Below, piece by piece: positions 1 through 64,000 of a DNA stretch of 64,000 bases (position 1 is the first letter of the stretch; every line of letters begins with the position of its first letter). The stretch is from Bacillota bacterium. Lineage in GTDB: Bacteria > Bacillota > Clostridia > Oscillospirales > Oscillospiraceae. The DNA is taken from positions 19,677-83,676 of the forward strand of contig JAETQY010000009.1 of NCBI GenBank assembly GCA_021770445.1. The letters run 5' to 3'. The notes under the pieces were generated by a model. The model searched no databases, was not told the origin of the DNA, and worked only from the letters and a program-made list of their open reading frames with translations. Made by a program: the position numbers and the translations under genes.

Positions 1-1849
1 AGAAGGCTGTTCCCCCGAACTCAGACGGAAGAGTATCGTCCACGCCCAGCAGGATCAGGTCCGCCGGGTCAATGGTGATCCCGAACTCTTCCCGGGCCTC
101 CCGGGCCGCCGCCTGTCTGGAGGTCTCCCCGGGTTCAATGTGGCCGCCGGGGCCGCAGATAGTTCCCGGGCAGAAGTCAGACTTCCTCCGCCCGATCAGA
201 ACGTAGCCGTCCTTGACCACGATTACCCCAGCGCCGTTCAATTTCCCTCCGCCCTGTTCGGCCGTAGGATCGCCGTCAGCGACGTTCTGTTGCTGGGTAG
301 GGTTGTTGTTCATCTGCCCCGGTTGCGACGTTCCCTGAGCGCCTGTGAGCCTTCCCTGGTGGTTCTCGGCTGTCCCCTGGAGTGCGGGGTCGTAAATTGC
401 ATCAGGGCCCAGCCCCCATGTCTCATCCTCGGGCTCATCGTCCAGGAGCGTGTCGATGTCGAACGTGCCCTCCTTTTCCAGTCCCCGGCGGACCTCCTCC
501 GGCCCGACCACCTGCATATCCACATACATCTGAGCGGTAGCAGCCTTGACCTGGGCGGTGTTCGCCTTGACCTGATCCACATTTGCCTGCTCCACCTCAC
601 TGAGGGACCACAGGGGGTTCATCTCCAGCTTGGGCTTCGGGTCCTCAGTGATATAACCCTGGGCCATGCCGGCCTTCACAATGATGTCCAGCAGATATTT
701 CAGGTTCGGCACCACCTGGACCTTCTGGTTGCGCTCGATATAGCTGTACCAGTTCTCCATATCCCCCTCGCCGGTGGAGTTCTCGCCCGCAGGGGATCGG
801 CCGAAGAGAACGGTCTGCGGGATGTTGGTGACAGAAGAGATGGTGGCAAAGGTAGTCTCCACAATATCCTTCACCCCGGCCAGTGACATACTCTTGAAGT
901 CGTAGGTCTCGCCGTCTGCGTCGATGGCGATGGAGTTCAGGAAGTTCCGGGCCATGTCGATCACCTGGAGCCGCCTCAGTACCGTATCCTCCCCTTCGTC
1001 GGTGGATAGGAGGTCGGCCAGGTTCTTCATGCCGTAGATGGCCTGGACGCATTTCTCCAGCATCTTCACCGCATAGGACGGCGCGGTGATGGCCTCCCGG
1101 AGCTCCTTTCTGATGCGGATGTATTCAGGGATGCCCCAATGCCGGTACTGCGTCATGGTGGATCGTTCAGGCACTTTCCCGTTTCGGAATACCAGGCACC
1201 GACTTTCATGGACGCGGAAGCTGCCGTAGATGCTGGACACGTCATAAAACTCAGGCTGAAGGAATCGGTGGCGGTAGCGGTTCCGCCCACCCTCCGCCGG
1301 GGGCTCTATGCGGTAGATGCTGTTGTAGTCAGGGATGGCAATACTCCGGTCATACACCCGCAGTTCCTCGATCCCCCTGACCGCGCCCAGGTCCAGGGGC
1401 TCATCCAGTCCCCGGCCGTCATCAATCATCATCACCGCGATGGAACCGCCATAGAGCCGGGACCACTTGATGGCCGTGGCGATGCTCTCATCCCACTCCA
1501 GCCATGCCAATGTGTCCTGGATGTACTCCTCGGCTTTCTCATCGGTCACTCCGGTCTCGAAGCCCTTCTTCACCGCCTCTTCAGCAGGGGCGTCGATGAT
1601 CTTTGAGAACAGGCCACCATCCTGATACATCTCTGTTAGGTCCATGTCGGAGACCGGACCTTCTGGAGTGTATGAGTAGGCGGTCGAGTTGTCCTGGGCG
1701 GTGCCGTACTTATTCAACAGGTTCACATATCCATCCTGGCGGAGCTGCTTGGTTTTGCCGTTGATCCGGTCCAGTGCGTTCCGGCCAGCCTCAATGCGGA
1801 GCATTTGTTGGTATCTGTTGATCTCAGCCGCGCTCTTATAATCGAACAT
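1..1849 (-). CDS. Phage portal protein (DUF1073/Phage_portal_3-like) with C-terminal Nudix hydrolase domain; runs off the window start
   Basis: Read by hand in one frame from ATG at 1849 (MFDYKSAAEINRYQQMLRIEAGRNALDRINGKTKQL...) to position 2 with no stop; C-terminal part GGKLNGAGVIVVKDGYVLIGRRKSDFCPGTICGPGGHIEPGETSRQAAAREAREEFGITIDPADLILLGVDDTLPSEFGGTAF contains GX5EX7REUXEEXGU. Confidence 0.9.
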   Translation of the reverse strand, partial: MFDYKSAAEINRYQQMLRIEAGRNALDRINGKTKQLRQDGYVNLLNKYGTAQDNSTAYSYTPEGPVSDMDLTEMYQDGGLFSKIIDAPAEEAVKKGFETGVTDEKAEEYIQDTLAWLEWDESIATAIKWSRLYGGSIAVMMIDDGRGLDEPLDLGAVRGIEELRVYDRSIAIPDYNSIYRIEPPAEGGRNRYRHRFLQPEFYDVSSIYGSFRVHESRCLVFRNGKVPERSTMTQYRHWGIPEYIRIRKELREAITAPSYAVKMLEKCVQAIYGMKNLADLLSTDEGEDTVLRRLQVIDMARNFLNSIAIDADGETYDFKSMSLAGVKDIVETTFATISSVTNIPQTVLFGRSPAGENSTGEGDMENWYSYIERNQKVQVVPNLKYLLDIIVKAGMAQGYITEDPKPKLEMNPLWSLSEVEQANVDQVKANTAQVKAATAQMYVDMQVVGPEEVRRGLEKEGTFDIDTLLDDEPEDETWGLGPDAIYDPALQGTAENHQGRLTGAQGTSQPGQMNNNPTQQQNVADGDPTAEQGGGKLNGAGVIVVKDGYVLIGRRKSDFCPGTICGPGGHIEPGETSRQAAAREAREEFGITIDPADLILLGVDDTLPSEFGGTAF

Positions 1850-1868
1850 ATCTTCTCACCTCTCATTA

Positions 1869-3287
1869 TCAGGATGTCAGGCTTGCCGCGTCGAAAATCT
1901 TCTTCACGAAGCAAGTCAGCGCAACGGCGTCCGCCCGGTCGGGCGAGTCGATGTTGCGCTTTTTCATTTCTTTTTTGCTTTCCAGTTGGATTTTGCCGCC
2001 GCTGGTCACGGTGTACTTGCGAACAGATAGCTGGGCCACCAGTTCGGTGTCATTGGGCAGTTTCAGCCGCCCGGCCTCCATGGTGTCCCGGATGATGGAC
2101 CACATATAGGAAGTGATGTCCGCGAAGTAGGCCGCCGCGTCCTGATCGGGGACTTTGGCACCGAAGTTGACGGGGATGATCTCCAGTCTGGATAGGTGTT
2201 GCTCTCGCTTCACCTCGGCCAGCCGGTCCGTAACCCCTCCGCCCAGGCCGGTATCGTCGATATTGACATAGATGCGGCCCCGGTACTTCGGGTAGTCGGA
2301 CAGGAGTTTCCGGTACTGGAGAACAATGTCCCCCACCGTCCGCATGAGGTTTTGGCCCCGGCGGATGATAGGGAGAGTGGTTACGCCGCCCACATTCTGA
2401 GCGATAACGGTCTCATCGTCACCATACCGGGCCACGTCCACTCCCAGGCTGATCCTGGTGATGGGGGCCTCCAGGTCCAGGGCGATGGATTTCTCCACCA
2501 GGGTCAGGGGGATAAACACGTCATCCTCCTGCGAAGGGAAGTTCCCGAACACCCGGACCTGGACCACGTTGCTCTTTTCGCCATACTTGCGGATCAGGGC
2601 GTTGATCGTGGTTTTGTTGGTTCGGGAGCTGTCCAGGGAAGATACCTTGTGGCACCTGTAAAGGCCCCTGTTGGCTGTGTGGCTGTCATAGAAGGTCCCG
2701 GATGTCCTGGTAGGGTTCCCGCACATCAGGAGCCTGTTATTGGCACCAGAGAGAGTGCCCAGGATTGCCTCCATGATCTCATCTTCCACGCCGGACGCCT
2801 CATCCACGATGAACAGCATATTATCTTCGTGAAAGCCCTGCATATTCTCAGGCTTGGAGGCTGTCCGGGCCACGGCAAACCACCGCTTCTCAAACCCCTT
2901 CATGTAGACATAGGTTTTCGTCCACTTCAGGAGCTCCCGGAGCAAGGGGCTGTTGGACCGCCACTTTTCAACCTCGCTCCAGAGAACGTCGTGGAGCTGT
3001 TGGCGGGTGGGGGCGGTTGCAACCACGCGGGGGAACCGGAAACAGGTCAGGAACCAGAGAAGGGCCACGGCTTCAACGCCGGTCTTGCCGACGCCCTGGC
3101 CGGATCGTACCGTTACCCAGGGAGCCTCGGCCAGATCACGGAGAACGTCCTGTTGCCACTGGTCAGGCTCAAATAGGAGGACTTCCCTGGCATACAGAAC
3201 CGGGTCCTTTTGGTAGAGGGGGACGCGGCGGTTGAAGAAGTCACGGTTTTTCTTCCTCTTCGCCTGGGCCTTGGTCATCTGTGCCAT
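1869..3287 (-). CDS. terL: Phage terminase large subunit
   Basis: Walker A-like VRSGQGVGKT, IVDEASGVEDEI Walker B region, RNase H-like C-terminal (GVDVARYGDDETVIA, DDTGLGGGVTDRL); start taken at MAQMTKAQ rather than upstream M at 3344. Confidence 0.92.
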   Translation of the reverse strand: MAQMTKAQAKRKKNRDFFNRRVPLYQKDPVLYAREVLLFEPDQWQQDVLRDLAEAPWVTVRSGQGVGKTGVEAVALLWFLTCFRFPRVVATAPTRQQLHDVLWSEVEKWRSNSPLLRELLKWTKTYVYMKGFEKRWFAVARTASKPENMQGFHEDNMLFIVDEASGVEDEIMEAILGTLSGANNRLLMCGNPTRTSGTFYDSHTANRGLYRCHKVSSLDSSRTNKTTINALIRKYGEKSNVVQVRVFGNFPSQEDDVFIPLTLVEKSIALDLEAPITRISLGVDVARYGDDETVIAQNVGGVTTLPIIRRGQNLMRTVGDIVLQYRKLLSDYPKYRGRIYVNIDDTGLGGGVTDRLAEVKREQHLSRLEIIPVNFGAKVPDQDAAAYFADITSYMWSIIRDTMEAGRLKLPNDTELVAQLSVRKYTVTSGGKIQLESKKEMKKRNIDSPDRADAVALTCFVKKIFDAASLTS

Positions 3288-3720
3288 CGGGGTCCTCGCC
3301 TCCATCCTCAGTAGTGACATCGGGGATCGCATTGATCCAGTCACTCACAACATCGGTCCCGCCGCTGCCGGCCTCCTGCTCGGCCTCGAACCGCTTTTCC
3401 TCCAGCTTGATCTTGGGATTGTATCCAGCGGTATCCCGAACGAACTCAGCCGCCCGGGTGTCCCCGGTCATTGCCTTCACCAGCATCGCAGAGAGCAAAG
3501 CCATCTGATTGGTCAGGTCTCTTTCGTCAACACCCATCTTTTTCAGGTAGTCGTCTGCACCCTCCATCGCTGGCATATCCAGGAGCATCTTCATAGCCTT
3601 CGCCATGTCCCGTTTCCTGCGCCTGGAGGCCCCGCTGGCTTTCCCCCCTTTGGACTGGATCGCCCTTTGTTCGCTCGTTGTTCGCTCGGTAATCGGGATC
3701 AGGTTTTTCTCATTTGGCAT
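3241..3720 (-). CDS. terS: Phage terminase small subunit-like protein
   Basis: Immediately upstream of and overlapping terL; MPNEKNLIPITERTTSEQRAIQSKGGKASGASRRRKRDMAKAMKMLLD resembles small-subunit N-terminal pattern. Confidence 0.7.
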   Translation of the reverse strand: MPNEKNLIPITERTTSEQRAIQSKGGKASGASRRRKRDMAKAMKMLLDMPAMEGADDYLKKMGVDERDLTNQMALLSAMLVKAMTGDTRAAEFVRDTAGYNPKIKLEEKRFEAEQEAGSGGTDVVSDWINAIPDVTTEDGGEDPDGTDDQGPGEEEEKP

Positions 3721-3801
3721 ATCACCACCATCTTTGCAGAAAAAGAGGAAGCGGCCACCCATTCAGGCGACCGCTCCCCGTTTGATTTTGCACCGCTGGA
3801 G

Positions 3802-4356
3802 TCAGAGTTGGACCCCCTCAAATAAGCTGATTTGCTTATTTGCCAGGGCGTTTTCCTCTTCCCGGAAGAACTGTTGCTTGGTCTTGCCCATAGCCTTCCC
3901 CTTTCGGGTGTGGCAGTCAAAGACGTACTCGGGAACATCCATCCGGCCAGCGCGGACCTCCTGGAAGGCCCTCTCGATTTCCTCATCGGACAAGAGCTGC
4001 TTTTTGTCGTAGATGTAGTTGGAGAGCACGTCGGCGTCCCGGCTGTGGCCGCAGGTGCATAGGATGATGACCGCTTTGGAGATAAAAATACGGCCCTTCA
4101 GATCGTCGCCACGCTTGCCCTTGTTTACAACGTGGAACGAATCATAAAGAGCCTTGATCTCCTGCGTCACCAAACCGTGACAATCTTCAGCCGATACCGT
4201 GAGGAGCCGCTTCCAGCAGTATTCCGCGTACTTCGGGAAAAGCTCCAGGGCCATATAGCCCGCCAGTTTTACATCGCCCCGCCTGATAGATTTTTGCAGG
4301 GCGGAGGCCACTTCATAGAAGTCATAGCCTCGCTGTGTTCTCAAATCATATCCCAT
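3802..4356 (-). CDS. Small phage protein resembling the C-terminal domain of RarA/MgsA-type AAA+ ATPases, without the ATPase domain
   Basis: RGYDFYEVASALQKSIRRGDVKLAGYMALELFPKYAEYCWKRLLTVSAEDCHG matches the helical RarA/MgsA C-terminal pattern; no Walker motifs; SD GGAGGGG upstream of the 4356 ATG. Confidence 0.6.
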   Translation of the reverse strand: MGYDLRTQRGYDFYEVASALQKSIRRGDVKLAGYMALELFPKYAEYCWKRLLTVSAEDCHGLVTQEIKALYDSFHVVNKGKRGDDLKGRIFISKAVIILCTCGHSRDADVLSNYIYDKKQLLSDEEIERAFQEVRAGRMDVPEYVFDCHTRKGKAMGKTKQQFFREEENALANKQISLFEGVQL

Positions 4357-4456
4357 AGACTGATCCCCTCCGTTCAGGTTATGTCCATAGTATATCACAG
4401 ACGGTCCGCCTACGGGAAGCGTTTTCGTTTACGTTCACTAAATATTTACCGATAGT

Positions 4457-5218
4457 TCACGAAACAATATCTTTTCCCTTCATCCTTTCATTGAACTCGA
4501 TGACGGAGAGAAGGAAGGGCATCTCGAAGGTCTCCGCGATGGCGGGCACGTCCTTGTCCAGACAGTGGGAGCTCCAGAACGGGGTCTCATCGTAAACGAA
4601 GGTGTGGGATTTCCCCACGCGGGGGTCCAGGGTGAAGAGTTCCCTCAGCTCCTCATAGGATACACCGATCTGTTTGGCCGTATCCCAAAACTGAGTGCAG
4701 AAGCTCACCTTGGTGGCGAGGAAGGCGTTCTCCATGTATTTTGCCAGCTCGGCCGTCTTGGCGTCGGTGATCCTGAAGGTATGCCGCCCATCATAGACCC
4801 GCTGAAGGATTTGCTGGGCTTTCAGGCAGTCGTCCCGCTGGCCGCCCAGGATCGTGAAGGGGAAGTCGAAGTTATTACAATGCTGGGTCCCGCCGTAATA
4901 CTCCGGGGAGAAGATGACGGTTTTCCCGGTGACTTTCTTCAGATGATCCACGGTCCCGGGGAGGACGGTGGACTTGACCACGAAGATGTCAGCGTCGTTC
5001 TCCAGGATGGCGTTCTCCACCTCGCGGGTGTCGCATACACACTCGCCGGGGATGTAGGGGGTATCAACGCAGACGAAGGCCGCATCATACCGCTCCCCGT
5101 CCTGGCGGGTGTTCTCATCCGGCTTGTACTTGTCGAAGATGTCCGGCTGGAGGGCGGCGATTTCCCGCTCCAGGTTGTGGCCGACGGTCCCATAACCGAT
5201 AATCAAAACCTTTTTCAT
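4457..5218 (-). CDS. UDP-glucose/GDP-mannose dehydrogenase family protein
   Basis: N-terminal Rossmann MKKVLIIGYGTVGHNL; VKSTVLPGTVDHL, FSPEYYGG, DAKTAELAKYMENAFLATKVSF motifs typical of UDP-glucose 6-dehydrogenases. Confidence 0.85.
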   Translation of the reverse strand: MKKVLIIGYGTVGHNLEREIAALQPDIFDKYKPDENTRQDGERYDAAFVCVDTPYIPGECVCDTREVENAILENDADIFVVKSTVLPGTVDHLKKVTGKTVIFSPEYYGGTQHCNNFDFPFTILGGQRDDCLKAQQILQRVYDGRHTFRITDAKTAELAKYMENAFLATKVSFCTQFWDTAKQIGVSYEELRELFTLDPRVGKSHTFVYDETPFWSSHCLDKDVPAIAETFEMPFLLSVIEFNERMKGKDIVS

Positions 5219-5970
5219 AGCTTTATATCCTGCTTTCTTTTAACTTTGGTCCTGAGAAAGACCTGAGATGCGTGTGTGGATTTGGTCAGGTAGCCCTTCC
5301 ATTTCTGCACCAGGGATTCCGTGGACGCCTCATACTCTTCCTGAGTGCGGAAGGCGCTGTTGCCGCCCACATTGTTGTCCCGAAGCTGGTAGAAGCAGTA
5401 GCGGTCATCAATCCACAGGATGCGGTCCACCAGCATATTCTTCATGCAGAAGTCGATGTCCACCTTGTACTTGTCATCCCTGAAGGTGTACTGCCGGCCG
5501 ATAACCCCGATCACGCCCCCGACCCAGCCGGTCAGCTTGAAGGGTTCGCAGCCGTTGAATTTACGGATGTCCGTTTGGGAGAAGCCGAAACAGTGAAGCC
5601 CGGCGTCATCCGCCATGACTGCCGCGTTGATGATGACCTGGGTGATTTCTTCAGGGTCCGTGATGGGCCGCGCCTTTTTCGCCGTCAGGCAGTAGAGCCG
5701 GATCAGGTCATCATCAATCATCACGATAATCCGCTCATCAAAGTGCTGGAGGACCCAATTTCGGACCCGCCCCAGGCCAATCACGCTGTCCGGGATGGTC
5801 AGGATCGGGTTCTTCACGGCGGCCCGGTATGCAGCCTCCTCGGACTCGGGGACCAGTACCTCTACGAAGTCAGGAAGGATTTCCGTTGTCGTGATCGTCT
5901 GACTGCGCCCCCGGCTCAGGATCAGCAGCTTGATGTTGTAATAGTTCAAGCAGTCTCTTTCCGTTGACAA
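5215..5970 (-). CDS. Glycosyltransferase, TET-associated glycosyltransferase (TAGT)-like, GT-A fold
   Basis: KLLILSRGRSQTITTTEILPDFVEVLVPESEEAAYR...GRVRNWVLQHF...IVMIDDDL (DxD-type motif); start uncertain because the ORF overlaps the parB-like gene by ~100 bp. Confidence 0.7.
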   Translation of the reverse strand: MSTERDCLNYYNIKLLILSRGRSQTITTTEILPDFVEVLVPESEEAAYRAAVKNPILTIPDSVIGLGRVRNWVLQHFDERIIVMIDDDLIRLYCLTAKKARPITDPEEITQVIINAAVMADDAGLHCFGFSQTDIRKFNGCEPFKLTGWVGGVIGVIGRQYTFRDDKYKVDIDFCMKNMLVDRILWIDDRYCFYQLRDNNVGGNSAFRTQEEYEASTESLVQKWKGYLTKSTHASQVFLRTKVKRKQDIKL

Positions 5971-6526
5971 CTCTGCCCACCCCCACTTTCTTTGTTGTGC
6001 CGTATCCGGCGTTGACCTTGTGGATGCCGAAGGCGTTGACCGCGTTCAGCCAATCCATCTGATTGTCAAAGACGAACACCAGGTAGTCGTGGTGCTCGAA
6101 GGCTTTCAGCTCCATGGACTCCATCCCGGTCCCGCCGGACTTCTTGGCCTCCTTCTTCACCTCTTCAGAGGGGAAGCCAAACAGGGACATATCGAACATA
6201 GGAAGGTCCAGGAGCTCCAGGTCCAGCTTCGGCAGGTTCCAGGTGGCTTGCTCCGCCGATTTATTGTCTGCCAGGCGGAAGGCTTTGACCTGCTCGGGGG
6301 TCAGGTCATCCACTCCGACGGTGGGCACTTCCTGGAGCCCCAGCTTTTGGGCGGCCTTCCAGCGGGTATGCCCGCACACAATCACATCATCGGAGTCCAG
6401 CACAATAGGGACCCGGAAGCCGAATTGCTTGATGCTCTCCGCCAGGTAGGGTACGGCGTTATCATTGTCCCGGGGGTTTCCCGGGTACGGTTTGATGTCC
6501 GCCGTTCGCTTCATCACAATTTCCAT
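5870..6526 (-). CDS. ParB/Srx-like nuclease-domain protein
   Basis: DIKPYPGNPRDND...ESIKQFGFRVPIVLDSDDVIVCGHTRWKAAQKLGLQEVPTV is a ParB N-terminal domain. Confidence 0.85.
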   Translation of the reverse strand: MEIVMKRTADIKPYPGNPRDNDNAVPYLAESIKQFGFRVPIVLDSDDVIVCGHTRWKAAQKLGLQEVPTVGVDDLTPEQVKAFRLADNKSAEQATWNLPKLDLELLDLPMFDMSLFGFPSEEVKKEAKKSGGTGMESMELKAFEHHDYLVFVFDNQMDWLNAVNAFGIHKVNAGYGTTKKVGVGRVVNGKRLLELLQHQAADPEPGAQSDDHDNGNPS

Positions 6527-6598
6527 AAACAGTACCTCTCTTAGAAAATAGAAGGACGGCTCGGTGAATTACCGAACCGTCCATGCGGGAGTTTGTCG

Positions 6599-6614
6599 AA
6601 TTGCCTTTTGGTAA
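6599..6614 (-). promoter_or_regulatory. Phage operator-family site upstream of parB-like cassette
   Basis: TTACCAAAAGGCAATT (minus); half-site TTACCGAACC at 6569, 30 bp away. Confidence 0.6.
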
Positions 6615-6703
6615 CTGTGTGACAAAAAAAGAAGGGAGAGAACCTATGACACTACGATACTACCACATCGGCTTTCTCATGTAAATGACAGGTTTTTGCC
6701 ACG

Positions 6704-7279
6704 CTACTTGAAGATGCCGTCCACTCCGAACAGCAGAGCGGTGATCCTGGCCGTCGCGTCCCGAATATCCCGGTAGACCGTCCGGGTGTCCACGCTGTAT
6801 TTCTCCGCGATTTCCTCCAGGCTCAGATCTTCCGGGCCGATGTAGTAGTCATAGAGGACGTTGTACCGGCGAATATCCTCCGGCTTTTTGGATCGTTCAC
6901 ACGCGGCCCGGTAAATCTGGAGCATTTCGTTGATGTGGTCCATGATTAGCTTCGTCCGGGCGGCGCTCTTTTTGATGCTGTCCACGGTGGAAGCCTCTTC
7001 CCGGACCCACTCGCTCATCAGGTTCAAAATCTCATAGACATCCTCATCCTTGGCGGTGGAGGCGTCGAACACCGCATTGTCGGCGTGTTCCTTCAGGTCG
7101 CGGTAATTCTTCATCAGCAGCTTGGTGTTGTGGAGCCGCTTATCATAGATTTCCTTCCTGTGCCGGGTGGCCTCATCCCGGTACGCCTTAATACCGGCGG
7201 CGACGGCCAGACCGACGATCTCCTTCCTCTGATCGGCCGTCAGGGAAGGTGCGGCCCGTCCCTTCTTACTGCTCCCCAT
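6704..7279 (-). CDS. Phage transcriptional regulator, ArpU/sigma-like HTH
   Basis: C-terminal LSLEEIAEKYSVDTRTVYRDIRDA HTH; MGSSKKGRAAP chosen as start. Confidence 0.6.
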   Translation of the reverse strand: MGSSKKGRAAPSLTADQRKEIVGLAVAAGIKAYRDEATRHRKEIYDKRLHNTKLLMKNYRDLKEHADNAVFDASTAKDEDVYEILNLMSEWVREEASTVDSIKKSAARTKLIMDHINEMLQIYRAACERSKKPEDIRRYNVLYDYYIGPEDLSLEEIAEKYSVDTRTVYRDIRDATARITALLFGVDGIFK

Positions 7280-7556
7280 CGCCCTCACCTCCAGGCGTGG
7301 CGGCGTCGTTGATCTGGTGGCTGAGGACCACACCTTCAGCCATGATCTCCAGGAGCTCATCGAAGCGGACCGCGATGACAACATCCTTGCCGGCGGCGTG
7401 GAAGGTAACGGTTCCACACGCCACGTCCGCGACGATACTGCACTCAACGGAGGCTACCGGGGCGCCGCCCGCCTCCTGTTCCTTGAAGTCCTGGAGCCGC
7501 CCAGCGAAACACTGGACCTTGGTGGCTACTGCGTTACTGTTGGTTTTTTCGTCCAT
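7266..7556 (-). CDS. Phage hypothetical protein
   Basis: Co-directional ORF with overlap to neighbour. Confidence 0.6.
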   Translation of the reverse strand: MDEKTNSNAVATKVQCFAGRLQDFKEQEAGGAPVASVECSIVADVACGTVTFHAAGKDVVIAVRFDELLEIMAEGVVLSHQINDAATPGGEGDGEQ

Positions 7557-7625
7557 GATGAAATCCTCCTAACATTACCTGTTTACGGGGTCTGGAGTAG
7601 CCCCCAGGCCCCGCAACGTGTGTAT

Positions 7626-7829
7626 TCAGTTCTGGCTTTTCGGCTGTCTGCTCATTGGGAAGCCCAGCCCGCAGATGTAGCAGAAGCGGGCCCCGGGCGG
7701 GTGATCTGTGTTGTGGCAGGAAGGGCATACATAGGGAGCATTAACATCGGTGATGGATAGAGATGTGGTTTCCCCCCGCTTCGGCCAATTTGGGATAGTG
7801 ACAGTTTTGAGTGGTTGTCGCTCATACAT
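7626..7829 (-). CDS. Small zinc-ribbon protein
   Basis: CPSCHNTDHPPGARFCYICG; SD GGAGGTGG upstream of ATG 7829. Confidence 0.65.
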   Translation of the reverse strand: MYERQPLKTVTIPNWPKRGETTSLSITDVNAPYVCPSCHNTDHPPGARFCYICGLGFPMSRQPKSQN

Positions 7830-8346
7830 CCAAACCACCTCCATCCCAATTCCATAGCCCCAGCTTTCCTTTCGCCTGGATCGGGGTAATGATCTTCATG
7901 TCTGAGAACTCCCAGGCGTACCGGCCTGGGGTCCAGTCTCCAAGGACAACTTCGACATCATCCGCTGTGTAGGTCAGTCCATTTTCAAGGCCAATGAAGG
8001 GCTCGTTTCCAAAACACCGAGGTTGATTACCATGAATGGCATTGATTTTGTGGCATCCGACCAGGTTGGCGGTGGCAATCACGCTCCCCGTCGGAAGGCC
8101 GTTCAGGATGCTCTCGATTTCCTTTTCTGTGTAGCACCCATGCAGTCCTTTGGAAACAGCATCAAAGAACATCAGCCGGTCTTGCTCTTCAGGAAAGAAT
8201 TTATTCAAGACTTGCGGCACCTTGGCAGCGGAAGCGTGGATGGCGATAGGCCCTCGGTAGGCTGTCGCCCAGGATCGGGTTTCATATTTTTTCACCCGAT
8301 GGGCCAGCAGGGATGTCCACGGCTGCTGAATCGTAATAGCTTTCAT
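7822..8346 (-). CDS. ASCH/PUA-like domain protein
   Basis: MKAITIQQPWTSLLAHRVKKYETRSWATAYRGPIAIHASA is a typical ASCH N-terminus. Confidence 0.85.
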   Translation of the reverse strand: MKAITIQQPWTSLLAHRVKKYETRSWATAYRGPIAIHASAAKVPQVLNKFFPEEQDRLMFFDAVSKGLHGCYTEKEIESILNGLPTGSVIATANLVGCHKINAIHGNQPRCFGNEPFIGLENGLTYTADDVEVVLGDWTPGRYAWEFSDMKIITPIQAKGKLGLWNWDGGGLDV

Positions 8347-8360
8347 TCAGCGTTCCTCCT

Positions 8361-8507
8361 TCAGACCAGGAAACTCACAAGGAGCAACGCGCCGGATGCG
8401 ATGAAGAAAAATTTGCAATTCCGCTGATCTTCCCGATTCCCGGCCACGCCCCCTACGAAGGCCAGCGCAAGGCAGATGAGCAAAATCACTCTAAAAGCTG
8501 TCAGCAT
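8361..8507 (-). CDS. 48-aa membrane microprotein, two predicted hydrophobic segments (below ORF-track cutoff)
   Basis: MLTAFRVILLICLALAFVGGVAGNREDQRNCKFFFIASGALLLVSFLV; fits tightly between ASCH gene and 8501-8899 gene. Confidence 0.55.
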   Translation of the reverse strand: MLTAFRVILLICLALAFVGGVAGNREDQRNCKFFFIASGALLLVSFLV

Positions 8508-8899
8508 TTCCCGGGAGCCTCCTTTCTGGACTCAGTAAGTGCCTTTGCGTGTTCCAGGGCCTCCATGTAGGGAGCAGCATATGACACTGGCATTTTCCCG
8601 CCACAATTCTTGCACCTGCAACTAATTTCTGTTTTGATGGTAGGAGGAATCGGCACCTCGACCCCCGAATTTTCCCGGCGCTTTTTTTCTGCTTCGATGC
8701 GTTTCCTCCAATCGAAGTCATGCAGCTTACAAGAGTTTATGCGGGCCGCATTTCTGCGGGTTTTCTCCTTCAGCTTTGCAAGCCTTTTATCGACGCCCTT
8801 TGGCCCATAGAAAAAGAGGAGGGCTGCCTTGTTTCTCCGCTCCCAAAATTCCCACTGTTTATCAGTCAAGCGTATCCCCCGCCTTCCTGATCCCAGCAA
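8501..8899 (-). CDS. Phage hypothetical protein with CxC/CxxC zinc-binding motif
   Basis: ISCRCKNCGGKMP. Confidence 0.6.
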   Translation of the reverse strand: MLGSGRRGIRLTDKQWEFWERRNKAALLFFYGPKGVDKRLAKLKEKTRRNAARINSCKLHDFDWRKRIEAEKKRRENSGVEVPIPPTIKTEISCRCKNCGGKMPVSYAAPYMEALEHAKALTESRKEAPGKC

Positions 8900-9218
8900 G
8901 AGCCTTGTCCGCCATAGCCGCCACCTGGATCAATTCACAGGCACCCAGGATCGCCGCTTTCCTGATCTCATCGAGATAGTGAGGAAGATAGGTCAACTCA
9001 TCGGCCTTCACCTCGGTCCAGAAATGGCCGGTCTGCTGTTCCAGCTTCGTCATCTCTTCCCGAGCTTCCTCCAGCTCCTCTTTGATGAGCGCATAGCCCT
9101 CATGCGGGGAGTGGGCGGCGCCTCCATGCTCCGCCGCCGCCCGGTGGTACTCATCGCCCACCAGGGTCGTGACTTCCTTTATCAGTTTTTCCACTGACTG
9201 CTTCCTCCAATCTATCAA
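8862..9218 (-). CDS. Phage helical protein, possibly MazG-like
   Basis: YALIKEELEEAREEMTKLEQQ...AAILGACELIQVAAMADK. Confidence 0.5.
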   Translation of the reverse strand: MIDWRKQSVEKLIKEVTTLVGDEYHRAAAEHGGAAHSPHEGYALIKEELEEAREEMTKLEQQTGHFWTEVKADELTYLPHYLDEIRKAAILGACELIQVAAMADKALAGIRKAGDTLD

Positions 9219-9438
9219 GCATCTTCAGGAGCAAAACGATTGCCCACGGTCTGCCGTCATCTGCTTTTTCACGGAATAGGTCAATTCCAAACTCCGAACT
9301 TACGGCCACATCTCCCTTCTTAGCCGATATGACCATCATGGGCTGTTCCTGGTGCGTGAGAATTTCAAGTTCCGCCCCATGCTCTTCAGCAATAGAGCGC
9401 AATTCTTTCAGGTCTATCATCTCAGCGTGCAACCCCAC
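9151..9438 (-). CDS. Phage hypothetical protein
   Basis: Co-directional overlapping ORF. Confidence 0.55.
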   Translation of the reverse strand: MGLHAEMIDLKELRSIAEEHGAELEILTHQEQPMMVISAKKGDVAVSSEFGIDLFREKADDGRPWAIVLLLKMLDRLEEAVSGKTDKGSHDPGGR

Positions 9439-9673
9439 TTTCTCTCCACTGTTTTTCCAGGGTGCTCATACGGCAGATGATTTTGTCGCAGTTTTGGCAG
9501 TACGCCATTTCTCCGCCGGACTGCCTTTCCGCATTATCGTACATTTCCCCGTTTTCCTGCTCCTCGCCGCCAAAGCCACAGCACCACGGGATATTATAGA
9601 GCGTGGTTTTTGTGTAGATACCCTCGGTGCTTCCACAGTGCGGACAGCGGGTGATGGGTTTCCGTTTAGCCAT
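9422..9673 (-). CDS. Zinc-ribbon phage protein
   Basis: CPHCGS ... CCGF ... CQNCDKIICRM; internal start MAKRKPITRCPHCG. Confidence 0.6.
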   Translation of the reverse strand: MAKRKPITRCPHCGSTEGIYTKTTLYNIPWCCGFGGEEQENGEMYDNAERQSGGEMAYCQNCDKIICRMSTLEKQWRESGVAR

Positions 9674-10295
9674 CGCTTTCAGCCTCATCCAGATAGGTGG
9701 CCTGGAGGTCGGCAATATGGGTGAGCACCGCCAGCGGGAACTTCTCAAAGGCGTTCCCAACAGAGAAGCCGCCGCCCTTGAACTCGGTGTCGGAGAAGCC
9801 CATGTGCCACCGGATCGCCATAGCTTCCTCACGGGCCAGCTTCATAAAGCTGGAGATGATGTAGACGCTCTTCTCGCCGTGGCCGTATGGGAGTTGATCG
9901 TTGACCACATAGAAGGGGTACTGCTCCCATTTCCCTTGCTCGTTCTTCCGGTTCCGCATCTCCACGGAGTAGAAGTCGGCCTTGCAGATGTCGTGCAAGA
10001 GGCCGCAGATGGCGATGGTCTCCTCCTCCTTCTCAGACAGCTCAATAAAGGCGTCTGCTTCCTTATCCTGCCTGTTCAAAACGTACTGGTCGCGCAGGCG
10101 ATAATAGACGTGAATGCTGTGTTCCACCAGCCCGCCGGGGCGGGACAGGTGGAAGCGGGTGCTGGCCGGGGCCTCGAAGAAGTCAGTGGACTCCAGCCAC
10201 TTCAGGAACTCCTCGGACCCGGGGCGGGTGATGTTCTCGCGGTAGATTTCTAAAAACTTTTCTTTCATCATAGGTACTCCTTCAAATGTAATCAT
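9666..10295 (-). CDS. HD-domain phosphohydrolase
   Basis: GGLVEHSIHVYYRLRD...LLHDICKADFY HD signature. Confidence 0.8.
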   Translation of the reverse strand: MITFEGVPMMKEKFLEIYRENITRPGSEEFLKWLESTDFFEAPASTRFHLSRPGGLVEHSIHVYYRLRDQYVLNRQDKEADAFIELSEKEEETIAICGLLHDICKADFYSVEMRNRKNEQGKWEQYPFYVVNDQLPYGHGEKSVYIISSFMKLAREEAMAIRWHMGFSDTEFKGGGFSVGNAFEKFPLAVLTHIADLQATYLDEAESDG

Positions 10296-10299
10296 CAGG

Positions 10300-11352
10300 T
10301 CAGTTCCACAAGCTGACCTGGGTTGAGTCTCTTTTTTTGTCTAAGTCATGTTTGGCCTTAAAGGCCCGATATGCCCTGGTGTATTCATAGGCGGGAGCGA
10401 AAATCTTTTTCACAGCAGTTGCGAGGCCGGGGTCCAATTTCTCTGCAACCTCCAGTTCTTGCTCAAAGCGACTCCCAAACGGGCAACACGCACACCCTGT
10501 TCTTTTGAAGCCATGCTTTTCGTAAAGGTCAGAGTGAATAACTTCACGGATATGGCAGTACAGCTCCTTGTCCTGATCGGTCAAGTAAAAGATAGGGCGA
10601 AATTGAGCGGCCTCACATTTCCTGGATGCTTCAGAGAAACAGCTATTGTATGCGGTGGCCCTTGCTCCCCCTTCCGCCTTCCTGATCCCGACCATGTTGA
10701 TGGTGGCTTTTATCTGGCGGATGTAGTCATGGGCAACATCCTTTTTGGCGCCCTTACAGCAACCGTCTGAAATGAGGAAGTCCGGTGGGTTTGCAACCAT
10801 GAACTCTTTGAGCAACCTGCACTTGTCTATGTTCGTCATGCTTCCGGGGCCCCATGCGTTACACCACCAGCGCAACGCAGCCTTGCAGTTTGGGTAGCGG
10901 GCGTAAAGAACATCGAACGGCTCATCCTCCCACTGGAAACCGTGAGCCTGGAGGCGGCTGATAAACTGGCTGATCTGCTTCGACATGAAGGGCTGTCCAA
11001 AGGTTTTGCACCCAATGGGTACAGGGGTTTTCGCCCTTATCCGCTCGATTGATATTCCGTACTTTTTTTCCAGATAGTCCAGGTGGTTTTTTGTGGCTGT
11101 GTACTCCAGGCCGGTATTAAACCACACATAATGCAGCTTGGCGTCTGGATAGTTTTTTTCCGGCTCTAAGGCTTGGATCAAATCCAGCATTACGTCGCTG
11201 TCTGATCCTCCTGATAAAGATACAACCGCGCATTGTGACCGGAACATCAGGTTTGCGTGTGTTTTTCTGATTGCGCTTTGTATCCGTTCAACAAATTCTG
11301 GATTATCGGAGCGCATAGCCTCGAAAATCGTCAAAAACACTTCAACATTCAT
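10300..11352 (-). CDS. PAPS-reductase/DndC-like adenine nucleotide alpha hydrolase family protein
   Basis: VVSLSGGSDSDVMLDLI PP-loop; HYVWFNTGLEYTAT; GCACCPFGSR cysteines. Confidence 0.82.
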   Translation of the reverse strand: MNVEVFLTIFEAMRSDNPEFVERIQSAIRKTHANLMFRSQCAVVSLSGGSDSDVMLDLIQALEPEKNYPDAKLHYVWFNTGLEYTATKNHLDYLEKKYGISIERIRAKTPVPIGCKTFGQPFMSKQISQFISRLQAHGFQWEDEPFDVLYARYPNCKAALRWWCNAWGPGSMTNIDKCRLLKEFMVANPPDFLISDGCCKGAKKDVAHDYIRQIKATINMVGIRKAEGGARATAYNSCFSEASRKCEAAQFRPIFYLTDQDKELYCHIREVIHSDLYEKHGFKRTGCACCPFGSRFEQELEVAEKLDPGLATAVKKIFAPAYEYTRAYRAFKAKHDLDKKRDSTQVSLWN

Positions 11353-12248
11353 TACTCTTCCTCGGCCTCAGAGCCGCCATAGGGATCGCCTTCCTCGCCA
11401 TAGGGGTAATCCCCATCCCCGGGGTGGTCCAGCAGTTCCCCGGCCTTCTCAGCGCCTTCCTGGGGCTCTCCCTCGCCGGGCTCCTGGGGATCATCCTTCT
11501 CAGCGTCCGGGTTGCTCATGCGGAAGATGACCTCATCACAGTCCTCGCACATGATGACGATAGCATCCGGGGCCTCGACGCAGACCAGAGAGTGACCGAC
11601 ATGGGGTTCCAGGGTTTCCACCGAAGCATAGAAGGGGCTGGTGTCCCCGGTGGCAGAGGACAGGATCACTTTGCCGCCCTTGTCCCGGACAGTGTAGTTG
11701 CCCATCGCCTCCATGACGCTCATCTCAGCGTCGATGAAGTCCTTCAGCCAGTTGAAGGCTTCCCGCTGCTGTTCCAGATCGTCGGCCGGCTCATCGTCCC
11801 CCACCTCATGGAACTCGGCATCAACGACCCCGGGCGGGAGAGCGCGGGGCTCAGAGGGACCGCCGCCCTTCTCATTGTCGAAGAGGGAGCTCTGGCCGTC
11901 ATCAATCGGGCGCATGACGTAGGTGCAAGTTTCCTGATCCCACACCAGCTCATAGTTGCCGGAGAGGGTCCCGGTCTTTTTCTCCTTCCGCTGGATCACC
12001 GCCGTGACCGTGTGATCGAACTTCGGCTTGGTGATGGCGCGGGTCTGCTGGCCGATGCCCTTAACGGTGAAGTCCGGGGCGGAGTCCGGGGTCAGGGTGA
12101 TCTTCACCTTCACATTGACCTCGGCGGTGTCCTGGCTGGTATCGCTCATCCCCTGGAGGGTGGCGCGGATCACCTGGTCGAAGTCAGAGCAGAGAGCGTT
12201 GAAGGTATTGCTCTTCAGAGAGATAGGCAGATCGTTTGTTTGGCACAT
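11352..12248 (-). CDS. Phage hypothetical protein, acidic C-terminus
   Basis: ORF in operon, overlap with downstream gene. Confidence 0.6.
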   Translation of the reverse strand: MCQTNDLPISLKSNTFNALCSDFDQVIRATLQGMSDTSQDTAEVNVKVKITLTPDSAPDFTVKGIGQQTRAITKPKFDHTVTAVIQRKEKKTGTLSGNYELVWDQETCTYVMRPIDDGQSSLFDNEKGGGPSEPRALPPGVVDAEFHEVGDDEPADDLEQQREAFNWLKDFIDAEMSVMEAMGNYTVRDKGGKVILSSATGDTSPFYASVETLEPHVGHSLVCVEAPDAIVIMCEDCDEVIFRMSNPDAEKDDPQEPGEGEPQEGAEKAGELLDHPGDGDYPYGEEGDPYGGSEAEEE

Positions 12249-12260
12249 GATTTTATCCTC

Positions 12261-12491
12261 CTATGTGTGTTTTTTGATGTATTGGTTCCGGCAGTATTCG
12301 CAGCAGAAGTCCCGCCAGGAGTTGTGAACTTTACAGGATGTCCAGCCCATACCGAAGAGCCGCCCCTGCACCCCTTTGTAGTCCGGGGTGGAGTCATCAA
12401 ACGGGAAGCGTTCCTGATGCCCGCAGGAATCGCAGGTGCATACCACATCGCCTTCGCCGTGGATTTCGCTCCAGTCGATTTCCTTACTCAT
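12261..12491 (-). CDS. Small cysteine-rich zinc-binding protein
   Basis: CTCDSCGHQ ... CCEYCRN; start at MSKEIDWSE. Confidence 0.6.
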   Translation of the reverse strand: MSKEIDWSEIHGEGDVVCTCDSCGHQERFPFDDSTPDYKGVQGRLFGMGWTSCKVHNSWRDFCCEYCRNQYIKKHT

Positions 12492-12855
12492 CAACCTCTT
12501 CCTCCATCCACGCCTCCATGGCTTCGGCACAGTGAGAACCTTCGCACATGACAGGTTCTCCGCCGTAACAGTGAACTCCCCGGCTTTCTTCAGGAAGCGG
12601 GCAGTAATTACAGAGTTTGTCATCCAGCATATTGGCAATCTCTTCAGCGGATATACCGCTGTAATACTCCCCGTTGGTGAGACGTTCTGCCACATATACA
12701 GCGCCTCTTTCGATGTATAGCCGCGCAAGCCCTAACTGCCACGCCTGGCACCATCCTCGATGCTGGGTCTTTCCGTTCACGATGAAACACTCATGCTGGA
12801 AGAACTCATCCAGGCTTGTGACCAGCTTCCCTTTCTTGTACTTCCGTTTGCTCAT
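12484..12855 (-). CDS. Phage hypothetical protein, cysteine-rich
   Basis: CNYCP ... CEGSHC. Confidence 0.6.
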   Translation of the reverse strand: MSKRKYKKGKLVTSLDEFFQHECFIVNGKTQHRGWCQAWQLGLARLYIERGAVYVAERLTNGEYYSGISAEEIANMLDDKLCNYCPLPEESRGVHCYGGEPVMCEGSHCAEAMEAWMEEEVDE

Positions 12856-13307
12856 CCAGGACCGCCCCCTTCCAGTGATTCTGGAACCGCCGCCGGCCGG
12901 ATGACCACGGCCACCCGGGGACGCCTGGAGTAAAACTTCCTGATCTGTGCGTCCACCACCTGGGCATCGTCCTTGTAGGCCACCTGGTTTAAGCTGTCCG
13001 CGACGATCTTCAGGATGTTGTCATTGTCCGGCTTCGTCGTGGGCCGGATCACCCCGGCCTCCATGAGCCGTTGCTGTTTCTTGGACTTGCTGGAGGGGAT
13101 CGGGTAGTAGGCCACCACCCGGAGGTCCAGCATCGCGCCGTCCTCAAACCTGGCTTCGCCGCATTGGCGCTGATACTCGGTTTTGACCAGGTTCTCATAA
13201 AGAACGGTGTCTTTCGGGGTTGTGGCCTTGGCGTGTCCGGCGACGGTGGAGAAGCGCGGTCGGCCTTTCCCCTTCGGCGGTCCGGGGACTACAAACTTAA
13301 CTTCCAT
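12852..13307 (-). CDS. rusA: RusA-type Holliday junction resolvase
   Basis: KGRPRF ... TTKPDNDNILKIVADSLNQVAYKDDAQV. Confidence 0.9.
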   Translation of the reverse strand: MEVKFVVPGPPKGKGRPRFSTVAGHAKATTPKDTVLYENLVKTEYQRQCGEARFEDGAMLDLRVVAYYPIPSSKSKKQQRLMEAGVIRPTTKPDNDNILKIVADSLNQVAYKDDAQVVDAQIRKFYSRRPRVAVVIRPAAVPESLEGGGPG

Positions 13308-13467
13308 TCTTGGCTTCCTCGTATTCGACGTAGTAATCGTATGACTTCTTGCTGTCCCGCTCGGACTTGGTGATCTGGACAGCATAGCCATTCTTCAGCA
13401 GGATGGAGGCCAGCGCCAGCCTGTCATCCGCCGCGCCGATTTTGACCTTGTTTTTCATGCCACTCAT
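13297..13467 (-). CDS. 56-aa phage small protein (below ORF-track cutoff)
   Basis: MSGMKNKVKIGAADDRLALASILLKNGYAVQITKSERDSKKSYDYYVEYEEAKNGS, overlaps both neighbours. Confidence 0.65.
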   Translation of the reverse strand: MSGMKNKVKIGAADDRLALASILLKNGYAVQITKSERDSKKSYDYYVEYEEAKNGS

Positions 13468-14348
13468 ACAGCGCCCTCCAAAAATTTCTCCATATCGTCA
13501 TATCGCCTGGAGGCTTCAGCTTTCCTCCAGGAATGGCCCTTGAACTCCATGGGGTAACAGACCTCAAAAATGCGGTCATAGATACGGCTATACCGGATGT
13601 CCGTACACCCCATCATCTCATCCATGGACAGGTTGGTGGTCAGGATCATGGGCAGCCTTGCGCGGTATCGGCTGTCGATGATGTCATAGACCCGCTCCAG
13701 GGCGTAGTCTGTTCCCCGCTCGGCGCCCAGGTCATCAATAATCAGCAGCTTTGCCCGGTTCAGCCGATCCGTGAAATTCATAGCCTCTTCCCGGTTGCTC
13801 AGGTGGACAGAGCCGATAATCTTGATGAACGAGGTCATCACTGTGGGCACCTTCCGGTCAAGAAGGTAATTGGCGATGCAGGCGGCAGAGTAGGTCTTGC
13901 CAGTCCCGACGCCACCATAGAACAATAGGCCCTGGTTCTTTTCCTTCATCTCATCGAAGTTTTCCGCATAGCGGCGGCAAAGGCGAAGGTTCCGTGTGTT
14001 GTTTTGGGTTTGCTTGAAGTTGGAGAAGGTGGACTCCCTGAACTTATCATCCATCAGGGAACTGATCCGCAGCCTCTTGATCTTCTCCATATCACGCTGG
14101 GCCTCTTCATCCCTCCGACGCCGTTCCTCAGCCTCCTGCATACATTTACAGCTTGTCGCCACCAGTATGGGCTCTGGTGAGAATCCGGTTTTAAGCCACA
14201 TCTGCTTTTTGGTGTGGCACTTTCCGCAGTAGAGAAGGCCATCTTCTCCAGCGTAGTCCTGCGGGCCGCTGGACTTGGCCGCGTCCTGGCGCTGGGCCTC
14301 CAGACTCCGGGCAGCAATCGACCGCATCAGGTCTGTCATATCGTTCAT
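13464..14348 (-). CDS. dnaC: DnaC-like helicase loader
   Basis: GLLFYGGVGTGKTYSAACIANYLL, LLIIDDLGAERGTDY. Confidence 0.9.
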   Translation of the reverse strand: MNDMTDLMRSIAARSLEAQRQDAAKSSGPQDYAGEDGLLYCGKCHTKKQMWLKTGFSPEPILVATSCKCMQEAEERRRRDEEAQRDMEKIKRLRISSLMDDKFRESTFSNFKQTQNNTRNLRLCRRYAENFDEMKEKNQGLLFYGGVGTGKTYSAACIANYLLDRKVPTVMTSFIKIIGSVHLSNREEAMNFTDRLNRAKLLIIDDLGAERGTDYALERVYDIIDSRYRARLPMILTTNLSMDEMMGCTDIRYSRIYDRIFEVCYPMEFKGHSWRKAEASRRYDDMEKFLEGAV

Positions 14349-15121
14349 CAGCCGTCACTCCCTTCAAATCCTTTGAATGGATTGCCCTCAATAGTGCTCT
14401 GCTTCTCAATCGCACCTGGGTATCGCTCCTTCACTCGGTCAACGACCCAGCTCAGGATTGCTCGGTAATCGTCCTTGTAAGACCGCCCTTTGGACCCCTT
14501 GTAAAGGTCCAGTTCTTGGATCATCAGCTTTGCGGCTTTCTCCCCGTATTCAGCGCATAGCTTCTGGTATTCCCGCTCAGTCAGGTGGACAAATTCGGCC
14601 ATCCGAACGGTCTCCCGCTTCGGCTTTTTCCGGCCCGGTGTGGCTTTTTCCTCCTGATCCCCCGTGTCCTGCGGGGGCTCATCGGGCTTTGAGGCGGGCG
14701 GGGCTTCCTGGGGCTCCTCCTGCGGCGACGGGTCCGGTTCGTGGTCTCCCTTGTTCCTGGAGCGTTCGAGCCGTTTCCTCTTGGCGTCGTAGTCCTTCTT
14801 CTTTCGGAATTTGTACCACTGTTCCTGCCAGTCTGACCAGTCGTGGAGGTATATGCACCCTTCCACATCATCCAGCCATCCAGAATTGAAAAGCGCAGTT
14901 ACTACCTCATCAAGCGGGAGCTGGGTCTTTCCTGAGAGGACTTCGGCAATATCGTCCCTGTCGGCGTCCTCGATCCTGCCGTTTTCATCCGCATTGTTGA
15001 GCCCCCAAAACCACAGGAAATTCAGGATACCCAGCGCCTCGGCTTTGGAGCAGTTCAGCATCTTGGACATCCGCCGCAACTTTTTTCCGTCAACGTGATC
15101 GTGAACGCTGATCCAGGCCAT
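14348..15121 (-). CDS. Phage replication initiation protein (winged-helix)
   Basis: MAWISVHDHVDGKKLRRMSKMLNCSKAEALGILNFLWFWGLNNAD pattern, upstream of dnaC. Confidence 0.75.
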   Translation of the reverse strand: MAWISVHDHVDGKKLRRMSKMLNCSKAEALGILNFLWFWGLNNADENGRIEDADRDDIAEVLSGKTQLPLDEVVTALFNSGWLDDVEGCIYLHDWSDWQEQWYKFRKKKDYDAKRKRLERSRNKGDHEPDPSPQEEPQEAPPASKPDEPPQDTGDQEEKATPGRKKPKRETVRMAEFVHLTEREYQKLCAEYGEKAAKLMIQELDLYKGSKGRSYKDDYRAILSWVVDRVKERYPGAIEKQSTIEGNPFKGFEGSDG

Positions 15122-15168
15122 TTAATCACCTACCTTCGGAGGGGGACGGAAACCGTCCCCCTGGAGTA

Positions 15169-16083
15169 TCACTGGCCCTGCTCGGGCGCGGCCCCCGGCT
15201 GGGGCTGTCCTTCCTCACCAGCGTTGGGCCCGGGGGCAAGGCTTTCAATGATCTGCATGAGCGAATCGGTCACGGCTTTGTAGACGGAGGATGTCATACC
15301 GTTGGTACTCTTCAGCCCATACTCCCCGATCAGCTTCAGGATAACCTCGTTCCCCTCTTTCTGGCCGAAGTGGTCATGGGCCAGCTTGAAGAGGGCCTGG
15401 CGCTGGGCCTGGGAGATAACCGGGTCCTCGGGGGGATCATCCCCATCGTCGCCCTCGCCCACGATGGTGTAGTCAGCGGGGATTGCCCCAGCGGCCACCA
15501 TCTCATCCTCTGAGTAGGTCCCCTGGAAGTCGCGGGGGAAAGCCTCCCGGCAACACTGGCTCACGGCGACCTTGTTAATCATCGTGGCAGGCTTGGACTT
15601 CCAGTTCGCCATGTTCTTGTCGTACTCAGACAGGGCCACTTCCTTGTAGGCGGTCCGTTCCGCCTGGCCCCTGAGATAGGTGATCCGGCACCAGCCGCCC
15701 AGCAGCTTCTCGCCGGGGTAGGGGCAACAACCCTCTTTCTTGATGATCTCATCGCCGCGCATGACCAGGATGCCGTCCTCCTTATGGAGGAAATCCGGGT
15801 GCTCCACGGCCCGCCGGAGATAGGTCCCCTTGCCGACCACGATCTGCGCCGGGTCATCCTTGCTGTACTTAATCAGGTAGACCTCGCCGTTGACCAGCGG
15901 GTTCATGCCCTGGCTCTTGCAGGTGTTCATAAAGAGAACGATTTCCTGATCGCTGACAAGCTCACTCTTGCCCCGGACCAGGTATCTCTTCACGAACGGA
16001 AGGTCAAGGGCCACTTGGGTTCCCGCAACCTCATAGACAACGGACAGCGCGTTGCTTTCCGCTCTGCTCATAGCTGTACTCAT
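15169..16083 (-). CDS. recT: RecT/Bet family recombinase
   Basis: LVNGEVYLIKY, KGTYLRRA, NKVAVSQCCREAFPRDFQGTYSEDEM. Confidence 0.88.
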   Translation of the reverse strand: MSTAMSRAESNALSVVYEVAGTQVALDLPFVKRYLVRGKSELVSDQEIVLFMNTCKSQGMNPLVNGEVYLIKYSKDDPAQIVVGKGTYLRRAVEHPDFLHKEDGILVMRGDEIIKKEGCCPYPGEKLLGGWCRITYLRGQAERTAYKEVALSEYDKNMANWKSKPATMINKVAVSQCCREAFPRDFQGTYSEDEMVAAGAIPADYTIVGEGDDGDDPPEDPVISQAQRQALFKLAHDHFGQKEGNEVILKLIGEYGLKSTNGMTSSVYKAVTDSLMQIIESLAPGPNAGEEGQPQPGAAPEQGQ

Positions 16084-16086
16084 AAT

Positions 16087-16797
16087 TTATTTCCCCCTAA
16101 AACTCATTTTCGCTTTTTCAGTGAACTCGACCCCGGGGATTTTGATGCCGCCCTTGGTGGCCCGGATCAGCCGCATGATGGCAGCCTCATCCACCGGCCG
16201 GATGACAGCGCCGGCAATCTCAATGGGCACCTTGTCGGGGTCGATCTTGGTAATGGCCCAATCCTTGCTCACGGAGACCCCGGACACCTTCTGAGGGGGC
16301 GGGGCATACACGCCAGTTTTGACGACGTTTTCAGCCACCTCGGCTTCGGCCAGGGCGTTCATGGCCTCATCCTCGCGCCCCTGCTCGGCCAGAGCCAGGG
16401 CCTCCGCCTCCTTGCGGCGCTGTTCCTCCAGGGCCGCCCGCCGGGCCGCTTCCTCAGCCTCCCGCCGCTTCCGGTCCTCTTCCAGCCGATAGGTGCCCAT
16501 CTTGTTCTTCAGCTCCTTCTCAGCCGCCTGGAGGGGGGAGAGCATCATCTTCTCGCGGGCGCAGATTTCCTTGTGGGCGTCGCTGGCCCGCTTCTTCATG
16601 GGGGCGAAGAACTCCGCCACCTTCTTGGCCTGGGTCTTGATGGCCGTCCCGAGCTCCGCCGCCATCTGGTAGGCGTCCTCAGAGTCAACGATCATGCCCT
16701 CAACCTGGATCGTGACGCCGGATACCTCCTCGCGGATTGCCAGCTCGTTCTCGCCGGTGGGCTTCCCAACCTGGGCAACAACAGTCTCTTTTGCCAT
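16087..16797 (-). CDS. DUF1351-like phage protein next to recT
   Basis: Coiled-coil AEEAARRAALEEQRRKEAEALA; operon context. Confidence 0.6.
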   Translation of the reverse strand: MAKETVVAQVGKPTGENELAIREEVSGVTIQVEGMIVDSEDAYQMAAELGTAIKTQAKKVAEFFAPMKKRASDAHKEICAREKMMLSPLQAAEKELKNKMGTYRLEEDRKRREAEEAARRAALEEQRRKEAEALALAEQGREDEAMNALAEAEVAENVVKTGVYAPPPQKVSGVSVSKDWAITKIDPDKVPIEIAGAVIRPVDEAAIMRLIRATKGGIKIPGVEFTEKAKMSFRGK

Positions 16798-16804
16798 AGC
16801 TTGA

Positions 16805-17422
16805 TTACCTCCTGCTAATTTTTTGTTTATACCTCAGCACAGTCAGCAGGGAACTGAACACTTGCCAGCTTTCCGCCCCTCCATCGTGTGTCTGGAAGTC
16901 AAAGGTGCCGTCCCTCTTCAGGTGGAGCGATGCCGCCTTCTCGGGCTCTGCGCCCAAACTGCCGAGGGCCTGGGAATACGCTTTGAGCTGGACCTTCACC
17001 AGCATTTCCTCGATCCGCTGGGTGGTCTTGTAGTCGATGACATACAGCCGTCCGCCGATGACGCAGATCAGGTCCGCCGTCCCCGCATATCCCATGAACT
17101 TGTGATACAGCCGGTACTCAGCGGCGATGACCTGGGGGTTATACTCGGAAAACCATCTCAGGAAGGCCGTAAAGTAGCCAGCGTGTTCCGGCTCGATGTC
17201 CTCAATGCCGAAGGACAGGTAGTTTTCAATGGCGTTATGCACCGCCGTTCCCTTCCCTGCGGCCCGCCGGAGCACTTTGGCGTCCACATCGCGGTAAGTC
17301 TCATCTGACAGGGGCTTCATCACCTGGGTTACGCTTGGAATGATGATCCCGTTCAGTCGGTAGATGTGCTTCGCATCATCAAACGTCAGCTCTTTGGATG
17401 TGTCAGGAAGAACTACGTCCAT
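16805..17422 (-). CDS. PD-(D/E)XK exonuclease (RecB-like)
   Basis: AGKGTAVHNAIENYL...YAGTADLICVIGGRLYVIDYKTT. Confidence 0.85.
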   Translation of the reverse strand: MDVVLPDTSKELTFDDAKHIYRLNGIIIPSVTQVMKPLSDETYRDVDAKVLRRAAGKGTAVHNAIENYLSFGIEDIEPEHAGYFTAFLRWFSEYNPQVIAAEYRLYHKFMGYAGTADLICVIGGRLYVIDYKTTQRIEEMLVKVQLKAYSQALGSLGAEPEKAASLHLKRDGTFDFQTHDGGAESWQVFSSLLTVLRYKQKISRR

Positions 17423-17661
17423 TGGTCATCCACCTCCGCAACTCCCTTGCTGGCCCCGCACCTGTTCAACAGAATGTCCATGGCCGCGTCACTGGCGCAG
17501 TCCTCCAGGTGGTAGTAAACCCCGTCGATCTCCAGGTACTCATCCCCGGCGACAATGGGTTCCCCACAATGCTGGCAGGTGTAGACCGTCGGAGGATCGG
17601 GAGCGTTCGGGCAGCTCGGATGGCAAGGGGATTGGCGACAGATCATGCACATACAGAACAC
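17413..17661 (-). CDS. Zinc-ribbon/LIM-like small protein
   Basis: CQHCGEPI...DCASDAA. Confidence 0.55.
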   Translation of the reverse strand: MFCMCMICRQSPCHPSCPNAPDPPTVYTCQHCGEPIVAGDEYLEIDGVYYHLEDCASDAAMDILLNRCGASKGVAEVDDQWT

Positions 17662-17882
17662 CTCCCGTTGATGGCGGCCCTGATACAGGCTTCCACGATC
17701 TCATCCTCCAGGAGACAGCCGAAGTAATCCGCCGGCAGTCCCTTGACCTCGATTTTCTGAGCGGTCAGTTTCTCAGCCGCCTCGATCATGTCATCGGGGG
17801 GCCGGATGCCCAGCCGCTTCTCAGCCCGCTCGACGGCGGCGGACCGCGTTCCCGGATCGGACCGGGTTAATGCTTTCGTCAT
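17643..17882 (-). CDS. Phage hypothetical protein
   Basis: Operon ORF. Confidence 0.5.
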   Translation of the reverse strand: MTKALTRSDPGTRSAAVERAEKRLGIRPPDDMIEAAEKLTAQKIEVKGLPADYFGCLLEDEIVEACIRAAINGRCSVCA

Positions 17883-18036
17883 AGGTTACAACCCCTTCTT
17901 CAGTCACAACGGGCAGGGGAGATACGAAAATGCCGATGTCAAGTTTTGTGCGTTCCAGAGCCCGGTCCAGTTCCTCTTCAGTCGTGATCCCGTACTCATC
18001 CTTCAGCCACTTCATGGCCCGCTCGGTTTTCGTCAT
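17821..18036 (-). CDS. Phage hypothetical protein
   Basis: MTKTERAMKWLKDEYGITTEEELDRALERTKLDIGIFVSPLP. Confidence 0.5.
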   Translation of the reverse strand: MTKTERAMKWLKDEYGITTEEELDRALERTKLDIGIFVSPLPVVTEEGVVTYDESINPVRSGNAVRRRRAG

Positions 18037-18545
18037 CGCCTCACACCGTCCCTCAGTTGCTTCTCACATAGAAGCTGGAGTTCCGCGACTGATTTTGCCA
18101 GTCGGCCGAGATAGTCAACGATGTCACGCATCTGCGGGGCTTCGCTGCTGTCAATCACGCCATCAGCCGCGATGTCAATGAGCTGTTGTTTGATCTGCTC
18201 GATCTTCCCTGTGGACAGGCCGCTGAGAATATTCAAAGTGACCCGCTCAATCGGGGATACCTCCGTGGCAAGGGTGAGGTCGCGGCCCAGGGGACATTCA
18301 TTCTTGCAGTAGTTGGCCTTCAGCTCCGGGCACCCGTACAGGTCCGCCATCAAAGCCACCAGGTCAACGGGAACAAATTTGGTGATCCCCAGCTCATGCT
18401 TCGCAAGCGAAGATTCAGAGATACCCAGGGCTTCAGCGGCTCCAGCCCGACTATTCAGCCGGTCATTGTGTATGGCCGCCTCTTTCCTGCAACGAAAGTA
18501 CATGGTCTCTACCCCGTTTTTACCGGCACCGTCCATTTCGCTCAC
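18033..18545 (-). CDS. XRE-type HTH regulator
   Basis: RAGAAEALGISESSLAKHELGITKFVPVDLVALMADLYG. Confidence 0.75.
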   Translation of the reverse strand: MSEMDGAGKNGVETMYFRCRKEAAIHNDRLNSRAGAAEALGISESSLAKHELGITKFVPVDLVALMADLYGCPELKANYCKNECPLGRDLTLATEVSPIERVTLNILSGLSTGKIEQIKQQLIDIAADGVIDSSEAPQMRDIVDYLGRLAKSVAELQLLCEKQLRDGVRR

Positions 18546-18571
18546 CTCCTGCTTTTGGTAAAATCAGAGCA

Positions 18572-18865
18572 TCAGGTACAGGGCGCCTCCACGCCGGGAG
18601 AATTTCCAGACGGTAATTCGTCCGTCCGGAAATTGCTTTTCGGTAACTGTCCGTCAAAAAAAATAGTGTTCACCTGGTCCTGGTCCAGTTCCAGCACCTT
18701 GGCAACCGCCTTGATCTGCTCAGGAGAGAATCCAGACTCCCCCCGCTCCTTTTTGGAGTAGGCCACCGTTGAAATACCCAGGCTGCTTGCCATGTGCTCC
18801 TGGGTGAACTTCTTCCGGGTCCGAGCCACCTTCAGCTCAATCGCGTTCAACTTCCTCACCTCCAT
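18572..18865 (-). CDS. Cro-like XRE HTH regulator
   Basis: LKVARTRKKFTQEHMASSLGISTVAYSKKERGESGF; GGAGGTGA just inside the annotated start suggests the true start is TTG at 18850. Confidence 0.85.
   Translation of the reverse strand: MEVRKLNAIELKVARTRKKFTQEHMASSLGISTVAYSKKERGESGFSPEQIKAVAKVLELDQDQVNTIFFDGQLPKSNFRTDELPSGNSPGVEAPCT
18601..18646 (-). promoter_or_regulatory. Two operator-family sites 30 bp apart inside the 3' end of the cro-like gene
   Basis: TTACCGTCTGGAAATT (18601-18616) and TTACCGAAAAGCAATT (18631-18646) on minus. Confidence 0.5.
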
Positions 18866-18881
18866 TTCTGTTGTGCTGCTT

Positions 18882-18910
18882 ATTATAGATTACCAAACGG
18901 AAATTGTCAA
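18882..18910 (-). promoter_or_regulatory. Early phage promoter with operator in its spacer
   Basis: TTGACA-17 nt (ATTTCCGTTTGGTAATC)-TATAAT on minus. Confidence 0.8.
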
Positions 18911-18967
18911 TACCTATCGTTATATTTTTGGTAAGAATAGTTTATAAAGTGTAAAGGACGTGATAAA

Positions 18968-19390
18968 ATGAGCAATCATTGGTTTGGGGAGGCACTTATG
19001 AACATTTTTTCTGAGAGATTGAAGGGGATTTTAGACTCGCGTGGGATCAGCCAGGTGTGGATCGCGGAGAAGGCAAATGCCACCGCCGCGACTATCTCCA
19101 GGTACATGACTACTGAGCGGGTTCCCCGGGGGGATATTGTGGCGAGTATCGCAAAGGCCCTGGATGTGTCAGCAGACTACCTCCTGGGGCTGACGGATAT
19201 TCAGGAGTCGATCTCCAATGGCAAGAGCCAGGAATACAGCCCGGAAGTGCGGCTGCTCTGTACTTGTTTCCTGAAGGCCAGCCCGTCCGATCAGCGGGTG
19301 ATCTGGACCCTTCTGGACAAATACATGACGCCGGAAGAAAAGGGCTTCTTGCAAAAGCTGTTAGAGTACAGCGAAGCCAATGCCGGGTGA
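18968..19390 (+). CDS. CI-like XRE repressor
   Basis: FSERLKGILDSRGISQVWIAEKANATAATISRYMTTERVPRGDIVASIAKALDVSADYLLGL; divergent to cro-like gene. Confidence 0.85.
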   Translation: MSNHWFGEALMNIFSERLKGILDSRGISQVWIAEKANATAATISRYMTTERVPRGDIVASIAKALDVSADYLLGLTDIQESISNGKSQEYSPEVRLLCTCFLKASPSDQRVIWTLLDKYMTPEEKGFLQKLLEYSEANAG

Positions 19391-19421
19391 TCCCTTTTCC
19401 AGGCGGGAAGGATGACAAGAA

Positions 19422-20141
19422 ATGAAGGCACTTACCGGGAACGAGCACTTTTACTTCGATGATATGCCCACGCCTCACCTGTTGCTGGATTTTTGGGCCT
19501 GGAGTTCATCGGACCTTCTGAAGGGGACCCTGCGGGGATCGTTGGCTGAGTTCATCGTTGCCACAGCCATCGGGGAGGATGTCAGCCAAATGCACGAAGA
19601 TCGGTTCCCCTACGATTTGAAGATGCCCCGGGACGGGGGAGACTGTAAAATTGAAGTCAAGTCCTCATCCTACATCAACGCTGGAGCGAGGGAGGGGCTA
19701 TCGGCCATCAGCTTCGACATCGCCCCCAGCCGCCGGGATGAGCTGGGCAAAAAAATCCTCAGCGAGGAAGAGGCCCGCCGGGCGTCGGATGTTTATGTGT
19801 TCTGCCTGTTCACCTGTAAGGATCGGGCGGCGGCCAACCCGCTGATCCTGGATGACTGGAGCTTCATCGTGATCCCGACGCCAACGCTGGATTGGTCGTG
19901 TGGCAGGCAGAAAACAATCTCGCTCCGCGCCCTGTTGAAGCTCAGGGTCGCCAACGTCGATTATGGGAACCTGGGACCGGCCATTGAGGCCGCTTTTGAT
20001 GCCTCAAAAGGTATTCGTGATTATATACAGAATTTACCCCACCCCCCCCGATTTTTGGTGTATTTTGACTATTGCGTTTTTGGGCCGCTCTGGAGGGGCG
20101 GCCCTCTCTTTGGTTTGGTCTATGGTACTGGTTATGGTTAG
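19422..20141 (+). CDS. PD-(D/E)XK-like nuclease-fold protein in the lysogeny module
   Basis: LLDFWAWSSSDLLKGTLRGSLAEFIVATAIG...PYDLKMPRDGGDCKIEVKSSSYI: E...D...ExK arrangement. Confidence 0.65.
   Translation: MKALTGNEHFYFDDMPTPHLLLDFWAWSSSDLLKGTLRGSLAEFIVATAIGEDVSQMHEDRFPYDLKMPRDGGDCKIEVKSSSYINAGAREGLSAISFDIAPSRRDELGKKILSEEEARRASDVYVFCLFTCKDRAAANPLILDDWSFIVIPTPTLDWSCGRQKTISLRALLKLRVANVDYGNLGPAIEAAFDASKGIRDYIQNLPHPPRFLVYFDYCVFGPLWRGGPLFGLVYGTGYG
20082..20104 (+). terminator. Terminator-like hairpin upstream of int
   Basis: GGGCCGCTCTGGAGGGGCGGCCC followed by TCTCTTT. Confidence 0.6.
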
Positions 20142-20186
20142 GTTATGGTACTGGTGCTGGTTATGGTAAGTGCGGGATTTTCCGTA

Positions 20187-20218
20187 GGACTGTCCATAGG
20201 ACAATCCGCGGACAGTCC
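20187..20218. promoter_or_regulatory. Three 9-bp palindromic units just upstream of int
   Basis: GGACTGTCC (20187), GGACAATCC (20199), GGACAGTCC (20210), 11-12 bp period. Confidence 0.6.
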
Positions 20219-20233
20219 AATGGAGGTTTTGAT

Positions 20234-22024
20234 ATGCCGAAGAAAAAGAGCACGACAGAGGCGTTTATGAGTCCAGATGCGCGACGGGTCCGCGTTCCTG
20301 AAGCCATCGTTAAGAAGAAGGCAGCAATATATGTCCGGGTCTCAACGCGGTATCAGGTAGACAAGGACAGTCTCCCCTTCCAGAAAGAGGAGCTGGTCAA
20401 CTACATCAAGTACGCCCTAAACATAGAGGACTATGTGATCTTCGAGGATGCGGGATACTCCGCAAAGAACACCTCCAGGCCGAAGTTCCAGGAGATGATG
20501 ACCCGGATACGGAACAATGAGTTTACCCACCTGGTCGTTTACAAGATCGACCGGATCAGCCGAAACCTCCTGGACTTCGCGCAGATGTATGAGGAACTTC
20601 AAAAGCACCGTTGCTCTTTCGTGTCGAAGGTGGAGCAGTTTGACACGTCCACCGCGATGGGCGAGGCCATGACCCGGATCGTGCTGGTGTTTGCGGAGCT
20701 GGAGCGGAAGATGACCGGGGAGCGTGTGACTGCTATCATGTTCTCCAGGGCGGAGAAGGGCCTATGGAACGGAGCTCCTATCCCTATCGGGTACACCTGG
20801 AGCGAGGAGAAGAAATACCCCGTGGTGGACCCTGAAGAGGCTAAAATCGTGCGTTATATCTTCGACAGGTATATGTCCCTGGAGAGTGCGCTGAAGGTCT
20901 CCAATGACCTCTCAGTGAACAGCGTCAGAACGAAGCGCGGTGGGGAGTGGACCAGCAAGACCGTCCGCGATGTGATCCGCAACCCCTTCTACAAGGGGAC
21001 CTACCGCTATAACCACAAAACGCAGACCGGGACGGAGAAGCCTCTGTCTGAACAAATCATCATCGAATGTAACCATGAGCCGATCATCAGCGAGGAAGTG
21101 TGGGCGAGGGCCAACGAGATTATGGACACCAATGCGGAGCGGTCCGTGGCCCACCTCCGTGGAAACATCCGGTACACGCATATCTTCGCCCGGATGATGA
21201 AGTGCTGGTATTGCGGGATGACAATGGGTGCCGGCCTGGATCGTCCCCGGTCGGATGGATACCGACCCTCAAAATACTATTGCACCTCGCACAACCGGAA
21301 GCAGGGATGCCCAAACCGGCAAATCTCCGACATCACCCTGGGGCCGTTCGTTCTCAATTATCTGGCGAACATGGTCCAGGCGGGGAAGGCCACCACGAAA
21401 AAGACGCGGCTCAGTAGTCTGGAGAAAACCCTGCTCCGGGGGAAATGCTTTGCCGACGTGGACCACATCGAGGAAGAGGGTCTGCGGGCCGCCTACAATG
21501 CGTTTGTGTATGGGGTGGCGCGGGCTGACTTCGATCCATCCGGGGAGGCTCCTGCGGCGGAAGGAAATGCCGAACTGGAGCTCTTAACCTCTGAGCGGGA
21601 TAAATACGTCCGCGCCCTGGATCGGCTCCAGTCTCTTTACCTGTTTTCTGACGAAGGAATTTCGGAGAAGGACTACATTCTCAGGCAAGGCGAATTGGAG
21701 GATAAGCTGGAGACCGTCAACCGGCGGATCGCGGACATCCGTGGTGAGCAGCCGGAGGACGCCAGCGACCTGTTGCAGAAGGCCACCCGGTTCTATATCC
21801 AGAATGAGCTTGTCAAAAAGCGGGCTCTTGATTTCAGGAAGGCCGTGGACGTGTTCGACAAGGAGGGGCTGAGGGACTTCTTTGGATCGCTGATCGACAC
21901 TATGACAGTGAAGGACAGCAGGGTGAAGGCCATCCGCTTCAGGAATGGGCTGACCAATGTTTTTGTCTACAAGGACGAAATGGGCCAGGAAGAGCCTGAG
22001 AGTAGCCTGGACGCGCCAGAATAA
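20234..22024 (+). CDS. int: Large serine recombinase (phage integrase)
   Basis: AAIYVRVSTRYQVDKDSLPFQKEEL catalytic Ser region, recombinase domain, zinc ribbon CWYCGMTMGAG...YYCTSHNRKQGC, coiled coil; SD GGAGG before ATG 20234. Confidence 0.96.
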   Translation: MPKKKSTTEAFMSPDARRVRVPEAIVKKKAAIYVRVSTRYQVDKDSLPFQKEELVNYIKYALNIEDYVIFEDAGYSAKNTSRPKFQEMMTRIRNNEFTHLVVYKIDRISRNLLDFAQMYEELQKHRCSFVSKVEQFDTSTAMGEAMTRIVLVFAELERKMTGERVTAIMFSRAEKGLWNGAPIPIGYTWSEEKKYPVVDPEEAKIVRYIFDRYMSLESALKVSNDLSVNSVRTKRGGEWTSKTVRDVIRNPFYKGTYRYNHKTQTGTEKPLSEQIIIECNHEPIISEEVWARANEIMDTNAERSVAHLRGNIRYTHIFARMMKCWYCGMTMGAGLDRPRSDGYRPSKYYCTSHNRKQGCPNRQISDITLGPFVLNYLANMVQAGKATTKKTRLSSLEKTLLRGKCFADVDHIEEEGLRAAYNAFVYGVARADFDPSGEAPAAEGNAELELLTSERDKYVRALDRLQSLYLFSDEGISEKDYILRQGELEDKLETVNRRIADIRGEQPEDASDLLQKATRFYIQNELVKKRALDFRKAVDVFDKEGLRDFFGSLIDTMTVKDSRVKAIRFRNGLTNVFVYKDEMGQEEPESSLDAPE

Positions 22025-22025
22025 A

Positions 22026-22058
22026 AGCCGGGGGGATATTTCCCCTCGGCTCTTTTTT
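22026..22058 (+). terminator. Terminator after int
   Basis: AGCCGGGGGGATATTTCCCCTCGGCTCTTTTTT. Confidence 0.8.
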
Positions 22059-22074
22059 GCGTTCTCAGGGCCTC

Positions 22075-22434
22075 CTACTGGCCCATGAACTCGATGATCC
22101 GGTCCAGGTGTTTCAGGTCCGCCTTCAGCTTTCTCAGCGGTCCGCTTTCCTCGATGGGGTGGGCCTTCTCGCTTTCGGTCATGTCGTAGTTAATATCCGC
22201 GCAGAAGGTGATGACATCGGGGAGGCCGTCCAGTGGCTCCATGGGATCAACACCCTGGGCGTCAAACCGGATCAGGTCGTGGCCGATGACATCCAGCTTC
22301 AGCGGGTAGTCGCTTTTTGTGTGGTAGCCCAGGATCATCCGGGCTTCAGGCACCGTCACCCTGATGCCGGGATACTCCGCCTCAAATAGGGCTACCAGCA
22401 TTTTCGGGGTGACATCAATGAGATACCTTGCCAT
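22075..22434 (-). CDS. Prophage right-arm hypothetical protein
   Basis: ORF convergent with int. Confidence 0.55.
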   Translation of the reverse strand: MARYLIDVTPKMLVALFEAEYPGIRVTVPEARMILGYHTKSDYPLKLDVIGHDLIRFDAQGVDPMEPLDGLPDVITFCADINYDMTESEKAHPIEESGPLRKLKADLKHLDRIIEFMGQ

Positions 22435-22600
22435 GCTTTTTCTTCTCCTTCCTACGATATGGGCAGCCAGGGACCATGTAATGCTCTGTTGGTGTCCAGT
22501 CCTTCAGGACGATTTCCCCGGTCTGATCGCACCAGCTATCACCTTCGCCTATGTACTGGCAGCAGGGGCACACATCGGGGTTGCAGTAGACTTCAGACAT
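22415..22600 (-). CDS. Small cysteine-rich protein
   Basis: CNPDVCPCCQYIGEGDSWCDQ. Confidence 0.55.
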   Translation of the reverse strand: MSEVYCNPDVCPCCQYIGEGDSWCDQTGEIVLKDWTPTEHYMVPGCPYRRKEKKKHGKVSH

Positions 22601-22614
22601 ATTCTTCCCCCCCC

Positions 22615-22884
22615 TCACACCAGATACCGGCACATGAAGGAGCCGAAGCTGTCAAAGTCGGACCAGTCTGCGGTTTCCTCTTCATCTGCGGCCACGGCTT
22701 CCCACAATTCTCTCAGGTCGCTGTCATAGCTTGCGGTATCCACATCCAGGTTTTGATGAAGGCAGTATGCCGTCCACAACATCCTGAATCGGTCCCGGCA
22801 GATGTCCTCATCGAAGCTGCTTTCCTCAGCAAAGGAAGCCATGAACTTGAACTCAGCATTTCTATCCATATTCTTCACCTCCAT
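22615..22884 (-). CDS. Prophage right-arm hypothetical protein
   Basis: Operon ORF with SD. Confidence 0.55.
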   Translation of the reverse strand: MEVKNMDRNAEFKFMASFAEESSFDEDICRDRFRMLWTAYCLHQNLDVDTASYDSDLRELWEAVAADEEETADWSDFDSFGSFMCRYLV

Positions 22885-23144
22885 TACCGGAAAAGCCGGC
22901 TCGAATCAAAGAATACTTCCTTGCCGTCATCTGTCCAGCGAACAGATGTCCCGTGGAACGCACTCCGGCTGATCCCGGACAAGTATTCCTTGCGGCCCAG
23001 GAGTCGGATCACTTTCTCCCGGCCTATTGGGGTGCCGTCCAGGTCATAGCTTGTCTTATGGGTAGCCTCCTCTATCTGCTGGATGTCCTTCTCATCGTGA
23101 CCCCAGCTTAGGAGCAATTCCCGATCTTCAGGTGTCAACTTCAC
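22884..23144 (-). CDS. Prophage right-arm hypothetical protein
   Basis: MKLTPEDRELLLSWGHDEKDIQQIEEA; operon ORF. Confidence 0.55.
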   Translation of the reverse strand: MKLTPEDRELLLSWGHDEKDIQQIEEATHKTSYDLDGTPIGREKVIRLLGRKEYLSGISRSAFHGTSVRWTDDGKEVFFDSSRLFR

Positions 23145-23156
23145 TATGCCACCTCC

Positions 23157-23948
23157 TTACACATACTTGGCGTACTGAGTGCTGATCCCGGCCACCCATT
23201 CCCGGTCCAGCCGGTCCAGGTAGGTACTCCAGGCACTCTTGCCGCTGTTCCACCACCATTTCCGGCTCTTCAGGGCCACGATGAGCTGGCGGGCGGGCTT
23301 CATGGTGAAGTGGATAAAAGCGCGGTCCCCCTCAGTGTAGGCGGTCAGGTTGGCATCCTCGAAAAAGACCTCCTTCTTGATCTCCTTCACCTTGCCCTCT
23401 TTGGAGGCCAGGTACAGCTTGTAGATGTTGCTGTTCTTCCGCCAGCGGTACTTCGGCAGCAGGGACTCGAACAGTTCCACAAATTTGGCGTTGTCGATGT
23501 TCGCCAGCTTTGCCAGGTGGAACGTGGGGTCCAGTTCCGGGCGCTGGTCGCTGAACTCAATCAGCTTCACCAGCTCATCGCGCTTGCCGTGGTTGGAGTC
23601 GATCCGGTTCCGCTCGATCTGCCGCTCCATCGCCTGGAACCATTCCACGAACTCAGAGGACAGCCGCAGGATGGCGTCGCTGTGGTCCAGCTTCTTGGCG
23701 TTGTAGCGGGCGGGCCCGGCCACCATGACACTGACGTGCCTGGCCTCATGCTGGAGGATCGCGCTGCACTTCTCATAGACCTGGCCGATGATCTTCTGCT
23801 TCTTCTCATCGGAGATGGGCCAGCCCATGACCCGGTTGCAGTAGTTCTCATAGTCGCTGACGGACGTATCGCCGCGCGTCCCGCCCATGCTGTTCATGTT
23901 GGCTTGGTGGACCAGATTGGCGTCCAGGGGCTTTACGATGATTTCCAT
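23157..23948 (-). CDS. Prophage right-arm hypothetical protein, 263 aa
   Basis: Long intact ORF in operon. Confidence 0.6.
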   Translation of the reverse strand: MEIIVKPLDANLVHQANMNSMGGTRGDTSVSDYENYCNRVMGWPISDEKKQKIIGQVYEKCSAILQHEARHVSVMVAGPARYNAKKLDHSDAILRLSSEFVEWFQAMERQIERNRIDSNHGKRDELVKLIEFSDQRPELDPTFHLAKLANIDNAKFVELFESLLPKYRWRKNSNIYKLYLASKEGKVKEIKKEVFFEDANLTAYTEGDRAFIHFTMKPARQLIVALKSRKWWWNSGKSAWSTYLDRLDREWVAGISTQYAKYV

Positions 23949-23960
23949 GGTGATCTCCTT

Positions 23961-24389
23961 TCAGACTGTGGCGTTGTACCGTTCAAGGGCCTTCTGGAGG
24001 CCGTGGAGGAGCGTTTTGCTGGACCTTACCTTATCCAGGGTCAGGCCGACGGCGCCCAGGGTGTCGGATAGGTCCCGGGTGTACCCATACTCATGGTTTG
24101 CCAGTTCCTCAGAGAACATATCCAGGATGTAGCCCTCGCCGGTGGTGTCGCCGTTGATGGCCTCCTGCTCCTCCTTTATGTGCCGGTCCAGCATCTCTTT
24201 CAGGCGCGGGGAATCGCTCTTGCGGTAGTACATCCCAGCCATCCCGCGATAGATGAGCTTCGTGTCCGTGGGCTTCAGGCCCAGGCTCTTCATCCCCTCA
24301 GCAAACTGATCCTTGTCATAGGCGAAGAAACAGGGGAAGGCGTTGACCTCTTCCTGGTGCTTCTTCTGCAATTCCGTGTATGCGTTCAT
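23961..24389 (-). CDS. Prophage hypothetical protein (DUF7659-like pattern)
   Basis: MNAYTELQKKHQEEVNAFPCFFAYDKDQFAEGMKSLGLKPTD. Confidence 0.55.
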   Translation of the reverse strand: MNAYTELQKKHQEEVNAFPCFFAYDKDQFAEGMKSLGLKPTDTKLIYRGMAGMYYRKSDSPRLKEMLDRHIKEEQEAINGDTTGEGYILDMFSEELANHEYGYTRDLSDTLGAVGLTLDKVRSSKTLLHGLQKALERYNATV

Positions 24390-24394
24390 CATTT

Positions 24395-24922
24395 CTACCT
24401 CCATTTCAATTTCCGCATGAAGGGCAGGGCCTTTTTCATGCGCTCGACCGCAAAGGCGCGGTTTTTGTTCCCGGAATACTTCTGGATGTACCGTTCCATC
24501 TCTTCCGGCGTTTCGGGGCCATAGCCGACCGCCGCAAGGATGATCTGAGCGCCCTCGCACTTGATGGCCTTCAGGGTGTCGGTCTCAATGGCTCTCCCGC
24601 CGGGGAGCGGTTGGACCTGTTTCAGCTGGCAGAATGGCAGGTAACCATCAACCATGTTCTCACCGATATTCCAGATGGAATACCCGAGAGGAACTGCGTC
24701 CACCAGCTCGAAGGTGTGGCCGTTGTGGGTTATTGTCCGCCCCTCCAGGTCCGTGTCGTGCTCCGAGTAATACTGGATCAGGGCCCGGATGCCGCCCGCG
24801 TCGATGGTGAGCGTGTTGGTGTCCCCATACCAGTGACTCAATCGGGCGCCGTAGTGCTCCTCTGTGCCGCTGGTCTCATGGGCCAGCATCATTTGGAGCT
24901 GTTTGACCTTGTAATCGTCCAC
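24395..24922 (-). CDS. Prophage hypothetical protein
   Basis: Operon ORF, ELVDAVPLGYSIWNIGENMVDGYLPFCQL. Confidence 0.55.
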   Translation of the reverse strand: MDDYKVKQLQMMLAHETSGTEEHYGARLSHWYGDTNTLTIDAGGIRALIQYYSEHDTDLEGRTITHNGHTFELVDAVPLGYSIWNIGENMVDGYLPFCQLKQVQPLPGGRAIETDTLKAIKCEGAQIILAAVGYGPETPEEMERYIQKYSGNKNRAFAVERMKKALPFMRKLKWR

Positions 24923-24937
24923 CTGTGCCCCCTCCCC

Positions 24938-25501
24938 TCAGTCCGCTTGGCAGTAGGTCATGCCGTCATAGCCCCGATTCTTCAAGAACTCCTGCATAGC
25001 CTCGGTGGCTTTAGTCCGGGTGTAGCCCTGGCCGACGCCTTCCTGGATCGGAAACACATAGGACTTACTCCCCCACAGGTTCCAGATGAAACAGCCCAGG
25101 CCCGCAGCCTTGGCGGCGGCCTCCACCTTCTTCCGCTCCCACCCGGGGAGATGGAGCGAAGGAGCGTCGAAGTTGCTGGTGCCGCCGTCATCGTCGCCCT
25201 TGCGCTCCAGGCCATAGGCCAGGGCTTCCTTCAGGTCCTCGGCCAGCTTCTTGTACCGCCCCTTCAAGACCACCTCGGCGGGGGCCGCTTTGGCGGGGTG
25301 GTGGTACTTCGCCCGCAGCCTCTCAAACTGGAGGATCGCGTCGGCTTCGGTGGAGACCGTGGCGCTGTCCACCTCATCACCGGTCCGGGGGTTGAACAGC
25401 ATGACCTCATACTCGTCGGGGCCGAGCTTGGCCGCGTCCAGGGTGTAGATGCGGCCGTTTTTCAGCCGGATGGCTTCGTCTCTCTTGATACTCTCAGGCA
25501 T
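24938..25501 (-). CDS. Prophage hypothetical protein
   Basis: Operon ORF. Confidence 0.55.
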   Translation of the reverse strand: MPESIKRDEAIRLKNGRIYTLDAAKLGPDEYEVMLFNPRTGDEVDSATVSTEADAILQFERLRAKYHHPAKAAPAEVVLKGRYKKLAEDLKEALAYGLERKGDDDGGTSNFDAPSLHLPGWERKKVEAAAKAAGLGCFIWNLWGSKSYVFPIQEGVGQGYTRTKATEAMQEFLKNRGYDGMTYCQAD

Positions 25502-25544
25502 AGTGATTACTCCTTTCGTTTATCGCGGATGGTGTGATGATCTC

Positions 25545-25814
25545 TCAACAGGGGGAGAACGCCAGAGAGAGGATGTCGATGGCGTTCCAGATGGCGAAGA
25601 ACTCCTCCTCGCTCATCCCCTCTTCCGTCACGGCCACGATGAGGAAATCCAGCTTGACCAGATCGGGGTGGCCGGTGGGGTTCAACTCGCTGTCCATCTC
25701 AGCGGCCTCGGCGGTGTAGGCTCCGTAGGCTTCGGACACAAAGGCCACTTTCTGATCCTCAAAGCCCTTCAGGGTCTTGCGGGCTTCCTGCGCCTTCTCA
25801 AACAATGCTTTCAT
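25545..25814 (-). CDS. Prophage hypothetical protein
   Basis: Operon ORF, internal start MKALFEKAQ. Confidence 0.5.
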   Translation of the reverse strand: MKALFEKAQEARKTLKGFEDQKVAFVSEAYGAYTAEAAEMDSELNPTGHPDLVKLDFLIVAVTEEGMSEEEFFAIWNAIDILSLAFSPC

Positions 25815-25834
25815 GGGTTCGTCCTCCTTCTTTT

Positions 25835-26062
25835 TCACTTGTTCTGATCTTCAGCCCGCTTTTTCAGGATGTAGTTCATCATCTTGACGTACTCACTGAT
25901 GGCCTTCCTGGCGGTGGCTTTGGTGTAGTAGATTCCCTCGGCGGCTCTTCTGCTTCCATTGGGGGCTTTATATACGATTTTGTAACCGTACTGCGGCTTG
26001 TTTTGAATCCGGCTTCCAACATAAATTGAAACGATCTCGAAATCTTTGCAGCGGACTTTCAT
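25835..26062 (-). CDS. Prophage hypothetical protein
   Basis: Operon ORF, basic. Confidence 0.5.
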   Translation of the reverse strand: MKVRCKDFEIVSIYVGSRIQNKPQYGYKIVYKAPNGSRRAAEGIYYTKATARKAISEYVKMMNYILKKRAEDQNK

Positions 26063-26247
26063 TTTTCCACCTTCTCGATTTCTTTCTCGATGTACTCTTC
26101 CACCTTGTACCTGTGCTCTCCATCGCTCTCCCCAGTAATGCGCCGGAGCTCGTTTTCCAGCTTGGATGCGTTCAGTTCGATCCCCTTTTCCAGATACATC
26201 GAGATGAGCCCCTTCACAAGCTGCTTTTCAAATTTAGCGATTTTCAT
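26059..26247 (-). CDS. Prophage hypothetical protein, first gene of right-arm operon
   Basis: MKIAKFEKQLVKGLISMYLEKGIELNASKLENEL; SD upstream. Confidence 0.5.
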   Translation of the reverse strand: MKIAKFEKQLVKGLISMYLEKGIELNASKLENELRRITGESDGEHRYKVEEYIEKEIEKVEK

Positions 26248-26298
26248 AACTGATCTCCTCTTGGATTGCTTTCTGGTAATTTCGTGTTCCATGCTTAT

Positions 26299-26327
26299 AT
26301 GATAACTTACCAAACGGTAATTGTCAA
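26299..26327 (-). promoter_or_regulatory. Right-arm phage promoter with the same operator in its spacer
   Basis: TTGACA-17 nt (ATTACCGTTTGGTAAGT)-TATCAT on minus. Confidence 0.78.
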
Positions 26328-26396
26328 GCGTTTTAGTTAATTCCTTAAAGTTTTTTTATCAACTTTAATAATACCGTTAATCATGTAGGCGAAAAG

Positions 26397-26424
26397 AAAA
26401 CGCCTGGAAAAAATCCAGGCGTTT
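26397..26424. terminator. Hairpin near prophage right end
   Basis: AAACGCCTGG-AAAAAAT-CCAGGCGTTT. Confidence 0.7.
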
Positions 26425-26444
26425 CAACAGTTATTCAGGATCAG

Positions 26445-26588
26445 CTAAACTCGGATATTAGGACAACCGTAGGTGTCCACAAAGGCAAGGGGCTGCTCCG
26501 GCCACTGGGCGGTGAGCTGGGCCACAGCGGCGCAGTGGGCGAGCTGGTTTTCTATCTGGGCGGGGGAAATGACGGTGGTGTGTTCCAT
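26445..26588 (-). pseudogene. miaB: 5' fragment of miaB (tRNA methylthiotransferase) interrupted by prophage
   Basis: MEHTTVISPAQIENQLAHCAAVAQLTAQWPEQPLAFVDTYGCPNIRV*: ends right at the conserved TYGC radical-SAM/UPF0004 start; SD GGAGG upstream. Confidence 0.8.
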
Positions 26589-26721
26589 AAAGACCTCCAG
26601 AGGGCGCTATTTTAACCCATACATTATACTATCTTTTTTGGCAAAACACAAGGGTGACATATCTGGCCCAAGGCCCACATAGATTGAATACAACAGCTTA
26701 CGCAGGATAAGGAGTGGTGCT

Positions 26722-27876
26722 ATGGAGAACAAGGTGGGACGGGCCCTGCGCCGGGGGGTGGCCCTGGGTCTGGCGCTGACGGCGGTCTGGGGTGTGAGCC
26801 TGACGGCGGACCTGAAGGGGGTAAAAGAGGACCTGACCGCCCTGGGAGAGGAGCCGGCCCTGGCGGTTTCCCTGATGAAGTCCCGGCTGGGGGAGCTGCC
26901 CGGAGAAACACGGGGGCTGACCGGCTGGGGCCGCCTGCTGCTGAAGGGCTCCCCTCTCCTGGCCGCCGGGGAGGAGGCGGTACTGGAGCGCCGGGGCGGC
27001 CAGGAGGCACCGAAAGGGAGCGGGGAGCCAGACCTGGGGGACGGGGAGGAGGACACAGACCTGCCCGACCTTCAGCCCTCAGACAGCGGGGAGGGCATTG
27101 TGGAGATGACCGGCCGGGGCAAGGAGGGCAGCCTGTACCTCCGGGAGGGGGAGATCTACGTCTACAACCGCACTGGCCAGGAGCTGGACACCTCCCTGCT
27201 GGGGGAGGGGACGGCGGACGTCAGCCTGGGGAAGGGCCCGCAGATTTTGATCCTCCACACCCACGGCAGCGAGGCCTACTCCATGACCGACGGCGATACT
27301 TATGAGGAGAGCGACCCCTACCGCACCACCGACTGCACCCACAACGTGGTCCGGGTGGGGGAGGAGATGGCCACTGTCTTCCGGGCTTACGGCTTTCAGG
27401 TGATCCACGACACCACCCTGTGTGACTACCCCGCCTACAACGGCTCCTACGACCGGTCCAAGGCGGTGGCGGAGCAGTGGCTGGAGCAGTACCCCTCCAT
27501 CAAAGTGGTCTTCGATGTCCACCGGGACGCCCTGGTGGGCAGCGAGGGGGAGGTTTATAAGCTGGTGTCGGAGGAGGCGGGGCAGAAGGTGGCCCAGGTG
27601 ATGATGGTGCTGGGCACCGACGCCGGCGGGGCGGACCACCCCCGGTGGAAGGACAATCTGGCCTTTGCCCTGAAGCTCCAACGGAACTTGGTAAAGGGAT
27701 ATTCCAGCCTGGCCCGGCCCACCGTGCTGCGCAAGGGCCGGTATAATCAGCAGTTGTCCCCCGGGTCGATCTTAGTGGAGGTGGGGGGCCACGGCAACAC
27801 CCTGTCCGAGGCCATTGCCGGCGGCCGCCTCTGGGCGGACAACGTGGCCAGGACCCTGCTGGAGATGAAGCAATAG
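26722..27876 (+). CDS. spoIIP: Stage II sporulation protein P
   Basis: ILILHTHGSEAYSMTDGDTYEESDPYRTTDCTHNVVRVGEEM...VVFDVHRDAL. Confidence 0.9.
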   Translation: MENKVGRALRRGVALGLALTAVWGVSLTADLKGVKEDLTALGEEPALAVSLMKSRLGELPGETRGLTGWGRLLLKGSPLLAAGEEAVLERRGGQEAPKGSGEPDLGDGEEDTDLPDLQPSDSGEGIVEMTGRGKEGSLYLREGEIYVYNRTGQELDTSLLGEGTADVSLGKGPQILILHTHGSEAYSMTDGDTYEESDPYRTTDCTHNVVRVGEEMATVFRAYGFQVIHDTTLCDYPAYNGSYDRSKAVAEQWLEQYPSIKVVFDVHRDALVGSEGEVYKLVSEEAGQKVAQVMMVLGTDAGGADHPRWKDNLAFALKLQRNLVKGYSSLARPTVLRKGRYNQQLSPGSILVEVGGHGNTLSEAIAGGRLWADNVARTLLEMKQ

Positions 27877-27881
27877 AGAAA

Positions 27882-27912
27882 CCCGCCGGGTCTGCCCGGC
27901 GGGACATTTTTT
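27882..27912 (+). terminator. Terminator after spoIIP
   Basis: CCCGCCGGG-TCTG-CCCGGCGGG then ACATTTTTT. Confidence 0.8.
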
Positions 27913-27990
27913 ATCCCTCGACAGATTTCCCCTAAAAATGGGACAAGCTCCCCGCTATACTGGAAGAAACTGGAAGGGGGAGATGGGAGC

Positions 27991-30633
27991 ATGGGCGACT
28001 GGCACAGCCGGAGCGTGTCTCAGGTGATGGAGGAAGTGAAAGGAAATCTGGGGGGACTCACCGCCCGGGAGGCCGCCCGGCGGCTGGAGCAGTACGGCCC
28101 CAACCAGCTGGCCCAGCCCCAGCCCCCGGGGCTTCTCCTGCGCATCCTGGGCCAATTGAAGGACCCCATGATCCTGGTGCTGCTGGGGGCGGCGGCCCTG
28201 TCCCTGTTGGCCAGCGGCGGGGAGGACTGGCTGGACGGGGTGATTATCCTAGTCATTGTGGTGGTCAACGGGGTCATCTCTATCACCCAGGAGGACCACG
28301 CCCAGCAGGCCCTGGAGGAGCTGCGGCGAATGTCCTCCCCCCAGGCCACGGCCCTGCGGGAGGGAGAGCCCCGGAAGGTGGCGGCCGCCGCTCTGGTGCC
28401 CGGGGACATCATCCTGCTGGAGGCCGGGGACCAGGTCCCCGCCGACGCCCGAATTCTGGAGTGCAGCCGCCTCCAGGCCGACGAGAGCGCCATGACAGGG
28501 GAATCGGTGCCGGTGGAGAAGCGGACAGAGGAGGCCCTCCCGGCGGACACCCCCCTGGGGGACCAGGTGAACATGCTCATCTCGGGCACTCTTATCACCG
28601 CCGGCCGGGGGACTGCCCTGGTGGTGGCCACCGGCATGGACACCCAGATGGGCCATATCGCCGGCCTGCTGCTGGACAGCAGTTCAGGGGACACCCCCCT
28701 CCAGAGGCGGATGGCGGAGATCTCCAGATCACTGTCCTTCCTGTGCCTGTCGGTGTGCGCCATTATGTTCGGGGTGGGGCTGTTTCAGGGAAAGGGGCTT
28801 CTGGAGATGTTCCTCACCGCCGTCTCCCTGGCGGTGGCCGCCATCCCCGAGGGCCTGCCCGCCATTGTCACCATCGTGCTGGCCCTGGGGGTGCAGCGGC
28901 TGGCGGATAAAAACGCCATTGTAAAGAAGCTGCCCGCCGTGGAGACCCTGGGCTGCGCCGGGGTGATCTGCTCAGACAAGACGGGCACTCTTACCCAGAA
29001 CAAGATGACGGTGCAGCAGGTGTGGCTCCCTCCCGGCGCCCGGCGGCGGGACGCTATGGTGGCGGGGGCCCTCTGCTCCGACGCCAGGCTGGAGTGGAAG
29101 GCCGGAGCCCCCACCGCCTCCGGCGACCCCACCGAGGGGGCGCTGGTGGTGGTCGCCGCCCGGGACGGAGTGGATCAGAACCGGGAGCTGGAGCGCCTGC
29201 CCCGGGTGGCCGACATCCCCTTTGACTCCACCCGCAAGCTGATGACCACCATACATACCGATCCGGAGGGGGGCTGGGTGGCCCTAGTGAAGGGGGCCCC
29301 GGACGTGCTGCTGGACCGGTGTGTCAGTACCCCAAAGGGCCCCCTGACCCCGGGGGACCGGGGCCGCATCCTGGCCGCCAACGAGGGCCTGGCGGAAAAG
29401 GCCCTGCGGGTGATTGCCGTGGCCCGGCGGAGGCTGGACCGGCTTCCCCAGAATCCCCAGCCGTCCGAGGTGGAGCGGGAGCTCACCTTCTTGGGCCTGT
29501 TCGGCCTGATGGACCCGCCCCGGCCCGAGGTGCGCTCTGCCGTGGCCCGGTGCCACCTGGCGGGGGTGCGGCCGGTGATGATCACCGGCGACCACCGCTC
29601 CACCGCGGTGGCTATCGCCAAGGAGCTGGACATCGCCCGCCCCGGGGACTGGGCTGCCACGGGGGCGGAGCTGGACTTTATGCCCCAGGAGCTGCTGGAG
29701 AACGACATTGAAAAGTTCGCCGTCTTTGCCCGGGTGTCCCCGGAGCACAAAATGCGCATCGTCCAGGCCTGGCAGAAACGGGGCAAGGTGGTGGCCATGA
29801 CCGGAGACGGTGTCAACGACGCCCCCGCTTTGAGGGCCGCCGACATCGGCTGCGCCATGGGCAAGACAGGCACCGACGTGGCCAAGGGGGCGGCGGACAT
29901 GATCCTCACCGACGACAACTTCTCCACCATCGTGGCCGCCATTGAGGAGGGCCGGGGCATCTACTCCAACATCCGCAAGGCCATCCACTACCTGCTCTCC
30001 TGCAACATCGGGGAAATCTTCACCATCTTCGCGGCCACGCTGCTGGGCTTCGGGCAGATGCCCCTGGCCCCGGTGCAGCTGCTGTGGCTCAACCTGGTGA
30101 CCGACTCCCTCCCCGCCCTGGCCCTGGGGGTGGAGCCGGTGGAGGAGGGGGTGATGGAGGAACAGCCCCGGGACGCCTCCGCCGGACTTTTCGATAAAAA
30201 GTTCTCCCTCCGTCTGGCCTGGCAGGGGCTGATGGTGGGGGGGCTCACCCTGGCGGCCTACTTTCTGGGCTTTACCCGGCTAGCCGCCCCGGGGATGGAG
30301 GGAGCTGTTGCCAACACCATGGCCTTCGCCACCCTCACCCTGTGCCAGCTCTTCCACGCCTTCAACGTGCGCAGTGAGGACCGCTCCCTCTTCGCCCAAG
30401 GGGTGCTCTCCAACCCGGCGATGAACCGGGCCTTTCTGGCGGGATTGGCCATGCAGCTTTCCGTGCTGCTGGTGCCCCCCCTACAGGGGGTGTTCTCCGT
30501 CACAGCCATGAGCGCTCCCCAGTGGCTCACCGTGATGGCCCTGGCTATGGCCCCCATCCCCATCTGCGAGTGGGCCAAGTCCGTGGGCCGCAAGGAAAAG
30601 GCGGCGGAGGCCAAAGAGGCGGCAGTAAAATAG
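27991..30633 (+). CDS. P-type calcium-transporting ATPase
   Basis: CSDKTGTLTQNKMT, MTGDGVNDAPALRAADIGCAMG. Confidence 0.95.
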   Translation: MGDWHSRSVSQVMEEVKGNLGGLTAREAARRLEQYGPNQLAQPQPPGLLLRILGQLKDPMILVLLGAAALSLLASGGEDWLDGVIILVIVVVNGVISITQEDHAQQALEELRRMSSPQATALREGEPRKVAAAALVPGDIILLEAGDQVPADARILECSRLQADESAMTGESVPVEKRTEEALPADTPLGDQVNMLISGTLITAGRGTALVVATGMDTQMGHIAGLLLDSSSGDTPLQRRMAEISRSLSFLCLSVCAIMFGVGLFQGKGLLEMFLTAVSLAVAAIPEGLPAIVTIVLALGVQRLADKNAIVKKLPAVETLGCAGVICSDKTGTLTQNKMTVQQVWLPPGARRRDAMVAGALCSDARLEWKAGAPTASGDPTEGALVVVAARDGVDQNRELERLPRVADIPFDSTRKLMTTIHTDPEGGWVALVKGAPDVLLDRCVSTPKGPLTPGDRGRILAANEGLAEKALRVIAVARRRLDRLPQNPQPSEVERELTFLGLFGLMDPPRPEVRSAVARCHLAGVRPVMITGDHRSTAVAIAKELDIARPGDWAATGAELDFMPQELLENDIEKFAVFARVSPEHKMRIVQAWQKRGKVVAMTGDGVNDAPALRAADIGCAMGKTGTDVAKGAADMILTDDNFSTIVAAIEEGRGIYSNIRKAIHYLLSCNIGEIFTIFAATLLGFGQMPLAPVQLLWLNLVTDSLPALALGVEPVEEGVMEEQPRDASAGLFDKKFSLRLAWQGLMVGGLTLAAYFLGFTRLAAPGMEGAVANTMAFATLTLCQLFHAFNVRSEDRSLFAQGVLSNPAMNRAFLAGLAMQLSVLLVPPLQGVFSVTAMSAPQWLTVMALAMAPIPICEWAKSVGRKEKAAEAKEAAVK

Positions 30634-30643
30634 GTTAAGAGCA

Positions 30644-30674
30644 CAGCCCCGCCGGCAAGCGCCTGGCGGGGCTG
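30644..30674 (+). terminator. Terminator-like hairpin after P-type ATPase
   Basis: CAGCCCCGCC ... GGCGGGGCTG. Confidence 0.6.
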
Positions 30675-30815
30675 TTGTTGCAGAGTTGGAAAGGGAAAAA
30701 TGTAAAATTAAGAAAATTCACAGAACATTTCATTTCCAAAACGCCCCGTATGTGATATAATGTCTCTATCTGTAAAAATCTGAGGAATCAGAGAAAGAGC
30801 GGGGAGGAAACGGTT

Positions 30816-31130
30816 ATGAAAAACAAGATCACAGTCACCATCGGAGGCAGGGATTATACCATGGTTGCGGTGGAGGACGAGGCATATGTCCGGCGGTGCG
30901 CCGAGCTGGTGGACCAGCAGATCAAAGAGATCTCGGCGGAGGGGCGGCTGTCCCAGGCGGACGCGGCGGTGCTGGCCGCCATGAACGTGGCCGATCTGCT
31001 GCTGAAGGAGCAGGAGACCTCGGAGAATCTCCGCCGCCAGGTGAAGGAGAACCTGGAGGAGGCCAACACCCTGAAGCTGGAGCTGTCCGAGGCCAAGCGG
31101 GAGATCTTCAAGCTGGGGACTAAGAAGTAA
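30816..31130 (+). CDS. zapA: Cell division protein ZapA
   Basis: KNKITVTIGGRDYTMVAVEDEAYVRRCAELVDQQI. Confidence 0.85.
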   Translation: MKNKITVTIGGRDYTMVAVEDEAYVRRCAELVDQQIKEISAEGRLSQADAAVLAAMNVADLLLKEQETSENLRRQVKENLEEANTLKLELSEAKREIFKLGTKK

Positions 31131-31147
31131 GGAAGGAGGCGCCGCCG

Positions 31148-33235
31148 ATGATGGAGCTGCTCGCTCCCGCGGGGTCTATGGAGGCGGTGACCGCAGCCGT
31201 CCAGAACGGGGCGGACGCCGTCTATTTTGGATACGGAGACTTCAACGCCCGCCGCGGCGCCCGGAACTTCACCCGGGAGGAGGCCGCGGCGGCGGTCTCC
31301 TACTGCCATATGCGGGGGTGTAAGGTCAACCTGACGCTGAATACCCTGCTCACCGACCGGGAGCTGCCCGCGGCGGCGGAGCTGGCCGCCCACGCCAGCG
31401 ACATCGGGGTGGACGCAGTGATTGTCCAGGACCTGGGGGTGGCCCGTATGCTCCGCCAGTCCTTTCCCGACCTGCCCGTCCACGGCTCCACCCAGATGAC
31501 CGTCCACTCCCTGGACGGGGTGAAGCTGTGCGCCGATCTGGGTATGACCCGGGTGGTGTTGGGCCGGGAGCTGAGCCGGGATCAGATCGCCTATATCTGT
31601 AAAAACTCCCCCATTGAGATCGAGGTGTTCGGCCACGGCGCCCTGTGCATGTGCTGGTCGGGCCAGTGCTTTTTCTCCAGCGTCATCGGCGGGCGCAGCG
31701 GTAACCGGGGGATGTGCGCCCAGCCCTGCCGGCTGAACTACGGCTGGAACGGCAAGGCCGACGAGTACCCCCTGTCCCTGAAGGACCTGTCCATGGCGGG
31801 CCACCTCAAGGAGCTCCAGGAGATGGGAGTGGCCTGCCTCAAGCTGGAGGGCCGGATGAAGCGGCCCGAGTATGTGGCCATCGTCACCGGCGTCTACGCC
31901 CGGGCCCTGCGGGAGGGCCGGGAGCCCACAGCCGAGGAGATTGACATCTTAAAGCAGACCTTTTCCCGCCAGGGCTTTACCGACGGGTACTTTATGAACA
32001 AAAAGGGGCCGGACATGTTCGGCACCCGCCAGGAGGAGAAGGAGCCCAAGGAATTGTATGCCCAGGCCCGGACCACCTATGAAAACGGGGTGGAGAACCG
32101 GAAGGAGCCGGTGCGCATGTTCGCCCTCATCGAGGCCGGCCGGCCCGCCCAGGTGGCGGTCCAGGACCGCCAGGGCCGGGTGGCCCAGGTGGAGGGCCCT
32201 GTCCCCGAGGAGGCTCGGAACGTCCCTCTCACTCGGGAGAAGGTGGAGAGCCAGCTCTCCCGTACCGGGGGCACCCCCTTCGGCTGTGAGAAGGCGGTAG
32301 CCAAGGTGGCTGAGGGCCTGTCCCTCCCCCTGTCCGCCCTCAACGACCTGCGCCGAAGGGCACTGGAGGAGCTGATGAAGCAGCGGGGAACACCGGCCCA
32401 GCGGCGGCGCTCCCCCTATCAGCCGGGGGTGCGGTATGAGAACCAGAAGGAGCCCCCGGTGTTCACCGTCTCCCTGCGCAGGGCGGACCAGCTCAGTACC
32501 GACCTGCTGAGACTAAAGCCCGCCCTCATCTATCTCCCCGCCGACGAGGGGGCCGCCCATCCAGACGCCGTCAGGCGCTGCCAGCAGGCGGGGGTGCCTG
32601 TGGCCGTCTCCCTGCCCCGCATCTGCACCGACGGCGAGCTGCCCCAGCTGGAGCAGGACCTGGTGGCTCTGCGAGAGCTGGGCGTCACTGAGGCCCTGGC
32701 CGGCACCTGGGGGGCCGTGCGCCGGGCCCAGCAGATGGGATTCTCGGTCCGGGGGGACTACGGCCTGGGGGTGTACAACAGCCAGACCATGAAGGAGCTG
32801 CGCCGGCTGGGCCTGCTCTCCGCCACCCTCTCCTTTGAGCTGAAATTTCCCCAGATCCGGGATATCTCCAAGGCCATCCCCGCCGAGTTCATCGCCTACG
32901 GCCGCCTGCCCCTGATGATCACCGAGAACTGCATCATCTACAACCACTGCGGGCGGCACACCTGCGACAATGTGAACCTGCTTACCGACCGGAAGGGGGA
33001 GCGGTTCCCCGTGGTCAAGGCCTGGGGGTGCCGGAATGAGATCTACAACTCCAAAAAGGTCTTTCTGGCCGACAAGCAGGCCGACTGGCGGAAGCTGGGC
33101 CTGTGGGGCGCGAGGCTTCAGTTCACCACCGAGAACGCTCTGGAGTGTGCCCAGGTGCTGGAGCGGTACTTAAACCAGGGCAAATATCAGCCCAACGACT
33201 TCACCCGGGGCCTGTACTACCGGGACGTGGAGTAG
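31148..33235 (+). CDS. U32 family peptidase (DUF3656-containing)
   Basis: MELLAPAGSMEAVTAAVQNGADAVYFG; GHGALCMCWSGQCFFSSVIGGRSGNRGMCAQPCR. Confidence 0.93.
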   Translation: MMELLAPAGSMEAVTAAVQNGADAVYFGYGDFNARRGARNFTREEAAAAVSYCHMRGCKVNLTLNTLLTDRELPAAAELAAHASDIGVDAVIVQDLGVARMLRQSFPDLPVHGSTQMTVHSLDGVKLCADLGMTRVVLGRELSRDQIAYICKNSPIEIEVFGHGALCMCWSGQCFFSSVIGGRSGNRGMCAQPCRLNYGWNGKADEYPLSLKDLSMAGHLKELQEMGVACLKLEGRMKRPEYVAIVTGVYARALREGREPTAEEIDILKQTFSRQGFTDGYFMNKKGPDMFGTRQEEKEPKELYAQARTTYENGVENRKEPVRMFALIEAGRPAQVAVQDRQGRVAQVEGPVPEEARNVPLTREKVESQLSRTGGTPFGCEKAVAKVAEGLSLPLSALNDLRRRALEELMKQRGTPAQRRRSPYQPGVRYENQKEPPVFTVSLRRADQLSTDLLRLKPALIYLPADEGAAHPDAVRRCQQAGVPVAVSLPRICTDGELPQLEQDLVALRELGVTEALAGTWGAVRRAQQMGFSVRGDYGLGVYNSQTMKELRRLGLLSATLSFELKFPQIRDISKAIPAEFIAYGRLPLMITENCIIYNHCGRHTCDNVNLLTDRKGERFPVVKAWGCRNEIYNSKKVFLADKQADWRKLGLWGARLQFTTENALECAQVLERYLNQGKYQPNDFTRGLYYRDVE

Positions 33236-33239
33236 GCCT

Positions 33240-34364
33240 ATGCTCAGCCGTCAAAAATTGTTCTGGCTCAGCCGGGTGTACGACCTGCCCGGTTCCGACA
33301 AGCGTTTTCTTCGGGCCGTCCGGGACAACTGCGCCTACCACATCAAACACTGCCCCGAGTACCGGACCATCTGCAAGGCGGAGGGCTTTTCCCCGGACCA
33401 GGTGAAGACCATAGACGACCTGGCAAAGCTGCCCCTCCTGCCCACTCTGTTCTTTAAGCGGCATCATGTCTCCTCCATGCCGGGGTGGCGCACCCCCATG
33501 AAGGTGACCTCCTCGGGCACCAGCGGCAGCTTTAGCCGGGTGAGCTTCGACTGGGGCTGCATCTTCGCTGAGATCCCCATGGTGCTCCGGCTGGGATTTT
33601 ACCACAGGCTGGTCTCTCCCGTGCCTGCCCGCTATGTGATCCTGGGCTACAAGCCGGGGAAGCAGGACAAAATGGGGGTGGCCCGGACCATGTTCGGCCT
33701 GACCCACTTCGCCCCGCCTGTGGGGCGGTTTTACGCCCTGCGGTGGAAGGACGGAGGCTACGTCCCCGACCTGGACGGGGCGGTGAAAACCCTGGCCCGA
33801 TGGGCCCACTCCCCCCTGCCCGTGCGCGTCGTGGCCTTCCCCTCCTACCTCTGGTTCGGGATGGAGCGGCTGGAGGAGCTGGGCCTGTCGGTGAAGCTGC
33901 CCAAGGGGTCGAAAATTCTCCTGGCCGGGGGCTGGAAGCAGCACTACGCCCAAGAGGTGGACAAGAATACCCTCTACGCCCTGGCCAAAAGGGTGCTGGG
34001 GGTGGAGGAGGAGAACATCCACGAGTTTTTCGGGGCGGTGGAGCACCCGGTTTTCTTCAACTCCTGCAAAAACCACCACTTCCACATCCCCGCTTACGCC
34101 CGGGTCATCATCCGGGATGTGCGCACATTGGCCCCCCTGCCCATGGGGGAGGTGGGGCTGGTGAACCTGATTACACCTCTGATCAACGCCACCCCGGTGA
34201 CCAGCGTCATGACCGACGACCTGGGGTATCTCACCCCCGGGGAGGAATGCGGCTGCGGCCTGACCGTCCCTTACCTCACCATTCTGGGCCGGGCGGGCCT
34301 GAACGACATCACCACCTGCGCCGCAGGCGCGGCCGAGTTACTAAACCAAACCGGAGCCCAGTGA
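33240..34364 (+). CDS. luxE-like: LuxE/PaaK-like acyl-protein synthetase
   Basis: TLFFKRHHVSS...MKVTSSGTSGSFSRVSFD adenylation P-loop, LuxE-like length. Confidence 0.82.
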   Translation: MLSRQKLFWLSRVYDLPGSDKRFLRAVRDNCAYHIKHCPEYRTICKAEGFSPDQVKTIDDLAKLPLLPTLFFKRHHVSSMPGWRTPMKVTSSGTSGSFSRVSFDWGCIFAEIPMVLRLGFYHRLVSPVPARYVILGYKPGKQDKMGVARTMFGLTHFAPPVGRFYALRWKDGGYVPDLDGAVKTLARWAHSPLPVRVVAFPSYLWFGMERLEELGLSVKLPKGSKILLAGGWKQHYAQEVDKNTLYALAKRVLGVEEENIHEFFGAVEHPVFFNSCKNHHFHIPAYARVIIRDVRTLAPLPMGEVGLVNLITPLINATPVTSVMTDDLGYLTPGEECGCGLTVPYLTILGRAGLNDITTCAAGAAELLNQTGAQ

Positions 34365-34397
34365 AACGGGTCCGGTTTGGAGAGGAGGAGCAAGGGA

Positions 34398-34478
34398 ATG
34401 GAGCGAATCATGATTTTGAAAAAATCATGGAAGCGGAATGGACTTTGCTCCGACGAGGGCAAGGGAGAAATGCCATGA
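34398..34478 (+). CDS. 26-aa leader ORF between luxE-like and luxC-like genes, ATGA overlap with luxC
   Basis: AGGAGGAG SD then ATG: MERIMILKKSWKRNGLCSDEGKGEMP*, stop TGA overlaps luxC ATG. Confidence 0.5.
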   Translation: MERIMILKKSWKRNGLCSDEGKGEMP

Positions 34479-35737
34479 TTTTCGCCAACGGAAGCATTCT
34501 CCCCGATTCGGAGCTGGAGGTCGTCCTGTCCCGGCTGGAGGAGGAGCTCCCCCAAATTCTCGGCGGCCCGCCGCTGGAGGCGGCCACCGTACTGGACGCC
34601 CTGGAAGCTTTGGGCAATGAGCTGGACAACGGGGCGCTGGACCCTCTCATCGCCCAATTCGCCCCGCCCGGGGCCAGGGAGGAGCTGGACCGGGTCCGGC
34701 CCCAGATCGGCCGCGCCGCCCTGGAGGAGCGCCTGGACCTGGAGCTGGGGGGTCTGAGCGGGCCCCGGCCCTTCGGGAGAGCGGAGGTCCGGCCTCTGGG
34801 GGTGCTGCTCCATGTGGCCCCGGGGAATATGGCGGGACTGCCCGCCTTCACCGCCGCAGAGGGGCTGCTCACCGGCAATATCAACCTGGTCAAGCTGCCC
34901 CGAGGGGACAAAGGGCTCACCCTGGCGGTATTCCAGAAGCTGACGGAGCTGGAACCGGACCTGTCCCCTTACCTGTACGCCTTCGATATCCCGTCAAAAG
35001 ATACCGCCTCCCTCGGTCGGCTGGCCGCCCTGGCCGACGGAATTGTCACCTGGGGCGGGGACGGAGCGGTTTCCGCCATGCGGGAGCTGGCCCCGGCCGG
35101 GTGCAGGCTCATCGAGTGGGGCCACCGGCTCAGCTTTGCCTATCTGTCCGACTGGGAGGGGGCCGACCTGTCCGCCCTGGCGGAGCACATCGTCTCCACC
35201 GGTGGGCTGTTGTGCTCCTCCTGTCAGGTGATCTTTTTGGATACGGAATATCTATCCGTCGGGGAACAATTCTGCAAAAAATTCCTCCCTGTATTGGAAA
35301 AGGCCGCCATGGCCCACTACAAAACCCCCGGACAGGCGGCCCAGGCGGCCCTCTACGCCCGGGAGACGGCCCTGGAGCAGGTGGTGGACCGGGCCGGCTC
35401 TGACGATCTGAATTTCCCCGGCCAGTGCTGTTCCCTCACCCTGCGCCGGGACTGTGAGCTGGAGCTGTCCCACCTCCACGGCAATGTGCTGGTGAAGCGC
35501 CTGCCCCGGGGGGAGATTATCCCCACCTTGCGGCGACAGCGGGGCCGGCTCCAGACGGCGGGACTGCTCTGTCCTGAAGGGGCGCGGGAGGAGCTGACCG
35601 CCCTGCTGGCCAGGGCGGGGGTCAACCGGATCACCGCCCCTGGACATATGTCCCACACCTTCCCCCTGGAGGCCCACGATGGGGAGTACCCCCTGCGCCG
35701 GTATGTGCGGGTGGTGGACGTGGAAAATAAATTTTGA
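34475..35737 (+). CDS. luxC-like: LuxC-like long-chain acyl-CoA/acyl-protein reductase
   Basis: RPLGVLLHVAPGNMAGLPAFTAAEGLLTGNINLVKL...SCQVIFLD. Confidence 0.85.
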   Translation: MIFANGSILPDSELEVVLSRLEEELPQILGGPPLEAATVLDALEALGNELDNGALDPLIAQFAPPGAREELDRVRPQIGRAALEERLDLELGGLSGPRPFGRAEVRPLGVLLHVAPGNMAGLPAFTAAEGLLTGNINLVKLPRGDKGLTLAVFQKLTELEPDLSPYLYAFDIPSKDTASLGRLAALADGIVTWGGDGAVSAMRELAPAGCRLIEWGHRLSFAYLSDWEGADLSALAEHIVSTGGLLCSSCQVIFLDTEYLSVGEQFCKKFLPVLEKAAMAHYKTPGQAAQAALYARETALEQVVDRAGSDDLNFPGQCCSLTLRRDCELELSHLHGNVLVKRLPRGEIIPTLRRQRGRLQTAGLLCPEGAREELTALLARAGVNRITAPGHMSHTFPLEAHDGEYPLRRYVRVVDVENKF

Positions 35738-35749
35738 GGAGTTTACAAT

Positions 35750-36199
35750 ATGGACTTGAAAATCAAGGCGGTTTCCCCTAAAATCGGGAAAGAAATCCCC
35801 CTGCCCTACTACGCCACCCCCGGCTCGGCGGCCATGGACCTCCACGCCTGTGTGGACGAAGCGGTGACCATCCCCGCCGGCGGGCGGAGGACCATCCCCA
35901 CCGGCATCGCCATCGCCCTGCCCTCAGCAGACTATGTGGCCCTGGTGTACGCCCGCAGCGGCCTGGGCATCAAGCACGGGGTGGCCCCGGCCAACTGCGT
36001 GGGGGTCATCGACAGTGATTACAGAGGTGAAATATTAGTAGGGCTTCAAAACTCTGGGGAATCGGATTTTACCGTTCAGCCCGGGGATCGCATCGCCCAG
36101 CTGATGATCGCCCCGGTGATTCAGGCCAGCATTCAGATGGTGGACGAGCTGGACGACACCGCCCGGGGGGCGGGAGGCTTCGGGTCCACGGGACAATAA
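35750..36199 (+). CDS. dut: dUTP diphosphatase
   Basis: YARSGLGIKHGV, VIDSDYRGEILVGLQN, RIAQLMIAP, GAGGFGSTG. Confidence 0.96.
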   Translation: MDLKIKAVSPKIGKEIPLPYYATPGSAAMDLHACVDEAVTIPAGGRRTIPTGIAIALPSADYVALVYARSGLGIKHGVAPANCVGVIDSDYRGEILVGLQNSGESDFTVQPGDRIAQLMIAPVIQASIQMVDELDDTARGAGGFGSTGQ

Positions 36200-36212
36200 G
36201 GAGGAAACCGCC

Positions 36213-37064
36213 ATGTTCGGTCTGTTTAAGAGCAAAGGGGAAAAGCCCGAGGAGAAGGAGCGCAAGGCCCGGGCTGAGAACCCGGAAAGCCGGCAGTTCA
36301 AGGAGTTCGCCGCCCAGTTTCTCCCGGAGGAGCTGTCCATTCTGGCTGTCACCGGGGCCAACGGCTTCGGCGGCGGCAAGAGTGGCAAAGAGGAGCTGTG
36401 GACGGCCTCCATCGGCCTGACCGCCTGGATGGAGGAGGACAGCCCCGACATCCACCAGGGGGAGTTTGTCCTCAGCACCGTAGGGGACGACCAGCTGCTG
36501 GAGATTTTGCGGCATCGGGCTCCCAGGGATTTCATCCTCAAATTTCGGGGACGGGTGTCGGAGGACGGCAAGCGCCTGCTGCTGCTGGACCTGCCCGAGC
36601 CCGGGTTCGACCCCGACCTGAAGGCGATTTTAGAGGAGCAGAAGAAGCCGGTCACCTTCTGGGAGGAGGGGCTGGGCACCTTCACCCTGAACCGGCAGGT
36701 GAACTGGTTTGAAACCAATGTAGACTGGTTGGGGACGGAGATTTCCATGGTCTTTGACCGGGAGGAGGACCGGGCCGCCTGTATCCAAAACGCCAAGGTC
36801 CTGCTGGCAGCCGCCAACCACTGGGACAAACGGGTGCGGGAGTACGCCGCGGACGAGCTGGTCTCCCTGGCCAACGACTGGGCGGAGGATGAGGAGGTCA
36901 CCCGGGAGCAGTTCATGGAGCGGATGGAGCTGGAATCTATCGAGATTCGGGAGGACGGCGCCTTCGAGTTCTGGTTCGCCGACGGGGAGATGTTCTACGG
37001 CCACTCCATCCATGTGCAGGGCAATCTGACCGACGGCCCTAGCACGGCTCAGATGGAGGGCTGA
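36213..37064 (+). CDS. DUF2262-domain protein
   Basis: C-terminal FWFADGEMFYGHSIHVQG pattern. Confidence 0.65.
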   Translation: MFGLFKSKGEKPEEKERKARAENPESRQFKEFAAQFLPEELSILAVTGANGFGGGKSGKEELWTASIGLTAWMEEDSPDIHQGEFVLSTVGDDQLLEILRHRAPRDFILKFRGRVSEDGKRLLLLDLPEPGFDPDLKAILEEQKKPVTFWEEGLGTFTLNRQVNWFETNVDWLGTEISMVFDREEDRAACIQNAKVLLAAANHWDKRVREYAADELVSLANDWAEDEEVTREQFMERMELESIEIREDGAFEFWFADGEMFYGHSIHVQGNLTDGPSTAQMEG

Positions 37065-37306
37065 TTCAGCGCCTCCAGTATGAGCCGGGCGCCCAGGAGA
37101 AAGCCGGAGCGGTAATACTGAAAATTCCGCCGTTCTTCCCGCTCTCCCTCCAGCTCACACAGGCGGTCGAGAAACGCCTCGCCGAATGCCGCTTCGATCT
37201 TGTCCGTCTCCGAGAAGATTTGGTCGTATAATTCCTGTTGCTTTTTATCCCGCTTGGGGGTAATATCGTATTCACCGCTGAATAATTGATATAGGATGTT
37301 TTCCAT
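37049..37306 (-). CDS. DUF6809-like small protein
   Basis: MENILYQLFSGEYDITPKRDKKQQELYDQIF. Confidence 0.55.
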   Translation of the reverse strand: MENILYQLFSGEYDITPKRDKKQQELYDQIFSETDKIEAAFGEAFLDRLCELEGEREERRNFQYYRSGFLLGARLILEALNQPSI

Positions 37307-37323
37307 TTTAGTACCTCCTCGGA

Positions 37324-37376
37324 AGTCTAATTTAATTAGACTTTGTGGGCTTAGTATAGTCTATTTATATTAGACT
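37324..37376. promoter_or_regulatory. Two palindromic operators in divergent DUF6809/XRE promoter region
   Basis: AGTCTAATTTAATTAGACT (37324-37342) and AGTCTATTTATATTAGACT (37358-37376). Confidence 0.7.
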
Positions 37377-37394
37377 TGTCAAGGGGTATTTGCT

Positions 37395-37637
37395 ATGTTT
37401 TCTAAAAAACTATTTGGTCAACGAATTTCTGAATTGCGAAAGAATTCGGGAGAAACACAAACAGCCCTTGGCGAACTGATTGGAGTGAAAAAGGGGCAGA
37501 TTAGCGGAATAGAGTGCGGCAATGCGACAACTACCGCCGAACGCATCGCCCTGATCTGTGAGCACTACAAGGTCTCCGCCGACTATCTGCTGGGCCTCAC
37601 CGACGACCCGGAGCCGAAATATGGGGTGAAGCCGTGA
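37395..37637 (+). CDS. XRE HTH regulator
   Basis: RISELRKNSGETQTALGELIGVKKGQISGIECGNATTTAERIALICEHYKVSADYLLGL. Confidence 0.85.
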   Translation: MFSKKLFGQRISELRKNSGETQTALGELIGVKKGQISGIECGNATTTAERIALICEHYKVSADYLLGLTDDPEPKYGVKP

Positions 37638-38233
37638 AGATCATCTTAGCCTCCCAGTCGCCCCGGCGGCGGGAGCTGCTGGAGCGGATGGGGATTACGG
37701 ACTTTGAGGTCATCCCCGCCCAGGGGGAGGAGATCGCCACCCGCAGCCTGACCCCCGACCAGCTGGTGGAGGAGCTGTCCAGAAACAAGTGCGCTGAGGT
37801 GGCCGCCACCCATCCGGACGACCTGATTATCGCCGCCGACACGGTGGTGGCGGTGAACAACCGGGTGCTGGGCAAGCCCCGCAATGAGGAGGACGCCGCC
37901 CGGATGCTCAATGCCCTGTCGGGCCGGCTGAATATGGTATACACCGGCGTGACCGTCTCCCTGAGCGGGAAGACAGCCACCGAGCATGAGATCACCTGCG
38001 TCCGCTTCCGCCCTCTGACCCAGGCGGACATTATTCGCTACATCGCCACCGGCGAGCCCATGGACAAGGCTGGGGGCTATGGCATCCAGGGCTACGGCTG
38101 TGTACTGGTGGAGGGCATTTCCGGGGATTATTATAATGTAATGGGCCTGCCGGTGTGCCGGCTGGCCAAAATGCTGGCCCGGTTCGGGGTAGATACCCTG
38201 GCTCTGGCCGCAGAGAAGGAGCAAAGAGCGTGA
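37634..38233 (+). CDS. maf: Maf family nucleoside triphosphate pyrophosphatase
   Basis: IILASQSPRRRELLERMGI; ADTVVAVNNRVLGKP. Confidence 0.95.
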   Translation: MKIILASQSPRRRELLERMGITDFEVIPAQGEEIATRSLTPDQLVEELSRNKCAEVAATHPDDLIIAADTVVAVNNRVLGKPRNEEDAARMLNALSGRLNMVYTGVTVSLSGKTATEHEITCVRFRPLTQADIIRYIATGEPMDKAGGYGIQGYGCVLVEGISGDYYNVMGLPVCRLAKMLARFGVDTLALAAEKEQRA

Positions 38234-39072
38234 AAGATTTCCTCCGGCAAAACGGGGTGCTGCTGCTGGTGATTGCCCTGCTGGCGTCCATTCTCATCGG
38301 GATATTTACCTTTGTGCTCAGCGGCGAGGCAGACCCCCTGTCCAACATTGTGAATACGATCACCTCCCCTGTGCGGGGGGGCATCGCCGCCGCCGCCGAC
38401 TGGGTGGAGGGGGCCTATGCCTATGTGTTCCACAAGGGGGAGCTGGAGGAGGAGCTGGACGCCCTGCGCACCCAGGTGGGCGAGCTCCAGGAGAAGGTGC
38501 GCCAGGGGGAGGAGGCCAGCCGGGAGAACGAGCAGCTCCGGGACCTGCTGGGCCTCCAGGCCCGGCGGCGGGACTTCGTCTTTGAGGCCGCCAAGGTTAC
38601 CGCCCGGTCCACCTCCAACTGGGAGTCCACACTCACCCTGAGCAAGGGCTCTACCGCCGGCATTGAGGCGGGGGACTGCGTGGTCACCCAGACCGGCGTG
38701 CTGGTGGGGGTGGTGGCCGAAACGGGGCTGAACTGGTGTACTGTGTCCACCATCATCGACACCGAGACCGAGATCGGCGGCATCGTCACCCGAACCTACT
38801 CCGCCGGCGTGCTGGAGGGGGACTTTTCCCTGATGAACGAGGGAAAGCTGAAGCTGAACTACCTGCCCGAGGGGGCCCAGCTGGTCACCGGGGACGAGGT
38901 GCTCACCTCCGGCCGGGGCGAGGTGTTCCCCTCCGGGCTGGAGGTAGGCCGGGTAGAGGGGGTCTTTACCGACCCCTCCGGCCAGACCCGCTACGCGGTG
39001 GTGGCCCCCTCGGTGGCCCTGGACTCCCTCATCGAGGTATTTGTCATCAAGGATTTTGAGATTGTCGAGTAG
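38230..39072 (+). CDS. mreC: Rod shape-determining protein MreC (GTG start)
   Basis: TM then coiled coil, LRDLLGL, GVVAETGLNWCTVSTIID, LVTGDEVLTSGRGEVFPSGLEVG. Confidence 0.92.
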   Translation: MKDFLRQNGVLLLVIALLASILIGIFTFVLSGEADPLSNIVNTITSPVRGGIAAAADWVEGAYAYVFHKGELEEELDALRTQVGELQEKVRQGEEASRENEQLRDLLGLQARRRDFVFEAAKVTARSTSNWESTLTLSKGSTAGIEAGDCVVTQTGVLVGVVAETGLNWCTVSTIIDTETEIGGIVTRTYSAGVLEGDFSLMNEGKLKLNYLPEGAQLVTGDEVLTSGRGEVFPSGLEVGRVEGVFTDPSGQTRYAVVAPSVALDSLIEVFVIKDFEIVE

Positions 39073-39148
39073 GGGCCGGCGCCCTCGCCGGCCCGTTTCC
39101 GCAAGATGACGTATTTTGTAAAAGGCGGGCCGCCGAGGGCGGCGGCCC
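39073..39148. repeat. Double hairpin element between mreC and mreD
   Basis: GGGCCGGCG-CCCT-CGCCGGCCC and GGGCCGCC...GGCGGCCC, flanked by GTAGGGGC/GGCCCCTGC. Confidence 0.6.
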
Positions 39149-39168
39149 CTGCGGTAAAGGGGATATCT

Positions 39169-39681
39169 ATGACCCGACGGGATCTGATCCATAAATGGCT
39201 GGTCTACGCCCTGGGGCTGTTGCCCGTGTGGCTGCTGGACGCCTATATCCTGCCCCGGTACCCCCTGTACGGCGCCTCGCCCATGCTGCTGCCCCTGGCG
39301 GTGGCGGCGGTGGCGGTGCTGGAGGGGGCCTACTCGGGCACCGGCTTCGGCCTGGGGGTGGGGCTGCTGTGGGAGCTGGCCTATCCAGGAGGCTTCGGGG
39401 GACTGGTGTTTTTCCTGGCCCTGGCCGGCATGGCCATGGGAGGGGTGTCCCAGTACGCCCTGAGCCAGACCTTTATCGGCTGTCTCATCTGCGCGGCGGG
39501 GACAGTGGGACTGCTGGAGCTGCTGCGCGTTGCCCGGGGGCTGCTCACCAACGCCGCCCCCCTGTCCGCCCTGCTGGAGGCGGCCGCCCCAGAGTTTCTC
39601 TGGTCGGTGGCCTGGACCCCTCTGGTCTGGCTGCTGTTCCGGGCGGTCCACCAGAAGGTGGGCGGGAACAAGCTGGCCTAG
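39169..39681 (+). CDS. mreD: MreD-like membrane protein
   Basis: Hydrophobic protein between mreC and PBP2. Confidence 0.8.
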   Translation: MTRRDLIHKWLVYALGLLPVWLLDAYILPRYPLYGASPMLLPLAVAAVAVLEGAYSGTGFGLGVGLLWELAYPGGFGGLVFFLALAGMAMGGVSQYALSQTFIGCLICAAGTVGLLELLRVARGLLTNAAPLSALLEAAAPEFLWSVAWTPLVWLLFRAVHQKVGGNKLA

Positions 39682-39778
39682 GCCTCGCCGGCCGGGCGTT
39701 CCTTTCTTGAAAGAAAGGAACCGAAAGAACTTTCGGGCAAAATTGCGTTTTGCCTGCGTTTTTGCAAAGGAGACCCCA

Positions 39779-42079
39779 ATGAATACAAAGCAGTTTCACC
39801 GCCGGGTGTGGGCCATCGTGCTGCTACTGGCCCTGATGGTCACGGGCATGGGAGCCACCCTGTACGATTTACAGATCAACAACGGGGACAACTATCTCAA
39901 GCAGACCCAGAAGAAGATCGCCGAGACCCAGTCTGTCCCTGCCGCCCGGGGCAATCTCTATGACCGAAACGGTCAGGTGCTGGTGTCCAACCGGGTGATC
40001 TACCAGGTCAGCCTGGATGTGGGTCTGATGGATAAGGACGAGAGGAGGGACCGCAACGAGATCCTCCTCACCCTCTTCCAGGCCGCCCGGACGGAGGGGG
40101 TGGAGTGGACGGACAATCTGCCCATCACCAAGACGGCCCCCTTCCGTTTTACCACCGACGATCCCTACTACGTCGTCTCTCAGGACGAGGACGGCAACGA
40201 GGTAAAGACCCTCACCCGGCTGGGCCGGCTGGCGGTCAAGCTGGGTTGGGTGGACGACCCCACCAAGGAGCCGGAGGCGGAGACGGAGAGCGCCCCCGCC
40301 AAGGAGCCCGGCCTGCTGGACAAGCTGAAGAGCCTCCTGAAGGGAGGGACGTCTGCGGATACCCCCAAGAAGTCCAAGGAGCCCAAGCCCCTGCTGGAGG
40401 CGGAGGCGCTGCTGGGGAAGATGTGCGAGAGCTTCTCCATCAAGGGCGAGGGGGCCGTGGACCGGAAAAAGGCCGCTAAAAACGGCGAGACTGTCCCAGA
40501 TTTGAACATCGGGGATATGTCCAAAACGGACGCCCGGGCCCTGGCCGGGGTGCTCTATGAGCTGAATCTGCGCAGTCAGGATATCTATACCGCCGCGGAG
40601 TATGTCTTTGCCGACCACGTGGACATCGACTTTATTTCCCGGGTGAAGGAACAGGACCTGACCGGCGTGGTCATCGAGGCCACCACCGTGCGGCAGTACC
40701 ACACCAAATACGCCGCCCACCTACTGGGCCGAGTGGCCCAGATGGACCGGAACGAGTGGGAATACTACAAGACGGTGGATGAGGACGGCGACGGTGTGCC
40801 AGACTACCAGATGAACAATGTGGTGGGCAAGGAGGGGGCCGAGCTGGCCTTTGAGAGCCTGCTTCGGGGCCGGCCCGGCACCCGGACGGTGGAGCGGAAC
40901 ACCAAGGGTAAGATTGTGGCCCAGGACTGGAAGAGAGAGCCGGAGCCGGGGGCGAACGTGGTGCTCACCCTGGACATTGGCCTACAGGGCTATGTGGAGA
41001 ATCTGCTGGCCGACGCCGTCCCCAAGCTGGAGAGCGAGGAGACGGAGGGGGCCGCCTGCGTGGTGCTGGACGTGAAGGGGGCCGATGTGCTGGCCGCCGC
41101 CTCTTACCCCACCTTTGACCTGGCCAACTACGCTGCCGAGCTGGCCGAGAAGGCGGAGGATCCCCTCAAGCCCTTCCTGAATCGGGCCCTCAGCGGCCTC
41201 TATCCCCCGGGGTCCACATTTAAGATGCTCACCGCCATCGCCGGGCTGGAGGAGGAGATTATCACCCCCACCACCCAGATTCGGGACGAGGGGCAGTATA
41301 ACTACTACGGCCCCAACGGGCCCAAGTGCTGGATCTTCCGACAGTACGGGAGCAAGCACGGCCTGGTCAACGTGACCCGCGCCATCGAGGTCTCCTGCAA
41401 CTACTTTATGTTCGACGTGGGCCGTCAGCTGGGCATCGACAAGCTGGTGGACTACGCCTCCCGCTTTGGGCTGGGGGAGAAGACAGGCATCGAGCTGTCT
41501 GAGAATCCCGGCGTTATGGCCAGCCCGGCCTATACAGAATCCCATGGCGGCACCTGGTATCAGGGCAATGTGCTGTCGGTGGCCATCGGCCAGGAGAGCA
41601 GCCAGTTTACCCCTCTCCAGCTGGCCAACTATATCGCCACCCTGGTCAACGGTGGCACCCGAAATGCCGTTCACCTGCTGAAGGAGGTCAAATCCAGCGA
41701 TTTCTCCCAGGTGCTCCAGAGCTATGAGCCCCAGGTGTTGGACACCATTGAGATCCAGGACCAGAATCTGAACGCGGTAAAGGCGGGTATGCTGGCCCTG
41801 ACCACCAACAACAACGCAGTGAAGCAGCACTTTCAGAGCCTGCCCTTCCAGGCCGGCGCCAAGACGGGCTCCGCCCAGGTCAGCGGACAAAACGAGTCAA
41901 ACGCCGTTTTCGTCTGCTTCGCCCCCTATGACGACCCGGAGATCGCGGTGGCCATTGCGGTGGAGCATGGCGGCAGCGGCAGCGAGCTGGCCGGCATAGC
42001 GGCCGATGTGCTGCGCTACTACTTCTCTTCCCAGGAGACCCGGGAGGAAATTCCCGTGGAAAATACCCTGATTCGATAA
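39779..42079 (+). CDS. mrdA: Penicillin-binding protein 2
   Basis: GNLYDRNGQVLVSN; YPPGSTFKMLTAI (SxxK); SCNYFMFDVG (SxN); AKTGSAQ (KTG). Confidence 0.93.
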   Translation: MNTKQFHRRVWAIVLLLALMVTGMGATLYDLQINNGDNYLKQTQKKIAETQSVPAARGNLYDRNGQVLVSNRVIYQVSLDVGLMDKDERRDRNEILLTLFQAARTEGVEWTDNLPITKTAPFRFTTDDPYYVVSQDEDGNEVKTLTRLGRLAVKLGWVDDPTKEPEAETESAPAKEPGLLDKLKSLLKGGTSADTPKKSKEPKPLLEAEALLGKMCESFSIKGEGAVDRKKAAKNGETVPDLNIGDMSKTDARALAGVLYELNLRSQDIYTAAEYVFADHVDIDFISRVKEQDLTGVVIEATTVRQYHTKYAAHLLGRVAQMDRNEWEYYKTVDEDGDGVPDYQMNNVVGKEGAELAFESLLRGRPGTRTVERNTKGKIVAQDWKREPEPGANVVLTLDIGLQGYVENLLADAVPKLESEETEGAACVVLDVKGADVLAAASYPTFDLANYAAELAEKAEDPLKPFLNRALSGLYPPGSTFKMLTAIAGLEEEIITPTTQIRDEGQYNYYGPNGPKCWIFRQYGSKHGLVNVTRAIEVSCNYFMFDVGRQLGIDKLVDYASRFGLGEKTGIELSENPGVMASPAYTESHGGTWYQGNVLSVAIGQESSQFTPLQLANYIATLVNGGTRNAVHLLKEVKSSDFSQVLQSYEPQVLDTIEIQDQNLNAVKAGMLALTTNNNAVKQHFQSLPFQAGAKTGSAQVSGQNESNAVFVCFAPYDDPEIAVAIAVEHGGSGSELAGIAADVLRYYFSSQETREEIPVENTLIR

Positions 42080-42162
42080 TTCCCCCGCAAAAAATGAGGG
42101 GCCCGCCCGGAGGGCGGGCTAACTCATAAATTTTCAAAAACGAACAAGGAGATGTACTGATT

Positions 42163-42975
42163 ATGGCAGAAAACTGCACCCACGACTGCTCCAGCTGTTC
42201 CGCTGACTGCTCCTCTCGGGACCTGCGGGTCCCGGCCAACGCCCTGTCCAGCATCAAGCAGGTCATCGCGGTGGTGAGCGGAAAGGGCGGCGTAGGCAAG
42301 AGCACCGTCACCGCCTCCCTGGCGGCCGCTATGGCGAAGAAGGGCAAAAAGGTGGCCATTCTGGACGCCGACATCACCGGCCCCTCCATCCCCACCGCCT
42401 TCGGTGTACATGAGCGGGCCACCGGCTCCGACGCAGGCATCGACCCGGCTATTACAAAGGGCGGCATCAAGCTCATGTCCCTGAACCTCCTCTCTGCCAA
42501 CGAGACCGACCCGGTCATCTGGCGGGGACCCGTTATCGCCGGGGTGGTCACCCAGTTCTGGCAGGAGGTGGTCTGGGGCGACATCGACTATATGTTTGTG
42601 GATATGCCCCCCGGAACCGGCGACGTGCCCCTCACCGTGTTCCAGTCCCTCCCTGTGGACGGGGCGATCGTGGTCACCTCTCCCCAGGACCTGGTGTCTA
42701 TGATCGTGTCCAAGGCGGTGAACATGGCCAAGATGATGGATATCCCCGTGCTGGGCCTGGTGGAGAACTACAGCTATTTCCAGTGTCCCGACTGCGGCAA
42801 ACAGCACGCCATCTTCGGCGAGAGCCGCATCGACCAGGTGGCCGCCGATCTGGAGGTCCCCGTGCTGGCCAAGCTGCCCATCGACCCCGCCTGGGCCGCC
42901 GCCTTTGACGCCGGGAAGATCGAGGACTTCCCCTCCGAGGCCATGACCCGGCTGGCCGAACAGCTGGAGCGCTGA
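42163..42975 (+). CDS. mrp: Mrp/NBP35 family ATP-binding protein
   Basis: VVSGKGGVGKSTVTASLA; MFVDMPPGTGDVPLTVFQ. Confidence 0.93.
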   Translation: MAENCTHDCSSCSADCSSRDLRVPANALSSIKQVIAVVSGKGGVGKSTVTASLAAAMAKKGKKVAILDADITGPSIPTAFGVHERATGSDAGIDPAITKGGIKLMSLNLLSANETDPVIWRGPVIAGVVTQFWQEVVWGDIDYMFVDMPPGTGDVPLTVFQSLPVDGAIVVTSPQDLVSMIVSKAVNMAKMMDIPVLGLVENYSYFQCPDCGKQHAIFGESRIDQVAADLEVPVLAKLPIDPAWAAAFDAGKIEDFPSEAMTRLAEQLER

Positions 42976-43017
42976 GTAAGCATGCCCGATCCAGTCCATT
43001 TCAGGAGACGACATGCC

Positions 43018-43728
43018 ATGCTCAGCAGTCTTATCAATGTTTTAATTGCCGCTTTCGCCGCCGTTTCCGTGGGCCTGAGCGGCTGTCGATCCCTGCTCCC
43101 TCCGCCCTACGACTACTCCCAGCCCGTTCCCCAGAGCGAGCAGCGGGAGGATTCCTGGTTTGAGGACAGCGCCGTGATCGGCCACTCCCTGATGGAGGGC
43201 TTTGAGGGGTTCTCCAAGGTGGACGCCGACATCCACTTTTTCACCGATACCGGGATCTCCGCCGAGAGGGCCGCGGACTACAGCAAGTTCGATTTGCCGG
43301 ACGGCGGGACCGGCACCCTGGCGGACGGCCTGAGACAGAAGGAGTTCAGCAAGATCTATATCATGCTGGGGGTAAACGAGATCACCACCTCCAAGGATAA
43401 GCTGAAGCAGAATATGGCCAACCTGATCCAGATCGTCCGGGACGATCAGCCCGAGGGCGTCCCCATCTACGTTCTGAACCTCACCCCCACCACCAGGAAA
43501 AAGTCGGACAGCTCCGATTTCAACCAGAAGAACGTCAAGCGGCTGAACGAGGCCCTGGCTGAGCTGTGTGAGGAACAGGAGTGCTATCTGGTGGACCTGT
43601 GGTCTTGCTTCGCCGACGAGGAGGGCTATCTCCCGGAGGAGAAGTCCACCGACGGCGTCCACCTCAAGGCCGCGCAGTACCGGGTCATGGCCGATTTTCT
43701 CCTGTGCCACACCGTGGAGGAACAATAG
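43018..43728 (+). CDS. SGNH/GDSL-family lipoprotein
   Basis: Lipobox-like VGLSGCRS; VIGHSLMEG; STDGVHL. Confidence 0.75.
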   Translation: MLSSLINVLIAAFAAVSVGLSGCRSLLPPPYDYSQPVPQSEQREDSWFEDSAVIGHSLMEGFEGFSKVDADIHFFTDTGISAERAADYSKFDLPDGGTGTLADGLRQKEFSKIYIMLGVNEITTSKDKLKQNMANLIQIVRDDQPEGVPIYVLNLTPTTRKKSDSSDFNQKNVKRLNEALAELCEEQECYLVDLWSCFADEEGYLPEEKSTDGVHLKAAQYRVMADFLLCHTVEEQ

Positions 43729-43782
43729 AGGATCCCCCGGCGTCAGCCGGGGAATTTTTCTGCGCCGGGGAGAAAAAAGCCC

Positions 43783-43831
43783 TTGACAACTTCCGTGGTT
43801 TGTGGTAAAACTTCGATAGTAAGTTATAACT
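43783..43831 (+). promoter_or_regulatory. Promoter and palindromic site upstream of feoAB
   Basis: TTGACA-17 nt-TAAAAC; AGTTATAACT perfect palindrome at 43822-43831. Confidence 0.55.
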
Positions 43832-43852
43832 AACTGTTTGGGAGGAAGCCAT

Positions 43853-46246
43853 ATGGAGAAGCGGACCCTGGAGGACCTGGCCCCCGGCCAGAGCGGGACC
43901 ATCCTGTCGGTGGGCAACAGATCGGGGACGGTGAAGCGCCGGCTGGTGGACATGGGCCTCACCCCGGGTACCGAGGTGAAGGTGACCAAGATCGCCCCCC
44001 TGGGCGACCCTATCGAGGTCACCCTGCGGGGGTATGAGCTGTCTCTGCGCAAGGCGGACGCCGCCCAGATCGTCATGGGCCAGCCCCGGCCCCGGGGGAC
44101 CGGCGCGGCCCGGGCGGCCATGACCCGCCGGGACCCGGAGACCGCCCGCCGTCAGCTCCGGGCCCACGAGCACGAGTTGGAGGAGCACAGCGGCCGCTAC
44201 GACCCCGCTGAGCACGACAAGCGTACCATGCGCATCGCCCTGGCGGGCAACCCCAACTGCGGCAAGACCACCCTGTTCAACGCCCTCACCGGCTCCAACC
44301 AGTACGTGGGCAACTGGCCCGGCGTCACCGTGGAGAAGAAGGAGGGCACTGCCCACATCGGCGAGAAGGCGGTCACCGTGGTGGACCTGCCCGGCATTTA
44401 CTCCCTGTCCCCCTACTCCATGGAGGAGATCGTGGCCCGGGACTTCATCATCGGCGAGGGCCCCGACTGCGTCATCGACATCGTGGACGCCACCAACCTG
44501 GAGCGCAACCTGTACCTCACCGTCCAGCTGCTGGAGCTGGAGCGGCCCACGGTGCTGGCCCTCAACTTCATGGACGAGGTGGAGAAGCGGGGGGACAGAA
44601 TCGACGTGGACCGGTTGTCCAAGGAGCTGGGGGTGCCGGTGATCCCCATTACCGCCCGGACGGGGGAGGGCGTGGAGGAGCTGATGCACACCGCCCACCG
44701 GCAGATGCACCTGGGGGTGACCGTGGAGCCGGACGACCTCTACGACGACTACACCCACGACATCCACCACCGCATGGGCGAGCTGCTCCACGACTACGCC
44801 TACGCCGCCGACCTCCCCGCCCACTGGGCCTCCATCAAGCTGCTGGAGGGGGACGCCATCGTGGAAAAGGCGCTGAATCTGCCCCAGGATGTAAAAAAGA
44901 AGCTGGACGCCCTGGTGGCGGAGTATGAGAACTCCAGCGACCTGGGGGACCGGGAGACCCTCATCGCCGACAGCCGGTACCAGTACATCCAGCGGGTGGT
45001 GGCCGCCTCGGTGGTCCGGGGGACCGCCCCCGGGGAGCCCACTTTCAGCGAGAAGATCGACAGGGTGGTCACCCACCGGGTGTTCGCCATCCCCCTGTTT
45101 CTGTGCACCATGCTCATCATGTTCGTGGTCACCTTTGGCCCCTTCGGCTCCTGGTTGTCCGACGGCGTGGGGGCAGGGATGGACGCTCTGGCCCAGTGGC
45201 TGGCCCCCGCCTTGGAGGGGATGGGGGTGTCCCCCGTGCTCGTCTCCCTGGTGTGCGACGGCATCATCGCCGGCGTGGGCGGCGTACTCACCTTCCTGCC
45301 CCAGATCGCCCTGCTGTTCCTGTTCCTCTCCTTCCTGGAGGACTCGGGCTATATGTCCCGGGCGGCCTTCATCATGGACCGGGCTCTGCGCCGGTTCGGC
45401 CTGTCCGGCAAGGCCTTTATCCCCATGCTCATGGGCTTCGGCTGCTCCGTCCCCGCCATCATGGGGGCCAGGACCATGGAGAACGAAAAGGACCGGCGGA
45501 TGACCATTTTACTGATTCCCTTCATGTCCTGCTCCGCCAAGCTGCCCGTCTACGGTCTGCTCTCCGCCGCCTTCTTCGGCCCCTGGGCGGGTCTGGTGGT
45601 CTTCGGGCTGTACATCATCGGCATGGTCGTGGGCATCGCCTCCGGGCTGTTCTTCAAAAAGACCCTCTTCGCCGGGGAGCCCGCCCCCTTTGTGCTGGAG
45701 CTGCCCCCCTACCGCCTGCCCTCCATCGGCAATATGCTTACCCATGTGTGGCAGAAGGTGAAGGGCTTCCTAGTCAAGGCGGGCACCCTGATTCTGCTCA
45801 TGTCCATGGTCCTCTGGCTGCTCCAGTCCTTCGACTTCTCCCTCCACATGGTGGAGGACCCCACCCACAGTATGCTGGGCGCCCTGGGCAATGTGATCGC
45901 CCCTGTGTTCGCCCCCTGCGGCTTCGGACACTGGCAGGCCGCTGTGGCCCTGCTCACCGGGCTGATCGCCAAGGAGATGGTGGTGTCCTCCCTGTCCATG
46001 TTCTACGGCTTCTCCCTCACCGCCGCCGGCACGGAGGTGGCCGCCGCCATGACCGGCTTCACCCCTCTGTCCGCCTTCGCTATGCTGGTGTTCATCCTGC
46101 TCTACGTCCCCTGTGTGGCCGCCGTGTCCACCCTGTTCAAGGAGATGGGCAGCCGCAAGTGGGCCTGGTTCTCCATTGCCTGGCAGATCGGCTGCGCCTA
46201 TGTGGTGTCCCTGCTGGTGTACCAGATCGGAGGGCTGTTCCTGTGA
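43853..46246 (+). CDS. feoB: Ferrous iron transporter, FeoA-FeoB fusion
   Basis: N-terminal FeoA-like domain then MRIALAGNPNCGKTTLFNALTGSNQYVGNWPGVTVEKKEG. Confidence 0.95.
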   Translation: MEKRTLEDLAPGQSGTILSVGNRSGTVKRRLVDMGLTPGTEVKVTKIAPLGDPIEVTLRGYELSLRKADAAQIVMGQPRPRGTGAARAAMTRRDPETARRQLRAHEHELEEHSGRYDPAEHDKRTMRIALAGNPNCGKTTLFNALTGSNQYVGNWPGVTVEKKEGTAHIGEKAVTVVDLPGIYSLSPYSMEEIVARDFIIGEGPDCVIDIVDATNLERNLYLTVQLLELERPTVLALNFMDEVEKRGDRIDVDRLSKELGVPVIPITARTGEGVEELMHTAHRQMHLGVTVEPDDLYDDYTHDIHHRMGELLHDYAYAADLPAHWASIKLLEGDAIVEKALNLPQDVKKKLDALVAEYENSSDLGDRETLIADSRYQYIQRVVAASVVRGTAPGEPTFSEKIDRVVTHRVFAIPLFLCTMLIMFVVTFGPFGSWLSDGVGAGMDALAQWLAPALEGMGVSPVLVSLVCDGIIAGVGGVLTFLPQIALLFLFLSFLEDSGYMSRAAFIMDRALRRFGLSGKAFIPMLMGFGCSVPAIMGARTMENEKDRRMTILLIPFMSCSAKLPVYGLLSAAFFGPWAGLVVFGLYIIGMVVGIASGLFFKKTLFAGEPAPFVLELPPYRLPSIGNMLTHVWQKVKGFLVKAGTLILLMSMVLWLLQSFDFSLHMVEDPTHSMLGALGNVIAPVFAPCGFGHWQAAVALLTGLIAKEMVVSSLSMFYGFSLTAAGTEVAAAMTGFTPLSAFAMLVFILLYVPCVAAVSTLFKEMGSRKWAWFSIAWQIGCAYVVSLLVYQIGGLFL

Positions 46247-46644
46247 TCGTAAACATCCTGTTTTGGATTTTTATGCTGGTGTTTATCCTGATGATCCCCC
46301 TCCTCATGCTGGGCTTAGGCAAGTCGTTTATGAAGAATCCCCCCACCGAGATTAACCCTGGCTACGGCTACCGGACGGCTATGTCCTCGAAAAACCAAGC
46401 CACCTGGGACTTTGCCCAGAAATATATGGGCGAGGTCTGGTATAAAGCGGGCCGGGTCCTGTTGGTTCCCTCCATTGTTCCGCTACTCTTTGTGCTGGGG
46501 CGGGATGTAGGTACCGTCGGCATGGCTGGCCTGGTCGTCTCCGGGGTGCAGCTAATTGTTATGCTGAGCTCTATTGGAGTCACAGAACGTGCCCTGAAGA
46601 AAAACTTCGACAAAAACGGAAAAAGAAAGACAGAAACGGACTGA
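46243..46644 (+). CDS. SdpI-like membrane protein (GTG start)
   Basis: NPGYGYRTAMSSKNQATWDFAQKYMGEVWYKAG is the SdpI-family pattern; overlaps feoB stop. Confidence 0.75.
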   Translation: MIVNILFWIFMLVFILMIPLLMLGLGKSFMKNPPTEINPGYGYRTAMSSKNQATWDFAQKYMGEVWYKAGRVLLVPSIVPLLFVLGRDVGTVGMAGLVVSGVQLIVMLSSIGVTERALKKNFDKNGKRKTETD

Positions 46645-46648
46645 TTTT

Positions 46649-47440
46649 GTGATAAAACTCATTTCTCTGGACCTGGACGGCACTCTGCTTGACCCCAAGG
46701 GCCGGGTCACGGACGCTTCCAAGGCGGCCATCGCCAAGGCAAGAGCGGCAGGGCTGCGGGTGGTCATCAACACCGGCCGGGACTGCCACGAGGCGGCCTG
46801 GTTCGCCCGGGAGGCGGGGTGCGACACGCTGAACGCCTCCACCGGGGGCGGGATGGTGTCCGATGGCGAGCAGGTCTTGCGCCAGTGGGATGTGCCGGAG
46901 CCCTCGGGCCGCCGGGCGGTGGAGCTGTGTCTGGGCTGGGGCTTCGATTTGATGGTCTTTGCCGGGGAGAAGACCCTGGTTAGCTCCGCCTATAAGAAGT
47001 ACCTGGACCGGTACTACCCCTTCCCGGCCTTTCACGCCCACGCCGTAGTCACCAACGACCCCCTGGGCTACATGGCGGAGCACAATTTGCCCCTGACCAA
47101 GCTCCACGGGGAGCTGGACCCCACCCAATACCCCCTGGACCAGCTGGCCGCCTTGCCAGGGGTGGCCCTCACCACCTCCAGCAGCCACGACGTGGAGCTG
47201 GTGGCTGCCGGGACGGACAAGGGGAAGGCCCTGGCCCTGATCGCCCAGCGGTACGGCGTCCCTCTGGAGGACTGCGCCGCCGTGGGGGACAGCGCCAACG
47301 ATTTGGAGGTCCTCCGGGCGGTGGGGACCCCCATCGTTATGGGCGACGCCCCGGAGAAGGTCAAAGCCGTCGCCGCCCGCGTCGCCCCTTCAAACGCCAA
47401 GGAGGGTGCGGCCTGGGCCATCCTGAGCTGTCTGGAATAG
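46649..47440 (+). CDS. Cof-type HAD hydrolase
   Basis: ISLDLDGTLLD; DKGKALALIAQRYG; VGDSANDLEVL. Confidence 0.93.
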   Translation: MIKLISLDLDGTLLDPKGRVTDASKAAIAKARAAGLRVVINTGRDCHEAAWFAREAGCDTLNASTGGGMVSDGEQVLRQWDVPEPSGRRAVELCLGWGFDLMVFAGEKTLVSSAYKKYLDRYYPFPAFHAHAVVTNDPLGYMAEHNLPLTKLHGELDPTQYPLDQLAALPGVALTTSSSHDVELVAAGTDKGKALALIAQRYGVPLEDCAAVGDSANDLEVLRAVGTPIVMGDAPEKVKAVAARVAPSNAKEGAAWAILSCLE

Positions 47441-47534
47441 AACACCCTCGGTGCTCTGCACTCACAAAAAAGGCCGGAGGCCGGGTAGGTGACCCAAATC
47501 CGGCGCTGAGACGGTGGGCGTGCGCTGGGGTTTT

Positions 47535-47609
47535 CAGGGGCGGAGCCCCTGAACGGCGTTTTGCCCACTTTGCCGCTGTTGGCAAAGTGGGTCGCCGCCG
47601 GGGCGGCGA
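47535..47609. repeat. Intergenic palindromic element with three consecutive perfect hairpins
   Basis: CAGGGGC-GGA-GCCCCTG; CCCACTTTGCC-GCTGTT-GGCAAAGTGGG; TCGCCGCC-GG-GGCGGCGA. Confidence 0.7.
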
Positions 47610-47638
47610 AACCCTCCCCTCATTCCACCGTAACACAT

Positions 47639-47672
47639 AAAAAGCGCATCCCGCATAACCGGGACGCGCTTT
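47639..47672. terminator. Bidirectional terminator-like hairpin
   Basis: AAAAAGCGCaTCCCG-cataac-CGGGAcGCGCTTTTG. Confidence 0.6.
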
Positions 47673-47674
47673 TG

Positions 47675-48319
47675 TCATGCACTCTGAGCATGTCGAATCA
47701 GATCGTCCTCCCGCTGAAAGCGGGTAAACAGCTTGTAACTTCCCACGCTCCAGGCCAGGAACAGCACGTGGACCAATAACCCCAGCCAGCCGGGGACCAT
47801 CATCACGCCGGTAAACTCATAGGTTCCTCTGAAGGCGATCCAGCACCAGATGGGCGGCAGCTGGATGACGGCCAGGACCAGACAGGCTGGTCCGGCCGGG
47901 GTCCAGTGCTTGGCAAAAAGACCGTAGAGGCTCCACCACAAAAATTGAGCTGTCATGATTGCGACAATTCCCCAATAGGCCGGGTGGGGTTTTCCAAAAT
48001 TTCGGGCGTTGGCGATGTAGAGCAGGCCCACCACCGCCACACACGCGGCAAAGAGGGTCAGCTCCGCCGCCGCCAGCAACCTCGGCCACAGGGTCCGCCA
48101 TCTCCACTCCCGGGCGTAGCGCCGGGCCAGCTCCGCCGGGTCGCCCATGCGGGCGGCCGCCAGGGCGCGGGCCTCCTCTGGGGTGTGCCCCGCCTCCTCC
48201 AGGTCCCGGCATAGGGCAAGCAGGTGGTCCTCCAGCTCCTTTTTGGTCCGTTCCCGGTAGCTTCCATCAGGGACGCCCTCCAGACATTGACCAATCAATT
48301 CTTCCGTCCAATTTTTCAT
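47675..48319 (-). CDS. HAAS/permease-prefix-domain membrane protein
   Basis: MKNWTEELIGQCLEGVPDGSYRERTKKELEDHLLALCRDLEEAGHTPEEARALAAARMGDP. Confidence 0.75.
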   Translation of the reverse strand: MKNWTEELIGQCLEGVPDGSYRERTKKELEDHLLALCRDLEEAGHTPEEARALAAARMGDPAELARRYAREWRWRTLWPRLLAAAELTLFAACVAVVGLLYIANARNFGKPHPAYWGIVAIMTAQFLWWSLYGLFAKHWTPAGPACLVLAVIQLPPIWCWIAFRGTYEFTGVMMVPGWLGLLVHVLFLAWSVGSYKLFTRFQREDDLIRHAQSA

Positions 48320-49041
48320 GCCAGCTTATGCCTCTCCTCTCTTTTTCGCCCGAATGCACCCCCCAGCAGGATACAGAGCGCGAAGGTAAAGCAATGGTAC
48401 CAGGCGTTGTAGATCAAGTAGCGGGACACAGCCTCCCAAAACGGCCTGTGGTGGTTGTCAATGGCGCTCCACCAGGCGTTGAACGCGGTGATATAGGCCC
48501 AGTGGACGCACAGCGCCGCGCTGATGACCACCGCCGGGCGGCGGGAGGTCTGGAGCCTGCGGCTCATGTAGAGCGCCCCCGCAGCCAGGGCTAGGGCGAA
48601 GGGCAGAAGGTGCCGCCAGAAGAGGGAGTTGTTCCAGTTTCCTATGGTGCCCCGGATCAGCAGGATCCAGGGCTTCCGGGGGTCTCCGGGCAGGGAGGTC
48701 GCCAACTGCCACACGCTTCCCATCACCCAGTAGATCAGAAAATGTGTCCCGGCCATGACGGCCAGGCCCCCGACCCAGGCCCGCAGGAGGAGGCGCAGTG
48801 CCGCCAGCCTCCCCGGCAGGGACCGCTTCCAGGCGGCCAGATACTCCTTCTTCAGCCGCTCCGGCTCCCCCATGAGGCGCAGGGCCTCGGCCTGGGCCTC
48901 CGCCTCCGTCCGGCCCGCGTCCATCAGGGCGCGGCGCTGGCATTCCAGGTGGTCCTCCAGCTCCTTCTCCGTCCGCGTCCGGTAGCCGCCTGCGGGGACG
49001 TCCACCAAAACTTGGCTGATAAATTCTCCCATCCAATTCAT
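48316..49041 (-). CDS. HAAS/permease-prefix-domain membrane protein, tandem paralogue
   Basis: MNWMGEFISQVLVDVPAGGYRTRTEKELEDHLECQRRALMDAGRTEAEAQAEALRLMGEP. Confidence 0.75.
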   Translation of the reverse strand: MNWMGEFISQVLVDVPAGGYRTRTEKELEDHLECQRRALMDAGRTEAEAQAEALRLMGEPERLKKEYLAAWKRSLPGRLAALRLLLRAWVGGLAVMAGTHFLIYWVMGSVWQLATSLPGDPRKPWILLIRGTIGNWNNSLFWRHLLPFALALAAGALYMSRRLQTSRRPAVVISAALCVHWAYITAFNAWWSAIDNHHRPFWEAVSRYLIYNAWYHCFTFALCILLGGAFGRKREERHKLA

Positions 49042-49388
49042 GTTGTTTCTCCTCTCAAAATCCGTCCCATAGCCCTGACATACACCGCCCACTGTTCTTC
49101 CTTGTCCTCCAGCGCCCGCCGGCCGGCGGTGGTGAGGCGGTAGTACCGCCGCTCCCGGCCGTTCTCCGCCTGGGCGTAGGAGTCGATGAGCCCCCGGTCC
49201 TCCAGGGCATGGAGGAAGGGGTACAGGCTGCCCTGGCTCATGCGGAACACGTCCTCTGACAGCAGGGCCATCTCCTGGATCAGCTGATAGCCGTACATGT
49301 CCTTCCGGCTGAGCAGCTTGAGCAAGATCAGCTCATGGCTCCCCTTGGACAACTCCTTATCAACTTTCATGGTATCACCTCTGTTCAA
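49038..49388 (-). CDS. PadR family transcriptional regulator
   Basis: LILLKLLSRKDMYGYQLIQEMALLS...YPFLHALEDRGLIDSYAQ...RRYYRLTTAGRRAL. Confidence 0.92.
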   Translation of the reverse strand: MNRGDTMKVDKELSKGSHELILLKLLSRKDMYGYQLIQEMALLSEDVFRMSQGSLYPFLHALEDRGLIDSYAQAENGRERRYYRLTTAGRRALEDKEEQWAVYVRAMGRILRGETT

Positions 49389-49429
49389 GAGGCATTATAT
49401 ACCTCTGATTCCGATGTGTCAAGAAAAAT

Positions 49430-49459
49430 ACAGAGGACGGCAGAAAGGCCGTCCTCTGT
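49430..49459. terminator. Perfect 12-bp stem hairpin downstream of glgP (minus)
   Basis: ACAGAGGACGGC-AGAAAG-GCCGTCCTCTGT. Confidence 0.7.
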
Positions 49460-49471
49460 CAATACAAAATG

Positions 49472-51751
49472 TTATTTTAAGCGCCAAATATCCTGATTGT
49501 ACTGCTCGATGGTCCGGTCGGAGGAGAAATAACCGGACTTGGCGATGTTGACCAGCATCTTCTTCGCCCAGCCCCGGCGGTCGCCGTAGTCCCGGAGGCA
49601 GCGGTCCTTGGCGGCGATGTAGTCCTCCACATCCAGGAGAGCCATGAACCAGTCCTTGTACTTCATGTCCTTCCACAGGGCAGACAGGCTGGCCGGGTCA
49701 CCGATAGCCAGCAGCTCGGGGGACACCAGGAAGTCTACCAGCCGCTCCACAAGGGGACGGTGGTAGTAGTCCAGGGGCCGATAGCTGCGCCCATCGGGCT
49801 CACTGCCCTGATACAGGCCGATGACCTCGTCGCTGTGCCGGCCGAAGGTGTAGATGTTGCCCTCCCCCACCAGCTGGGCGATCTCCACGTTGGCCCCGTC
49901 CAGGGTGCCCAGGGTGACGGCGCCGTTGGCCATGAACTTCATGTTACCAGTGCCGCTGGCCTCCTTGGAGGCCAGGGAGATCTGTTCGGAGATGTCACAG
50001 GCGGGGATGAGCCGCTCGGCCCAGGTGACGTTGTAGTTCTCCACCATGGCCACCCGCAGCCAGGGGCGGACCTGGGGGTCCTGGTCAATGAGCTTTTGCA
50101 GGCAGAGGATGAGGTGGATAATGTGCTTGGCCATCACATAGGCGGGGGCGGCCTTGGCGCCGAAGAGGACGGTCACTGGCTGCTCAGGGAACCGGCCGGC
50201 CTTGATCTCCAGGTACTTGTGGATGACATACAGAGCGTTCATCTGCTGCCGCTTGTACTCGTGGAGCCGCTTTACCTGGATGTCAAAGACAGACTGGGGG
50301 TCGATTTCGATGCTCTGGGTGGCCCACAGCACCCGGCACAGCTGATTCTTGTTGTGCTGCTTCACCTCCAGCAGCCGGTCCAGGACGGTGGCGTCCTCCT
50401 GGAAGTCCAGCAGCTTCTCCAGCTTTTTAGCGTCCCGTCGCCAGTCGGGGCCGATGCAGCTATCAATGAGGGCGGCCAGCTCCGGGTCGCAGGCCTCCAG
50501 CCACCGGCGGAGGGTGACGCCGTTGGTCTTGTTGTTGAATTTCTCCGGGTAGATGTCGTAGAAGGGCTTGAGCTCGGAGTTCTTCAGGATCTCCGTGTGG
50601 AGGGCGGCCACGCCGTTGACCGAGTAGCCGCAGTGGATGTCCATGTGGGCCATATGGACCCGATTTTGGCCGTCGATGATGGCTACCCGGGGATCGGGGT
50701 AGGCCTCCTTCATTCGGCGGTCCAGCTCCTGAATGACGGGCACCAGCTGGGGGGCCACCTTCTCGATAAAGGACAGGGGCCACTTCTCCAGCGCCTCGGC
50801 CAGGATGGTGTGGTTGGTGTAGGCGCAGGTGCGGCGGACCTGGTCCAGGGCCTCGTCGAAGGACATGCCCTTCCCGGTGAGCAGGCGGATCAGCTCGGGG
50901 ATGACCATGGAGGGGTGGGTGTCGTTGATCTGGATGGCCACATGGTCGGCCAGGGTGTTCGGGGCATACCCCCGGCTCTCCAGCTCGGACAGGATGAGCT
51001 GAGCCCCAGCGGACACCATGAAATACTGCTGATAGACCCTGAGCAGCCGGCCGGCCTCGTCGCTGTCGTCGGGGTAGAGGAAGGAGGTCAGCCGGTGGGC
51101 GATATCTCCCTTGTCGAAGTCGATGCCCACCCAGGGGGCGTCGGCGGGCTGGGCCACGTCGAAGAGGTGGAGCCGGTTGGCGTACCCGTTGTTGGCTCCG
51201 GGGATGGCGATGTCGTAGAGCACCGCCTTCAAAGTAAAGCCGCCGAAGGGCACGTCGAAGGACATGCCGGTGGGGATAAGCCAGCTGTCCGCCTCCATCC
51301 AGGGGTCGGGGACCTCGGTCTGGCGGCCCTGGTCGAATTTCTGCTTGAACAGGCCGTAGTGGTAGTTCAGGCCCACGCCGTCGCCGGGCAGACCCAGGGC
51401 GGCAATGGAGTCCAGGAAGCAGGCGGCCAGGCGGCCCAGGCCGCCGTTGCCCAGGGAGGGCTCGGGCTCCATGGACTCGATGACCCCCAGGTCCCGGCCC
51501 AGGTCGGCCAGCAAGGCCTTCACCTCGTCGTGGAGCCCCAGGGCCAGCAGGTTGTTGCTCAGCAGCTTGCCCATAAGGAACTCGGCGGAGAAGTAGTAGA
51601 GCTTCCGCCCGCCCGCGGGAGCGGGGCGGTCCTGGGCCAGGTGACCGGTAAGGATCAGCAGCGCCTCGTAGAGCTGGTGGTCGTCACACTGGTCGGGGGC
51701 GCAGCCAAAGCGGGTTTGAGTGGTCTGAAAGAGCTGTTCTTTCAGCTGCAT
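49472..51751 (-). CDS. glgP: Glycogen/starch phosphorylase
   Basis: [67 protein letters not shown] motif. Confidence 0.97.
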
Positions 51752-51763
51752 AAAAACACATCC

Positions 51764-53266
51764 TTATTTTTTGGATTTGCCGGCCTTGGGCAGGCGCTGA
51801 TATACCGACATATCCCGGTACAGGCGCTTGGCCAGCTTTTCATCGAAGGAGCCGGGCAGGGCCCGCCATTTCCAGTTATTCCCTAAAGTGGAGGGGATAT
51901 TCATCCGGGCCTCCAGCCCCAGGCCCAACAGGTCCTGGAACTGCATCACCGCCAGGTCGGCGGGGGAGGCCCAGGCTGAGCGCATCATGCCCCAGTGGTA
52001 GCCCTCCCGCTTGGTCAGGCGCAGGTAGGCCTTGGCGAAGGACACATCCTTTTTGGGGGCGGAGGCCATCCAGCCCTGGATGGTGTCGTTGTCGTGGGTG
52101 CCGGCGTAGACCACGCAGTGGGTGGGGTAGCGGTGGGGCAGATAGTCGTTGTCCCCGTCCCGGCTGTCGAAGGCAAATTCCAGCACCTTCATGCCGGGGT
52201 AGCCCGAGTCGCGGAGCAGCTTTTTCACCGACGGGGTGAGGAAGCCCAGGTCCTCGGCGATGATGTCCTTCTTGCCCAAGGCCTTGTTCACCGCCTTGAA
52301 GAAGGCGATGCCCGGGCCGGGCTTCCACCGGCCGTTGCGGGCGGTCTTGTCGCCGTAGGGGATGGCGTAATAGGAGTCGAAGCCCCGGAAGTGGTCGATG
52401 CGCAGGGTGTCGTACAGCTTGAACTGGAAGGAGATGCGCCGCAGCCACCAGGAATATCCGTCCTCCTTCATCCTTTCCCAGTTGAAGAGGGGGTTGCCCC
52501 AGAGCTGGCCGTCGGCGGAGAAGCCGTCGGGGGGGCAGCCGGCCACCTCGGTGGGCAGGCCCTTCTCGTCCAGCTGGAACTGGTCAGGGTTGGCCCACAC
52601 GTCGGCGCTGTCCCCTGAGACGTAGATGGGCAGATCGCCGATGATAGAGATGCCCAGGGCGTTGACATACTTCTTCCAGGCGTTCCACTGGCCAAAGAAG
52701 AGGTACTGTACCGCCTTCCAAAAGGCGATCTCCCCGGCCAGCTCGGTCTGGGCCTTCTCCAGGGCGGCGGGCAGGCGCAGCCGCAGCTCCTCGGGCCAGG
52801 TGAACCAGGAGGCCCCGCCGTGTTGGTCCTTCAGAGCCATAAACAGGGCGTAATCCTCCAGCCAGTCCTTCTGCTCCTGGCAGAAGGCGGCAAAGTCGGG
52901 CCGGTCCTGGGCCAGCAGGCGGGAACACGCCTTGTGGAGGACGGGGTAGCGGGTCTTGTACATCAGCCCGTAGTCCACATATTCAGGGTCGTCCCCCCAG
53001 TTGAGGGCTTCAAACTCCGACCGCTCCAGAAGTCCCTGGCCGGCCAGGGTGTCCAGGTCGATAAAGTAGGGGTTTCCGGCGAAGGAGGAGAAGGATTGGT
53101 AGGGGGAGTCGCCGTAGCTGGTGGGGCCCGCAGGGAGGATCTGCCAGCAGCTCTGGCCTCCGGCGGCCAGGAAGTCGGCAAATTTATAGGCCTCTTTCCC
53201 CAGTGTCCCGATCCCGTAGGGGGAGGGCAGGGAGGAGATGGGCATCAGGATTCCTGCTTTTCTCAA
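51764..53266 (-). CDS. malQ: 4-alpha-glucanotransferase
   Basis: SPYQSFSSFAGNPYFIDLD; RIDHFRGFDSYYAIP; IIAEDLGFLTPSV. Confidence 0.97.
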   Translation of the reverse strand: MRKAGILMPISSLPSPYGIGTLGKEAYKFADFLAAGGQSCWQILPAGPTSYGDSPYQSFSSFAGNPYFIDLDTLAGQGLLERSEFEALNWGDDPEYVDYGLMYKTRYPVLHKACSRLLAQDRPDFAAFCQEQKDWLEDYALFMALKDQHGGASWFTWPEELRLRLPAALEKAQTELAGEIAFWKAVQYLFFGQWNAWKKYVNALGISIIGDLPIYVSGDSADVWANPDQFQLDEKGLPTEVAGCPPDGFSADGQLWGNPLFNWERMKEDGYSWWLRRISFQFKLYDTLRIDHFRGFDSYYAIPYGDKTARNGRWKPGPGIAFFKAVNKALGKKDIIAEDLGFLTPSVKKLLRDSGYPGMKVLEFAFDSRDGDNDYLPHRYPTHCVVYAGTHDNDTIQGWMASAPKKDVSFAKAYLRLTKREGYHWGMMRSAWASPADLAVMQFQDLLGLGLEARMNIPSTLGNNWKWRALPGSFDEKLAKRLYRDMSVYQRLPKAGKSKK

Positions 53267-53292
53267 GTTGCTTCACCTGTTTCTGTTCAAAT

Positions 53293-53318
53293 AGAGGGCC
53301 GCCGTCGGGCGGCCCTCT
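53293..53318. terminator. Hairpin between lacI-type regulator and malQ
   Basis: AGAGGGCCGCC-GTC(G)-GGCGGCCCTCT. Confidence 0.65.
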
Positions 53319-53324
53319 TTCCAA

Positions 53325-54332
53325 TCAAGATATTGTTGCCACGCTCTCCCCTTCGATCAACTGGAAGGGGACCAGCTCGTGGACGGGGGGGCTGTTCCGG
53401 GTGATGCCCCGGAGGAGGGCATCTACCCCCCGCTGGGCCAGCAGCTGGGTGTCCTGGCGGACGGTGGTCAGCCGGGGCAGGGAGTACTGGCCGGTGACGA
53501 TGCCGTCGTAGCCCACCACCGAGATATCCTCAGGCACTCGCCGCCCCATGTCCCGCAGGGCCCGGATAGCCCCCAGGGCCATCACGTCGCTGACAGCGAA
53601 GATGGCGGTCAGGTCGGGGCACCGCTCTAGCAGCTTTTTGGTGGCGGCGTAGGCCTCGGGCATAGAGTAGCGGCAGGGCTCGCACTGGCGGTCCACGTCG
53701 AAGGGGATGCCCAGGCGGAGGCAGGCGTCCCGGCAGCCTGTCAGGCGGCGGTGGCTGATCTGAGTGCAGGACCAGTTGCCTCCCAGCAGGCCGATGTGCC
53801 TGTGGCCCTTGGTGGCCAGCAGCTCGATCACCTGCTCCGCCGCCGCGCCGTCGTCGGTGGTGAAGGAGGACAGATTGTCAAAACCCAGCTCCCGGGCGGT
53901 GTTGGTCAGCAGCACGCAGGGGACGGTGATGGGGGAGAAGCCCGCCTCAAACAGCTCCAGGTCGCCCCCCAGGAACAGGATCCCCATAGGTCGGCGCTCC
54001 CGGCACAGCCGGCAGGCATAGTCCACCTCATTGGCGTCCTCATCCAGGTAGTAGACGGCGGCGTCCTGGCCGGCGTCCCGCAGGAGGGCCTGGAGCCTCT
54101 CCACCAGGTCGGCGAAGAGCAGGTTCATGGTTCCCTTGACGATGATGGCAATGCTGGTGCTGGCCTGCTGCTTCAGGTGCTTGGCGTTGTTGTTGGGCTG
54201 GAAGTTCTGTTCCTCCACCACGGCCAGCACACGGCGCCTTGTCTCGTCGCTGACGTCGGGGTGGTCGTTAAGCACGCGGGACACGGTGGCCACGCCGTAT
54301 CCGGACAGTTTGGCGATATCCTTGATGGTCAC
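53325..54332 (-). CDS. LacI family transcriptional regulator
   Basis: MTIKDIAKLSGYGVATVSRVLNDHPDVSDETRRRVLAVVEE. Confidence 0.95.
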   Translation of the reverse strand: MTIKDIAKLSGYGVATVSRVLNDHPDVSDETRRRVLAVVEEQNFQPNNNAKHLKQQASTSIAIIVKGTMNLLFADLVERLQALLRDAGQDAAVYYLDEDANEVDYACRLCRERRPMGILFLGGDLELFEAGFSPITVPCVLLTNTARELGFDNLSSFTTDDGAAAEQVIELLATKGHRHIGLLGGNWSCTQISHRRLTGCRDACLRLGIPFDVDRQCEPCRYSMPEAYAATKKLLERCPDLTAIFAVSDVMALGAIRALRDMGRRVPEDISVVGYDGIVTGQYSLPRLTTVRQDTQLLAQRGVDALLRGITRNSPPVHELVPFQLIEGESVATIS

Positions 54333-54394
54333 AGTTGTCCCTTCTTTCTCTTTGACGGAGCGATTTTAGCACATTTTGCGCGGAGATGCAAGCC

Positions 54395-54439
54395 TTATCC
54401 CTTCACCGCGCCGGCGGCCACGCCGGTCCAAATGCGCTT
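54395..54439 (-). pseudogene. C-terminal vestige of a second MalG-type permease
   Basis: KRIWTGVAAGAVKG* aligned without gaps to the MalG tail KHIIKGVAAGAVKG*; 33/45 nt identical by hand count. Confidence 0.6.
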
Positions 54440-54444
54440 CCGCA

Positions 54445-54467
54445 CTCCCCGCCCAACGGGCGGGGAG
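54445..54467. terminator. Hairpin downstream of malG
   Basis: CTCCCCGCCC-AAC-GGGCGGGGAG. Confidence 0.65.
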
Positions 54468-54475
54468 ACAAATAA

Positions 54476-55333
54476 TTAACCTTTTACCGCGCCGGCAGCC
54501 ACACCCTTGATGATGTGCTTCTGGCAGGTGAGGTAGAACACGATCACCGGGATGATGGACAGCAGGATCAGGGCCATGGTGGCGCCCAGGTCCACGGTGC
54601 CGTAGCTGCCCTTCAGGTACTGGATGTGGATGGGGATGGTGCGGTACAGGTTCTTGTCCAGCACCAGGTAGGGGAGCAGGAAGTCGTTCCACACCCACAT
54701 GATCTCCAGGATGCCCACGGAGATCATGGTGGGCTTGAGCATGGGCACCACCACGGAGAAGTAGGTGCGCAGGGGCCCGCAGCCGTCGATGGCGGCGGCC
54801 TCCTCAATCTCCAGGGGGATAGACTTGACGAAGCCCACGAACATGAAGATGGCCAGCCCCGCGCCGAAGCCCAGGTAGATGATGGGGATGGTCCAGGGGG
54901 TGTTGAGATGGAGGTTGTTGGCTGTCTTGGACAGGGTGAACATGACCATCTGGAAGGGGACCACCATGGAGAACACGCACAGGAAGTACAGCGCCTTGCA
55001 GAACAGGGAGTTGACCCGGGCGATGTACCAGGCGGCCATGGAGGTACACAGCAGAATCAGGGCGGTGGACAGCAGGGTAATCACTACACTGTAGAGCACC
55101 GACTTGGCGAAGGGGTAGTTGCCGAAGGTCATGCCCTTGATGAAGTTGGAGAATCCAGCCCACATCTCGCCGGTGGGCAGGGCGAAGGTGTCGGTCTTGA
55201 CAAAGGTGTTCAGCTTAAAGGAGTTGATCACCACCGCTACCGCGGGCAGCACATAGATCACGCAGATGACGGCCAGCACCACGGACAGGATGGTTTTGCG
55301 CCGGGCCTCGGCGGAGAGAGTTTTGGCGTTCAT
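54476..55333 (-). CDS. malG: Sugar ABC transporter permease (MalG type)
   Basis: EEAAAIDGCGPLRTYFSVVVPMLKP EAA motif. Confidence 0.92.
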   Translation of the reverse strand: MNAKTLSAEARRKTILSVVLAVICVIYVLPAVAVVINSFKLNTFVKTDTFALPTGEMWAGFSNFIKGMTFGNYPFAKSVLYSVVITLLSTALILLCTSMAAWYIARVNSLFCKALYFLCVFSMVVPFQMVMFTLSKTANNLHLNTPWTIPIIYLGFGAGLAIFMFVGFVKSIPLEIEEAAAIDGCGPLRTYFSVVVPMLKPTMISVGILEIMWVWNDFLLPYLVLDKNLYRTIPIHIQYLKGSYGTVDLGATMALILLSIIPVIVFYLTCQKHIIKGVAAGAVKG

Positions 55334-56238
55334 TACTGCTGTACCTCCTTCTTACGGGTGTAGCCCAGCTGGCACAGACCCAGTCCGGCCACCAGGACGA
55401 AGAATACCACTGCTTTCGCCTGGGCGACGCCCTGGGAGGATGCGCCGGAGGCGTTAAAGGTGTTGAAGATGTTCAGAGCCAGCATCTCGGTGGTCTTGAT
55501 GGTGGCGCCGCCGGGCTGGATGATGAAGGGCTGGCCGGCGGTGAGGGCCAGGTTCTGGTCGAAGAGCTTGAAGCCGTTGGTCAGGGACAGGAACATGCAG
55601 ATGGTGATGGAGGGCATCACGTTGGGGATGGTCACCTTGAACAGGGTCTGCCAGCGGGTGGCGCCGTCGATGCGGGCGGCCTCCAGCATCTCGCCGGGGA
55701 CGTTCTGTAGGCCGGCGATGTAAATAATCATCATATAGCCGATCTGCTGCCAGCACATCAGAATAATCAGGCCCCAAAAGCCGTATTTGCTCTCCAGCAG
55801 AATGGAAGTGTTATACCAGCTGAGGATGCCGTCGAAGATCATAGACCAGATGTAGCCCAGCACGATGCCGCCGATCAGGTTGGGCATGAAGAATACGGTG
55901 CGGTACAGGTTGCTGCCCTTGATGCCCTGGGTCAGGGCGTAGGCCACGGCGAAGGCCAGCACGTTGATGAGCACCAGGCTGACAATGGCGAACAGGGCGG
56001 TGTACCAGAAGGCGTGGCGGAAGCCCACATCACTGAAGGCCTTGGCGTAGTTGCCCAATCCGATAAATTTGGCGTTGGAGATGGTCTTGAAGCTGCACAT
56101 AGACAGCCAGATGCCCTGGAGGAAGGGCCAGACAAACCCGATGGTGAACGCGGCCACCACGGGCCCCAGGAAAAACAGTCCCCAGCGCCGGGTGGAGCGT
56201 CGGATCGAGTTGCTGTTGGTAATCTTCTTCTTTTTCAA
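55333..56238 (-). CDS. malF: Sugar ABC transporter permease (MalF type), TTG start
   Basis: LEAARIDGATRWQTLFKVTIPNVMP EAA motif. Confidence 0.9.
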   Translation of the reverse strand: MKKKKITNSNSIRRSTRRWGLFFLGPVVAAFTIGFVWPFLQGIWLSMCSFKTISNAKFIGLGNYAKAFSDVGFRHAFWYTALFAIVSLVLINVLAFAVAYALTQGIKGSNLYRTVFFMPNLIGGIVLGYIWSMIFDGILSWYNTSILLESKYGFWGLIILMCWQQIGYMMIIYIAGLQNVPGEMLEAARIDGATRWQTLFKVTIPNVMPSITICMFLSLTNGFKLFDQNLALTAGQPFIIQPGGATIKTTEMLALNIFNTFNASGASSQGVAQAKAVVFFVLVAGLGLCQLGYTRKKEVQQ

Positions 56239-56262
56239 GATATCAGCTCCTCTCTCATTTTT

Positions 56263-56332
56263 GTAGGGGCGCACATTGTGCGCCCGCCGGAGGCGGGAAA
56301 GGGTCATGCGGGCGGACCATGTCCGCCCCTAC
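56263..56332. repeat. REP-like composite palindrome in malE-malF intergenic region
   Basis: GTAGGGGCGCACATTGTGCGCCC...GGGCGGACCATGTCCGCCCCTAC, two hairpins with outer inverted GTAGGGGC/GCCCCTAC. Confidence 0.75.
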
Positions 56333-56350
56333 ATACGGACAAAACGGAAA

Positions 56351-56377
56351 CCGGGGCGGGCGAAAGGCCCGCCCCGG
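56351..56377. other. Very GC-rich perfect hairpin just downstream of malE
   Basis: CCGGGGCGGGC-GAAAG-GCCCGCCCCGG. Confidence 0.7.
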
Positions 56378-56414
56378 CACGATGTCAAAGCGAAAGGTTC
56401 CGGCTGCGGAAGGA

Positions 56415-57758
56415 TCAGCCGTTGACGGCGTTGTACTGAGCGGCCCAGCCGTCCACGAAGGCGATGCGGAACTGATCCCAGTTGGCGGCGGACTGGTCGG
56501 CGTTGTACTGGTTCAGAGCAGCCACCAGACCGCGGCGGTACTCGTCCACGTTGGGCTGATAGTTGGTGGCCCAGTTCATCACATAGCAGCCGTTGGCGGT
56601 GTACTCGGCGGCGTCGGACAGGAAGCCGTTGGCGGACTCGGGGGCGTTCTTATAGGGCAGCACGCCCAGCTGCTCCACCATCTTGGCGGAGGCGTCGGGG
56701 TCGCTGACCAGCCACACCATGAAGTCGATGGTGGCCTTCTGGTCGGCCTCGGACACGTTGGCGTTGACGGCCCAGCAGTTCTCAGTGCCGCAGTTCAGGC
56801 CGGCCTTGTCCTCGCCGGACACGCCGCAGTAGTAGGGGATCATGGTGGCGTTGGGCACGGAGGCCACATAGTTGGCGTACTCCCAGGAGCCCTGGACGGT
56901 GAAGGCGGCCTTGCCGTCCTTAAACTCCTGGCCGGCGTCGTGGCCGCCGGTGGCCAGGTCGGTGGGGGCGGTCAGGCTGTTGTTGATGCACAGGTCATAC
57001 AGGTTCTTGAAGTTGTCCAGATACTTGCCGGAGATGGTGGCGGGGCACTCGGTCCAGGTGGTGCCTTCCTGCTCATAGTAGTACTCCAGGTTGGCCATGT
57101 GGCCGGTGAAGCGCCAGGAGGAGGAGTCGTCCATGTCGCAGGAGGTGAAGGCGTCGAAGCCCAGGGTGGCGGCGTTGGCGTGGATATCCTCCACCACGGC
57201 CTTCAGGGAGGCGAAGTCCTTGATCTCGTCCATGGAGTGGCCGGCCTTGGTCACCAGGTCGGGATTGACAATGATGCCGTAGCACTCGTAGCAGTAGCCG
57301 ATGGACACCAGCTTGCCGGCGTCATCATAGAGGTTATAGGCGTCGGTGTTCAGCTCGTTGGCGATGGCGGTGCCGGTGAGGTCCATAGCGTACTCGCCCC
57401 AGTCGGCCACGCCGGCGGAGTTACCGATGTTAAACAGGGTGGGGGGCGCGGACTTATCCATCTCGGCGGTGAGGGTCTGCTGATAGGTGCCGGAGGCGGC
57501 AGTGATTACCTGGACGGGCACGCCGGTCTTGTCGGTGTAGGTCTTGGCCAGCGCCTGGGCGGTCTCGTCCAGCTCGGGCTTGAAGTTCAGCCAGTATACC
57601 CGGCCGGTCTCGCCGCCGCCGGTGGGCGTGCCGGCGCTGCTGGGATTGCCGGCATTGCTGCCGCCGGCGGGCTTGTCGCCGCCGCCGCAGCCGGCCAGCA
57701 GGGACAGGGCCATAGCGGCGCTGAGGGCCAGGGCCAGGATCTTTTTGGTCTTGCTCAT
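56415..57758 (-). CDS. malE: Sugar ABC transporter substrate-binding lipoprotein
   Basis: LALSAAMALSLLAGCGGG lipobox; solute-binding domain. Confidence 0.92.
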   Translation of the reverse strand: MSKTKKILALALSAAMALSLLAGCGGGDKPAGGSNAGNPSSAGTPTGGGETGRVYWLNFKPELDETAQALAKTYTDKTGVPVQVITAASGTYQQTLTAEMDKSAPPTLFNIGNSAGVADWGEYAMDLTGTAIANELNTDAYNLYDDAGKLVSIGYCYECYGIIVNPDLVTKAGHSMDEIKDFASLKAVVEDIHANAATLGFDAFTSCDMDDSSSWRFTGHMANLEYYYEQEGTTWTECPATISGKYLDNFKNLYDLCINNSLTAPTDLATGGHDAGQEFKDGKAAFTVQGSWEYANYVASVPNATMIPYYCGVSGEDKAGLNCGTENCWAVNANVSEADQKATIDFMVWLVSDPDASAKMVEQLGVLPYKNAPESANGFLSDAAEYTANGCYVMNWATNYQPNVDEYRRGLVAALNQYNADQSAANWDQFRIAFVDGWAAQYNAVNG

Positions 57759-57804
57759 TTCATTTTCCTCCTAATTTAAAATTTAGCATCGCGATTTCTG
57801 GAAG

Positions 57805-57830
57805 CGTTACCGGAATCGTTACTGGTAACG
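57805..57830. promoter_or_regulatory. Two overlapping LacI-type operators upstream of malE
   Basis: CGTTACCGGAATCGTTACTGGTAACG = CGTTACCGGAATCG + CGTTACTGGTAACG sharing CG, 12-bp period. Confidence 0.65.
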
Positions 57831-58048
57831 TTTTCAGCTCGCTTGATTATTATAATAACCGCAACGGGCCGCAGATGCAAGAAAAATTTGCCGTATCAGC
57901 GCAAAATTGGAGAAATGCAAAAAAAGGCTCGCCTGTTTTTGGAAGTTGTGCCCAAAACCCGGACCGACATCCACAATTTTTGCCAGAGGTCCCCAGATTT
58001 CCATTGTCATTTCCGGCAAGAAGCGTTATAATATAAAAGGAGAAGGAG

Positions 58049-58684
58049 GTGCATCCCGTGAGCAACTATGTCATATCCATTAGCCGGGAGTTCGGCAGCG
58101 GAGGGCGCCTGATCGGCAAGCGGCTGGCCGCCCGCCTGGGGATCCCCTGCTATGATCGTACCATTATCCAAAAGACCTCGGAGAAGAGCGGGCTGTCCCC
58201 GGACTTTATCGCCCGGGCGGAGGAGCGGGCCCGCAGCCGGTTCCACCTGTCCGTCGCCCCGGTGGGGGTGGGGGTACCCGCCCTGGCCCACCAGGGGGTG
58301 CCCGTGAGCCACCAGGCCTTTTTCGCCCAGGCGGAGGTGATCCGGGAGCTGGCCGACGAGGGCCCCTGCGTCATTGTGGGCCGGTGCTCCGACTATGTGC
58401 TGGGGGAGCGGCCCGAGTGCCTGAAGGTCTTTGTCCACGCCGACATGGCCAGTCGGGTGGAGCGGTGCGTGGAGGAGTACCACATCCCCTCCGACGACAT
58501 GGAGCGGCGCATTGTCCAGATGGACAAGGGCCGGGCCAACTACTATAACTACTATACCGGGCATATCTGGGGGGATATGCGCCGCTATGATCTGACTCTG
58601 AACTCCGGCATGATCGGCGTGGAGGGGGCGGTGGAGCTGATTGTGACCCTGGTAAAAGCCCGCTCCGCCCAGGACGCCCAGTAA
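58049..58684 (+). CDS. Cytidylate kinase-like family protein
   Basis: ISISREFGSGGRLIGKRLAARLGIPCYDRTII. Confidence 0.88.
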   Translation: MHPVSNYVISISREFGSGGRLIGKRLAARLGIPCYDRTIIQKTSEKSGLSPDFIARAEERARSRFHLSVAPVGVGVPALAHQGVPVSHQAFFAQAEVIRELADEGPCVIVGRCSDYVLGERPECLKVFVHADMASRVERCVEEYHIPSDDMERRIVQMDKGRANYYNYYTGHIWGDMRRYDLTLNSGMIGVEGAVELIVTLVKARSAQDAQ

Positions 58685-58689
58685 CGGCC

Positions 58690-59373
58690 GTGGGAAGGAT
58701 CAGAATACAGGTGTCCGGCGAGCTGGGCCGGACGGACAACTACAGCGCCGCCATCCGGGGCGCCGGAGGGGACCCCACCCCCGGTTACTGCCCCGCCCCC
58801 GACCTGAGCTGCGCCGGCCTTGTGCTGTGCGGCGGCGGCGATATCGAGAGCACCCTCTACGGCCAGGAGGACCAGGGGTCCTACCCCCCCGACCAGAGCC
58901 GGGATCAGGCTGAGCTGGCCCTGTTTCAGGCGTTTTACGAGGCAGGCAAGCCCATCCTGGGCATCTGCCGGGGGATGCAGCTGATTAACGTGGCTCTGGG
59001 AGGCACCCTGATCCAGGACCTGCCGCCGGAGCAGAAGATATTCCATACATCGGTCCAGGGAGACCTGGTCCACCCGGTGTTCAGCCCGGAGGGCTCCACC
59101 CTCAACAGGCTGTATGGACCGGTATTTTCTGTGAACAGCGCCCATCACCAGGCGCTGGACCAGCTGAGCGACGGACTGGAGGCTGTGGCCTGGTCGGAGA
59201 GCGGCGTCGTCGAGGCGGTGGAGCTGCCCGGCTACCCCCTGCTGGGCGTCCAGTTTCACCCGGAGCGGATGGCCTTCGGCAAGCGCCGGCTGGACACCGT
59301 GGACGGTGCGGCCATCTTCGGGTGGCTCCTGGATGTATGCCGGGAGAGCGCCGCGTTTTCACAGCCGACCTGA
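58690..59373 (+). CDS. puuD-like: Class I glutamine amidotransferase, gamma-glutamyl-GABA hydrolase type
   Basis: PILGICRGMQLINVALGGTLIQDL; VQFHPE. Confidence 0.9.
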   Translation: MGRIRIQVSGELGRTDNYSAAIRGAGGDPTPGYCPAPDLSCAGLVLCGGGDIESTLYGQEDQGSYPPDQSRDQAELALFQAFYEAGKPILGICRGMQLINVALGGTLIQDLPPEQKIFHTSVQGDLVHPVFSPEGSTLNRLYGPVFSVNSAHHQALDQLSDGLEAVAWSESGVVEAVELPGYPLLGVQFHPERMAFGKRRLDTVDGAAIFGWLLDVCRESAAFSQPT

Positions 59374-59427
59374 TTGCAGGGGCTGAAATAAGTACCGCAT
59401 GGAAATGCGCAGGAAAGGATTATCGCA

Positions 59428-60444
59428 ATGCACAAGACTGTCACCCAGCTCCTATTGGCGGGCGGGCTCTGTCTGGCCTCGCTAACCGCCGCGGGAGCGG
59501 CGGGTCCGGAGGCGATCCCGGCCCCGCCGCCGGAGGAGCTGGTGCTGGAGCTCTGGAATCCCATGGCTTTTCCCCAGGAGGAGGCGGAAGCCCTCCCCGA
59601 CACCGAAGAAAAGGTCCCGCAGCTCTCCGCCCTTTTGGCGTGGGAGGGGCTGAGCGAGGAGCAGCAGTGGGCGCTGGCCGTCCGCATGGAGCGGGAGCCC
59701 GCGCTGTTAGAGCGGCTGGAGCAGGGCGGGCTGAGTGACGCCCAACTGGTGCTGTTGGCCCTGCCCAATGCCCGGACCGACCGGCTGGACCGCTACCTGG
59801 CCTGGAGGGAGGCCCACCCGGAAGACAGCCCGGAGAACGCGGTTTTTTCCGTGAATGCGGACCGGGACCTGGCCTTCTACAGCGCTGTCTCAGAGACCGT
59901 CGACCCGGCCGGTACGGTGGTGCTGGTAAATAAACACTATGCCCTGCCCGCCAACTATGTCCCGGAGCTGGAGGCTCTGGGGTACGGGTACGGTTCCGGC
60001 TCCCTGCGGCCCGAGGCGGCCCAGGCCTTCCGGGCTATGGCGGACGCCGCCCGGGCAGAGGGCGTATCCCTGCGCAGCGTGTCCGCCTACCGCTCCTATG
60101 GCAGCCAGAAAATTACCTACAACAACTATCTGAAAAAGTACAAGCGGTCTGTGGTGGACAACTTCTCTGCCCGGCCCGGCCACTCGGAGCACCAGACCGG
60201 TCTGGCCCTGGACATCAACGTGGCCAGCAGCAAGGCCCACTTTGAGAACACCAAGGCCTTCGCCTGGCTGAAGGCCCACTGCGCCGAGTACGGCTTTATT
60301 CTCCGCTACGACAAGGGGAAGGAGGCCGTCACCGGCTACCGCTTTGAGCCCTGGCACTACCGCTATGTGGGGGTGGATATCGCCAAGGCCTGCATGGAGC
60401 AAGGGCTGTGCTACGAGGAGTATCTGGCCCTCCTGCCCGGTTGA
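59428..60444 (+). CDS. M15 family D-alanyl-D-alanine carboxypeptidase (VanY type)
   Basis: VSAYRSYGSQ; GHSEHQTGLALDIN; EPWHYRYVG. Confidence 0.93.
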   Translation: MHKTVTQLLLAGGLCLASLTAAGAAGPEAIPAPPPEELVLELWNPMAFPQEEAEALPDTEEKVPQLSALLAWEGLSEEQQWALAVRMEREPALLERLEQGGLSDAQLVLLALPNARTDRLDRYLAWREAHPEDSPENAVFSVNADRDLAFYSAVSETVDPAGTVVLVNKHYALPANYVPELEALGYGYGSGSLRPEAAQAFRAMADAARAEGVSLRSVSAYRSYGSQKITYNNYLKKYKRSVVDNFSARPGHSEHQTGLALDINVASSKAHFENTKAFAWLKAHCAEYGFILRYDKGKEAVTGYRFEPWHYRYVGVDIAKACMEQGLCYEEYLALLPG

Positions 60445-60458
60445 ATCACAACATGGAA

Positions 60459-60487
60459 CAGCCCCCGGTCTTAACGACCGGGGGCTG
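60459..60487. terminator. Perfect 12-bp bidirectional terminator between convergent genes
   Basis: CAGCCCCCGGTC-TTAAC-GACCGGGGGCTG. Confidence 0.8.
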
Positions 60488-60491
60488 TATT

Positions 60492-61424
60492 TTATTCCTC
60501 CCAATACGCCTTTACAAGGAAGTAGTGGTCAAAGGGCGATTCCGTCTGCCCCTCCTTCGGCTCCAGGCTCAGGTGCAATTCCAGCAGGGTGGCGCCGTTT
60601 TCCCGGTCCACGGTGACGGGCTCCCCGACGGACGCGCTCCAGCCCATGCCGATGATCTGGCCGGACAGCTCTTCCTGCAGATCCGACACCAGCGGTCTGC
60701 CGGAAGTTGCGGTGGTTCCTCCCAGCTTGATCCTGAACCAAAGGTTGCCATCCTCCTCAAAGATCATCCGGAAGGCCATCAGCTGGCGGCGGGGGTCGGG
60801 CTGTCCGTGCTCCCGGGCGTACAAGGTCCCCAGGGACCAGCTTTTCACCAGCTCCCGCTCCGGCCCCTTGTCGTTATAGGTCTGTGACCATAGCTCCGCC
60901 TTGAACGCTATCCGCTCCATGTCGTCCGCCAAAACGACGCGGTACATACGCAAAAAGTCCCACTTATTGGGCATAGTGAGCATATCGACGATGGTGCTCT
61001 GTTCTTCCTCTAGCTCGATGGGGGTGATCACCGTCTCCCGCTGGGGCAGCAGCTCGGTGTTGTCCCGGACCCAGACATAGCCCAGGCCGGCCAGAAGGGC
61101 CAGCAGGAGCACGGCCGCGGCGATAAACCGCCCCCGCCACTTTTTAATTTTGGGCCGGAGCTGGTTTTCCCCAAAACGCAGGGAGTCCCGGACGGCCTCC
61201 TCCCCGGGTTGCTCCCCCCGTTCCCCGGCCAGCAGCTCGGTGACGGTAAGGTCCAGCGCCTCCGCCAGGGGCTCCATCAGGGGCAGGTCGGGGAAGTTCT
61301 TCCCCAGCTCCCACTTGCTCACCGCCTGGACCGACACGTAGACCTTCTCCGCCAGCTCCTTCTGGGTCAGGCCCTTTTCCTTTCTCGCCTGGGCGATCAG
61401 CGCCCCAGTTTTCATGGCGTCCAT
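60492..61424 (-). CDS. XRE HTH regulator with C-terminal membrane/extracellular region
   Basis: GALIAQARKEKGLTQKELAEKVYVSVQAVSKWELGKNFPDLPLMEPLAEAL + TM. Confidence 0.85.
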   Translation of the reverse strand: MDAMKTGALIAQARKEKGLTQKELAEKVYVSVQAVSKWELGKNFPDLPLMEPLAEALDLTVTELLAGERGEQPGEEAVRDSLRFGENQLRPKIKKWRGRFIAAAVLLLALLAGLGYVWVRDNTELLPQRETVITPIELEEEQSTIVDMLTMPNKWDFLRMYRVVLADDMERIAFKAELWSQTYNDKGPERELVKSWSLGTLYAREHGQPDPRRQLMAFRMIFEEDGNLWFRIKLGGTTATSGRPLVSDLQEELSGQIIGMGWSASVGEPVTVDRENGATLLELHLSLEPKEGQTESPFDHYFLVKAYWEE

Positions 61425-61564
61425 CTCACCGCCTCCTTCTGTCCCTATGATACCCAAGCCGGAGGGATTTTGCAATCAACCCCAGGTTGACCGGAAAAAA
61501 GGTTTGAGAAAACAGCAAAGGCGGCCCTGTTTGGACACAGGACCGCCTTGTACCGTTTTCGGCG

Positions 61565-62047
61565 TTATACCTTTTCGGGCAGGGAGTCGTCCTCCCGGAT
61601 CCAGTCCTCCACGTGGACCACGGAGTACTCCGTCGGCGTGTTTCGGATGACCACCCGGTCGATGCCCGCGTTGATAATCAGGCGGCGGCACATGGAGCAG
61701 GAGGTGGAGCCAGGGATCAGCTCTCCGGTTCGGGGATCCTTACAGACCATATAGAGGGTTGCGCCCAGCACCTCACTGCGGGCGGCGGAGATAATGGCGT
61801 TGGCCTCGGCGTGGACAGAGCGGCACAGCTCATACCGCTCCCCGGAGGGGATATTCATAGCCTCTCGGGTGCAGTAGCCCAGGTCCATGCAGTTTTTTCG
61901 TCCCCGGGGGGCCCCGTTGTACCCGGTGGAGACAATCTCGTCGTGCTGGACGATGATGGCCCCGTAGCACCGGCGCAGGCAGGTGGAGCGCTCCAGCACA
62001 GTGCCGGCGATGTCCAGATAGTAGTTTTCCTTGGCAATTCGATTCAT
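61565..62047 (-). CDS. dCMP deaminase family protein
   Basis: HAEANAI; PGSTSCSMCRRLIINAGI. Confidence 0.93.
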   Translation of the reverse strand: MNRIAKENYYLDIAGTVLERSTCLRRCYGAIIVQHDEIVSTGYNGAPRGRKNCMDLGYCTREAMNIPSGERYELCRSVHAEANAIISAARSEVLGATLYMVCKDPRTGELIPGSTSCSMCRRLIINAGIDRVVIRNTPTEYSVVHVEDWIREDDSLPEKV

Positions 62048-62069
62048 GGAAGTCCCCCCTAAGATTGAC

Positions 62070-63731
62070 TTACAGCGCGGTATGCGCCTTATTGAGCTCC
62101 TGGGCGATATTGAGGACGTGGTCTCCGATCCGCTCAAAGTCGGTGAGCAGCTCGGAGTACAGGATGCAGGCCTCGTCGGAGCAGACGCCGTCCCGCATCC
62201 GGATAAGCTGGGCCCGGCGGAACTCGGCGGTCATGTCGTCGATCTTCTGCTCCAGCTGGGCCACCTGGGCCAGCCACTGGGGGCCGCCCGCCTCGCCGGA
62301 CAGCAGAGCGGACACGGCTCGCAGGGAGATGTCCCGCATCTGCCGGATTTCCTCCTGGGCGAAGGTGGAGAAAGGAATCTCCTTTTCAGCCAGCAGGCGG
62401 GTATAGCCCGCCAGGTTGTCGGCGTGGTCGCCGATGCGCTCGATATTTCCCGAGATGGCGAAGAAGGAGCTGACCACCCTGGAGCCCAGCTCGTTGGTCT
62501 CGATGGTAATGAGCCGGGATATGTAGCGGGAGATCTCCCGATTCAAAAAGTCGATGTACTGCTCCCGCTGCTCCACCCGGTCCAGGGGGGCGGTGTCCCG
62601 GGCCAGGACGGCCCCAAAGCTGGCGTTCACATTCTGCCGGGCCATTTCCAGCATCCGGTGCAGCTCGTTGCGAAGCTGTCCCACCACGATGGCGGATACG
62701 CCCAGGCCGCCGTCCTTGCCGCCGGCGGAGGGGGGGGTCAGGTAGACCAGACGCATACCCTTGTCTCCGCCGGAGACCTCCTCCGGCCGGGAGGGGTCGG
62801 GCAGGATGCGGGTGGCCAGTCCGGCCAGAGCGCTGCCGAAGGGGATCAGCAGGATGGTGGTGGCCAGGTTGAAAATCACGTGCATCACGGCGATTTGGGC
62901 CATGGGGGCGGCTACCGCGGCCTCGATCAGGGCGGTGAGGGGGGTGATCATCACCACCACGGTAAAGATCACCGTGCCGATGACGTTAAAGAGGATGTGG
63001 ACGCAGGTGGCCCGCTTGGCGTCCCGGGAGACGCCAAAGGAGGCCAGCACGGCGGTGATGCAGGTGCCAATATTCTGGCCAAACAGGATGTAGACCGAGG
63101 AGGAGAACTCCACCACGCCGGCGGCGGCCAGGGTCTGCAAAATGCCCACCGAGGCGGCGGAGGACTGGATCAGAGCAGTGAACAGGGCGCCGAAAAGGAT
63201 GCCCAGAATGGGGTTGGAGAGGGTGGCCATCAGGTGGACGAAGGCGGGGACCTCCCGCAGGGGCTCCATGGCGGCGCTCATCATGTCCATGCCGATGAAC
63301 AGGATGCCCAGGCCGGCCAGAAGCTGGCCGATGTGCTGGAGCTTGGGCTTTTTGGTAAAGACCATCAGCGCCACGCCTACAAAGGCCACCGGCGGGGCCA
63401 GCGCCCCCACGTCCAGGGCGATCAGCAAGCCGGTGGTGGTCTTGCCCACGTTGGCGCCCATGATGAGCCAGACCGCCTGGTTCAGGGTCATCATGCCCGC
63501 GTTGACAAAGCCCACCACCATGACGGTGGTGGCGGAGGAGGACTGGACGGCGGTGGTGATAACCGCGCCCACCAGGATGCCTAGGAAACGGTTGGAGGTC
63601 AGCCGCTCCAGAACGGACTTCATCTGGTTGCCCGCCGCGGCCTCCAGGCCGGAGCTCATCATTTGCATCCCGTGCAGGAACAGAGCTAGGCCACCAAAAA
63701 CGCCTAGAAGCTCCCCAAAATCCATGCGCAT
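62070..63731 (-). CDS. Na/Pi cotransporter family protein with PhoU-like domain
   Basis: GLALFLHGMQMMSSGLEAAAG...GAVITTAVQSSSATTVMVVGFVNAG; C-terminal helical PhoU-like repeats. Confidence 0.94.
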   Translation of the reverse strand: MRMDFGELLGVFGGLALFLHGMQMMSSGLEAAAGNQMKSVLERLTSNRFLGILVGAVITTAVQSSSATTVMVVGFVNAGMMTLNQAVWLIMGANVGKTTTGLLIALDVGALAPPVAFVGVALMVFTKKPKLQHIGQLLAGLGILFIGMDMMSAAMEPLREVPAFVHLMATLSNPILGILFGALFTALIQSSAASVGILQTLAAAGVVEFSSSVYILFGQNIGTCITAVLASFGVSRDAKRATCVHILFNVIGTVIFTVVVMITPLTALIEAAVAAPMAQIAVMHVIFNLATTILLIPFGSALAGLATRILPDPSRPEEVSGGDKGMRLVYLTPPSAGGKDGGLGVSAIVVGQLRNELHRMLEMARQNVNASFGAVLARDTAPLDRVEQREQYIDFLNREISRYISRLITIETNELGSRVVSSFFAISGNIERIGDHADNLAGYTRLLAEKEIPFSTFAQEEIRQMRDISLRAVSALLSGEAGGPQWLAQVAQLEQKIDDMTAEFRRAQLIRMRDGVCSDEACILYSELLTDFERIGDHVLNIAQELNKAHTAL

Positions 63732-63904
63732 CCCCTTCTACGCGGTCGGCCGCGTCCCCAAGCGTTGACAAATGTCCCGAAATTTCTCCATTCTCATTAT
63801 ACCCGTGTGGGCCGGGACCTGTCAATATGAAAAAGGGCGCAGTGCGCCCTCACTTCCAATAAATGTATGGAAACGTCCCACATCGGGGCGTTTTCTTTGT
63901 TATA

Positions 63905-64000
63905 TGGAGGGAACTCCCTCCGTCACGGCTTCGCCGTGCCACCTCCCTCAAGGAGGGAGGCTATTTTATGCACCTCAAAGGCTCCCTCTCTGAGGGAGCT
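63905..64000. repeat. Clostridial-type intergenic repeat (CTCCCTC-rich) truncated by window end
   Basis: GGAGGGAACTCCCTCCGTCACGGCTTCGCCGTGCCACCTCCCTCAAGGAGGGAGGC...CTCCCTCTCTGAGGGAG nested palindromes. Confidence 0.55.

Follow-up and report, generated by a model that had tools for sequence, protein, structure and literature searches.

A conserved Nudix domain on the portal protein of a Clostridia prophage is a candidate capsid-borne effector

Introduction

Fusions of Nudix domains to phage portal proteins, MuF proteins, and head proteases have been reported previously, together with the suggestion that these enzymes are packaged and injected (Iyer, Burroughs, Anantharaman, Aravind 2022, PMC9503650). 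That paper describes the fusions as T4 NudE-like and directed at NAD or ADP-ribose (ADPr), whereas the subfamily considered here is closer to MutT, MTH1, and RppH; its passages on these fusions contain no family size, no tails following the Nudix domain, and no paired downstream genes. Portal proteins have also been found fused to 2H (the fold of Acb1), InPase, or PBECR domains (Iyer 2017, PMC5512222). The portal-2H and portal-InPase proteins likewise place a nucleotide-acting enzyme on the portal, but their folds and chemistry are unrelated to those of Nudix enzymes. Beyond Iyer 2022, our literature searches on DUF1073 and on anti-defence Nudix enzymes yielded little.

A second related group are the MuF polymorphic toxins of temperate phages, in which a head protein likewise carries exchangeable C-terminal toxin-like domains accompanied by small, tail-specific downstream ORFs (Zhang 2012, PMC3482391; Jamet 2017, PMC5576092; Bxa, PMC11699363). 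In contrast to these toxins, the carrier in the lineage studied here is the portal protein (PF06381), often with a constant Nudix domain before the tail, and the member that we describe has no tail. Portal and Nudix also share one ORF in the portal family PHROG_15528 and in Faecalibacterium phage FP_Brigit (HOS62_gp30), where the annotation reads portal protein only; FP_Brigit differs by a tail of the type that we call T1 and a CPCC-type downstream ORF, both of which are missing from our protein and its locus.

The portal-Nudix fusion is thus already known in outline, and the protein presented here is a further member of this published kind. The new and more surprising element is a system of variable tails and candidate immunity genes in its relatives. 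We found no description of the portal-Nudix-tail-immunity arrangement in the main texts of the openly accessible papers that we searched.

Results and discussion

A portal-Nudix fusion in a head-packaging operon

The window, i.e., the whole stretch of 64,000 nucleotides that was analysed (G000:C31:19677-83676), opens within a gene whose frame continues in translation for 616 amino acids to the window edge without a stop (window:1-1849:-). The original prediction had read this frame as a portal protein with an in-frame C-terminal Nudix domain and an intact Nudix box, missed by the ORF list because the stop lies outside the window, and these claims all hold. Adding the sequence left of the window recovered the full ORF of 670 amino acids in a single frame (G000:C31:19513-21525, minus strand), which reaches a normal stop codon 164 bp beyond the edge, and no stop or frameshift was found between the portal and Nudix segments of the completed gene. 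L003:2514-4526 (minus strand) contains this gene in full. In Pfam searches, the protein matches PF06381, the family of HI1409/DUF1073-type portals, with E 2.1e-71 (240.9 bits against a curated cut-off of 33.8, profile positions 3-356 of 357) and PF00293 NUDIX at residues 539-644 with E 1.6e-13, far over the curated cut-off. The Nudix box is complete (G569-x5-E575-x7-R583-E584-x2-E587-E588) and follows the pattern GX5EX7REUXEEXGU including the metal-binding glutamates (Table 1). The portal family PHROG_15528 covers residues 21-663 and so already takes in the Nudix part.

Table 1. Coordinates of the portal-Nudix gene, its parts, and the adjacent terminase gene in the window.
Feature	Window position	Strand	Evidence or remark
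5' portion of the portal-Nudix gene with 616 of its 670 codons	1..1849	-	Remaining 54 codons and the stop codon are outside the window, to its left (G000:C31:19513-19676)
MutT-type Nudix domain, residues 536-616 inside the window, continuing to ~667 outside	1..244	-	PF00293, AlphaFold, Foldseek
Nudix box GHIEPGETSRQAAAREAREEFGI, residues 569-591	77..145	-	G, E, R, E, E, E identical in 111/111 fused proteins
Q/N/P-rich linker, disordered, residues 471-533	251..439	-	pLDDT <50 over 471-527 and 529-533; dN/dS 0.56
Phage_portal_3 (PF06381), residues 71-433	551..1639	-	E 2.1e-71; AlphaFold model resembles Pam3, FCWL1, T1, and E217 portals
Terminase large subunit, directly upstream of the portal-Nudix gene	1869..3344	-	phrog_2, E 1e-41

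The portal-Nudix gene is part of a head-packaging operon, with genes for a Bro-N protein, a MuF/SPP1 gp7-like protein, a DUF2213 head maturation protease, and the major head protein located downstream. From about 27 kb on, the window carries host-type genes, e.g., for a cation ATPase, and the element is therefore an integrated prophage. Beside the terminase gene, window positions 4457-6526 (minus strand) hold a UDP-glucose dehydrogenase-like gene, a gene for a TET-associated glycosyltransferase (TAGT, PF20691), and a ParB_N gene, which may be involved in DNA hypermodification in this prophage.

Distribution and conservation of the fused Nudix domain

Within the phage collection, the fusion was detected in FP_Brigit only (49% identity over 97% of the length). 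Scanning IMG/VR with linker and Nudix domain returned 80 loci and a genome scan 56; among the latter, the strong ones all come from Clostridia (Oscillospiraceae, Lachnospiraceae, and relatives) or uncultured bacteria. In total, viral contigs and Clostridia genomes hold 111 distinct portal-Nudix ORFs. Each of 60 representative Nudix ORFs matches PF00293; 49 of them also match PF06381 and four the XkdF protease family PF14550. Nudix domains are found on 114/131 distinct portal ORFs of the lineage, though this fraction is biased by loci that entered the pool by way of their Nudix domain. The recurrence of the fusion in FP_Brigit, in contigs that are 86-99% identical, and in the 111 distinct ORFs rules out chance or an assembly error.

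Judged by sequence, the fused Nudix domains are a subfamily separate from host Nudix enzymes: in a survey of 99 related genomes, they scored 151-158 bits against at most 55 for every other Nudix protein, and they occur in 3 of the 61 genomes of the genus. The box residues G/E/R/E/E/E are identical in all 111 distinct fused proteins, and CGPGGHIE and LFxPF are conserved as family-specific motifs. Relative to L007, the nearest diverged relative (86% identical), dN/dS amounts to ~0.08 for the portal, 0.11 for the Nudix domain, and 0.56 for the linker, and the Nudix domain is under purifying selection. The distance matrices of portal and Nudix are correlated (Mantel r 0.72, compared to a maximum of 0.12 in 999 permutations), indicating that both parts were mostly inherited together. 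Along with the fold described below, the invariant box, purifying selection, and co-evolution with the portal argue that the fused Nudix is no accident but a conserved and probably catalytically competent enzyme.

It is consequently extremely unlikely that we are dealing with a frameshift join or an eroding, functionless domain, given the low dN/dS and the catalytic residues that never vary among 111 proteins; at the level of sequence, this reading is refuted. Nothing in the window copy points in that direction; the relative at L077:1231-3537 has in-frame stops in both its portal and its Nudix part and is either a decaying copy or a sequencing error. The fusion in the window is real and conserved and, to judge from sequence and structural model, probably functional. 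The same Nudix subfamily is also found on an XkdF-type head protease or as a separate head-region protein, in two of these cases (L017 and L052) with a Nudix-free portal in the same locus, which supports a role as cargo over a portal-specific structural role.

Fold and likely substrate

AlphaFold models the Nudix domain alone with pLDDT 95 and pTM 0.89, and in the full-length model the domain is again well formed behind a linker that is disordered over residues 471-533, while Foldseek matches the portal part to the portals of Pam3, FCWL1, T1, and E217. For the Nudix domain, Foldseek returned 555 PDB matches at E <= 0.001, including the MutT-type 4dyw (E 1.9e-10), and its neighbours comprise 4dyw, 3r03, MutT, BdRppH, MTH1, and NUDT15. 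By profile, the best solved relatives are MTH1 (E 1e-14), BdRppH (5e-14), and MutT (1e-13). The fused family thus shares the fold and the full Nudix box with E. coli MutT, MTH1, and BdRppH, but CGPGGHIE and LFxPF are its own and Asn119 of MutT is not conserved. This asparagine is the residue with which MutT reads the 8-oxoguanine base.

Three more specific assignments were rejected. Orthology to MutT (TIGR00586, 8-oxo-dGTP diphosphatase) fails at 43.5 bits against the equivalog cut-off of 97.9 and with the loss of Asn119. Membership in the T4 NudE clade does not apply to the window protein, which scores 38 bits to phrog_1185 compared to 52 bits to phrog_1198, while T4 NudE itself scores 250 bits to phrog_1185. 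Acb1, a 2H phosphoesterase with two HxT/S motifs, is excluded by profile and fold, both of which identify the domain as Nudix. PADLOC gave one weak match over the Nudix part, PDC-S07.

These comparisons bear on what the enzyme may act upon. One option, raised in the original prediction, is anti-defence, with the Nudix degrading an immune signal of nucleotide nature such as ADP-ribose or cADPR of Thoeris-like systems, an NAD derivative, or a cyclic oligonucleotide. Its position as cargo and its conservation would suit such an early-acting function, Iyer 2022 (PMC9503650) argues that the main role of Nudix and macro domains in phages is to counteract ADPr signals, and portals with 2H phosphoesterases are on record (PMC5512222, PMC9503650). 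However, both the family and the fold comparisons lead first to MTH1, BdRppH, and MutT and not to ADP-ribose pyrophosphatases, with the ADPRase 1v8m at rank 31 only in the full-length fold search, and the match to T4 NudE, a phage enzyme with annotated activity towards ADP-ribose and FAD, is weak (87% probability over 74 columns vs. 98.8% over 112 for MutT), so that we regard this option as unlikely.

The same matches to the NTP pyrophosphohydrolases MTH1, BdRppH, and MutT would fit a housekeeping enzyme that clears damaged or unwanted (d)NTPs or acts on RNA 5' ends during assembly or early replication. This appears doubtful to us since the column that aligns with MutT Asn119 holds A/E/R/K in nearly all family members (alignment by eye), five other Nudix proteins are already encoded by the host genome, and there is no obvious reason why such an enzyme should be attached to a portal. 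Taken together, similarity slightly favours an NTP-like substrate over ADP-ribose, though it is weak evidence for Nudix enzymes.

Packaging and delivery of the Nudix domain

The reading that we prefer, with a probability of roughly 55%, is that of a capsid-borne effector: a competent MutT-type Nudix pyrophosphohydrolase that would be tethered to the portal, released, and delivered together with the DNA. The C-termini of portals of the PF06381 class face the capsid interior. With the portal being a dodecamer and the Nudix domain attached to its C-terminus through a flexible linker, up to ~12 copies of the enzyme would therefore lie beside the packaged DNA. A portal-anchored domain cannot exit the capsid without cleavage, and the Nudix may be freed by cutting of the linker, e.g., by the head maturation protease of the same operon. 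The released enzyme would then enter a new host with the phage DNA and hydrolyse nucleotides of the NDP-X type early in infection. Capsid location, cleavage, delivery, activity, and substrate are steps that we infer for the fused Nudix; that it travels as a packaged effector is plausible and in line with the published proposal. Alternatively, the Nudix could act within the procapsid or in the producing cell.

Across the family, no common cleavage motif was found in the linkers, only the clade-specific ATKLPQDMS and TSNTALSAE, both of which are absent from the window protein. ATKLPQDMS occurs in the linkers of L030, L035, L088, L097, L143, and ~25 others, and it is partly kept at the portal end in L017, where the Nudix is encoded by a separate gene; TSNTALSAE marks another clade. 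Production of a standalone Nudix from an internal start was considered and dismissed, with a Shine-Dalgarno sequence plus ATG within the linker in only 8/94 genes.

If the capsid-borne effector is indeed delivered, a nucleotide hydrolase, often together with a toxin, would enter the cell with the phage DNA. These proteins would then be concrete candidates, amenable to testing, for an early role in anti-defence or competition in Clostridia, for which few such effectors are known.

Variable tails and tail-specific downstream genes

The original prediction had proposed a cargo slot on the portal that is occupied here by a different nucleotide hydrolase. Our survey of portal C-termini bears out the slot itself, with Nudix, Nudix plus tail, tail only, or nothing in different relatives, while the idea as such is not new (Iyer 2022). 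The portal C-terminus is thus a cargo site that is used regularly in common gut phages and whose content can be exchanged, and the enzyme looks active in every member. A further C-terminal tail of at least 45 residues follows the Nudix domain in 81/127 distinct Nudix ORFs; the other 46, and likewise the window protein, end after the Nudix without a toxin-like tail. Tails comprise ADP-ribosyltransferase (ART), zeta toxin, and DUF4258-like domains and several unknown families, e.g., ADPrib_exo_Tox in L007 (E 1.6e-9), Zeta_toxin in one member (E 8e-32), and DUF4258 in three, whereas the zincin-like tail of L069 with its HExxH motif (HEMGH) has a weak LPD39 match only. Single-linkage clustering yields eight multi-member clusters and 18 singletons, and the largest cluster is found on portal plus Nudix 22 times, on a portal alone twice, and on another protein plus Nudix twice.

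The tail type goes along with small ORFs that adjoin the 3' end of the gene or overlap it. All 18 genes with T1 tails (including L004, L014, L030, L043, L053, and L065) are accompanied by a Cys_rich_CPCC (PF14206) ORF, compared to 3/101 other genes (Fisher 1.4e-18, with genes treated as independent). T0 tails (e.g., L010, L051, and L056) come with family DS1 in 15/22 and DS5 in 7/22 cases, and T4 tails (L036, L060, and L205) with DS8 in 3/3. The pairing persists on Nudix-free portals, with DS1-like ORFs in L166 and L194 and a CPCC ORF in L195. The nearest portal neighbour has the same tail for just 7/19 T1 members and 46/111 members overall, which argues for a pairing beyond simple clonality. 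No paired downstream ORF was seen for the ART-like tails that we inspected (L007, L013, L017, and L034), and no ORF of 40+ amino acids starts within 120 bp downstream of the window gene.

By analogy to MuF polymorphic toxins, we infer that a tail and its abutting ORF form a toxin-immunity pair. We tentatively suggest, at slightly less than even odds, that the portal of this Clostridia phage lineage carries a polymorphic toxin-immunity system composed of the portal, the constant Nudix, a toxin tail that can be exchanged, and an immunity gene at the 3' end that is specific to the tail, with the phage in the window as a tail-less form. If true, the portal would join the MuF toxins as a new class of carrier, with the conserved nucleotide hydrolase as an invariant second effector.

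The tails also raise the idea that the Nudix serves a toxin-delivery module in processing or control, e.g., by consuming NAD or ADPr around ART tails or by aiding loading, and that tail-less forms have retained it. It would agree with the domain order of most tailed members, in which the Nudix is flanked by the portal and the variable tail, and with the ADPrib_exo_Tox tail directly after the Nudix in L007. Yet neither tail nor Nudix requires the other, as seen from the many tail-less Nudix ORFs and from the Nudix-free tailed portals with the same downstream genes, and we consider this idea highly improbable.

Several further features of the relatives were observed. The portal-Nudix proteins at L069:3550-7920 and L076:3685-7863 are ~1400 amino acids long. 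Variable domains are preceded by junction motifs between Nudix (or portal) and tail (GGPGSG[NRH], WxTVNG, and HPRDxxGQF / NPxHDxxGRF; in L010, L011, L017, L018, L035, L083, L195, and others), which are possibly recombination or processing junctions. At L037:2772-4760, L044:5881-7809, and L054:5425-7278, an unknown tail common to the three proteins comes after the same Nudix, with the XkdF protease domain PF14550 as the N-terminus in L037. The next gene in all three loci encodes a ~405-amino-acid protein that starts with an FNPFHDxxGxF-type motif, an arrangement that may represent a multi-cargo operon.
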